37,826 nt of DNA from Pseudobutyrivibrio sp. (GTDB lineage: Bacteria > Bacillota > Clostridia > Lachnospirales > Lachnospiraceae): NCBI GenBank assembly GCA_024681435.1, contig JAILAV010000218.1, forward strand, positions 1 through 37,826, in the 5' to 3' direction. The position numbers and the translations under genes were made by a program. Shown here in pieces: positions 1 to 37,826 of the stretch (position 1 is the first letter of the stretch; each line of letters begins with the position of its first letter). The notes under the pieces are model-generated. The model made no database searches. It saw nothing but the letters and a program-made list of their open reading frames with translations, and had not been told where the DNA came from.

Positions 1-2
1 GA

Positions 3-314
3 GATTCAATGTCAGAGGCTGTTGCCCGAGCATTTTATTTTGATAAGATGGTATGCTGCGCTTGCACATACGACGGTGGACTTTTCCCACCAATGCAGGA
101 TTTCTTACATCATCTTGCAGCAAAGGCTTACCAAAATCGTAAAGTTGCCTTCATAGAAAACGGTACATGGGCTCCACAGGCTGCAAAGTGTATGCAGGCC
201 ATCCTTGAGCCACTGAAAAACATCGAATTCGTTGAGCCAGTAGTATCAATAAAGTCTACGTTAAACCAGGATAGCGAAACCAAGCTTGAAGAATTAGTTA
301 ACGTACTAAAGTAA
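3..314 (+). CDS. FprA/flavodiiron-type flavoprotein, C-terminal flavodoxin domain (partial, 5' end outside window)
   Basis: The reading frame is open from the first bases, so only the last ~103 residues are present. The fragment matches the flavodoxin-like half of A-type flavoproteins (FprA family): an MSEAVARAFYFDKMV stretch, then the FMN-binding TYDGGLFPPM loop, and further on FIENGTWAPQAAK. Family members reduce O2 or NO with a di-iron centre in an N-terminal beta-lactamase-like domain, which lies outside the window and cannot be checked. An ATG at 9 exists, but it falls inside the conserved domain, so I do not treat it as the start. Role in oxygen protection of an anaerobe is inferred from the family. 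Confidence 0.85.
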   Translation, partial: DSMSEAVARAFYFDKMVCCACTYDGGLFPPMQDFLHHLAAKAYQNRKVAFIENGTWAPQAAKCMQAILEPLKNIEFVEPVVSIKSTLNQDSETKLEELVNVLK

Positions 315-363
315 TTATTTTACTAATAAACTATAAATAGCTTCTTACAATCAAAATAAATTA

Positions 364-537
364 TTGACAGTAGCTATCAAGCTCTAGGTGTTGCTCAAGG
401 AGCCATCACTATGAGTGAATCAAGCATTTTAAATAATTAGGTGAGCTTTGTAGCTAAAAAGCTCTAATAGTTCTCAAGCGAATCGTATTAGATGAGCGGA
501 GAACTATAAGGCTTGTTAGCGTAACAAAGCGGAATGG
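364..537 (+). promoter_or_regulatory. ldh leader with degenerate direct repeat and inverted repeats
   Basis: A TTGACA box lies at 364-369 without a convincing -10 partner. Two related stretches begin GTAGCTA at 370 and 450, sharing the AAGCTCTA block and a later CTCAAG, so they are degenerate direct repeats 80 bp apart. Around the second are GAGCTTT (443-449) with AAAGCTC (458-464), TCTAATA (463-469) with TATTAGA (486-492), and GTTCTC (470-475) with GAGAAC (499-504); the last two pairs cross each other. A further hairpin-like GCTTGTTA/TAACAAAGC lies just before the ribosome site. It may be a regulatory leader RNA of ldh; no known riboswitch class is recognised. Confidence 0.4.
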
Positions 538-547
538 AGGTAAAAAT

Positions 548-1501
548 ATGGCAGTTAAGGTGAATCATCGCAAGGTTGCGATAATTGGTGCAGGTTTTGT
601 AGGTTCTGCAACTGCATTCGCATTGTCTCAGAGTAGTTTGTTTTCTGAGATGGTGTTGATTGATGCCGATTTTGAAAAGGCAGAAGGCGAGGCTATGGAT
701 ATTTCCCATGGTACTCCATTTACTAAGCCAATAAAGATATATGCTGGAAATTATGATGACATTGCTGATGCAGCGATTTGTGTTGTAACAGCAGGTGCAG
801 GTCAAAAGCCTGGTGAGACCAGACTTGATTTGGTTCACAAAAACGTAGGAATTTTTAAGTCTATTATTCCTGAAATTGCAAAAAGAGATTTTGGAGGAAT
901 TCTTCTTATTGTAGCTAATCCTGTGGATGTACTTACACTTGCAGCATTAAAGCTGTCAGGACTTCCTGAAAATAGAGTTATTGGTTCTGGTACTGTTCTT
1001 GATTCAGCTCGTCTCAAGACTGAGCTTGGTGAACATCTTGGAATTGATAGCCGTTCTGTTCATGCATTTATTATTGGAGAACATGGTGATAGCGAGATTG
1101 CAGCTTTCTCAAGTGCCAATGTTTCAGGTATTCCTGTAAATGATTTCTGCGAGATGCGAGGTCATTTTAATCATGAGGAATCTGAGAAAGCTATTGCAGA
1201 AAGAGTTAAAAATGCTGCATATGAAATCATCAAGAGAAAACATGCTACATATTATGGTGTAGCCGTTGCAGTAAAACGTATTTGCGAAGTTATTTGTCGC
1301 GATGAAAAGTCAATTCTTCCTGTATCAAGTATGATGCATGGTGAATATGGAATTGAAGGTGTTTGCCTTTCAATGCCAGCGGTTGTAGGAATCGATGGAT
1401 TGGAGACAAAGGTACCAATTTCCTTGGATGAAGATGAAATAAAAGCACTTCAGGAATCAGCCAGAACACTTAAAGAAGTGGTGGATGGATTAGATTTATA
1501 G
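548..1501 (+). CDS. ldh: L-lactate dehydrogenase
   Basis: Interconverts pyruvate and L-lactate with NADH/NAD+, a cytoplasmic fermentation end step. The 317-residue length fits the family. Visible are the Rossmann motif GAGFVGS near residue 14, the mobile substrate loop GQKPGETRLDL with Gln86 and Arg92 (Gln at this position is typical of lactate rather than malate dehydrogenases), Arg155 in LDSAR, and the catalytic histidine His179 in GEHGDS. A GGAGG ribosome site ends about 9 bases before the ATG. It stands alone, with a structured leader upstream and a strong terminator downstream. Control through the leader is inferred. Confidence 0.95.
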   Translation: MAVKVNHRKVAIIGAGFVGSATAFALSQSSLFSEMVLIDADFEKAEGEAMDISHGTPFTKPIKIYAGNYDDIADAAICVVTAGAGQKPGETRLDLVHKNVGIFKSIIPEIAKRDFGGILLIVANPVDVLTLAALKLSGLPENRVIGSGTVLDSARLKTELGEHLGIDSRSVHAFIIGEHGDSEIAAFSSANVSGIPVNDFCEMRGHFNHEESEKAIAERVKNAAYEIIKRKHATYYGVAVAVKRICEVICRDEKSILPVSSMMHGEYGIEGVCLSMPAVVGIDGLETKVPISLDEDEIKALQESARTLKEVVDGLDL

Positions 1502-1544
1502 TCAATTAGTGGAAAGGAAATGATTTTTTTATAAAAAAACTGTG

Positions 1545-1572
1545 AAAAGCCCCATTCTTTGGGGCTTTTATT
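1545..1572 (+). terminator. Rho-independent terminator after ldh
   Basis: Perfect 9-bp stem AAAAGCCCC (1545-1553) / GGGGCTTTT (1561-1569) with a 7-base loop and a T-rich tail. Confidence 0.9.
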
Positions 1573-1625
1573 TTATAATATGACCCACAAGGATAATTGT
1601 GAGAACAATCTTTGGAGGTCAAAGC

Positions 1626-3296
1626 ATGAACAAAAAAATGACAATAGCAGGAGCGTTAAAAGGTTTTTCTGGCTTTACAATTCGCTTGTTTCTAGTTATT
1701 ACAATTGCGATAGCTGCATTCCTTGCAGTTATATTTGTAAACATTTATAGCTTTTATAATGTGCAATTTGTGACAGAAACATATCAGATGGAAATCCGTA
1801 AGGATGTGCAGACTATAAACAAGAGATTATTGTTTGCGTTAGCATCAAATGACGCGGATGTTACAGCTTCTCAGAAAGAAGACTTGGAAGGAAGATTCCC
1901 AAAGATTGAAGGATATTTTTCAACCATATCTAAGAACTTAAATAACGCTGAGCTTGGTGGTAGACTTAATACTAATTGGAAAGCATTCGAGACAGCTTCT
2001 TTTGAAATGCTTGCATTAGTTGAAGGCGGCGATATAGATGGCGCTTTAGAGTATTATAATTCGACATTAAACGATGTATCTGAAACATTAGCAGATTCTT
2101 TAGATGAGACAGGTTCTTTAGCAGAAGAAGCTGCTACTAATAAGTACAGAACAATCCTTATTATCATTGTTGCAGCACTTGTAGCATTGGTTGCAGGTCT
2201 TGTTGCAATAATTGTTATCAACAGAAAGAAGAGTGCTGAATTAGTATCAACAATCGAAAAAGATTTGGCTGTTCTCATTGATGCTACAGCAGAAATTGCT
2301 AAGGGAAATGTTCACGTTGAAATTGATTACGACGCAGATAATGAGATCGGTCGAGTTGTAGATCAGCTTAAGACAGCTGTAGATTCGTTGATTTTCTACA
2401 TCGACGAAATCCAAGACAAGATGTCTACAATGGCTCATGGCAATTTCAATATTAATTTTGATAAGGATTTCAGTGGTGATTTCAGAGCTATTCAGAATGC
2501 AATCGAGAGCTTCTCACGGCAGATATCTGATTCTATGACAGAGATTATGGAAGTATCAGACATGGTTTCTGATGGTGCTAATCAGATAGCAGGTGCAGGA
2601 CAGAATCTAGCTGACACAGTTACATCACAGGCAAATATCGTGGATGATTTGTCTATAACAGTTAATCATATTACAGATCAAATCTCTAGCAACTCTTCAG
2701 ATGCTACAACCATTTCTAAAGAGGTTGAGGTTGTTGCTGAAAATATTGTTGAGGGTAATAAGAAGATGCAGGATGTTGTTAATGCAATGGATGCTATTTC
2801 AACATCTTCACAGGAGATTTCAAAGATTATCGATACTATCAATGCCATTGCTGATGAGACAAATCTTCTTTCATTAAATGCTTCTATTGAAGCTGCCCGC
2901 GCTGGTGAAGCTGGTAAAGGTTTCGCAGTTGTTGCATCAGAGGTATCTAAGCTTGCAGGTCAGACTGTTGAAGCAGCTCAGGATACAGCAGAACTCATTA
3001 ATGCATCACTTCGTAACGTCGAGCAGGGTATTAATATTGCCAATGAAACAGCTAAGAAGCTTGATAGCATGGTTGGCCAGGTTCAGGGTATTGCTGATAA
3101 GGTTAAGATAATTGCTGAGGCGTCAAATTCTCAGGCAGTATCTGTAAAAGAAATGTCAGCTAATATTGGTGAGATATCTTCTGTTGGACAGAACAATGCA
3201 GCAACATCAGAAGAATCATTGGCTCTCAGCTACGAGATGAACGAGCATGCAAATTCATTGAAGGGCTTAGTTGAGAAGTTCGAATTAAAGAGATAA
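1626..3296 (+). CDS. Methyl-accepting chemotaxis protein
   Basis: Membrane chemoreceptor of 556 residues that signals to CheA/CheW. The N-terminal membrane segment spans about residues 17-40, followed by an extracellular helical region of ~130 residues resembling a four-helix-bundle sensor, a second membrane segment near residues 177-200, a HAMP-like linker, and the cytoplasmic signalling domain with the hairpin tip around DETNLLSLNASIEAARAGE. I start at ATG 1626 because GGAGG lies at 1614-1618; an in-frame upstream ATG at 1599 lacks a ribosome site. No che genes adjoin it, so it is an orphan receptor. The ligand cannot be predicted from the sequence. Confidence 0.9.
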   Translation: MNKKMTIAGALKGFSGFTIRLFLVITIAIAAFLAVIFVNIYSFYNVQFVTETYQMEIRKDVQTINKRLLFALASNDADVTASQKEDLEGRFPKIEGYFSTISKNLNNAELGGRLNTNWKAFETASFEMLALVEGGDIDGALEYYNSTLNDVSETLADSLDETGSLAEEAATNKYRTILIIIVAALVALVAGLVAIIVINRKKSAELVSTIEKDLAVLIDATAEIAKGNVHVEIDYDADNEIGRVVDQLKTAVDSLIFYIDEIQDKMSTMAHGNFNINFDKDFSGDFRAIQNAIESFSRQISDSMTEIMEVSDMVSDGANQIAGAGQNLADTVTSQANIVDDLSITVNHITDQISSNSSDATTISKEVEVVAENIVEGNKKMQDVVNAMDAISTSSQEISKIIDTINAIADETNLLSLNASIEAARAGEAGKGFAVVASEVSKLAGQTVEAAQDTAELINASLRNVEQGINIANETAKKLDSMVGQVQGIADKVKIIAEASNSQAVSVKEMSANIGEISSVGQNNAATSEESLALSYEMNEHANSLKGLVEKFELKR

Positions 3297-3318
3297 ATAC
3301 ATAGAAAAAACAATCCTT

Positions 3319-3352
3319 GAGAAAGCTCAGTAAAATGGGCTTTCTCTTTTTT
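3319..3352 (+). terminator. Rho-independent terminator after the chemoreceptor gene
   Basis: 10-bp stem with one G-T pair, GAGAAAGCTC (3319-3328) / GGGCTTTCTC (3337-3346), followed by a run of T. Confidence 0.9.
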
Positions 3353-3389
3353 ATTGATAAAAAATATCTAAAAAGTTTTATGTAAAATA

Positions 3390-3417
3390 TTGACATTAAT
3401 CTTAATTTATATATTAT
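3390..3417 (+). promoter_or_regulatory. Promoter of the fatty-acid operon
   Basis: TTGACA at 3390-3395, a 16-base spacer, and TATTAT at 3412-3417. It is the only strong promoter-like pair between the preceding terminator and acpP. Confidence 0.7.
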
Positions 3418-3426
3418 AGTGGCTAG

Positions 3427-3448
3427 TTAGTTAATAATTTTTAACTAA
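3427..3448. promoter_or_regulatory. Palindrome over the acpP transcription start (candidate operator)
   Basis: Perfect inverted repeat TTAGTTAA (3427-3434), 6-base spacer, TTAACTAA (3441-3448), about 10 bases after the -10 box. The position is right for a repressor, plausibly the MarR protein encoded at the end of this operon. The sequence does not clearly match the known FabT or FapR sites, so the assignment is inference. Confidence 0.45.
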
Positions 3449-3489
3449 TAATCATTAAGTAAATTTGAGAACAAAGAGGAGAAACAATT

Positions 3490-3714
3490 ATGTTTGAAGT
3501 AGTTAAAGAAGTAATCATCGACACACTTAGCTGTGCAGCAGAAAAGGTAACAATGGAGGCAAATCTTTTTGATGATTTAGGAGCAGATTCACTTGACGCC
3601 GTAGAGCTTTCACTTGCAGTAGAGGAAAAGACAGGTATCACAATTGATGAAGATGCAATGGCAGAGATGAAGACTGTTGCAGATATCGTAAATTATCTTG
3701 AGGAACATAAATAA
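3490..3714 (+). CDS. acpP: Acyl carrier protein
   Basis: Carries growing fatty acyl chains on a 4'-phosphopantetheine arm. The protein has 74 residues, is acidic, and contains the attachment motif GADSLDAVE with Ser34 as the modified residue. An AGGAG ribosome site precedes the ATG. It is the first gene of the fatty-acid operon, directly behind the promoter and palindrome. Holo-ACP synthase, which adds the arm, is not in the window. The length and motif leave little doubt. Confidence 0.95.
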   Translation: MFEVVKEVIIDTLSCAAEKVTMEANLFDDLGADSLDAVELSLAVEEKTGITIDEDAMAEMKTVADIVNYLEEHK

Positions 3715-3716
3715 TC

Positions 3717-4166
3717 ATGGAAATTAAAGAGATACAGGAATTGCTTAAGGCTTTCGATGAAAGTGGCAGTTCTTATCTATCATTGGAGCAGGATGGAGTT
3801 GCCATCAAGCTTAAGAAACCAAGTGAGACAATTTCAGTAGTAAGCCAGCCAGTAGTCAGTGCGCCACAGGCTGTAACTAACCTTGAGCCAACATCTATTG
3901 CAGAGGCACCAGAAGAGGTAAAGATTGAAGGAGACCAGGTGTTGGCACCATTAGTTGGAGTCTTTTATGCAGCACCATCACCTGAGGCAAGCGCTTACGT
4001 TCAGGTTGGAGATAAGGTAAAAGAAGGTCAAATCCTCTGCCTCATCGAAGCTATGAAGATGATGAGTGAAATAACTGCTCCAAGAGATGGAGTTATAAAG
4101 AAAATATACGTTAAAAACCAGGATGTAGTAGGTTTTGAGGACCCACTGTTTCTCATAGGAGATTAG
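3717..4166 (+). CDS. accB: Acetyl-CoA carboxylase biotin carboxyl carrier protein
   Basis: Biotinylated carrier subunit of acetyl-CoA carboxylase, which makes malonyl-CoA. The 149-residue protein has an N-terminal helix, a Pro/Ala/Val-rich flexible linker at about residues 40-70, and a C-terminal biotinyl domain with EAMKMM, Lys114 being the biotin site 35 residues from the end, as usual. It begins two bases after the acpP stop. No good ribosome site sits at normal distance, so translational coupling to acpP is likely. Confidence 0.95.
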   Translation: MEIKEIQELLKAFDESGSSYLSLEQDGVAIKLKKPSETISVVSQPVVSAPQAVTNLEPTSIAEAPEEVKIEGDQVLAPLVGVFYAAPSPEASAYVQVGDKVKEGQILCLIEAMKMMSEITAPRDGVIKKIYVKNQDVVGFEDPLFLIGD

Positions 4167-4168
4167 TC

Positions 4169-5560
4169 ATGTTTAAAAGAATTTTGATTGCTAATCGCGG
4201 CGAGATTGCAGTGAGAATTGAAAGAGCTTGTATGGAGATGAATATTGAGTGCGTGGCTGTTTATTCAACTGCGGATAAGGATTCACTTCATGTAAAGCTT
4301 GCAACAAAAAGTATATGTATAGGCCCAGCCAGAGCTGCCGACAGTTATCTAAATATGGATGCAATTATAACAGCGGCTCAGATTACAGGCTGTGATGCAC
4401 TTCATCCAGGTTTTGGATTCTTATCTGAAAATTCTGATTTTGTTAGAAAGTGCAATGAAGCAGGAATTGTTTTCATTGGCCCTACAGCAGATGCAATGGA
4501 CGCCCTTGGAAATAAAGCCTCAGCAAGAAAAATGATGATGAAGGCTGGTGTGCCAGTTGTGCCAGGTTCAGATGGTCCAGTAAAGGATTATAAAGAGCTT
4601 GAAAAAATAGCTAAAAAGATTGGCTACCCTGTGTTAATTAAAGCAAGTGCTGGTGGCGGTGGTCGAGGAATGCGACGTGTATATCATCCGGAGGATTTGA
4701 AGAAGCTATATGAGGAAGCTAAGGCAGAGACAATAGCTTGTTTCAATGATGATGAGATGTATGTGGAAAAGCTGGTTTTAAATCCACGTCACATCGAGTT
4801 TCAGATTCTTGCAGATGAGCATGGCAATGTAATTCATCTAGGTGAGAGAGATTGCTCTATTCAGCGTAAGAATCAAAAGCTGATAGAGGAAAGCCCATGC
4901 ATGTTTATAAAGGATGATCTTAGAAAGGCCATGGGTAAGGCTGCTGTTGCAGCAGCAAAGGCTGCAAATTATACCAATGCAGGTACGGTAGAGTTCGTAT
5001 TGGATGAAAAGAATCGGTACTACTTTATTGAAATGAACACACGTATTCAGGTTGAACATGGTGTTACAGAGGCTGTTACAGGCATTGATTTGATTAAACA
5101 ACAAATTAGAATAGCATTTCATGAACCATTAAAGATTAAGCAAAAGGATATCAAGCTAAACGGATATGCTATGGAATGCAGAATTAATGCAGAAGACCCA
5201 TCTAAGAACTTTATGGCTAACACCGGAAAAATTACTTTTTTGAATATTCCAGGTGGCCCAGGAGTTCGCGTAGATACTCTTTTGTACAATGGTTATGAAA
5301 CAAGCCCATTTTACGATTCTATGATGGCAAAGATAATAGTTCACGCTCCTACTAGATTGGAAGTAATCAGAAGAATGAGAAGAGCATTGTTAGAGCTAGT
5401 TACAGAAGGAATTGTAACAAATGGCGATTTTGATTATCTGCTTTTACATCATCCTGATTTTGTAAAAGGAAACTACAATGTTAGCTTCATAGAAGAACAT
5501 CTTGAGGAAATCATTAAATGGGACAAGGTGGCTACCCAGGAGCTTGAGGATAGTAAATGA
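4169..5560 (+). CDS. accC: Acetyl-CoA carboxylase, biotin carboxylase subunit
   Basis: ATP-dependent carboxylation of the biotin on AccB. At 463 residues it is full length. It starts MFKRILIANRGEIAVRI, typical of the family, and shows the ATP-grasp glycine-rich loop KASAGGGGRGMR near residue 160 and the catalytic EMNTRIQVEHGVTE block near residue 290. An AGGAGA ribosome site lies in the end of accB, two bases upstream. It overlaps accD by four bases (ATGA), indicating translational coupling of the carboxylase subunits. Confidence 0.96.
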   Translation: MFKRILIANRGEIAVRIERACMEMNIECVAVYSTADKDSLHVKLATKSICIGPARAADSYLNMDAIITAAQITGCDALHPGFGFLSENSDFVRKCNEAGIVFIGPTADAMDALGNKASARKMMMKAGVPVVPGSDGPVKDYKELEKIAKKIGYPVLIKASAGGGGRGMRRVYHPEDLKKLYEEAKAETIACFNDDEMYVEKLVLNPRHIEFQILADEHGNVIHLGERDCSIQRKNQKLIEESPCMFIKDDLRKAMGKAAVAAAKAANYTNAGTVEFVLDEKNRYYFIEMNTRIQVEHGVTEAVTGIDLIKQQIRIAFHEPLKIKQKDIKLNGYAMECRINAEDPSKNFMANTGKITFLNIPGGPGVRVDTLLYNGYETSPFYDSMMAKIIVHAPTRLEVIRRMRRALLELVTEGIVTNGDFDYLLLHHPDFVKGNYNVSFIEEHLEEIIKWDKVATQELEDSK

Positions 5561-6327
5561 TAAATGTAGTAGATCAAAGAAAAAGCAAATTTAATAGATA
5601 TAAAGATTTAAGAGAAAATTCAAATGAACTTCTTGAGCCAGCCATTAAGCCAGCCAAGGAATATGGAGTCTGGGACAGAATAGCAGATGTTGCAGATGAG
5701 GGAAGCTTCAAAGCATTTGAATTTGATTTTCCAGAAACAAACCCTCTCGAATTTCAAGGCTACGTAGAAAAAAAGCAGGAGCTTCGAGAAGAAGAGAATT
5801 GTCATGATGCTATTGTGGCAGGCCAGTGTGAAATAGGCGGTTACAAGACAGTTCTTGCTGTTATGAATAAGAAATTCATGATGGCATCAATGGGAATGGA
5901 GCTTGGAGAAATTGTTTGCAAAAGCGCAGAATATGCAATGGAAAATAAGCTTCCATTTATCATTTTCACAGCCAGTGGTGGAGCTAGAATGCAAGAAGGA
6001 ATTCTCAGTTTGATGCAGATGGCAAAAACCAGTGCTGTTATTCAGAAGTTTAAGGATGAAGGAGGACTGTATATCACAGTTCTTACTCATCCAACAACTG
6101 GAGGGGTAAGCGCAAGTTTTGCCACTCTAGGAGATATTACCTTGGCTGAGCCAAAAGCGCTTATTGGTTTTGCAGGGCCAAGAGTTATTGAACAGACTAT
6201 AGGCGAGAAGCTTCCGGAGGGCTTCCAAAGAGCAGAATTTTTGGAGGAGCATGGATTTGTAGATGCCATAGTTGAAAGAGATGAAATGAAAAAAGTATTA
6301 ACAAAACTTTTAAAGCTGCATAGCTGA
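5557..6327 (+). CDS. accD: Acetyl-CoA carboxylase carboxyltransferase, beta subunit, without zinc ribbon
   Basis: With AccA it transfers the carboxyl group from biotin to acetyl-CoA. The crotonase-fold core is clear: [19 protein letters not shown], then [12 protein letters not shown] and [11 protein letters not shown]. The protein is only 256 residues, whereas AccD usually has about 280-300 with an N-terminal four-cysteine zinc ribbon (two CxxC pairs). Here the first 80 residues have no CxxC pair. The ATGA overlap with accC fixes the start and leaves no room for a missing exon-like piece. The enzyme is otherwise complete, so I take it as a functional ribbon-less form rather than a broken gene. 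Confidence 0.93.
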
Positions 6328-6340
6328 TGGAGGAAAACCA

Positions 6341-7144
6341 ATGAAGGCAATAGAAAGAGTATTAAATGCCAGAGATAAGGATAGACCGAAAATCACAGAA
6401 TATGTAGAAAATTTATTTACAGATTTTTTTGAGCAAAAAGGTGATTTCCTAGGAAAAGAGGATGCAAGTATTTACGGCGGAATCGCTCTTTTTCATGGAA
6501 GACCAGTAACTGTCCTTGGACACAGAAAGGGCAGAACTGCTGAAGAAAATATGGCATGTAACTTTGGTATGCCAGGTCCGGAAGGATATAGAAAGGCCAT
6601 GCGTATCATGAAGCAGGCCGAAAAGTTTAACAGACCAATTATCACTTTTGTTGATACTCCAGGGGCATATCCGGGATTAGAGGCTGAGATGTATGGTCAG
6701 GCTCAAGCAATCGCAGGAAATCTTGCTGCTATGAGCACCTTGAAGGTGCCAGTAATTACCATAGTTACCGGAGAAGGTAGCAGTGGTGGCGCCCTTGGAA
6801 TTGCAGTGGCAAACAAAGTTTACATGCTTGAAAATGCCATTTACTCTGTGCTATCTCCAGAGGGATTTGCATCAATATTATGGCATGACAGCGCAAGACG
6901 AGATGAGGCCGCTGAAGTTATGAAATTAACAGCAGAGGATTTGTATGATTTCGGTGTTATAGATGGAATCATTAATGAAGACTCTGATATTTACAGTGCA
7001 ATTGATAAGCAAATATCGTTTGCATTAAGGGAACTTGATAAGAAATCTGCAGAACAATTGCAGAAGGACAGATACGACAAATTTAGGTACTTTGACGAAG
7101 AGTATTTACAGCAATCAGTAGAAAAAAGAATGGAAGTTGTGTAA
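6341..7144 (+). CDS. accA: Acetyl-CoA carboxylase carboxyltransferase, alpha subunit
   Basis: Partner of AccD in the carboxyltransferase. Recognised by [19 protein letters not shown], then [14 protein letters not shown] and [21 protein letters not shown]. At 267 residues it is shorter than the ~320 of E. coli because the N-terminal helical part is reduced; the start is supported by a GGAGG site at about 6329-6333. It lies 13 bases after accD and ends with its stop directly against the fabH start codon. No oddities in the active-site regions. Confidence 0.95.
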
Positions 7145-8074
7145 ATGACAGGAATAAAGATTTTGGCTACAGGAGCTTATGTTCCCAAGAAAACAGTTAG
7201 TAATGATGATTTAGCAAAGATTGTGGAAACCAGTGACGAGTGGATTAAGCAAAGAACTGGAATGAGCATCAGACACCACGTTAGCGGCGATGAAAATCAT
7301 ACATTGCTTGCAACAATGGCAGCAAAAGAAGCCATTGAAAAATCAAAAATTAACAAAGAAGACATTGATGTGGTGATTGTTTGTACCGTATCAGCGGATA
7401 ATTATTCGCCTTCATCAGCATGTTTGGTTCAAGGGAATCTTGGACTTAAGAATGACATTATTGCATTAGATATTGGAGCAGGTTGCTCGGGATTTATCTT
7501 TGGATTAGAGACAATCAGAGCGTTGATGATGGCTAGAAAATCCAAATACGGATTGATTATAGGTGCAGAAGTTCTATCAAAGAAAATGGATATGACAGAC
7601 AGAAGCACCTGCGTATTGTTTGGTGATGGAGCTGCAGCAGCAGTTTTAGAGTTGTCTGATGGTCTGTATACATCTGTTATTGGTGTTGATGGGGATGAGG
7701 AAATGATTCACATCAAAACTCCAAACGGATATATCCACATGGATGGCCAGGGCACTTATAAATTTGCAGTGGCAACAGTTCCAAAGGTAATAGAGGAGGC
7801 TGTTGAAAAAGCAGGCCTTACCTATGATGAAATTGATCATTTTATTCTTCATCAGGCTAACCTTAGAATCATTGAATCTATCGCTAAAAAGGTTAAGCAG
7901 CCAATGGAGAAGTTTGTAGTAAATATAGATAAGTATGGTAACACATCGGCAGCCAGCGTCGGTCTTGCATTAAATGAAGCTGCGGCCGCTGGTAAAATCA
8001 AATCAGGAGATAAGATTCTTATGTGTGCCTTCGGCGCAGGCCGCACCTGGGGCGCCGTGGTAATAGAGTGGTAA
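7145..8074 (+). CDS. fabH: 3-oxoacyl-ACP synthase III (KAS III)
   Basis: Condenses acetyl-CoA with malonyl-ACP to start each fatty acid chain. The 309-residue thiolase-fold protein has the expected Cys-His-Asn triad: Cys114 in GAGCSGF, the His in LHQANLR, and the Asn in GNTSAAS. It starts on the base after the accA stop, so translation is probably coupled. Unlike many Clostridia, fabH follows the acc genes here instead of leading the operon. A 110-bp gap with a large hairpin separates it from fabK. Confidence 0.95.
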   Translation: MTGIKILATGAYVPKKTVSNDDLAKIVETSDEWIKQRTGMSIRHHVSGDENHTLLATMAAKEAIEKSKINKEDIDVVIVCTVSADNYSPSSACLVQGNLGLKNDIIALDIGAGCSGFIFGLETIRALMMARKSKYGLIIGAEVLSKKMDMTDRSTCVLFGDGAAAAVLELSDGLYTSVIGVDGDEEMIHIKTPNGYIHMDGQGTYKFAVATVPKVIEEAVEKAGLTYDEIDHFILHQANLRIIESIAKKVKQPMEKFVVNIDKYGNTSAASVGLALNEAAAAGKIKSGDKILMCAFGAGRTWGAVVIEW

Positions 8075-8090
8075 ACCAAATTCAATGAGG

Positions 8091-8167
8091 CTGTAGCAGA
8101 CAATTCAGAGTGTTACTCTGGAGCCAATCTCGCGACAGAGTAATGCTCAGGATTGTCTGTGTGACAG
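8091..8167 (+). other. Long imperfect hairpin between fabH and fabK
   Basis: The arm at 8097-8120 and the arm at 8136-8159 pair over 24 positions with only four non-Watson-Crick positions, mostly G-U; both arms start with CAGA and end with CTG. The loop is 15 bases (8121-8135). CTGT (8091-8094) and ACAG (8164-8167) can close the base. There is no T-run, so it is not an ordinary terminator. It ends ~8 bases before the fabK ribosome site. RNA processing, stabilisation or translational control are possible. Confidence 0.65.
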
Positions 8168-8184
8168 CCGGATTAGAGGTAGAT

Positions 8185-9120
8185 ATGAAGTTAAGTGATT
8201 TGACAGGAACAAAATATTCGATTATCCAGGGTGGCATGGCAAATATTGCGACAGGTGAATTTGCCGCAGCGTGTTCAAATGCAGGAGCCCTTGGCTTAGT
8301 TGCAAGTGGCGGTATGAATGCTGAGCAGCTTCGTGAGCAAATTAGAATTTGTAAGAGCAAAACAGACAAGCCTTTTGGTGTGAATTTAATGTTGATGAAT
8401 CCAGATGTGGATAACATCGCAAAGATGCTTGTGGAGGAGAAGGTTCAGTTCATTACAACTGGTGCTGGAAATCCTGGCAAGTATATGAAGGCTTGGAAGG
8501 AAATGGGAGCAAAGGTATTTCCTGTTGTTGCTTCAGTTGCCCTTGCCAAAATTATGGTTAGAGCCGGAGCAGATGCGGTTATAGCAGAAGGTGGAGAATC
8601 CGGTGGACATGTAGGTGATATGACTACAATGACACTTCTACCTCAGATTGTTGCAGCAGTTGATGTGCCTGTAATTGCAGCAGGTGGTATCGCTTCAGGG
8701 AAGCAGGTGGCAGCAGCTTATATCTTAGGTGCTTGTGGAGTGCAGATTGGTACATGCCTTCTTGTATCTGAGGAGTGCCCAATTCACGAGAATTACAAGC
8801 AGACTCTTATTAAGGCAAAGGATAATGCCACAACTGTAACAGGACGTTCACAGGGAGCTCCAGTTCGTATTATTAAAAATGAAATGGCTCGCGAATATCT
8901 TCGTCTCGAGGCAGAAGGTGCAGACCGTGAAAGATTAGAGCAAATCACACTTGGTGGACTTCGCAGAGCTGTATCAGAGGGAGATATGATTAGAGGTTCT
9001 GTAATGTCCGGTCAGGTTTGCGGACAGCTTACAGAAATTCGTCCTGTAGCACAGATTGTATCTGAGCTTGATAAAGATGCAAGACAGGTATTGCAGCAAG
9101 CTGCAAACTTAGATTATTAA
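8185..9120 (+). CDS. fabK: Enoyl-ACP reductase II, FMN-dependent
   Basis: Last reduction of each elongation cycle, NAD(P)H- and FMN-dependent, replacing FabI. The 311-residue protein opens KLSDLTGTKYSIIQGGMA, a typical nitronate-monooxygenase-fold start, and has GGESGGHVGDM and PVIAAGGIASGKQ for flavin phosphate binding, then GVQIGTCLLVSEEC. I place the start at ATG 8185, behind AGAGGT at 8175-8180. An in-frame ATG at 8110 would add 25 residues unlike the family, translated from inside the intergenic hairpin. FabK enzymes are generally insensitive to triclosan. Confidence 0.93.
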   Translation: MKLSDLTGTKYSIIQGGMANIATGEFAAACSNAGALGLVASGGMNAEQLREQIRICKSKTDKPFGVNLMLMNPDVDNIAKMLVEEKVQFITTGAGNPGKYMKAWKEMGAKVFPVVASVALAKIMVRAGADAVIAEGGESGGHVGDMTTMTLLPQIVAAVDVPVIAAGGIASGKQVAAAYILGACGVQIGTCLLVSEECPIHENYKQTLIKAKDNATTVTGRSQGAPVRIIKNEMAREYLRLEAEGADRERLEQITLGGLRRAVSEGDMIRGSVMSGQVCGQLTEIRPVAQIVSELDKDARQVLQQAANLDY

Positions 9121-9139
9121 GAAGGTTTTGGAGGAATGT

Positions 9140-10093
9140 ATGTTAGGGATTGTGTATGCTGGTCAGGGTTCTCAGAGAGTGGGAATGGGCCAAGATTTTT
9201 ATGAGAAATTTGATAGTTTTAAACAGACTATAGATGGTGCCACAAATGTGGTAAGCAAGGTCACAGATATGGATGTTGCAAAGGTTTCATTTGAGGGCCC
9301 AATTGAGAAGCTTTCAGAGACTACCTATACACAGCCAGCAATGGTTGCTTTTGCCATCGGCGTTACAAAGCTTTTAAAGGAAGCTGGCGTTGAGGCGGAC
9401 TACACTTGTGGTCTTAGCCTTGGTGAGTATTCAGCTTTGTATCAGGCGGGAGCTTTAGATGAGGAATCTATTTTGGAGCTTATTGCCAAAAGAGGAAAAT
9501 ACATGGCAGAGGCTTCAAATGGTTTGGATGTAAAAATGGCAGCAGTACTTGGAATGGATAGAGATACAGTTTTAGAGTGTTGCGATAAGGCTAATGCAGA
9601 GTTTAAGGATGAAAAGATTGTTCAGGCAGCAAATTATAACTGCCCGGGACAGATTGTTATTTCCGGCGATGCTGCTGCTGTAGATAGAGCCAGCGCTTAT
9701 TTAAAGGAGGCTGGCGCTAAGAGAATTTTACCTGTAAAGGTAAGTGGTCCTTTCCATACAAGACTTATGAAGCCGGCTGGAGATAAGCTTGCAAAAGAAT
9801 TTGAAAACGTTGATTTCAAGAATGATGCCTCAAAGGTTATTTTCAATTGTCTTGGAAGAACCAAAAGCGAAAATGAATCTGTTCCAGAACTTTTGGAAAA
9901 GCAGGTGCAGTCATCAGTATATCTTGAGGATTCAATTAAATTTATGGCTGAGGCAGGTGTTGATACATTTATTGAAATTGGCCCAGGCAAATCAATCAGC
10001 AAGTTTATAAATAAAACAGTTAGCGATGTGAAGGTTTATTCGATTGATACAGTCGAAGACTTTGAGAATACTTTAAAGGAGTTAAATGCATGA
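9140..10093 (+). CDS. fabD: Malonyl-CoA:ACP transacylase
   Basis: Moves malonyl groups from CoA to ACP. The 317-residue protein begins MLGIVYAGQGSQRVGMG and has the nucleophile Ser93 in GLSLGEY; the partner His lies in the GPFHTRLM segment near residue 200. The ATG at 9140 sits behind GGAGG at 9130-9134; a TTG at 9128 in the same frame overlaps that ribosome site and is rejected. It overlaps fabG by four bases, so these two are probably translated together. Confidence 0.95.
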   Translation: MLGIVYAGQGSQRVGMGQDFYEKFDSFKQTIDGATNVVSKVTDMDVAKVSFEGPIEKLSETTYTQPAMVAFAIGVTKLLKEAGVEADYTCGLSLGEYSALYQAGALDEESILELIAKRGKYMAEASNGLDVKMAAVLGMDRDTVLECCDKANAEFKDEKIVQAANYNCPGQIVISGDAAAVDRASAYLKEAGAKRILPVKVSGPFHTRLMKPAGDKLAKEFENVDFKNDASKVIFNCLGRTKSENESVPELLEKQVQSSVYLEDSIKFMAEAGVDTFIEIGPGKSISKFINKTVSDVKVYSIDTVEDFENTLKELNA

Positions 10094-10815
10094 GTGTAGC
10101 ACTTGTTACAGGCGGTAGCCGTGGAATCGGAAGAGTGATTGCTGAGAATTTGGCGAAGGATGGATTTAACATTGCAATCTGCTATTCAGGAAACGAACAG
10201 GCAGCTCAAGAGACAATTGAGTTATGTAAAAAGCATGGAGTTCAGGCAATGTTCATTAAGGCTGATGTAAGCAATTCTGGGGAGGTTACCGAGTTGTTTG
10301 CACAGATAAAAGAGTTGCTTGGCCCAGTGGAAGTGCTTGTAAATAATGCAGGAATTACTAAAGATGGTTTGCTTCTAAGAATGACAGAAGAAGACTTTGA
10401 TAAAGTAATTGATATTAATTTAAAGGGCACATTCCTTTGCACTAAAGTAGCAATAAAGGACATGTTAAAGGCCAAGGTTGGAAGAATTATTAATATCACT
10501 TCTATTGTAGGAGTTCAGGGAAACCCTGGCCAGTCAAATTACTGTGCAAGTAAGGCTGGAATTATCGGATTTACAAAATCAGTTGCAAGAGAATATGGCT
10601 CAAAAAATATTACCGTAAATGCCATAGCTCCAGGTTTTATTCAAACAGCTATGACAGATGTATTGCCTGAGGATGTTAAGAACGCATATTTAAAGCAGAT
10701 TCCTCTAGCAAGATTTGGAACCGCAGAGGATGTTGCAAATGTAGTAAGCTTTTTAGCGTCTGAGAAAGCATCATACATCACAGGTCAGGTGATAGAAGTA
10801 ACTGGAGGAATGTAA
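10090..10815 (+). CDS. fabG: 3-oxoacyl-ACP reductase
   Basis: NADPH-dependent reduction of 3-oxoacyl-ACP, a short-chain dehydrogenase of 241 residues. It shows TGGSRGIG at residues 7-14, the NNAG motif near residue 88, and a Ser-Tyr-Lys active site in ITSIVGVQGNPGQSNYCASK. The C-terminal YITGQVIEVTGGM is standard for FabG. It overlaps fabD by four bases and ends one base before fabF; the GGAGG in its last codons serves fabF. Confidence 0.95.
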   Translation: MSVALVTGGSRGIGRVIAENLAKDGFNIAICYSGNEQAAQETIELCKKHGVQAMFIKADVSNSGEVTELFAQIKELLGPVEVLVNNAGITKDGLLLRMTEEDFDKVIDINLKGTFLCTKVAIKDMLKAKVGRIINITSIVGVQGNPGQSNYCASKAGIIGFTKSVAREYGSKNITVNAIAPGFIQTAMTDVLPEDVKNAYLKQIPLARFGTAEDVANVVSFLASEKASYITGQVIEVTGGM

Positions 10816-10816
10816 C

Positions 10817-12049
10817 ATGAAAAGAAGAGTTGTAATAACAGGAATGGGCACGGTTAATCCACTTGCAAATTCCGTTTTAGAAACATGGGATGCTGTAAAG
10901 GCAGGAAAATGTGGAATCGGCCCAATTACTCATTTTGATACATCAGAATTAAAGGTAAAGCTTGCAGGTGAGGTTAAAAACTTTGATGCAGCAGAAATTT
11001 TAGGACCTAAGGAATCTAAGCGTATGGATGTGTACACTCAGTATGCATGCGCAGCTGCACTTGAGGCTTTTAAGGATTCTGGACTTGATATGGAAAAGGA
11101 AGATGCTGATAGAATTGGCTGTATTGTTTCATCTGGAATCGGCGGTCTTTCAACAATCGCCACAGAACATTCAAAGGGAGAGGAAAAGGGATACAGCAGA
11201 ATTTCACCATATTTCATCCCTATGACAATCAGTAATATGGCTGCAGGTCAGATTGCAATTATGTTTGGACTTAAGGGTATGTGTACATCAGTTGTTACAG
11301 CATGTGCCAGCTCAAATAATGCTATCGGTGATTCATTCCACAGAATCAGAGATGGCTATGAAGATGTTATGGTCTGCGGTGGTGCAGAAGGCGTTATTAT
11401 GCCTCTTGCCATCGGTGGATTCCAGTCTATGAAGGCTCTTTGCACTGGGGAAGATCCAAATAGAGCATCTATTCCATTTGATAAGGAGCGTCATGGCTTT
11501 GTTATGGGTGAGGGTGCCGGAATTCTTGTAATCGAGGAATTAGAGCATGCGAAGGCCAGAGGTGCAAAAATCTATGCTGAAGTTTTAGGCTATGGAGCAA
11601 ACTGCGATGCTTATCACATCACAGCTCCAAACCCGGAAGGTGAAGGCGGAGCAAAATGCATGACTCTTGCAGTGAAGGATGCCGGCCTTGAAATGACAGA
11701 TGTGGATTACATCAATGCCCACGGAACAAGCACAAGCCTTAATGATGCAGGCGAGACTCTTGCCATTAAAAAGGCATTTGGTGACCATGCATATAAGCTC
11801 ATGGTAAGCTCAACAAAATCAATGACAGGACATTTGCTTGGTGCAGCAGGAGCTGTTGAGGGCATCATCACAGCATTGGCTCTTCATGATGGATTTGTAC
11901 CAGCAACAATTAACTATAAAGAAAAAGACGAGGCTTGTGACCTTGATATTGTTCCAAATCAGGGACGAAAAGCTGATATTAAGGTTGCTCTTTCAAATGC
12001 ACTAGGATTTGGTGGACATAATGCATCCATCGTCCTTGGGAGGTTTTAA
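10817..12049 (+). CDS. fabF: 3-oxoacyl-ACP synthase II (KAS II)
   Basis: Elongating condensing enzyme using acyl-ACP and malonyl-ACP. Full length at 410 residues, beginning [14 protein letters not shown]. Active-site Cys163 is in [13 protein letters not shown]; the two histidines lie in [11 protein letters not shown] and [13 protein letters not shown]. The ribosome site GGAGG is inside the end of fabG. Its stop codon overlaps the fabZ start by one base (TAATG). No FabB-like second enzyme is seen in the window. Confidence 0.96.
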
Positions 12050-12477
12050 TGGAATTATCTAATCAGGAAATACAAAATATTCTGCCACATCGCTATCCAT
12101 TTCTTTTGGTGGATAAAATAATAGACTGTGAGCCAGGTCAGTATGCAAAAGGTATCAAATGTGTAAGTGCCAATGAAATGCATTTCTTAGGTCATTTTCC
12201 AGGTCATCCTGTAATGCCGGGTGTGTTGATTATTGAGGCATTGGCTCAGGTAGGCGCAGTGGCTTTGTTGACAGAAGAAGAGAATAAAGGAAAGCTTGCA
12301 TTCTTTGGTGGTATCAAAAATGCTCGCTTCAAACAGCAGGTTGTGCCAGGGGATGTATTGGAGCTTGAATGTAAGTTAACATCTAGAAAAGGACCAGTTG
12401 GATTTGGTGAGGCTGTGGCTTATGTAGATGGCAAAATTGCTGCTAAAGCAGAAATTTCTTTTGCCTTAGGCCAATAA
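12049..12477 (+). CDS. fabZ: 3-hydroxyacyl-ACP dehydratase
   Basis: Removes water from 3-hydroxyacyl-ACP to give trans-2-enoyl-ACP. The 142-residue hot-dog-fold protein has [13 protein letters not shown] at the N-terminus and the catalytic pair His49 ([11 protein letters not shown]) and Glu63 (IIEALAQ). Its start overlaps the fabF stop. No FabN/FabM isomerase is in the window, so the route to unsaturated acids, if any, is not seen here. Confidence 0.95.
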
Positions 12478-12483
12478 ATTGAG

Positions 12484-12513
12484 TATGATAATTTATAGAA
12501 AGAAATTATCATA
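12484..12513. promoter_or_regulatory. Inverted repeat in the fabZ-marR gap
   Basis: Perfect 11-bp arms TATGATAATTT (12484-12494) and AAATTATCATA (12503-12513) around an 8-base spacer, ending 15 bases before the marR start. It could be an operator for self-control by the MarR protein, or an RNA hairpin that lowers marR expression. There is no T-run for a terminator. Confidence 0.55.
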
Positions 12514-12528
12514 AGATAGGAGCCAAAA

Positions 12529-12987
12529 ATGTTAGAGGAAAATCTTAACGAGGTCTATACCAAATTCAAAATTCATTTTTATCAGGAAATGTTTAAGAAA
12601 TTACACTCAAGAGAGACATCACTTACTATTGTTGAACTTTTCTGTGTTGAGATTATCTATAGCTTAAACAATCCTACAGTTAAAGAGTTTGCTGATTTTA
12701 TTGGAATTTCTTCTCCAAATGCAGCATACAAAATTTCTTGCTTGATTGACAAAGGATATATCGAAAAAGTTCAATCAGAAAAGGACAGAAGAGAATTTCA
12801 CTTACATGTTACAGATAAGTACTTAGATTACTTAAATCTCTCACAAGGATATGTTACAACAGTTGCAAAGCGTGCAGAAGAAGAGTTCACACCAGAGAGG
12901 GCAGCAGCACTTGATTCTATTCTTGAGGACATGTCAAACGATTTAATGAAAGAAGTGAATATTCCTCATATTAAATTCTCAAAATAG
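12529..12987 (+). CDS. MarR-family transcriptional regulator (FabT-like by position)
   Basis: A 152-residue winged-helix protein. The segment NPTVKEFADFIGISSPNAAYKISCLIDKGYIEKV at about residues 47-80 is the helix-turn-helix with recognition helix, and EKDRREFHLHVTDK is the wing. Flanking helices form the dimer region. It closes the fatty-acid operon, in a position that suggests control of lipid synthesis like streptococcal FabT, which uses acyl-ACP as co-repressor. That role is inferred from context. AGGAG precedes the start; a terminator follows. Candidate targets are the palindromes at 3427-3448 and 12484-12513. Confidence 0.85.
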   Translation: MLEENLNEVYTKFKIHFYQEMFKKLHSRETSLTIVELFCVEIIYSLNNPTVKEFADFIGISSPNAAYKISCLIDKGYIEKVQSEKDRREFHLHVTDKYLDYLNLSQGYVTTVAKRAEEEFTPERAAALDSILEDMSNDLMKEVNIPHIKFSK

Positions 12988-13011
12988 TATTTTGTATATA
13001 AAATATTGATT

Positions 13012-13042
13012 AAAAGCTTGCTTATATGGGCAAGCTTTTTTT
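13012..13042 (+). terminator. Rho-independent terminator of the fatty-acid operon
   Basis: Perfect 10-bp stem AAAAGCTTGC (13012-13021) / GCAAGCTTTT (13030-13039), 8-base loop and a run of T. Confidence 0.92.
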
Positions 13043-13098
13043 ATGTCAAAAAAAGTATGTGAAAAAGTTATAAAACTGAATCCAAGAAAGCAAATTTG

Positions 13099-13107
13099 TG
13101 GTATAGT
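13099..13107 (+). promoter_or_regulatory. Extended -10 promoter of the ech operon
   Basis: TG at 13099-13100 and TATAGT at 13102-13107 form an extended -10; no good -35 is visible. The ~85-base leader contains a small hairpin, ATTTCC/GGAAAT around 13142-13158, before the GGAGG site at 13190-13194. Confidence 0.5.
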
Positions 13108-13203
13108 ATAGATTGTGAAATAATGAACAAACATGGCCCTAATTTCCTTTGAGGAAATTTATATAAATAATAAGGGAGTCATAGTAAAAGGAGGAAATAA
13201 GCA

Positions 13204-15138
13204 ATGGAAATGTTAGTAACAGCTTTAATCTGTTTACCATTTCTCTGGGCGATTTTGCCTGCAGTAATTCACAATTCTAAATGCAGAGCATTTTTCGTCT
13301 ACCTTGGCTGCGGAATCGTTATTGCACTTTCGGTTTTCACAGCAGTTCAGTGGTTCTTGGCAGGTGGCCAGACTCTGAATTTTGATTTGCCATATAGAGA
13401 GACATTTGACCATGTCATTTTATTTGGTGATCTTTTCTTGATGTGTCTTATCACATATCTTTCATTCAAGTATAAGAAAGGGGTTATTTCGTTACTGGCA
13501 ATTGTGCAGACGTTACTTGTTGCTGCGTTAGAGCTTTTTGGACCAGAGGTTGAAGAGCTTCCAGCTCTCCGTTTTGACTGGTTAACATTCGTTATGATTC
13601 TTATCATAGGTGTTGTTGGTTCATTAATCGGTATCTATGCAGTTGGTTACATGCACGGTTATCACATTCATCACCACAAGGAACTTACTGATCGCAGAAG
13701 CTTCTTCCTTGCAATGATTTTTGTGTTCTTTGGAGCAATGTTCGGCCTTGTATTTTCACAGAGCCTTATCTGGATGTACTTCTTCTGGGAAATCACATCT
13801 GTAACATCATTCCTTTTGATCGGTTACACACGTTCCGATGAAGCTATCAACAATTCATTCAAGGCATTATGGATGAACCTTCTCGGTGGTTGCGGTATTG
13901 CAGCAGCTATTGCAGTTGGTATCCTTGCTTGGAATACAGTTAACCTTTACGAGATTATCGATCTTGCAATCGCAGCTCCAAAGGCATTGTATTTACTTCC
14001 AATTGGATGTCTTGCATTTGCAGCACTTACAAAGTCAGCTCAGTTCCCATTCTCAGGATGGTTACTTGGAGCCATGGTTGCACCAACACCTTCATCTGCA
14101 CTTCTTCACAGTGCAACAATGGTTAAGGCAGGTGTATATCTTCTTATTCGTATTTCAGCAGCTATGGCTGATAATTACGTTGGTAACATGGTCGCTCTTA
14201 TTGGTGGCTTCACATTCCTTGCAGCTTCATGCTTCGCAATCACAGTTTCTGATGGTAAGAAAGTTCTTGCTTACTCTACTATCTCAAACCTTGGTCTTAT
14301 CGTTGCATGTACAGGTTGCGGATACGAAGAGACAATTTGGGCAGCAGTATTCCTTGTAATTTTCCATGCTGTTTCAAAGTCAATGCTTTTCCAGTGCGTT
14401 GGTGCTATTGAAAACACAACAGGTAGCCGTGATGTTGAGGACATGCAGGGATTGATGGCAATCTTCCCTAAGCTTGCAGTAATTCTTATGATTGGTATTG
14501 CAGGTATGTTCCTTGCTCCATTCGGTATGCTCATTTCTAAGTGGGCAGCACTTAAAGCATTTATCGATACAAGCTCAGTTTATGTATCAACACTTATGGT
14601 ACTTTTCATCTGCTTTGGTTCAGCTACAACAATGTTCTACTGGACAAAGTGGTTATCAAAGATTCTTGGTGCATCTCCAAAGGAGAAGACAAGAGACCTT
14701 ACAAAGAAGAATGAGTACATCTCAATGTTCTTCCACGCAATTATGATGGTAGCACTTATTCTTGGATTCCCATGGTTATCTGAGCATGTGCTTAAGCCAC
14801 TTTCAAACGATATGTTCGGTACAGTAGATCAGGTTATTTCTTACCAGAACATGATTATCATGATTGTTCTTTTAGTTGGTATCTTCGTAGTGCCTTGCTT
14901 CAATTACTTCCTTACAAAGGGACAGAAGGCAAAGCAGGTTATCACTTATATGGGCGGTGCTAACGTAGGAGATAACTTCAATTTCGTTTCATCTACAGGA
15001 GAGCCAAAGGAGATGCATATTGCAAACTTCTACATGGATGAGATTATGGGTGAGAAGAAGTTATTCACACCAGCAATCATGATTTCAACATTCATTATTA
15101 TTGTTTACATGATTATTGTGATAGGAGGTGCATTCTAA
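13204..15138 (+). CDS. echA: Ech hydrogenase subunit A (NuoL/MrpA-like ion-translocating subunit)
   Basis: Large membrane subunit of the energy-converting hydrogenase, homologous to complex I NuoL and Na+/H+ antiporters. The 644-residue protein has about 14 or more hydrophobic segments throughout. The proton-pump core includes IYFFWEITSVTSFLLIGYTR-like sequence near residue 200 and the LTKSAQFPFSGWL block near residue 277, followed by ALLHSATMVKAGVYL. A GGAGG site precedes the ATG by nine bases. It opens the ech operon and overlaps echB by one base. Whether H+ or Na+ is moved cannot be read from the sequence. Confidence 0.93.
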   Translation: MEMLVTALICLPFLWAILPAVIHNSKCRAFFVYLGCGIVIALSVFTAVQWFLAGGQTLNFDLPYRETFDHVILFGDLFLMCLITYLSFKYKKGVISLLAIVQTLLVAALELFGPEVEELPALRFDWLTFVMILIIGVVGSLIGIYAVGYMHGYHIHHHKELTDRRSFFLAMIFVFFGAMFGLVFSQSLIWMYFFWEITSVTSFLLIGYTRSDEAINNSFKALWMNLLGGCGIAAAIAVGILAWNTVNLYEIIDLAIAAPKALYLLPIGCLAFAALTKSAQFPFSGWLLGAMVAPTPSSALLHSATMVKAGVYLLIRISAAMADNYVGNMVALIGGFTFLAASCFAITVSDGKKVLAYSTISNLGLIVACTGCGYEETIWAAVFLVIFHAVSKSMLFQCVGAIENTTGSRDVEDMQGLMAIFPKLAVILMIGIAGMFLAPFGMLISKWAALKAFIDTSSVYVSTLMVLFICFGSATTMFYWTKWLSKILGASPKEKTRDLTKKNEYISMFFHAIMMVALILGFPWLSEHVLKPLSNDMFGTVDQVISYQNMIIMIVLLVGIFVVPCFNYFLTKGQKAKQVITYMGGANVGDNFNFVSSTGEPKEMHIANFYMDEIMGEKKLFTPAIMISTFIIIVYMIIVIGGAF

Positions 15139-16013
15139 TGATATCTAGTCGAGTTATTATTGCAGTGCTTTATGTGCTGTTAGCACCTTTCGTAATCGGA
15201 TTATTAGATGGTTTTGATAGAAAAATTTCTGCGCGTATGCAGGGAAGAAAAGGACCTTCAGTCCTTCAGCCATTCTTCGATTTAAAGAAGCTCTTTGAAA
15301 AGGAATTTTTAACAGCAAACAAGACACAGTTATTTATGATTTACTCTTACGTATTTTTCATTATTCTTTCAGGAGTAATCTTCTACGCTGGGTTTGATCT
15401 TTTGCTTGTTGTATTTTCACTTTCAACAGCAGCAATGTTTTTGATTCTTGCTTCTACATCAACTCACTCACCATACTCTGCACAGGGTACTCACAGAGAG
15501 CTTGTTCAGATTATGTCATGTGAGCCAATGGAACTACTTGTTGCAGTTGGTTTCTATCTTGCAACAAAGACATTTAATGTTAGTGAAGTCGTTGCTAATT
15601 CAGTAAACTCTAACATTATTTATCTTCCAGGATTTTTTGTAGGCTTTGTATTTATTCTTACAATTAAGTTTAGAAAGTCACCATTTGATATTGCTACATC
15701 ACACCATGCTCATCAGGAAGTTATCAAGGGTGTTACTTCTGAGATGGTTGGTAAGGAATACGGAATGGTTACACTTGCTGAGTGGTATGAGAATGCAATC
15801 CTTCTTGGTATAGTTGGATTATTCTTCCTTAACAGCAACCCAGTTTCATTTGTTGGCGCAATTATTGCAATTCTTGTTGTATGGTTCCTTGAAATCCTCA
15901 TCGACAATACATCAGCAAGAGTTAAGTGGCAGCTCATGCTCAAGCTTGCTTGGGGCGTTACAATCGTAGCTGCTGGTATGAATCTCTTCTTATTAGAGAT
16001 TATAATGGGTTAG
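15138..16013 (+). CDS. echB: Ech hydrogenase subunit B (NuoH-like membrane subunit)
   Basis: Membrane anchor that links the hydrogenase arm to the ion pump, homologous to complex I NuoH. The 291-residue protein carries about eight membrane segments and the conserved cytoplasmic loop DRKISARMQGRKGPSVLQPF near residue 28. Acidic residues in RSPFDIATSHHAHQE-like sequence (FRKSPFDIATSHHAHQE) near residue 185 match the NuoH/EchB family. Start overlaps the echA stop, with GGAGG in the end of echA. Confidence 0.93.
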   Translation: MISSRVIIAVLYVLLAPFVIGLLDGFDRKISARMQGRKGPSVLQPFFDLKKLFEKEFLTANKTQLFMIYSYVFFIILSGVIFYAGFDLLLVVFSLSTAAMFLILASTSTHSPYSAQGTHRELVQIMSCEPMELLVAVGFYLATKTFNVSEVVANSVNSNIIYLPGFFVGFVFILTIKFRKSPFDIATSHHAHQEVIKGVTSEMVGKEYGMVTLAEWYENAILLGIVGLFFLNSNPVSFVGAIIAILVVWFLEILIDNTSARVKWQLMLKLAWGVTIVAAGMNLFLLEIIMG

Positions 16014-16037
16014 GTTTAAATATTAGGAGGAATAAAA

Positions 16038-16481
16038 ATGAGTACAATACATAAATCGCCATGGCTCCTTCACTATGATGGAAGTAGCTGTAATGGATGT
16101 GATATAGAGGTTTTGGCATGTACTACTCCAGTTTATGATGTGGAGCGTTTTGGTGTTATCAACACAGGTAACCCAATGCATGCTGACATTTTCCTCGTTA
16201 CTGGTGGTATCAATTCTCAGAACGCACCTGTTGTTAAACAGATTTATGAGCAGATGCCACAGCCAAAGGTTGTTATCGCTGTTGGTACATGTGCATGTAC
16301 AGGTGGTATTTTCAAGGAGTGCTACAACATTTTAGGTGGCGCTGACACAGTAATTCCTGTTGATATTTATGTTCCAGGATGTGCTGCTCGTCCAGAGTCA
16401 ATCATCGATGGTGTTGTAAAGGGTGTTGCTTTATTTAAAGAAAAGGCAGCTGCTCTTGAAGCTTCTCAGAAGGCAAATTAG
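16038..16481 (+). CDS. echC: Ech hydrogenase small subunit C (NuoB-like, [4Fe-4S])
   Basis: Small subunit of the [NiFe] hydrogenase carrying the proximal [4Fe-4S] cluster that passes electrons to the active site. The 147-residue protein has the expected cysteines: Cys18 and Cys21 in SSCNGCDIE, Cys85 in VGTCACTGG, and Cys114 in VPGCAARPE. As in other group 4 enzymes there is no Tat signal, so it faces the cytoplasm. AGGAGG precedes the ATG. It lies between the membrane subunits and echD. Confidence 0.95.
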   Translation: MSTIHKSPWLLHYDGSSCNGCDIEVLACTTPVYDVERFGVINTGNPMHADIFLVTGGINSQNAPVVKQIYEQMPQPKVVIAVGTCACTGGIFKECYNILGGADTVIPVDIYVPGCAARPESIIDGVVKGVALFKEKAAALEASQKAN

Positions 16482-16493
16482 TAGGAGGAAATT

Positions 16494-16856
16494 ATGCAGG
16501 AGATTAAAAAGGATTTATATTTAATTGATAAGGCAGAGCTCCTCCAGGTTATCATGGAAAAGAAAAATGCTCTTTGGAGACTTTGCCAGATTTGCTGCTC
16601 TTTCCCTAAGGCAGAAAATCACTATGAAGTAACATATTCTTTTGCAAACGGATATGACTTCGCAAACTATAGACTCATCGTAGAGAAAGATGAGGAGATT
16701 CCATCTATTTCTCGTGTATACAAATCTGCAATTTATTATGAGAATGAGATGCACGAGCTTTGGGGTCTTAATGTTGAGAATATTAAGGTGGATCTACACG
16801 ACAAGCTATATCGTATAGATGTAGAGACACCATTTATTGAAAAGGAGGACAAGTAG
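16494..16856 (+). CDS. echD: Ech hydrogenase subunit D (NuoC-like)
   Basis: Soluble subunit homologous to complex I NuoC (30-kDa). The 120-residue protein ends in the family signature YKSAIYYENEMHELWGLNVEN near residues 82-102, equivalent to the NuoC motif ERExxDMFGI. No cofactor-binding residues are expected. AGGAGG precedes the start; the AGGAGG near its own end serves echE, which begins one base after its stop. Confidence 0.9.
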   Translation: MQEIKKDLYLIDKAELLQVIMEKKNALWRLCQICCSFPKAENHYEVTYSFANGYDFANYRLIVEKDEEIPSISRVYKSAIYYENEMHELWGLNVENIKVDLHDKLYRIDVETPFIEKEDK

Positions 16857-16857
16857 C

Positions 16858-17937
16858 ATGGGAAAGAGAAGTATAGTACCTTATGGCCCACAGCATCCTG
16901 TTCTTCCAGAGCCTATTCATCTTGATTTAGTTTTGGAGGACGAGAAGGTTTTAGCTGCTATTCCTTCTATTGGATTTATCCACAGAGGTCTTGAGAGCCT
17001 CACAAGCAAGAAGGATTTCAACGAGATGGTATACGTTGCAGAGCGTATTTGCGGTATCTGCTCATACATGCATGGAATGGGATACTGTATGGCACTTGAG
17101 GACATCATGAATGTTGAGGTTCCTCGTCGTGCAGAGTTCCTTCGTACAATCTGGTGCGAGATGAGCCGTCTCCACAGCCACTTATTATGGCTTGGTCTTT
17201 TAGCTGATGGTTTCGGATTTGAGTCACTATTCATGCACTCATGGAGACTTCGTGAACGTATCCTTGATATGTTCGAGGCATCAACTGGTGGACGTGTTAT
17301 CTTCTCAGTTAACACAATCGGTGGTGTTCTTAAGGATATGCCAAACGATATGCTTAAGGATTTTGTTCGTCAGTTAGACGAGATGGAAAAGGAAATTCGT
17401 GAAACAACAAGCATTTTCCTTAATGACTATACTGTAAAGAGTCGTCTTGTAGATGTTGGTATCATCTCAGGTGAGGATGCTATTCGTCGTGGCGCTGTAG
17501 GTCCTATGATGAGAGCTTCTGGTATCAACGTAGATATGAGAAAGAACGGCTATGCAGCTTATAATGAAATTGATTTTGAAGTAATCACATCAAACAAGTG
17601 CGATTCTTACGCTCGTTGCGAGGTTCGTATTGGTGAGATTTTCCAGTCAATCGATATTATCAGACAGTGTGTAGCTAAGATTCCTGATACAGAAATCAAT
17701 ACAAAGGTTACTGGCATGCCAAACGGTGAGTCATTCATCCGTGTTGAGCAGCCTAGAGGTGAGGCTTTCTATCATGTACGTGCCAACGGTACTAAGTTCT
17801 TAGATAGATTCAGAGTCCGCACACCTACCTTCGCTAACATCCCAGCTCTTACACAGACATTGCAGGGATGTCAGTACGGTGACGTGCCACTTCTGGTATT
17901 AACAATCGACCCTTGTATTAGTTGTACAGAAAGATAG
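16858..17937 (+). CDS. echE: Ech hydrogenase large subunit E ([NiFe] active site, NuoD-like)
   Basis: Catalytic subunit. The four nickel-binding cysteines are visible: Cys65 and Cys68 in RICGIC, Cys353 and Cys356 in DPCISCTER. The protein of 359 residues ends three residues after the last cysteine, so there is no C-terminal extension for an endopeptidase to remove, and no such protease gene is in the window. I start at ATG 16858, behind AGGAGG at 16843-16848; an ATG at 16837 lies inside echD and lacks a ribosome site. Nickel-site assembly needs the Hyp proteins encoded downstream. Confidence 0.95.
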   Translation: MGKRSIVPYGPQHPVLPEPIHLDLVLEDEKVLAAIPSIGFIHRGLESLTSKKDFNEMVYVAERICGICSYMHGMGYCMALEDIMNVEVPRRAEFLRTIWCEMSRLHSHLLWLGLLADGFGFESLFMHSWRLRERILDMFEASTGGRVIFSVNTIGGVLKDMPNDMLKDFVRQLDEMEKEIRETTSIFLNDYTVKSRLVDVGIISGEDAIRRGAVGPMMRASGINVDMRKNGYAAYNEIDFEVITSNKCDSYARCEVRIGEIFQSIDIIRQCVAKIPDTEINTKVTGMPNGESFIRVEQPRGEAFYHVRANGTKFLDRFRVRTPTFANIPALTQTLQGCQYGDVPLLVLTIDPCISCTER

Positions 17938-17949
17938 GAGGAAAATGAG

Positions 17950-18366
17950 ATGGGACAATTTTTACCATTTACTAAACAAGTTTTGAAGAACCTCTTTTCT
18001 GAGCCAGCTACAACTCAGTATCCTTTCGTGCCAAAGGAGTACCCAGAGCGTACAAGAGGTCATGTAGATATTAATAAAGATCAGTGCATTCTTTGTGGAA
18101 TGTGCATGCGTAGCTGTCCTCCAGGTGCTATCAATGTTGATAGAGCTGGAAAGACATGGACAATCAATCGTTTTGATTGTGTTCAGTGTGGTTACTGTGT
18201 AGAGAAGTGCCCAAAGAAGTGCTTATCTATTACACCAGGTTATCAGGAGCCAGGCCCTGAGAAGTTTAACTATACTGTGGAGGTTCCTTACGAGCCACCA
18301 AAGCCTGCTGCTAAGCCAGCAGCAGCTCCTGCTGCCGCAGCATCAGCTGCTAAACCAGAAGCATAA
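17950..18366 (+). CDS. echF: Ech hydrogenase subunit F (polyferredoxin, NuoI-like) with Ala/Pro-rich tail
   Basis: Electron-input subunit with two [4Fe-4S] clusters, taking electrons from soluble ferredoxin. Cys46, 49, 52, 56 and Cys77, 80, 83, 87 form two CxxCxxCxxxC motifs. After about residue 112 the protein ends in a low-complexity Ala/Pro/Lys tail of ~25 residues with no obvious role. The ATG at 17950 follows GGAGG; an ATG at 17945 is out of frame. Last gene of the operon, followed by a terminator. Confidence 0.94.
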   Translation: MGQFLPFTKQVLKNLFSEPATTQYPFVPKEYPERTRGHVDINKDQCILCGMCMRSCPPGAINVDRAGKTWTINRFDCVQCGYCVEKCPKKCLSITPGYQEPGPEKFNYTVEVPYEPPKPAAKPAAAPAAAASAAKPEA

Positions 18367-18378
18367 TTTAAAATAATT

Positions 18379-18405
18379 GGACCAGCCAATAGGCTGGTCC
18401 TTTTT
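18379..18405 (+). terminator. Rho-independent terminator of the ech operon
   Basis: Perfect 9-bp stem GGACCAGCC (18379-18387) / GGCTGGTCC (18392-18400), 4-base loop, five T. Confidence 0.95.
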
Positions 18406-18438
18406 GTATTTATAGTAATAGTTTATATAGTGTAAAAG

Positions 18439-18447
18439 TGCTAAAAT
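18439..18447 (+). promoter_or_regulatory. Candidate extended -10 promoter of hypF
   Basis: TG at 18439-18440 followed by C and TAAAAT at 18442-18447, 34 bases before the hypF start; no strong -35. It is the best candidate after the ech terminator. Confidence 0.35.
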
Positions 18448-18481
18448 ATTCAAAGTAATATGCAGATTAAAGAGGTTATAA

Positions 18482-20866
18482 ATGATTAAGAAGTTCACAG
18501 TTAAAGGTCTGGTTCAAGGAATTGGATATCGTCCTTGGGTTGCTAGACTGGCTGAGGAATTGAATATAGAAGGAACTGTCAGAAATACTGGAGGAATAGT
18601 TACGATTATTGGTTCTGGTGATGAGGAGCAGTTGAAGGAACTATATAACAGATTAAGTGTGGATGTTCCTACAGGTGGATTTGTTAATTCGATAGAAATG
18701 GAAGACTTGAATGCAGATGAAAGCTACAGTGGATTTAGGATTATCCAGTCAGACCAGGACATAGGAGAGAATTTACCTCTTATTCCTGCTGATATAGCAA
18801 CATGTCAGTCTTGCAAGAAGGAGTTACTAGATTCAAGAAACAGAAGATATTTACATCCTTTTATTAGTTGCACAATCTGTGGGCCACGTTATTCTATCTT
18901 AGAAAGATTGCCATATGATAGAGATTCTATCACTATGGATGATTTTGAGATGTGCCCTGAGTGTGCCAAGGAGTACACAGCTAAGGATGACATTAGACGT
19001 CATGCACAGACAATTGCTTGCAAGAATTGTGGACCAAAACTTGCATATAAGCAGATTTCAGGGGTAAAAATAGAGGATAATCATAATTTTGCAGGAAATC
19101 CTGCAAAAGCTGCAGTTCACAGAAAGTTCACAAGCGAATTATTAGATAATTTAAACGATGGTCAAAATGGTAAATTAGAGGATAATTTACTACAAGATTT
19201 AAAAAATAGTAATCAAGATTTATACAATTCCATCCTTCATATTATAAACGGTGGAATATTGGCTCTAAAAGATATTGGCGGTTATCATTTGGTGTGTGAC
19301 CCATTTAATGAAGAGGCAGTTGCAAAGCTTAGAATACTTAAACACAGGGAAGCTAAAGCTTTTGCAGTAATGTTTTATGATATAGAGCAAATAAAGGAAT
19401 ACTGTGAAGTTGATGATAATGAGGCAAAGCTATTAGAATCACCTCCGCGACCTATAGTATTGCTAAAACGTATATACGAATCGAAGACTAAACTGGCCGA
19501 TAATGTATGTCTTACAAGCCCAAGCATAGGGGCAATGCTTCCAAGTAATCCCGTACAGATTATCCTTACTAGAATCTGCGGTCCTCTCATCATGACTAGC
19601 GGCAATGCCAGTGGTGATGTGCTAGAAACAGATGATGCTAATATGGAGGCTTGGCTGACAGAAAGAGCAAAGTCTGAGGAAATGTCAGGAGTGTCCATGG
19701 CCATGCTTTCTAACAACAGAAGAATCTTACGTCCAATGGATGATTCTGTTATGAAGGTGGTAAAGGGAAGGCAGCAGTTTATTAGGAGAGGTAGAGGACA
19801 TGTGCCATCTCCAATTCCTGTGGATATTAAAGGGGAATTATTCGCAACCGGCGGAGATTTAAAATCAAGCTTTTGCTATATCAAAAATGGTTTGGCATAT
19901 GTGAGTCAGTATCTTGGAGATATGGAATCTGTAAGCTGCCAGCGATTCTACAGAAATGAAAAAGAGGCTATGACAACAATATTTGGATTTAAACCGGATA
20001 AGGTTGTTGTAGATAAGCACCCAGGATATTTCAGTAGGAAAACAGGTGCAGATTATGCGAAGGACCAGCTGAGCCTAACAGAGGTACAGCATCACAAAGC
20101 TCATGTGGCAGCAGTTATAGCGGAGCATAATTTACAGGGCCAAGTACTGGGATTTGCCTTTGATGGAACAGGATATGGTGATGACGGAAGTATTTGGGGC
20201 AGCGAAGTATTTGCCTTTGATGGCGAGAGTACCATGGAAAGAGTCGCTCATCTAAAGCCTATGAAGTTAATTGGTGGCGATGAAGGCGCTAAGAATTGCG
20301 ATACTATTTTAACTGCAATGCTCTACGGAAATGCTATCAGTAGAAAAGAATCTACTGCTGAAGAAAAGATTATAGCAGCAGCTTTAGATAACAATATAAA
20401 TACAGTCACATCTACATCCATGGGACGATTGTTTGATGCGGTTTCGGCTTTGCTTGGTGTGTGCCATTATAATTCATATGAAGGACAGGCGCCTATTGAG
20501 CTAGAAAATGTTGCGGCTACAACAAAAGATGTGTATCCTCTTTCAATAGGTGTTGATGGAGATACAAAAAAGCTATTTACAGATATCGTAAATGCGATAG
20601 AAGAGAATGTAGATAAAGCAGCTATTGCACGAGGCTTTATTCATGCAGTGTCTGATTACATCCAAAATGTAACAGATAAAATAGCAGGAGAAAAAAATAT
20701 ACACCAGGTGGTTTTATCAGGTGGAACATTTTTAAACAGTATTCTCCTTGAAAACGTAATTACCAATTTAGAGGACAAGGGCTATGAGGTATATATAGCA
20801 GAGTTGCTTCCACCGGGGGATGGTGGAATATGCTTAGGTCAGGCCTACTTGTCACAAATAGAATAG
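18482..20866 (+). CDS. hypF: Carbamoyltransferase HypF, hydrogenase maturation
   Basis: Makes the carbamoyl group that becomes the CN ligands of the [NiFe] site and loads it onto HypE. The order of domains is standard: acylphosphatase-like (residues ~1-90, GLVQGIGYRPWV), two zinc fingers (Cys108/111/130/133 and Cys158/161/180/183), a YrdC-like domain from ~255, and a Kae1-like domain (HHKAHVAAV, FAFDGTGYGDDGSIWG, LSGGTFLN). At 794 residues it exceeds the usual ~750; a polar Asn/Asp/Lys-rich linker at about residues 189-250 accounts for it. It is the first of the hyp genes after the ech terminator. Confidence 0.96.
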   Translation: MIKKFTVKGLVQGIGYRPWVARLAEELNIEGTVRNTGGIVTIIGSGDEEQLKELYNRLSVDVPTGGFVNSIEMEDLNADESYSGFRIIQSDQDIGENLPLIPADIATCQSCKKELLDSRNRRYLHPFISCTICGPRYSILERLPYDRDSITMDDFEMCPECAKEYTAKDDIRRHAQTIACKNCGPKLAYKQISGVKIEDNHNFAGNPAKAAVHRKFTSELLDNLNDGQNGKLEDNLLQDLKNSNQDLYNSILHIINGGILALKDIGGYHLVCDPFNEEAVAKLRILKHREAKAFAVMFYDIEQIKEYCEVDDNEAKLLESPPRPIVLLKRIYESKTKLADNVCLTSPSIGAMLPSNPVQIILTRICGPLIMTSGNASGDVLETDDANMEAWLTERAKSEEMSGVSMAMLSNNRRILRPMDDSVMKVVKGRQQFIRRGRGHVPSPIPVDIKGELFATGGDLKSSFCYIKNGLAYVSQYLGDMESVSCQRFYRNEKEAMTTIFGFKPDKVVVDKHPGYFSRKTGADYAKDQLSLTEVQHHKAHVAAVIAEHNLQGQVLGFAFDGTGYGDDGSIWGSEVFAFDGESTMERVAHLKPMKLIGGDEGAKNCDTILTAMLYGNAISRKESTAEEKIIAAALDNNINTVTSTSMGRLFDAVSALLGVCHYNSYEGQAPIELENVAATTKDVYPLSIGVDGDTKKLFTDIVNAIEENVDKAAIARGFIHAVSDYIQNVTDKIAGEKNIHQVVLSGGTFLNSILLENVITNLEDKGYEVYIAELLPPGDGGICLGQAYLSQIE

Positions 20867-20878
20867 AAAAATATTAAA

Positions 20879-21721
20879 ATGATCGAACTAAAAAACATAT
20901 CAAAACGATTTAATAATTTTAAGGCTGTAGATGATGTTTCATTTACAGTTGACAAGGGCGAATTCTTTGGATTGTTGGGTCCTAATGGAGCAGGAAAGAC
21001 AACTATTATCAGTATGCTTTCAACAGTACTGTTGCCATCTGAAGGTACCATCAAAATCGATGGAAATATTCTCGATAGAAAAGCCTCTGGAACTAAGCGA
21101 AAGATAAGTGTCATAACTCAGGAATACTCCATGAGACAGGACATGACTTTGGACGAGGTTATGGAATATCAGGGACGTCTATATTTTATGTCTAAAAAGG
21201 ACATTAAAAGAAAGACTGATGAGCTTTTTGAGTTCGCTAATCTTACAGAATTTAGAGGCAGAACCGTTAGACGTTTGTCTGGTGGAATGAAACGAAAGCT
21301 TATGGTGTGCCGAGCTCTTTTGACAGACCCGGAAATATTGCTTTTAGATGAGCCAACAGCTGGAATGGATGCCTTGTCTCGTCGTCAAATGTGGAGCCTT
21401 TTGCGAAAGCTCAACAGTGACAAGATAACTATCATTTTGACCACTCACTATATGGAGGAGGCCCAGGCACTGTGCGACAGGGTAGCTCTCATTAATGTGG
21501 GAAAGTTAGAAAAGATAGATTCACCTTCAAATCTCATAAATGAATTAGGTGAGTATGCAATTGATGAAAATATTGATAGTGATATGAAAAGCGTCTTCTT
21601 TCATGATAAGCAAGCAGCTATTGAATATCTGCAAAATACAAATAACAAAGCCGAGCTTAGGACTACGACTCTAGAAGATGTATTCTTGGAATGCTACGGA
21701 AGAAAGATTGATTTGGATTGA
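20879..21721 (+). CDS. ABC transporter ATP-binding protein (ABC-2/exporter type)
   Basis: ATPase subunit of 280 residues with Walker A GPNGAGKTT near residue 37, signature LSGGMKRKL near residue 136, Walker B LLLDEPTAGMD and the switch histidine in TTHYMEEA. This is the CcmA/DrrA-like type paired with ABC-2 permeases. It starts 12 bases after hypF with a poor ribosome site, and overlaps or abuts the permease gene. Its place inside the hyp cluster suggests a link to hydrogenase biogenesis, perhaps metal handling, but the substrate is unknown. Confidence 0.9.
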   Translation: MIELKNISKRFNNFKAVDDVSFTVDKGEFFGLLGPNGAGKTTIISMLSTVLLPSEGTIKIDGNILDRKASGTKRKISVITQEYSMRQDMTLDEVMEYQGRLYFMSKKDIKRKTDELFEFANLTEFRGRTVRRLSGGMKRKLMVCRALLTDPEILLLDEPTAGMDALSRRQMWSLLRKLNSDKITIILTTHYMEEAQALCDRVALINVGKLEKIDSPSNLINELGEYAIDENIDSDMKSVFFHDKQAAIEYLQNTNNKAELRTTTLEDVFLECYGRKIDLD

Positions 21722-21729
21722 GAGGATTT

Positions 21730-22461
21730 ATGGGAATATTAGCAGTTTTATGGGAAAAGTGGGTGGAGTTTAAAAGAGACCTATACAAGATAACAGTATC
21801 CATCATGATTCTTCCGCTTATGTATTTGCTTGTGTTTAGCTTTGGAATAAAGTTTTCAATAAATGGAGAACCTTACTTTCATTATCTAATTCCAGGCTTG
21901 ATTGCTATGACAACAATGACTAGCTCCTTTGGCGCCATTGCGCAAAACATGACGGTGCAAAGACTGTACGAGCGAGCTTTGGATCAAGTGATGGTTTCAC
22001 CGACACCATTGTGGCAATTTATTCTGGGGCAGGTTATAGGTGGAAGTCTCAGAGGTTTATATGCGGCAATCATTATTTTAATTTTAACAAGCCCTTTAAG
22101 AGGCGGATTAATTTTTACACCTCTTTCAATTGGAATATTATTTTTAAATGGTCTGGTATTTTCGACTATAGCATTGGTATTATCTTTCATGGCAAAGAAT
22201 CACACGGATGCGCCTAGATTTAATTCCTACATCATTATGCCGATGTCCTTTCTCTGTAATACATTTTTCTCTACAGAAAATATGCCCCACGGCATCAGAG
22301 AGTTTGTGGAGATTCTACCTCTTTCACAGACCTGTGAAATGGTGAGAAATATTGCAAATGGTAGAGTGGCAAGCATCAGAGGAATAGTAATTTTGATTGC
22401 ATACTTGGTAGCGGGATTAATTATTTCTGCACAGTTTCTATATAAGAAAAAGAATCTTTAA
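21730..22461 (+). CDS. ABC-2 type transporter permease
   Basis: Membrane partner of the preceding ATPase, 243 residues with about six hydrophobic segments. Recognisable ABC-2 features are the N-terminal FKRDLYKITVSIMILPLMYL, the YLIPGLIAMTTMTSSFGAIA middle and the ENMPHGIREFVEILPLSQT loop. I prefer ATG 21730 because GAGG lies four bases upstream; ATG 21718, overlapping the ATPase stop, would add four residues. ABC-2 permeases usually export; no dedicated importer features are seen. Confidence 0.88.
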   Translation: MGILAVLWEKWVEFKRDLYKITVSIMILPLMYLLVFSFGIKFSINGEPYFHYLIPGLIAMTTMTSSFGAIAQNMTVQRLYERALDQVMVSPTPLWQFILGQVIGGSLRGLYAAIIILILTSPLRGGLIFTPLSIGILFLNGLVFSTIALVLSFMAKNHTDAPRFNSYIIMPMSFLCNTFFSTENMPHGIREFVEILPLSQTCEMVRNIANGRVASIRGIVILIAYLVAGLIISAQFLYKKKNL

Positions 22462-22470
22462 AGGATAGAT

Positions 22471-23001
22471 ATGAATAGAAAAATTACAACAGGACTTAGC
22501 TTATTTTTCGCGACTGCCATTCTTTTATTTGGCACTAATATAAAAGCATTTGCTGATAATAGCGAAGAAAAAATTCTAAAAGATGGCAAGTATTCCGTCG
22601 AAGTTGAGCTGACTGGCGGAAGCGGCAAGGCAAGCATTAATTCACCTACGCTACTATACGTAAAAGGCGAAGAGATTTCAGCAGAAATTCTTTGGAGTAG
22701 TTCCAATTATGACTACATGATAGTAGATGGTGAAAGATACGATAATTTAGCAGCCCAAGGGGAATTCTCGAAATTCATTATTCCCATCACCATAGATGAA
22801 AAAATGGATGTCATTGCAGATACTACCGCAATGGGCCATCCAATTGAAATTAACTACCAGCTTGATTTTGATAGAGATTCAATTGGTTCAACAAATGAAA
22901 TACCACAGGAGGCAGCAAAAGAGGTTATAAAAATAGCTGTTGTTATCATTGTGGTGGGAGGCATTTTGGACTTTTTATTAAAGAGAAAAAGACGAGGGTA
23001 A
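22471..23001 (+). CDS. Membrane-anchored surface protein with NEAT-like domain, unknown function
   Basis: A 176-residue protein with an N-terminal signal peptide (hydrophobic residues ~7-26, likely cleaved after KAFA), one beta-rich domain (~residues 30-140) and a C-terminal membrane helix followed by KRKRRG. The domain contains VEVELTGGSGKASINSP, ILWSSSNYDYMIVDGERY and ADTTAMGHPIEINY, a pattern I associate with NEAT-like, iron/heme-associated surface domains; this is recognition by eye, not proven. It starts 9 bases after the ABC permease and precedes hypC, so it may be the extracellular part of this transporter system. Metal or heme binding is inference. Confidence 0.65.
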   Translation: MNRKITTGLSLFFATAILLFGTNIKAFADNSEEKILKDGKYSVEVELTGGSGKASINSPTLLYVKGEEISAEILWSSSNYDYMIVDGERYDNLAAQGEFSKFIIPITIDEKMDVIADTTAMGHPIEINYQLDFDRDSIGSTNEIPQEAAKEVIKIAVVIIVVGGILDFLLKRKRRG

Positions 23002-23029
23002 TTTACCTGATTTTGTGCTAAGATATATT
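23002..23029 (+). promoter_or_regulatory. Weak candidate promoter for hypCDE
   Basis: TTTACC (23002-23007), 16-base spacer, TATATT (23024-23029), in the 55-base gap before hypC. It could give hypCDE its own transcript; read-through from hypF is equally possible. Confidence 0.3.
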
Positions 23030-23056
23030 AGAGTTTTGTAACGAAAAGGAGTTATT

Positions 23057-23266
23057 ATGTGTGTTGCAATACCAGGATTGGTTAAGAAATTTAAAGATGG
23101 TAAGGTCACTGTAGATTTCAACGGTAACGAAGTTGAGGCATATGCAGGACTTGTAAATGTTAAAGAAGGTGATTACGCCTTGGTTCATGCTGGATGTGTT
23201 ATCCAGACTTTGAAGAAGGATGAGGCCGAGGAAATAATGGAACTTATGGGAGGCCTTGAGGGCTAA
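23057..23266 (+). CDS. hypC: Hydrogenase maturation chaperone HypC
   Basis: Small chaperone of 69 residues that, with HypD, carries the Fe(CN)2CO unit to the hydrogenase large subunit. The invariant start MCVAIPG with Cys2 is present, followed by the OB-fold stretch VDFNGNEVEAYAGLVNVKEGDYALVHAG. AAGGAG lies upstream. The stop overlaps the hypD start by one base (TAATG), matching the HypC-HypD complex. Confidence 0.95.
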   Translation: MCVAIPGLVKKFKDGKVTVDFNGNEVEAYAGLVNVKEGDYALVHAGCVIQTLKKDEAEEIMELMGGLEG

Positions 23267-24309
23267 TGGAAATCTCAGAGGTTGTTGATTTTTTAAGAAA
23301 TTATGATGGAAAGAAAATCCGTATCATGGAAGTATGTGGAAGCCATACACATGCCATTGCAAAGCATGGTATCAGGGATTTGCTTTCTCCGAATATTGAG
23401 CTTTTATCAGGGCCAGGATGCCCTGTTTGTGTTACACCTACAGCATATATTGATAAATTAATAGAGCTTTGCTTGGAGCCAGATACCACTGTAGCCACCT
23501 TTGGTGATTTGCTTAGAGTGCCTGGTTCAAAGGAGAGCTTAAATGAAGCAAAGGGCCGCGGTGGCTCTGTTGAAATGGTGTATTCGCCAATGGATGTGCT
23601 GGCACTTGCCAAGGAGCATCCTGATAAAAAGTATGTGTTTGCAGCAGTTGGTTTCGAAACTACAGCACCTGTTTACACATTGCTTTTAGATAATGTGATT
23701 GCTCGGAATCTTGATAATGTTTCAATTCTTACAGCTTTAAAAACTATGCCTGGAGCTATTTCGTATCTTTGCAATAATGGAGCAAAGCTTGATGGATTTA
23801 TTGCGCCAGGACATGTTTGTGCTGTTACTGGAGCGGATTATTTTAATGAATTAGCAGATAAGTACCAGATTCCATTTGCAGTCTCAGGCTTTGGTGCTAA
23901 GGAGCTTGTTATTGCAATCTATGGATTGGTACAGATGATAATAAAAAAGCAGCCACAGGTTAAGAATTACTACACATCTGTGGTTGACCAGGGCCAAAAC
24001 AATATCATTGTTTCCAAACTTAATAAATATTTTAATAGCGCTGATGTTGTATGGCGAGGCATGGGAGTTATCCCAGGTTCAGGATTACTTCTAAAGGACG
24101 AATACTCAAGGTACGATGCTGGAAGTAATGGCTTAGATGAAGACAACAAACGAAACAAAGCCTGTCGATGCGGCGAAATTCTTATGGGCAAAGCAAAACC
24201 TACCGATTGTCCCCTTTTCGGTAAGGTATGCACCCCAATGACCCCAGAGGGAGCTTGCATGGTATCCGAAGAAGGCAGCTGCTTTAATAGTTACTTAGTA
24301 AATAATTAG
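23266..24309 (+). CDS. hypD: Hydrogenase maturation factor HypD
   Basis: Iron-sulfur scaffold where the Fe(CN)2CO group is built. The 347-residue protein has the conserved motifs CGSHTHAI near residue 24, GPGCPVCVTP near residue 50, FETTAP near residue 130, and the C-terminal cysteine-rich part CRCGEILMGKAKPTDCPLFGKVCTP in which the [4Fe-4S] ligands lie. Translation is coupled to hypC. A 105-base gap with a folded structure separates it from hypE. Confidence 0.95.
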   Translation: MEISEVVDFLRNYDGKKIRIMEVCGSHTHAIAKHGIRDLLSPNIELLSGPGCPVCVTPTAYIDKLIELCLEPDTTVATFGDLLRVPGSKESLNEAKGRGGSVEMVYSPMDVLALAKEHPDKKYVFAAVGFETTAPVYTLLLDNVIARNLDNVSILTALKTMPGAISYLCNNGAKLDGFIAPGHVCAVTGADYFNELADKYQIPFAVSGFGAKELVIAIYGLVQMIIKKQPQVKNYYTSVVDQGQNNIIVSKLNKYFNSADVVWRGMGVIPGSGLLLKDEYSRYDAGSNGLDEDNKRNKACRCGEILMGKAKPTDCPLFGKVCTPMTPEGACMVSEEGSCFNSYLVNN

Positions 24310-24314
24310 AATGA

Positions 24315-24398
24315 GCAAAGTAAATAACAATCTATTTGAACTCTGCAGGAGACATTAGTCGACGAAAGAGTTACTAATGATTGTTATTGTAACTTTGC
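24315..24398 (+). other. Folded intergenic element with possible pseudoknot between hypD and hypE
   Basis: The outer stem pairs GCAAAGT (24315-24321) with ACTTTGC (24392-24398) and ATAACAATC (24324-24332) with GATTGTTAT (24379-24387). Inside, AACTCT (24339-24344) can pair with AGAGTT (24367-24372) and ATTAGT (24354-24359) with ACTAAT (24373-24378). The order 1-2-1'-2' is that of an H-type pseudoknot, and the three 3' strands abut without a gap. It ends six bases before the hypE ribosome site. No known riboswitch class is recognised. Confidence 0.6.
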
Positions 24399-24414
24399 GG
24401 ATTTGGAGTTGAAT

Positions 24415-25416
24415 ATGGATAAGATAATAATGGAGCATGGCTCAGGCGGTCGTGCAACAGGTGAATTAATTAGAGAGATTTTTGAGTCGCAGTTTCATAG
24501 CGATGTTCTTTCAGAGATGGAGGATGCTGCAGTTGTGCCAGGTGATGCCACAATTGCAATGACAACAGATAGCTTTGTTGTTACTCCATTAGAGTTTCCG
24601 GGTGGAGATATTGGTCGCCTTTGCATTTGCGGTACAGTTAATGATCTTTGCATGCGCGGAGCTGTTCCAAAGTATATTACCTGTGGTTTTATTCTTGAGG
24701 AGGGTGCTGATGTAGCAACACTCCGCAGAATTGTAAAGTCTATGGCTGAGACAGCAGACGAAGCGGGTGTTAAAATCGTAGCTGGAGATACAAAGGTTAT
24801 AGAGGGAAATGGCGGAATTTATATTAATACTGCCGGTGTTGGATTTGTTCCAAAGAAGGTTGATATTAAGGCTAAGAATGCAGCAGATGACGACGTTATT
24901 ATCGTTTCAGGAAACGTCGGCGATCATCATGCTACAATCCTAAGCCAACGCATGGATATAAAAAATACAATTCAAAGTGATAATGCTCCATTGCAGGAAA
25001 TGGTGGGTAAGCTTATCGAAAATAAAATTCCAGTACATGTCCTTAGAGATGTTACAAGAGGTGGACTTGCTACAGTACTAAAGGAACTTGCTGTTGCAAG
25101 CGGACTTCGTTTTGATTTGTATGAAGATAAGGTGCCAGTTGACCCACAGGTACAGTCATTTTGTGGGTTGCTTGGTCTAGACCCTCTCTATATGGGAAAT
25201 GAAGGAAAACTAGTAGCAATCGTTCCGAAGGAGCATGCTGTAAAAGCGTTAGAAATTATACATACTTGCAAATATGGTGAGAAAGCATGTATGATAGGAG
25301 CTGTGAATTTACCAGAGGATGATTCCGAGGTGGGCGCACTAATTATGAAAACTGAAATTGGAGGCCGTAGATTCCTAGATATTTTACAGGGTGAAGGCTT
25401 GCCACGAATTTGTTAA
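24415..25416 (+). CDS. hypE: Carbamoyl dehydratase HypE
   Basis: Accepts the carbamoyl group from HypF on its C-terminal cysteine and dehydrates it with ATP to thiocyanate. The 333-residue protein starts MDKIIMEHGSGGRAT and ends LPRIC, the acceptor being Cys333. Other family blocks are TTDSFVVTPLEFPGGDIGRLCICGTVND and VLRDVTRGGLATVL (given here in part). ATG 24415 follows GGAG at 24405-24408; a TTG at 24403 overlaps that site. Expression may depend on the folded element just upstream. Confidence 0.95.
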   Translation: MDKIIMEHGSGGRATGELIREIFESQFHSDVLSEMEDAAVVPGDATIAMTTDSFVVTPLEFPGGDIGRLCICGTVNDLCMRGAVPKYITCGFILEEGADVATLRRIVKSMAETADEAGVKIVAGDTKVIEGNGGIYINTAGVGFVPKKVDIKAKNAADDDVIIVSGNVGDHHATILSQRMDIKNTIQSDNAPLQEMVGKLIENKIPVHVLRDVTRGGLATVLKELAVASGLRFDLYEDKVPVDPQVQSFCGLLGLDPLYMGNEGKLVAIVPKEHAVKALEIIHTCKYGEKACMIGAVNLPEDDSEVGALIMKTEIGGRRFLDILQGEGLPRIC

Positions 25417-25460
25417 CACTGACATTTAACAGAACTTTCATAATACTTTGATGCATCTTA

Positions 25461-25469
25461 TGCTATAAT
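25461..25469 (+). promoter_or_regulatory. Extended -10 promoter of the receiver gene
   Basis: TG at 25461-25462, then C and a perfect TATAAT at 25464-25469; no clear -35. It lies 45 bases before the TTG start. Confidence 0.55.
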
Positions 25470-25514
25470 AAACCTACATCATCCAATTGCATTATAAAGT
25501 GAGGAGGATGCCTT

Positions 25515-25898
25515 TTGGGAAAAACGGTACTAGTAGTTGACGACTCGAAATTCATGAGAGCTGTTGTCAAAGGTGAAGTTGAAAGAAATGGCTGTACTGT
25601 TGTAGCTGAAGCCGATTGCAGTGATGTAGCGGTGGAGAAATACAAAGAGTTAAAGCCTGATATAGTTACAATGGACATTACAATGACTGTTGATGGTCAT
25701 ACCATAGGACGAAGTTCTAACGGAATTGATGCTATTAAACAGATTGTTGAATTTGACCCGGATGCCAAGATTTTGGTAGTAAGTGCCATGGGGCAGAAAT
25801 GTTATGTTATTGAAGCTATTGAAGCTGGAGCCAAAGATTTTGTTATAAAGCCTTTTGATGAAGTTAGATTTGCAGAGGCGTTAGCTCATTTCACATGA
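25515..25898 (+). CDS. CheY-like response regulator receiver with loop insertion
   Basis: Single receiver domain of 127 residues without output domain. The acidic pair Asp9/Asp10, phosphoacceptor Asp54 (TMDITM), Ser90 and Lys112 (IKPF) are all present. After Asp54 the usual MPxxDG turn is replaced by MTVDG followed by about nine extra residues (GHTIGRSSNG region, ~61-69) before the helix resumes. The start is TTG: AGGAGG lies at 25502-25507 and the ATG at 25508 is out of frame. No kinase adjoins it, so its partner is unknown; signalling by protein contact, as in CheY, is likely. Confidence 0.88.
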   Translation: MGKTVLVVDDSKFMRAVVKGEVERNGCTVVAEADCSDVAVEKYKELKPDIVTMDITMTVDGHTIGRSSNGIDAIKQIVEFDPDAKILVVSAMGQKCYVIEAIEAGAKDFVIKPFDEVRFAEALAHFT

Positions 25899-25917
25899 GA
25901 ACTGAATAAGGATTTAT

Positions 25918-25944
25918 GGACTGCGCAAGCAGTCCTATTTTTTT
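25918..25944 (+). terminator. Rho-independent terminator after the receiver gene
   Basis: Perfect 7-bp stem GGACTGC (25918-25924) / GCAGTCC (25929-25935), GCAA loop, T-run. Confidence 0.9.
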
Positions 25945-25962
25945 ATGTTTCTTTATATATAA

Positions 25963-25997
25963 TTGTGCACTATGGAAACTGGTTGCACAAAACATAG
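25963..25997. other. Crossed inverted repeats between two terminators
   Basis: TTGTGCA (25963-25969) pairs with TGCACAA (25984-25990), and CTATG (25970-25974) with CATAG (25993-25997); the order is that of a pseudoknot. It lies between the receiver terminator and a bidirectional terminator. Function unknown; chance is possible. Confidence 0.3.
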
Positions 25998-26023
25998 TTT
26001 GCTAAAGAAAAAATAGACAAAAG

Positions 26024-26050
26024 AAAAAGACCGAAAAGCTCGGTCTTTTT
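26024..26050. terminator. Bidirectional terminator between convergent genes
   Basis: Perfect 11-bp stem AAAAAGACCGA (26024-26034) / TCGGTCTTTTT (26040-26050). A-run on one side and T-run on the other suit both the receiver gene and the minus-strand gene ending at 26143. Confidence 0.85.
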
Positions 26051-26142
26051 GAGGGGAGTATAAATAATTAATAAGGGTGTAATCAGGAAACTCCCGACTA
26101 CAAGCTAGATTATAATATACATTAAATCACAATGCAATAAAA

Positions 26143-27294
26143 TTATTGAGATAATAATCCATCTTTTGAGTACTCGCTTTTTGAGTTCCAAAGTATCCAT
26201 TCTTCGTACCCTGCATCGTACACAGCCTGGATTTCTTCACGTATTGCATCACCATCATAATCAATATATCCATCAACCCAATCTGCCGTAAAAGCCTGTA
26301 ACCATGGGCGGATAACGGAGCAGTCATCTGATGATATATTTGATAGTACCTCTTTTGAGCCATTTAATGCAGAGTAAATGGTTGCGTAAGGCATGGCATC
26401 TGGCACCTCAATATCGAACTCTCCATTGGCATAATGAGAAGGATAAATCATTGGACAAAGACCATCAAGCTCTGATGCCAGAGTCGTATAACTTTGACCT
26501 ATATGTTTTGAATCTAAATCGCTTTGAATTATGGTTCCGAAAACATCAGCGGTAATAGGAACATTGTTAGCGTGAACCACATCTTTGATTTTAGATAGAA
26601 AATTATTGATATAGTTTTGGCGCTCAGCATCAGTGGCTGAGACAGAATAATATGCCTCTTCGGAATTTTGTCCTACAGGAAAACGCACATAATCTAATTG
26701 AATCTCGTCGAAGCCTAGTTTAGAGCAGGTATCAGCGATACTTATTAAATAGTCCCATACCTTTTCTTTACATGGATTGACCCAGGCATTGCCATTGGCA
26801 TCAGTTACAGGATCTCCAGATAGAGTTCGAAGAGCTAAATCGGGAAAAGCAGAAGCAAGAACAGGATCTTTGAAGCAAGGAATTCTTGCAATGACATATA
26901 TTTCATTGTCGTGAAGCTTTTTAATAAGACTATCAATATCTTTTATGTAGGGAATGCAGGCGCCTGTTTCTTTCACCATTTCATTGTCCATCATAAAAGT
27001 GATATTTCCAGAATCATCTTTTACATCGAGGACTATTGCATTTAACTCAGTGTCATTAACCAGTTTAATGATTTCATCCATTCTATCTGTTCCGGCAGTT
27101 GGGCCGGTGACGTAGATACCTTTGACTTTGGTGTGTAGCTGCTTCCAATTGTCAATTGAAGGTTCGATGAAGGTTTCTTCTTTTACTTTCTCAAAATCAT
27201 CAGCCTCGATGGTTTGATGCATATTGTATATAGAAGCCCAGATGCAATATATCAAAAGACATAATACAACGCAGGCACTAGCGATTCTTTTCAT
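26143..27294 (-). CDS. Putative glycoside hydrolase, DUF4015 family, membrane-anchored
   Basis: A 383-residue protein with an N-terminal signal anchor (residues ~4-22) and a TIM-barrel-like domain. Family blocks are VKGIYVTGPTAG near residue 55, LNAIVLDVKDDSGN near residue 84, and DEIQLDYVRFP near residue 190; the acidic residues in the latter two are likely catalytic or structural. Later come ADVFG and LCPMIYPSHYANG, and near the end WLQAFTADWVDGY and WILWNS. The substrate is unknown; an outside-facing role on cell-wall or polysaccharide is inferred. GGGAG lies upstream on the minus strand. It faces the preceding operon and is divergent from the methyltransferase gene. Confidence 0.8.
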   Translation of the reverse strand: MKRIASACVVLCLLIYCIWASIYNMHQTIEADDFEKVKEETFIEPSIDNWKQLHTKVKGIYVTGPTAGTDRMDEIIKLVNDTELNAIVLDVKDDSGNITFMMDNEMVKETGACIPYIKDIDSLIKKLHDNEIYVIARIPCFKDPVLASAFPDLALRTLSGDPVTDANGNAWVNPCKEKVWDYLISIADTCSKLGFDEIQLDYVRFPVGQNSEEAYYSVSATDAERQNYINNFLSKIKDVVHANNVPITADVFGTIIQSDLDSKHIGQSYTTLASELDGLCPMIYPSHYANGEFDIEVPDAMPYATIYSALNGSKEVLSNISSDDCSVIRPWLQAFTADWVDGYIDYDGDAIREEIQAVYDAGYEEWILWNSKSEYSKDGLLSQ

Positions 27295-27474
27295 AAAACA
27301 ACTCCCTTAACTTTCCATTACTTATATAATATAACATTTCACTAATTAATACATAAAAAAAGTGTGCGGATTCTAAATAAATGATGTGGTATGACTTATC
27401 TAAAATAGATATAATATAAATATTGAAGTTTGGGGCGATTTCCCCTAGAAAATAACATATTTAGAGAGATATTA

Positions 27475-28626
27475 ATGAAGAATAAGATTTACACAATTAG
27501 TTGCCCATGTCATTTTGGACTTGAGGCACCATTAAAAAGAGAAATATATGATTTAGGTTACGATATTACTGAGGTCACAGATGGTAGAGTGACCTTTACT
27601 GGTGATGCAGAGGCTATCTGCAGAGCTAATATACATCTTCGCTGCGCAGAGCGTGTACTTGTTGAGGTCGGCAGATTCCATGCTACCACCTTCGAGGAAC
27701 TTTTCCAGGGCATCAAAGCCCTTCCATGGGAGGAGTATATCCCAAAGGATGGCAAGTTCTGGGTTACTAAGGCCACATCTGTAAAGAGTAAGCTATTTTC
27801 CCTTACAGATATTCAGTCCATTGCAAAGAAGGCAATGGTAGAGCGCATGAAGTCCTACTACGACATTAATTGGTTCGATGAGGATGGCGCAGATTATCCA
27901 GTTAGAATTTTTCTATTAAAGGATGATGTTATTGTTACTTTAGACGCTACAGGTACTCCTCTTCACAAGAGAGGTTATCGTACATACACAAGTAAGGCAC
28001 CTCTTTCAGAGACTATGGCAGCAGCTCTTATTCAGCTTACACCATGGCATCCAGACAGAATTCTTGTGGACCCATTCTGTGGTTCCGGTACATTTTTGAT
28101 TGAGGCTGCACTTATTGCCTGCAATATTGCTCCCGGTCTTAACAGAGAATTTACATCAATGGATTGGAATAATATCATCCAGCCACAAATTTGGAAGGAT
28201 TGCTTCGATGAAGCAAGAGCAGAGGTTAACACCGATGTTGAATGTGACCTTCAGGGATTTGATATCGACCCAGAAATGGTCAAGATTGCAAGACTAAATG
28301 CAAAACAGGCCGGGGTAGATCATTTGATTCATTTCCAGGTTAGGGATGTGGCAGAGTTGCGCCACCCAAAGAAATATGGATTTATTCTTACTAACCCACC
28401 ATATGGTGAAAGACTTGAAGAGAAAAAGGATTTGCCGGAAATTTACGGCAAGCTTGGCAGTGCATACGCAAACTTGGACAGCTGGTCCATGTACGTGATT
28501 ACAAGCTACGAGGATGCGCCAAAATCCATAGGACGAAAGGCAGACAAGAATCGTAAAATTTATAACGGAATGATAAAAACCTATTTTTATCAGTTCTTAG
28601 GACCTAAGCCAAAGAAAAAGGATTAG
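27475..28626 (+). CDS. THUMP-domain class I RNA methyltransferase (RlmL/YpsC-like)
   Basis: SAM-dependent N2-guanine methyltransferase type, probably acting on 23S rRNA. The 383-residue protein has an N-terminal ferredoxin-like/THUMP region (residues ~1-160), then the methyltransferase core: DPFCGSGTFLIEAAL for SAM binding near residue 199, and the catalytic NPPYGERL near residue 304. I use ATG 27475 (AGAGAG at 27463-27468); a TTG at 27430 in frame has no ribosome site. The exact target base is not readable from the sequence. Its stop is five bases before the next gene. Confidence 0.9.
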   Translation: MKNKIYTISCPCHFGLEAPLKREIYDLGYDITEVTDGRVTFTGDAEAICRANIHLRCAERVLVEVGRFHATTFEELFQGIKALPWEEYIPKDGKFWVTKATSVKSKLFSLTDIQSIAKKAMVERMKSYYDINWFDEDGADYPVRIFLLKDDVIVTLDATGTPLHKRGYRTYTSKAPLSETMAAALIQLTPWHPDRILVDPFCGSGTFLIEAALIACNIAPGLNREFTSMDWNNIIQPQIWKDCFDEARAEVNTDVECDLQGFDIDPEMVKIARLNAKQAGVDHLIHFQVRDVAELRHPKKYGFILTNPPYGERLEEKKDLPEIYGKLGSAYANLDSWSMYVITSYEDAPKSIGRKADKNRKIYNGMIKTYFYQFLGPKPKKKD

Positions 28627-28631
28627 TTGAA

Positions 28632-30383
28632 ATGAAGTTTTCCAAGAGATTTCTTGTATTTGCAATAATTGTTGCAATTACATTATTTTGGAAATTGAAT
28701 AATTGGAATGATAGATACGCAGCAGTTGAAACTTTCCGTGGAGCAGCACTGAATGAGGATGTGCTGTATCCTCTTATGTCCAAAAACCTTAACGACTCAA
28801 AGCAGCTTAAGGTTTATATTAATGGGCAGTTATATTCTAATAACAGTGATTATGCCATATTGGATGATTCACTTAATCCAGTTGGGTCATTAGAGTTTGT
28901 TAAGACAGTTCTTAAGGGCTCTGCATTTATGCAGGATGATTCCAGCGCAATTATCCAAATCACTAATGATATTTTTGAGTTTAAAGATGGCAAACTGAAG
29001 GCTACAGAAAACGGCGATGATTTTAAGCTTGCCATTAAGCCTTCGATTCATCTAGGAGAAATGTATATTGGTCTAGAAGATTTGTGTAATGCATTCGGCT
29101 ACAAATACACTTATAACAAGTCTTCGTACACAGCCAAGATTGAGTTTGATAAGGTTCCAAAGCTACCAGTTAGATACGACCTTAGAAATGTTAATCGTGT
29201 CAGCACCATCAGAAATCAGGGTTCCACAGCCACATGCTGGGCATGTGCTTCATTAGAGGCAATGGAGTCTTCTATGCTTCCAGCAAAACCAAATCTTTTC
29301 TCAGTGGATTCAATGATTAATGACAACAGCTTTGGACTTGATGAATCTGCAGGTGGTAAATATACAATGGCACTTGCCTATCTTTTAGCTTGGCAAGGAC
29401 CAACCAGTGAAAAACAGTCAGGAGATACCAGTATAATTTCCACTCTTACGGGTGAGAATCAGAATACATCTGTACATTTACAGGAAGCTCATTTTTATGA
29501 TTCAGAGAATTTGGATCAGATAAAAATGGCGGTATATCAGTATGGTGGAGTTTCATCATCCATCTACGCCAGTGTATCATCATCAAACCTTACTAAATCA
29601 AAAAGCTATAATCGCAGAACTAATTCCTACTGCTACACAGGAAACTCAAAGCCTAACCACGACGTTGTAATTATAGGTTGGGATGACAATTATCCAGCTA
29701 GCAGCTTCAGTGAAAATGTATCTGGCAATGGTGCGTTTATCTGCCAAAATAGCTGGGGAACAGGCTTTGGTGACGATGGTGTATTTTATATTTCTTACTA
29801 CGATTCCAACATTGGCAATCAGGCGGTATCCTATGTAAAAGTAGATACTAACAATACATATAACTACATCTACCAAAGTGATTTATGCGGTTTTGTAGGT
29901 CAGATTGGATACAATAAGGAATGGGCATACGGAGCAAATACCTTTGTCGCTGAGGCGGATCAGCAGATAGAAGCAGCTGGATTCTATGCTCTTGGGGAAG
30001 GCACTAGCTATCAGATATATTTTGTTTCTAATTACGAGAACACAAGCACTCTTTCTGAAAAGGAAATGGTGGCTTCTGGAACAATGGATGAGCGCGGTTA
30101 TTACACAGTGGAATTCAATTCGCCAAAGACTGTCACTGAAGGAGAGAGCTTTGCAATAGTTTTATATGTGAATACTCCAAAGACTAATAGTCCTCTTGCT
30201 GTAGAATATGCCACAGATAAGATGACAGAGTCTGTAGATATAAACGATGGTAAAGGCTTTATAAGTAACAATGGTTTAGACTGGGAAAATGTAGAAGATG
30301 CAGTTCAGTCAAATCTCTGCATAAAGGCCTATGCAAATAACGTTATGGAAGTATTTGATAACGATGCTCCAAAGAAGAAATAA
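28632..30383 (+). CDS. Surface C1-family (papain-like) peptidase with lectin-like C-terminal domain
   Basis: A 583-residue exported or membrane-anchored protein. A hydrophobic N-terminal segment (residues ~6-20) is followed by a ~150-residue region resembling copper-amine-oxidase-like N-terminal domains, without catalytic role. The papain domain has Cys202 in STATCWACAS, His343 in NHDVVIIGWDD and Asn373 in CQNSWGTGFGD. The C-terminal ~170 residues resemble the lectin-like domain often fused to such peptidases. Substrate is unknown; acting at the cell surface next to an amidase gene suggests envelope or host/plant protein turnover, which is inference. Confidence 0.85.
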   Translation: MKFSKRFLVFAIIVAITLFWKLNNWNDRYAAVETFRGAALNEDVLYPLMSKNLNDSKQLKVYINGQLYSNNSDYAILDDSLNPVGSLEFVKTVLKGSAFMQDDSSAIIQITNDIFEFKDGKLKATENGDDFKLAIKPSIHLGEMYIGLEDLCNAFGYKYTYNKSSYTAKIEFDKVPKLPVRYDLRNVNRVSTIRNQGSTATCWACASLEAMESSMLPAKPNLFSVDSMINDNSFGLDESAGGKYTMALAYLLAWQGPTSEKQSGDTSIISTLTGENQNTSVHLQEAHFYDSENLDQIKMAVYQYGGVSSSIYASVSSSNLTKSKSYNRRTNSYCYTGNSKPNHDVVIIGWDDNYPASSFSENVSGNGAFICQNSWGTGFGDDGVFYISYYDSNIGNQAVSYVKVDTNNTYNYIYQSDLCGFVGQIGYNKEWAYGANTFVAEADQQIEAAGFYALGEGTSYQIYFVSNYENTSTLSEKEMVASGTMDERGYYTVEFNSPKTVTEGESFAIVLYVNTPKTNSPLAVEYATDKMTESVDINDGKGFISNNGLDWENVEDAVQSNLCIKAYANNVMEVFDNDAPKKK

Positions 30384-30418
30384 AAGAGCTTTACATATCA
30401 GGGAGAAGCTATAGGATT

Positions 30419-31486
30419 ATGGAACAAAAAGTAATGGGCGCCTTTACGGCTATAATACTGGCAGTTGTCATATTCATGAGCTGCCTGCTTATATATGTGC
30501 CCAACATGCACATAATTGCCCTTAAGGTCAAGGATAGCAAGCTATCTGGCGGAAGAATTTCCGTTATGGATATGCTTAACAGCAGTGCGGAAGAGTTCGC
30601 TGAAGAAGACCATTCTAGCAAGGATGCAGTGCTAAAGGGACATCAAATAAGACTTACATTACCACAGAATGTCACCAGCGCCAGCGTTGATATTAATAAT
30701 ATTTTTGTTGAAAAGACCATTGCAATTACAATTAATGGTATCGGAAAAGACTATTTTAGTTATTACCCAATGAGGGGTGATTCTAATAATATCGTGGATG
30801 TAACCTACGACAGTGAGAATCTTGTAGGTGTAATTGAGATAGTGCTTGATGATGTCAAAGAAGTAAAGATGACATCAGAAGATGAATATATTTATTTGGA
30901 CTTTGTTGATCCGCATGATATTTATGACTACGTTGTGGTTGTGGATGCGGGCCATGGAAGCAATGTTCCAGGTGCATCTAAGATGGGTGTAAATGAAAAG
31001 GATTTGAATCTGGATATTGTTCTTGAGCTTAAAAAGCTCTTTGATAGAAGTGATAAAAATATCGGTGTATATTACACAAGAACAACTGATACCAACCCAT
31101 CCTTCGAAAATCGAGTTGGCCTTGCCAATGAATCTGAAGCTGATTTGTTTTTGTCAGTGCATAATAATTCCACCGCATCAGGGCGAATGTCTTCTATAAA
31201 TGGTACTGAAGTAATGTACGAGGGCGGCGATAGCACTGGTGAGTCCAAGGCCTTTGCAACCTTGTGCCTAAGACATTTGTTAGATGGGCTTGGATCTAAA
31301 TCAAAGGGTGTTGTGGTAGGTGACGAGGTATACATTATCAGAATGTCAGAGCCACCTGTGGCCCTTGTAGAAGTTGGATTTATGACTAATCAAAAGGAGC
31401 TTGAAGCTCTTCAAGATAAAGATTATCAAAGGAAGGCGGCACAAGCATTGTACGATGCAGTGTTGGAGTATTTAAATGAAAACTAA
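30419..31486 (+). CDS. N-acetylmuramoyl-L-alanine amidase (Amidase_3), membrane-anchored
   Basis: Zinc enzyme that cleaves peptidoglycan stem peptides. The 355-residue protein has an N-terminal membrane segment (residues ~8-30), a ~120-residue beta-rich middle part that may bind the wall, and the catalytic domain from ~170: His179 in VDAGHGS, the Glu in VNEKDLNLDI, the His in FLSVHNNS and the Glu in VEVGFMTN. GGGAG lies 18 bases upstream. It overlaps the next gene by 11 bases, so it forms one transcription unit with the housekeeping genes downstream. Confidence 0.92.
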   Translation: MEQKVMGAFTAIILAVVIFMSCLLIYVPNMHIIALKVKDSKLSGGRISVMDMLNSSAEEFAEEDHSSKDAVLKGHQIRLTLPQNVTSASVDINNIFVEKTIAITINGIGKDYFSYYPMRGDSNNIVDVTYDSENLVGVIEIVLDDVKEVKMTSEDEYIYLDFVDPHDIYDYVVVVDAGHGSNVPGASKMGVNEKDLNLDIVLELKKLFDRSDKNIGVYYTRTTDTNPSFENRVGLANESEADLFLSVHNNSTASGRMSSINGTEVMYEGGDSTGESKAFATLCLRHLLDGLGSKSKGVVVGDEVYIIRMSEPPVALVEVGFMTNQKELEALQDKDYQRKAAQALYDAVLEYLNEN

Positions 31487-32087
31487 AGTAATTTTTGCAA
31501 CAGGAAATGCAAATAAGATGCGTGAGATTAGAGAAATTCTCGGTGAAAAGGATTTCGAAATCTACTCAATGAAGGAAGCTGGAATTGACCTTGACATAGT
31601 TGAGGACGGAAAGACTTTCGAGGAAAATTCTCTTATTAAATCCAGAGCTATTTCACAGGCAGCAAAGGATGCAATCATCCTTGCTGATGATAGTGGATTG
31701 GAAATAGATGCACTTAATAAGGAGCCTGGAATCTACTCTGCAAGATATCTAGGTGAAGACACATCATACGATGTTAAAAATGCAAATCTTATAGAGCGAT
31801 TAAATGGTGTTGAAAAAGAAGATAGAAGTGCAAGATTTGTATGCGCTGTATCAGCAGTATTCCCTGATGGAGCAGAGGCGGTTGTTCGTGGAACAATCGA
31901 AGGTTATATTGGTTGGGAGCCTATGGGGGCAAACGGATTTGGATACGACCCAATTTTTTATCTATGGGATAAGGATGTGAGCACAGCTAGCATCAGCCCA
32001 GAAGAGAAAAATGCCATTAGCCATAGAGGCAAGGCACTTAGAATGATAAAGGAAGAAATAGTTAAGCATGAAAATACTTGTCGTTAG
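31476..32087 (+). CDS. rdgB: Non-canonical purine NTP pyrophosphatase (RdgB/HAM1)
   Basis: Hydrolyses ITP, dITP and XTP to monophosphates to keep them out of DNA and RNA. The 203-residue protein shows the family motifs: FATGNANKMREIREIL at the start, LADDSGLEIDAL near residue 68, GFGYDPIF near residue 155, and SHRGKAL near residue 184. It overlaps the amidase gene by 11 bases and the phosphodiesterase gene by 20 bases, a tight unit. Confidence 0.95.
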   Translation: MKTKVIFATGNANKMREIREILGEKDFEIYSMKEAGIDLDIVEDGKTFEENSLIKSRAISQAAKDAIILADDSGLEIDALNKEPGIYSARYLGEDTSYDVKNANLIERLNGVEKEDRSARFVCAVSAVFPDGAEAVVRGTIEGYIGWEPMGANGFGYDPIFYLWDKDVSTASISPEEKNAISHRGKALRMIKEEIVKHENTCR

Positions 32088-32571
32088 TGATACCCACGGG
32101 AGAGCAGAGAATCTTAGAGATGCAATACAGATAGAGAAACCTGATTTGATTTATCATCTTGGAGATGGTCAGGGAGTGGAGGATAACCTTTGGATGATGT
32201 CCCAGGCGCCAGCAGAGTGTGTATGCGGTAACTGTGACTGGGGAACCAATCTTCCAAACGAAGTTGTACTAGAAGTTGGAAAGCACGTGCTTCTTCTTAC
32301 TCACGGACATTATTATGGCGTGAATTACGGATATGAGAAGATTGCAGAAGCTGCTAAAACTAAGGGATGCGACATTGTTTTGTACGGTCACACCCATGTT
32401 CCAACAATAGATAGATACGGTGATTTAATTATCGCCAACCCAGGTAGTGTATCTTTTCCAAGACAAAACAGTCGAGAACACACTTATATGACAATTTTAG
32501 TAGATAATGAAGGCGAGTTCAAAATGGATTTACATTCGTTAGAGGAATACGACAGAGTACATGGAAATTAA
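32068..32571 (+). CDS. Metallophosphoesterase, YfcE/MJ0936 family
   Basis: Binuclear-metal phosphodiesterase of 167 residues. Metal ligands lie in VVSDTHGR, YHLGDGQG, CGNCDW, LLTHGHYYG and YGHTHVP, all in the usual order. Family members hydrolyse phosphodiester model compounds; the natural substrate is not known. It overlaps rdgB by 20 bases, an arrangement common in Firmicutes, and overlaps the following gene by 11 bases. Confidence 0.92.
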   Translation: MKILVVSDTHGRAENLRDAIQIEKPDLIYHLGDGQGVEDNLWMMSQAPAECVCGNCDWGTNLPNEVVLEVGKHVLLLTHGHYYGVNYGYEKIAEAAKTKGCDIVLYGHTHVPTIDRYGDLIIANPGSVSFPRQNSREHTYMTILVDNEGEFKMDLHSLEEYDRVHGN

Positions 32572-34066
32572 AATTGTTATTATTGGAACTGAGCCTCAGA
32601 AAGAATACATACTTATGTCTGAAGAGCCCATATCATTTGTTGATGCTATGAAAGAGCTGGGACTTAGCTTTTACAGACCATGCGGAGGCATAGGTAGATG
32701 TATGAGCTGTGCAATTAAGTTTGCTTATGGCATGCCACAGATGACAGCTGATGATGAGAGAGCACTGGATTTTTCGGATATGCGAGCAGGCTGGAGACTT
32801 GGCTGTAAATGCATTATAACCAGAGATTGTAAAATCGAAGTACCTGCATCTTTAGCATCAGAAATCACATCTGTTCTTGCAGACGAGGTTCAGGAAGATG
32901 CGGATTTAAGCAAGCTTGATATAGGAATTGCAGTGGATCTTGGAACCACCACTCTTGCAACGGCAATCGTTGATTTAGACACAGGTAAAATCCTTAGACA
33001 GCGCAACTGTACAAATTCACAGCTATCCTATGGAGCCGATGTTATGAGTCGTGTAAAGGCTGCAATGGAAGGTCATGGTGAGGAGCTTAAGAATTGCGTC
33101 AGAGATGATTTGATAAGACTTGGCGAAAAGATTCTTGGTGAGGATTTCCTCATGCATAAGGTTGTCTTTAGTGGCAATACCATCATGACTCATTTGTTCT
33201 TAGGATATACGGTAGATGGCTTTGCTAAATATCCTTTTGTGCCATACACATTGGATAGCGTTAGCTTTGTGGAAAAAGGCAGAAACATTTTCTTCATGCC
33301 GGGGATAAGTGCCTTTGTTGGAGGAGATATTGTTTCAGGTCTGTTTTATTTAAAAAAGAAATCAAAAAGTGACGACAGCTTCTTGTTTGTTGACTTAGGA
33401 ACAAATGCAGAGCTTGTTTTATATGATGGTGAAAATTATTGGTGCTCATCTGCATCGGCAGGCCCAGCCTTAGAAGGCGCAAGCTTAAGCTGCGGTGTCG
33501 CATCAGTTCGAGGAGCCATTAACCATCTGACTATTCAAAATGACAAGTGTAGCTTTACAACCATCGGCGGCGAGGCACCAATCGGTCTTTGCGGCAGTGG
33601 TGTAATTGATTTGATTCACGAGCTTCACAGAAACGGCATTATAGATGATGGCGGTTTACTGTTACCAGAGTACGCTGACAGTGGATATCCAATATCAGAT
33701 GGCGTAACAATTACCGGGGATGATATTCAGCAGGTTCTTTTAGCTAAAGCAGCTATATATTCTGCTATCGAATTACTTGCAAAAGAGGCTAATTGCTCCC
33801 TTGAAAATATTGACCATCTATATGTTTCTGGTGGACTAGGCGCGTCAATCGGTGTATGGGCAGCAGCAGGAATTGGAATTTTCCCAAAGGAGCTTTTGCC
33901 TAAGTTTGAAGCGGTAGGAAACACATCTCTTTTAGGTGCAATTGATTTTATCAATGATAATGATGAGGAAACTTTAAAAGATATTAAAGAAAAAGCAAAG
34001 GTTGTCATATTAAATGACAACCCTGAATTCGAAAAAATATTTATAGATAATCTGTATTTGAAGTAA
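32561..34066 (+). CDS. [2Fe-2S] ferredoxin / ASKHA-domain protein (RACo/DUF4445-like)
   Basis: Related to reductive activators of corrinoid proteins. The 501-residue protein has an N-terminal [2Fe-2S] domain with Cys41, Cys47, Cys50 and Cys82 or Cys84, and a C-terminal ASKHA ATPase region from ~125: IAVDLGTTTLATAIVD, FSGNTIMTHLF, VDLGTNAELVL, SAGPALEGAS and YVSGGLGASIG. It is shorter than typical RACo (~600). No corrinoid protein or methyltransferase is near, so the client is unknown and a different redox-linked role is possible. Overlaps the phosphodiesterase gene by 11 bases; its stop abuts that of the convergent M42 gene. Confidence 0.85.
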   Translation: MEIKIVIIGTEPQKEYILMSEEPISFVDAMKELGLSFYRPCGGIGRCMSCAIKFAYGMPQMTADDERALDFSDMRAGWRLGCKCIITRDCKIEVPASLASEITSVLADEVQEDADLSKLDIGIAVDLGTTTLATAIVDLDTGKILRQRNCTNSQLSYGADVMSRVKAAMEGHGEELKNCVRDDLIRLGEKILGEDFLMHKVVFSGNTIMTHLFLGYTVDGFAKYPFVPYTLDSVSFVEKGRNIFFMPGISAFVGGDIVSGLFYLKKKSKSDDSFLFVDLGTNAELVLYDGENYWCSSASAGPALEGASLSCGVASVRGAINHLTIQNDKCSFTTIGGEAPIGLCGSGVIDLIHELHRNGIIDDGGLLLPEYADSGYPISDGVTITGDDIQQVLLAKAAIYSAIELLAKEANCSLENIDHLYVSGGLGASIGVWAAAGIGIFPKELLPKFEAVGNTSLLGAIDFINDNDEETLKDIKEKAKVVILNDNPEFEKIFIDNLYLK

Positions 34067-35104
34067 TTACTTCACGTAATTTATCAGGAGTCGGAATGTG
34101 TTTTCGACTCCTTTTTTATGTGAGCGCTCGTAGCCGTGGCTAGCATAAACACCGGCACCGATAAGCCCGTGTTTTACATCGTAACCAGCCTTTAAAGCGG
34201 CATCTGCGTCAGAACCATAATGAGGATAAACATCTACCGCAAAATCGATATCGTTAGCTTTAGCAGTGTTAATGAGGGCTGATACCACATCGTAGCTGTA
34301 TGGGCCAGCGCTGTCTTTAGCACAGATGCTAACTTGAGTCTCTTTGCAGTCTAAGCCATCTCCAATGCAGCCCATATCAACAGAAAGAATCTCTGTAACA
34401 CCGGCAGGCACTGTACCGCAGGCGCCATGTCCTACCTCTTCATATACGGTGATATGATGATAGATTTTGCGCTCAGGTGTAATATTATTGTCTGCTAAAT
34501 ATTTAGCCTGACCAAGAAGAATACCAACCGATAGTTTGTCATCTAAGAAACGGCTCTTGATGTAGCCTGATTTAGTAACACGTGTGCGAGGCTCGAAGGC
34601 AACAATATCGCCAATCATAATGCCAAGCTTTTTAGTGTCATCTTTGCTATCAACTTCTTCATCAAGAACTACTTCCATGCAATCAAATTCTCTTGTTGTA
34701 GAAGAGTAGTCACCGTTAACGTGCACAGAGGCATTATTTAGCTGCAGTGTTCCTTCGTAAATCTGGCCATCTCTGGTGTAGATATGGCAGTTTTCAGACT
34801 CACCATTGTTTGGATTAAATCCCCCAAGAGGAGTGAGCTCAAGATTACCATTGTCCTTAATCTTAGAAACCATTCCACCAAGTGTATCCATGTGAGCCTC
34901 GATTAAAAGACCGTCGTTTTCATTCTTTCCACCAAGGTCAACAAGCACACCGCCTTTCGTAGTAAGGACAGGATTGTAACCGAGCTTCTTGTATTCTTCA
35001 ATTAAATGATTAGCAGCGTTTGCAGTAAAACCTGTAGGACTGTCTATTGCAAGAATAGCTTCAGTCTGTTCGACCATATAATCTGTATAATGTGTAGTAT
35101 CCAT
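34067..35104 (-). CDS. M42-family metallo-aminopeptidase
   Basis: Co-catalytic metal aminopeptidase of the FrvX/YsdC group, cytoplasmic and usually oligomeric. The 345-residue protein has the ligands His71 (EAHMDT), Asp in SRFLDDKLS, the catalytic and ligand Glu pair in YEEVGHG, Asp in SVDMGC, and His in YASHGYERSH. AGGAGG precedes the start on the minus strand. Its last ~15 codons also contain the plus-strand terminator of the opposite gene. It is a single-gene unit with a palindrome in its upstream region. Confidence 0.92.
   Translation of the reverse strand: MDTTHYTDYMVEQTEAILAIDSPTGFTANAANHLIEEYKKLGYNPVLTTKGGVLVDLGGKNENDGLLIEAHMDTLGGMVSKIKDNGNLELTPLGGFNPNNGESENCHIYTRDGQIYEGTLQLNNASVHVNGDYSSTTREFDCMEVVLDEEVDSKDDTKKLGIMIGDIVAFEPRTRVTKSGYIKSRFLDDKLSVGILLGQAKYLADNNITPERKIYHHITVYEEVGHGACGTVPAGVTEILSVDMGCIGDGLDCKETQVSICAKDSAGPYSYDVVSALINTAKANDIDFAVDVYPHYGSDADAALKAGYDVKHGLIGAGVYASHGYERSHKKGVENTFRLLINYVK
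34087..34117 (+). terminator. Rho-independent terminator for the plus strand, inside the M42 coding region
   Basis: Perfect 7-bp stem GGAGTCG (34087-34093) / CGACTCC (34105-34111), 11-base loop, six T. It ends transcription of the RACo-like operon but lies wholly within the 3' end of the minus-strand gene. Confidence 0.85.
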
Positions 35105-35132
35105 TGCAACCTCCTATTTTTAAAATTGATTG

Positions 35133-35149
35133 TGTAAAATTGGTTTACA
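35133..35149. promoter_or_regulatory. Palindrome upstream of the M42 gene (candidate operator)
   Basis: TGTAAA (35133-35138), 5-base spacer, TTTACA (35144-35149), 30-45 bases upstream of the minus-strand start. Position and form suit a repressor site; the regulator is unknown. Confidence 0.35.
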
Positions 35150-35189
35150 TCATTACTTTATTATGGTAAAGTGTACCTAATTAAAAAAG

Positions 35190-35261
35190 AGCTGGTGACG
35201 GGAATTGAACCCGTGACCCCTTCCTTACCAAGGAAGTGCTCTACCTCTGAGCCACACCAGC
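35190..35261 (-). tRNA. tRNA-Thr (anticodon GGT)
   Basis: Cloverleaf on the minus strand: acceptor GCTGGTG/CACCAGC, D arm with GGCTCAGAGGTAGAGC, anticodon stem CTTCC/GGAAG with loop TTGGTAA (anticodon GGT), and T arm GGGTTCAATTCCC. 72 bases, CCA not encoded. Confidence 0.95.
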
Positions 35262-35281
35262 TTGCTTTTTCAGCAAGAAAA

Positions 35282-35310
35282 AGCATATCAAAGTTATATC
35301 CCAATGTCAA
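35282..35310 (-). promoter_or_regulatory. Promoter of tRNA-Thr
   Basis: Read on the minus strand: TTGACA (35305-35310), 17-base spacer, TATGCT (35282-35287), 20 bases before the tRNA 5' end. It lies inside the lysA upstream region. Confidence 0.75.
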
Positions 35311-35352
35311 GGACAGAGGACCAATAAACACACTAGCGGAGATGAAATACTT

Positions 35353-36624
35353 ATGAAAACCCCATTTGTAAAAAAAGAGAAAATCCAGGAAATTATTAAG
35401 ACGATTCCAACACCATTTAATATCTATGATGAGAAGGGAATCAGAGAAAACGCAAGAGCTGTAAATGCAGCATTTAGCTGGAATAAAGGCTTTAAGGAAT
35501 ACTTTGCAGTAAAGGCAAATCCAAATCCATTTATCCTAAAGATTTTACAGGAAGAGGGCTGTGGTGTTGATTGTGCATCATATGTGGAGCTTGCTCTTTC
35601 TAATGAGTTAGGATTCAAGACAGACGATATCATGTTTTCATCTAACGATACTCCAGCATCAGAATTTCAGTATGCTGATGAGTTGGGGGTAATTGTAAAC
35701 TTAGATGATTTCACACACATTGATTTCTTTGAAAAGTCAGTAGGACATTTTCCTAAGAAGATGAGTTGCAGATACAATCCAGGTGGAGTTTACGAGCTTT
35801 CAAACGGCATCATGGACAACCCAGGTGATAGCAAATATGGTATGACAAAGGAGCAAATTTTTGAGGCATACCAGGTGCTTAGAGATAAGGGCGTAGAGGA
35901 GTTTGGTATCCACTCATTTCTTGTTTCTAACACTGTTACAAATGATTATTATCCAACTCTTGCAAGAGATTTGTTTGAGCTTATCGTTGAGCTTAAGGAA
36001 AAGACTGGAATCAAGCTTTCATTTGTTAATCTTTCTGGAGGTGTAGGAATTGCGTATAGACCAGACCAGACACCAAATGATATCGCTGTTATCGGCGAAG
36101 GAGTTCATAAGGCATACGATGAAGTTCTTGTGCCAGCTGGCATGGGAGACGTTGCAATTTTCACAGAGATGGGCCGTTTCATGATGGGACCATATGGTGG
36201 ACTTGTTACAACAGCCATCCATGAAAAGCACATTTATAAGGAATACATCGGTGTTGATGCTTGTGCCGTAGATTTAATGCGTCCAGCAATTTATGGTTCA
36301 TATCATCATCTTACAGTTCTTGGAAAGGAAAATGAGGCAGAGGATCATGTATATGATGTTACAGGTTCGCTTTGCGAGAACTGCGATAAATTTGCAGTAG
36401 ATAGACAGCTTCCTAAGATTGATATGGGAGACATTCTTTTCATCCACGATACAGGCGCCCACGGCTATTCAATGGGCTACAACTATAATGGTAAGCTTAA
36501 GAGTGCAGAAGTTCTTTTAAAGGAAGATGGAAGCTTTAAATTAATCCGTCGACCAGAGACTATTAAGGACTATTTAGCTACATTTGATGAGCTTGGCGTG
36601 GTTGACGGCATCCTTAAAAAGTAA
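35353..36624 (+). CDS. lysA: Diaminopimelate decarboxylase
   Basis: PLP enzyme that converts meso-diaminopimelate to lysine, the last step of lysine synthesis. The 423-residue protein has the PLP lysine Lys54 in YFAVKANPNP, the glycine-rich phosphate site VNLSGGVGIAYRP, and the C-terminal SLCENCDKFA and IHDTGAHGYSMGYNYNG typical of the family. The closest alternative would be a carboxynorspermidine decarboxylase, but the CENCD block and length favour LysA. CGGAGA lies about 11 bases upstream. It is a single gene with its own terminator. No strong promoter is evident; a TTTACA at 35144 with TAAAGT 17 bases on is a weak candidate. Confidence 0.85.
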   Translation: MKTPFVKKEKIQEIIKTIPTPFNIYDEKGIRENARAVNAAFSWNKGFKEYFAVKANPNPFILKILQEEGCGVDCASYVELALSNELGFKTDDIMFSSNDTPASEFQYADELGVIVNLDDFTHIDFFEKSVGHFPKKMSCRYNPGGVYELSNGIMDNPGDSKYGMTKEQIFEAYQVLRDKGVEEFGIHSFLVSNTVTNDYYPTLARDLFELIVELKEKTGIKLSFVNLSGGVGIAYRPDQTPNDIAVIGEGVHKAYDEVLVPAGMGDVAIFTEMGRFMMGPYGGLVTTAIHEKHIYKEYIGVDACAVDLMRPAIYGSYHHLTVLGKENEAEDHVYDVTGSLCENCDKFAVDRQLPKIDMGDILFIHDTGAHGYSMGYNYNGKLKSAEVLLKEDGSFKLIRRPETIKDYLATFDELGVVDGILKK

Positions 36625-36635
36625 TGATATAATTC

Positions 36636-36670
36636 ATATGGACTCCTAAAAAAAGGGGTCCATATTTTTC
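36636..36670 (+). terminator. Rho-independent terminator after lysA
   Basis: 11-bp stem with one G-T pair, ATATGGACTCC (36636-36646) / GGGGTCCATAT (36655-36665), followed by T-run. Confidence 0.9.
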
Positions 36671-36679
36671 ATTTTATTG

Positions 36680-36708
36680 TTGAAAATAATATGCCCTTTT
36701 AGTATACT
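36680..36708 (+). promoter_or_regulatory. Promoter of tRNA-Leu
   Basis: TTGAAA (36680-36685), 17-base spacer, TATACT (36703-36708), 11 bases before the mature tRNA. Confidence 0.75.
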
Positions 36709-36719
36709 AATTTTCGGAC

Positions 36720-36803
36720 GCCGGCATGTCGGAATTGGCAGACGAGGCAGACTCAAAATCTGTTGATGGCAACATCGTGTGGGTTCAAGTCCCACTGCCG
36801 GCA
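36720..36803 (+). tRNA. tRNA-Leu (anticodon CAA)
   Basis: Class II tRNA of 84 bases: acceptor GCCGGCA/TGCCGGC, anticodon loop CTCAAAA (anticodon CAA) on stem GCAGA/TCTGT, a long variable arm, T arm GGGTTCAAGTCCC, discriminator A. CCA not encoded. Confidence 0.95.
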
Positions 36804-36809
36804 TAAAGA

Positions 36810-36840
36810 AAGACTCAGCTTTTCGCTGAGTCTTATTTTT
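36810..36840. terminator. Terminator after tRNA-Leu, shared with the opposite gene
   Basis: 10-bp stem AAGACTCAGC (36810-36819) / GCTGAGTCTT (36825-36834), then T-run on the plus strand. It may also serve the minus-strand gene that ends at 36840. Confidence 0.85.
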
Positions 36841-37418
36841 TACTTCTTTTTAATTAAAAGTGAAAGAACTCCTAAAACGAATACAACTGCGCCTGAGCCA
36901 AATGCAAGTACTATTGTAAATGGAAATGGGCAAGTCTGAGGAATGGTTGTAGTTGTAATTAATTCTCCACAGACTTTGCAGTAGGTTTTACTTTCACCTT
37001 CTTGGAATAATGAAGCAGCCTTTGTAATCTCAGGTTTGCCAGCCATATGCCCTTTGGCATCAAAATCTTTTTTATAAGAATCGCCACATACTGAGCAAGT
37101 GTAAATATCATAGCCAGCCTCTGTGCAGGTAGACTCAACTCGCTCAGTCAGCTCATATGCATGAATATCAGTTATAGGAATAACCTCAGTTTTGGTTTCG
37201 CCAGTAAGAGAATTCTTGTATGTTACACTTCCTTCAGCTATGCATGTTGAGGGCGTTTTTTCTGTCTCTTCCCAAGCAGCTTCAATTTCTTCTTCAGAGT
37301 ATTTTGCTTCGGATGAATCTGGTGAGGTGGAATCAGCTCTTACTTCTACTATATTTAGTGCTAAACTCGTAAATATCACAAGTGCAAATATGCCAGCCGA
37401 TTTTATAAATCTCTTCAT
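36840..37418 (-). CDS. Small surface protein with Cys-rich repeats, unknown function
   Basis: A 192-residue protein with a signal peptide (hydrophobic residues ~9-22, likely cut after VRA), an acidic Ser/Glu-rich segment, and a C-terminal membrane helix ending in KKK. The middle holds repeats of the kind STCTEAGYDIYTCSVCG...GH common in Lachnospiraceae surface proteins: one full copy (residues ~95-125), a partial one with YCKVCGE after it, and a degenerate one before it. The CxxC pairs may bind zinc. AGAGG precedes the start on the minus strand. No neighbours explain its job. Confidence 0.7.
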   Translation of the reverse strand: MKRFIKSAGIFALVIFTSLALNIVEVRADSTSPDSSEAKYSEEEIEAAWEETEKTPSTCIAEGSVTYKNSLTGETKTEVIPITDIHAYELTERVESTCTEAGYDIYTCSVCGDSYKKDFDAKGHMAGKPEITKAASLFQEGESKTYCKVCGELITTTTIPQTCPFPFTIVLAFGSGAVVFVLGVLSLLIKKK

Positions 37419-37598
37419 TGTATTTCCTCTTTAGATTTCTATCAAATTTCAAACTAAATAATAAATATGGAAAGTCATTACTGTCGCTAGATTTATAAGA
37501 TGTTCCTGAAAGCTTAATCATTATATCATGACTTTAAGGATTTTTAATGAATTGCGAAGTTAAGAAAATGTCAGCGGTTTGGCGACTTATGATTTATA
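37419..37598. other. Non-coding A/T-rich spacer upstream of the repeat array
   Basis: About 180 bases without a convincing gene. It holds the upstream region of the minus-strand surface-protein gene; I see no clear promoter pair. One short open frame on the minus strand (37333-37521) overlaps that gene and has no support. Confidence 0.5.
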
Positions 37599-37825
37599 GT
37601 ATTAAAATAAAGCAATATTTGATTTTAATACTAAATTCAGTCGATTTTAGGCTTTGAAAATGCTTTAAAGTATTAAAATCAAATGAAAATCTCTTTTAAT
37701 ACCTTAAAATCGTTTTTTAGCGTATTAAAAATAAAAAATGCCAATATATAATACTCCGGCTAGGAATTTAGATAGAAAAAAGGCGCTTTTTGGTATTAAA
37801 ATCCAAAAAACGCCTTATTTAATAC
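37599..37825. repeat. Array of eight alternating copies of a GTATTAAAA motif
   Basis: Plus-oriented GTATTAAAA at 37599, 37670, 37722 and 37793 (all 9/9). Minus-oriented TTTTAATAC at 37623 (9/9), 37694 (9/9), 37746 (7/9) and 37817 (8/9). Orientations alternate strictly; each plus copy is followed by a minus copy exactly 24 bases later, giving four 33-bp elements GTATTAAAA-N15-TTTTAATAC. Element starts are 71, 52 and 71 apart. The N15 cores and the 38/19/38-base gaps are not conserved. It runs to the window end and may continue. It is unlike CRISPR because the core of the unit varies. Confidence 0.8.
37780..37816. repeat. Long hairpin over the fourth array element
   Basis: 14-bp arms with one mismatch, AAGGCGCTTTTTGG (37780-37793) / CCAAAAAACGCCTT (37803-37816); the 9-base loop TATTAAAAT is most of the array motif. 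No T-run follows. Confidence 0.7.
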
Positions 37826-37826
37826 T

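Follow-up and report, generated by a model that had tools for sequence, protein, structure and literature searches.

What kind of element is formed by the short motifs, alternating in orientation, with which contig 219 of this Pseudobutyrivibrio draft genome (2.23 Mb in 234 contigs, 81% complete; G000 below) comes to an end? In the window, by which we mean the whole stretch of 37,826 nucleotides analysed, positions 37599-37825 hold four 33-bp units of the form GTATTA-N21-TAATAC, separated by gaps of 38, 19 and 38 bp (Table 1). On recheck of the window sequence, the coordinates and the start-to-start steps of 24-47-24-28-24-47-24 given in the original prediction were correct; the sequence does have the 123-bp direct period and a dyad near 37712, the latter being refined by the mirror order of the arm letters described below. 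As to the eight copies of a 9-bp motif, six are exact 9-mers and two are not: the copy ending at 37754 is ATATAATAC, with two mismatches, and that ending at 37825 is ATTTAATAC, with one. All eight keep the hexamer GTATTA/TAATAC without a mismatch.

Table 1. Parts of the array in the window
Feature	Position	Strand	Length
Unit 1, GTATTAAAA-N15-TTTTAATAC, two inverted half-sites	37599..37631	.	33 bp
38-bp gap; A/T tracts at ~10-bp steps in the average of six arrays	37632..37669	.	
Unit 2	37670..37702	.	33 bp
19-bp central gap, dyad axis ~37712	37703..37721	.	
Unit 3, outer arm off consensus (GTATTATAT, reverse strand)	37722..37754	.	33 bp
38-bp gap; A/T tracts at ~10-bp steps in the average of six arrays	37755..37792	.	
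Unit 4, outer arm off consensus (GTATTAAAT, reverse strand)	37793..37825	.	33 bp

The window array is not a product of chance. Six exact 9-mer matches occur in the window against 0.75 expected, a number reached in none of 100 shuffles; a three-unit pattern matches twice in the window and never in 100 shuffles; and a motif-blind pair detector returns five pairs (four in the array and one unrelated at 37405/37461), with none in 20 window shuffles. Spaced motifs of this kind, which it had been proposed to look for in shuffled sequence, are thus absent from it. The array indeed lies at the window edge, ending at 37825 with the contig stopping one base later. Despite this it is complete, since four other sites in the genome repeat its 227-bp layout, and a fifth does so with an extra gap base.

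A search of the whole genome for more copies finds them at six places with near-identical spacing, on contigs 49, 51, 88, 182, 186 and 219, the sole change of layout among the six being found on contig 186, where the first gap is longer by one base. Units of the exact pattern GTATTA-N21-TAATAC number 24 in the 2.23-Mb draft, all within these six tetrads, and the pattern as searched has a 25th match, an isolated GTATTA..TGATAC hybrid on C110. The half-site reads aGTATTAWAW, with positions 1-6 and 8 invariant among 47 half-sites (of 48, the last, without flank, being left out of the scoring). The cores of the six arrays are dissimilar and so are the gaps; the six central gaps are A-rich in their left part and T-rich in their right part, as judged by eye. 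The arms also differ according to the direction in which they face: letters other than AAA stand at positions 7-9 in 18 of the 24 arms that face outward in the six arrays, and in 2 of the 24 that face inward (Fisher p 4.6e-6, for a rule noticed in the same data that tested it and counted by hand). Off-consensus letters face outward, and therefore each array is made of two oriented pairs in mirror order.

In other genomes of the genus the layout recurs, with arm letters that differ between genomes. The pattern GTAT-N25-ATAC matches in 10 of 29 genus genomes, G000 and Pseudobutyrivibrio ruminis DSM 9787 (G002) among them, and its reverse-pattern control in none of the 29; in another genus search the control matched once (G005). 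An eleventh genome, G026, has units at valS only, which this pattern misses. The feature is dispensable in the genus, because 19 of the 29 genomes are without a GTAT-N25-ATAC match. Arms of the form GTATTRAA are found in G000, G002 and, for the most part, G003, GTATCACTTT arms in G008, and GTATAAGAT arms in G004 and G024; asymmetric arms occur as GTATGACTAATGTGAA/GTATATTTT in G006 and G011, as GTATGACTTT/GTATCTTTT in G006, and as GTATATGTTGTGTGAA/GTATATATA in G006, G014 and G023. Outside G000, G002 and G003, 31 arrays with at least two strict 33-bp units (stretches L094-L118) have four strict units in 5 cases, three in 18 and two in 8; when lengths of 32-34 bp and one mismatch among the eight end letters are admitted, four units are seen in 23 arrays, five in 1, three in 5 and two in 2, some of the short ones reaching a contig end. 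Gaps between adjacent strict units measure 37-40 bp in the other species of the genus, and 17, 28, 39-40, 48-50 and 60-61 bp in P. ruminis and G003, where two longer stretches hold a broken unit or separate two elements.

Beyond the genus, five loci of G077, which belongs to another genus, carry 2-5 strict units each, with unrelated CATAGGGA arms, 33-bp units and gaps of 40 bp in 11 of 11 cases between strict units. Directly beside CATAGGGA arrays at two G077 loci (L155:7080-7870 and L157:5980-6670) stands a class whose arms are TCAGTAT and whose period is 73 bp, joined at one of the two loci by a third class with TTAGTGAA arms. A separate class has a period of 52-53 bp, its arms being GACACG in G002 and G003, TGACGCCT in G008, TGCGTGTT in G024 and TACGGTTC in G056; in P. 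ruminis and G003 (L043:1210-1900, L048:4000-4490) its 37-bp GACACG..CGTGTC units recur every 53 bp in a long array, with 12 strict units in G002, and in G056, from a third genus, the period is 53 bp as well (L172:17830-18120). Some of the 53-bp finds (G024, L118), whose cores are similar, may be plain tandem repeats.

In the family as a whole arrays are patchy, since a motif-blind survey of 60 stretches from 48 family genomes (979,541 bp) gave one array in 0.98 Mb, that of G056, with no match in one shuffle per stretch, and two 20-kb G077 stretches gave none; this is a lower bound, the detector having missed the asymmetric class (0 in L112). Searched by its letters, the GTATT version is found in 2 of 397 family genomes (G000 and one G120 match), and the GTAT version in 6 of 200, namely G000 and five others with 1-2 matches each; the reverse-pattern control of the latter matched in four genomes of the 200, with a single match in each of three and 11 in G077, where the matches are arrays with other arms, so that this control column is not pure. 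Among 84,980 species genomes the two-unit pattern was met in five stretches, two of which come from P. ruminis. Not counted as members were a Ruminococcus MAG match with two near-identical units, a Dermatophilaceae MAG match (L023:1478-1575) with two 33-bp GTATTA..TAATAC units that have longer arms, TTCGAGGTATTA, and similar cores, and a third unrelated match in a stretch rich in TGGTAATAC. Viral contigs gave no match to the two-unit GTATTA pattern and five to a generic three-unit pattern, which were set aside as all resembling short-period coding tandem repeats (the first match was inspected); plasmids and phages gave no match to the array.

Selection on half-sites and spacing, which the original prediction had put forward, is supported by six arrays with invariant hexamers, by the dyad order of letters, by the fixed spacing and by fewer substitutions in arms. 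In six pairs of orthologous or duplicated arrays, substitutions amount to 17/432 in arms, 52/363 in cores, 66/691 in gaps and 153/713 in flanks (arm against core p 2e-7, arm against gap p 4e-4), where low arm counts are favoured because the units had been located through the arms of one sequence in the pair, and where the pairs include G024/G026, the fourth unit being lost in G026. It had also been said that only the motif and the spacing are kept; both are kept, but the intervening DNA keeps helix-phased A/T tracts as well. The A/T content outside the arms oscillates in G000, 10.0 bp being the strongest period among 8-13 bp and none of 2000 shuffles as high, and in four more sets the strongest of 6-16 bp are 9.8, 10.4, 10.2 and 10.4 bp (0 of 1000 shuffles each), figures that are overstated in that the shuffles treat sequences as independent and the sets except G000 hold orthologous or duplicated arrays or units. 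Such phased tracts usually mean curved DNA. The unit-to-unit distances of 50, 52, 61, 70-73, 83, 93 and 94 bp (within 40-100 only, and with units of other length, for example one at 81 in G002, left out) fall within about one third of a turn of whole turns; their periodogram, with a resultant of 0.81-0.90 for any period of 9.5-11.5 bp, hardly discriminates because most distances are 70-73. Between the two arms of a unit there is no better match than between random arms in any of four sets of the 73-bp class (24 units in G000, 24 in G008, and 16 and 8 in two G077 classes), G008 being slightly above random (p 0.17 at arm length 10) and G000 and both G077 sets below; the 53-bp class has weak within-unit covariation (p 0.02-0.03 at arm length 10).

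We favour the reading, and hold it to be reasonably probable, that the array, with its dyad symmetry and probable curvature, serves as a platform on which a higher-order protein-DNA complex is built. One dimer would sit on each 33-bp unit, whose half-sites are 24 bp apart from start to start, and two units would stand on each side of the central dyad; the spacings would hold the units near one helix face, the phased A/T tracts between half-sites would pre-bend the DNA for wrapping or looping, and dimers of a protein with fast-changing specificity would assemble on the platform so formed. The units, their dyad order and fixed spacing, the phased A/T, the arm constraint, the intergenic dispersal and the genome-specific arms are read from the sequence itself. 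From them we infer the binding of a protein, its dimer state, the curvature of the DNA and a joint change of specificity in protein and sites; co-evolution with a protein is suggested because one arm word is common to all arrays of a class and the word differs between species. Against the platform it counts that class-mixed genomes such as G006 would need several proteins, and that no binding protein was found.

Several known systems invite comparison with such a platform, which would work like multi-site wrapped nucleoprotein arrays and shares with them the helix-phased A/T tracts. The lambda O-some, in an iteron-type replication origin, has four inverted-repeat sites on bent DNA that are bound by dimers; unlike iteron-type origins, the arrays here exist in several dispersed chromosomal copies with a 72-bp period, and no initiator gene was recognised among the array neighbours scanned. 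Partition sites (parS, parC, omega heptad arrays) are short sites that nucleate a large complex, a handful per chromosome, from which the arrays differ in the architecture of their units and in the turnover of arms between species; no par gene was recognised among the neighbours scanned. The arrays are like CRISPR in having a partly palindromic repeat of ~33 bp and a spacer of ~39 bp, and unlike it in the lack of conservation inside the repeat and in a usual length of four units. CRISPR had been excluded from the outset, rightly, as only the arms are shared and near-identical full-length repeats are absent. A Pfam scan of 20 neighbour ORFs gave no Cas match.

The arrays are intergenic. Flanking genes are convergent in 4 of 39 array-bearing regions against 5 of 48 array-free ones, and 35 of 39 array-bearing intergenic regions, against 43 of 48 array-free, lie upstream of at least one gene, that is, no bias in flanking-gene orientation or toward promoters is seen relative to other long intergenic regions (based on crudely called ORFs of 90 aa or more, with orthologous loci entering more than once and the window array left out). 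The neighbours are diverse: GHKL kinase, LytTR regulator, AgrB, PDDEXK_2 nucleases, AbiEii, DUF1016, DUF2442, YitT and HMA by Pfam, and others that, by eye, we take to be hydrogenase, diaminopimelate dehydrogenase, cysK and surface proteins. Clusters found within 2 kb of arrays in at least three loci are the valS-locus orthologues, surface proteins (5), ABC ATPases (5), giant surface proteins (4), a nuclease cluster (4) and PLP enzymes (3), labelled by eye where there is no Pfam match (the nuclease cluster has one, to PDDEXK_2), and no general partner emerges from these recurring neighbours. As neighbouring genes are diverse and their orientation is unbiased, our guess at the purpose, and a weak one, is a dispersed chromosome-organising, bridging or silencing site, not a gene-specific operator. 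The contig-186 array lies 210 bp past the end of an agr-like operon (GHKL kinase, LytTR regulator, AgrB; L042:4607-7250), and Pfam PDDEXK_2 (Rpn-type) genes stand beside or between arrays with repeated flanking modules at L117:4700-7741 and L100:5040-7122.

The valS locus can be compared across genomes. The G000 and G002 arrays share this place and have dissimilar cores, and other species have 33-34-bp units with other arms there. A related neighbour gene, presumably PD-(D/E)XK-like and without a Pfam match in its G000 copy, is present in all eight array-bearing genomes, more than 1500 bp away in G008 and short, perhaps broken, in G004 and G006. G003 has a shortened neighbour gene and no array, and 16 other genomes have neither in the upstream DNA examined (less than 1 kb in two, G011 with 969 bp and G014 with 512 bp); the comparison leaves out G007, G015, G016 and G018, which have no usable upstream stretch. 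G002 and G003 make one clean pair, with a difference of ~713 bp and a short AAGAG match at the junction.

The main rival, which we consider unlikely, is a mobile, non-autonomous repeat of BIME/REPIN type: a separate transposase or nuclease would spread each arm class, with tandem multiplication of its units. It would account for several arm classes in a genome, stacked at one place (G077; G006), for tandem units with similar cores (L155 units 2-4), for duplicated arrays, with some flank in G004, G006 and G023 and the array alone in G008, and for PDDEXK_2 genes near arrays at some loci. BIME, REP and REPIN elements with RAYT transposases are likewise regularly spaced palindromic intergenic units of species-specific sequence with several classes per genome, and the species specificity of REPs is tied to their transposase, as described in PMC2817692. 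The cores and gaps of the six G000 arrays are, however, dissimilar, unlike recent copies, and only six arrays were found, 24 exact units in 2.23 Mb, whereas REP/BIME usually exceed 100 copies per genome (PMC2817692). Instead of the conserved palindromic stem of REP/BIME there are dissimilar cores and arms that neither covary nor pair preferentially, and the arrays further differ in being few-copy, in keeping arms and freeing cores, in their four-unit dyad layout and in their helix-phased A/T tracts; nor are they tagged GTAG or CGTC like the REP families of PMC3733652. No empty site with target duplication was seen, and the clean G002/G003 valS pair gives no direction.

That the arrays are gene-specific operators of one transcription regulator, with a regulon of about six genes, we regard as improbable. 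The upstream position in 35 of 39 regions, the array that follows an agr-like operon with a LytTR regulator and the related neighbour gene in 8 of 8 valS array genomes would agree with it, but array-free regions are alike in lying upstream of genes (43 of 48) and the neighbours are diverse. LytTR operators, as described in PMC6193735, are 9-bp direct repeats 11-13 bp apart, mostly 12, just upstream of the -35 element, whereas the arms here are inverted and 15 bp apart.

It is quite improbable that the arrays are recombination sites bounding exchangeable gene cassettes. At three loci, alignments of close relatives, judged by eye, do lose homology ~2-13 bp beyond the unit edges, and accessory genes stand beside arrays, DUF2442, AbiEii and DUF1016 by Pfam, with two ORFs resembling a PIN toxin-antitoxin pair (by eye) in G001, which is without the array; yet the junctions have no one fixed point, no recombinase occurs among the 20 neighbours scanned, and intergenic hot spots behave in the same way without site-specificity. 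The core sites of integron attC are RYYYAAC and GTTRRRY, and both are absent from both strands of 37599-37825, in agreement with the earlier rejection of attC. Finally, an array of RNA or single-strand hairpins, allowed for at first in the form of RNA hairpin ends, is very improbable and largely refuted: the arms are inverted repeats and the separate 53-bp class covaries weakly, but the four 73-bp-class sets lack covariation, units are plainly asymmetric in several species, the A/T tracts are phased, and Rfam on 36600-37826 gives, above gathering score, only a tRNA-Leu at 36720-36803.

There is also a broader proposal, to which we give less than even credence: the arrays may be a new class of chromosomal element in some Lachnospiraceae, namely low-copy curved dyad arrays, usually of four dimer sites, with a seven-turn (71-73 bp) period, together with related five-turn (53 bp) arrays that have more units. 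Every class would then be read by a fast-evolving DNA-binding protein of its own, the architecture being inherited and the recognition word replaced genome-wide. Such elements could serve as bacterial chromosome bridging or boundary sites. If so, they would be a clean natural case of a fixed binding-site architecture whose sequence word is exchanged across the genome, and a ready substrate for finding the protein; they may show something of the genome organisation of rumen and gut Lachnospiraceae, or a new kind of intergenic repeat. The open-access literature, to which the search was confined (subscription papers and preprints being outside its scope), gave no description of such arrays.

Two further observations concern the immediate surroundings. 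Beside the window array, at 36840-37418 on the reverse strand, is a gene whose 192-aa product, judged by eye, appears to be secreted and anchored in the membrane; a sub-cut-off hit is its sole Pfam match. Several assemblies stop a few hundred bases or less from an array, at 37826 in the window and likewise on C3, C67 and C95 of G006, C75 of G011, C32 of G023 and C120 of G024, which suggests that repeated DNA adjoins the arrays.
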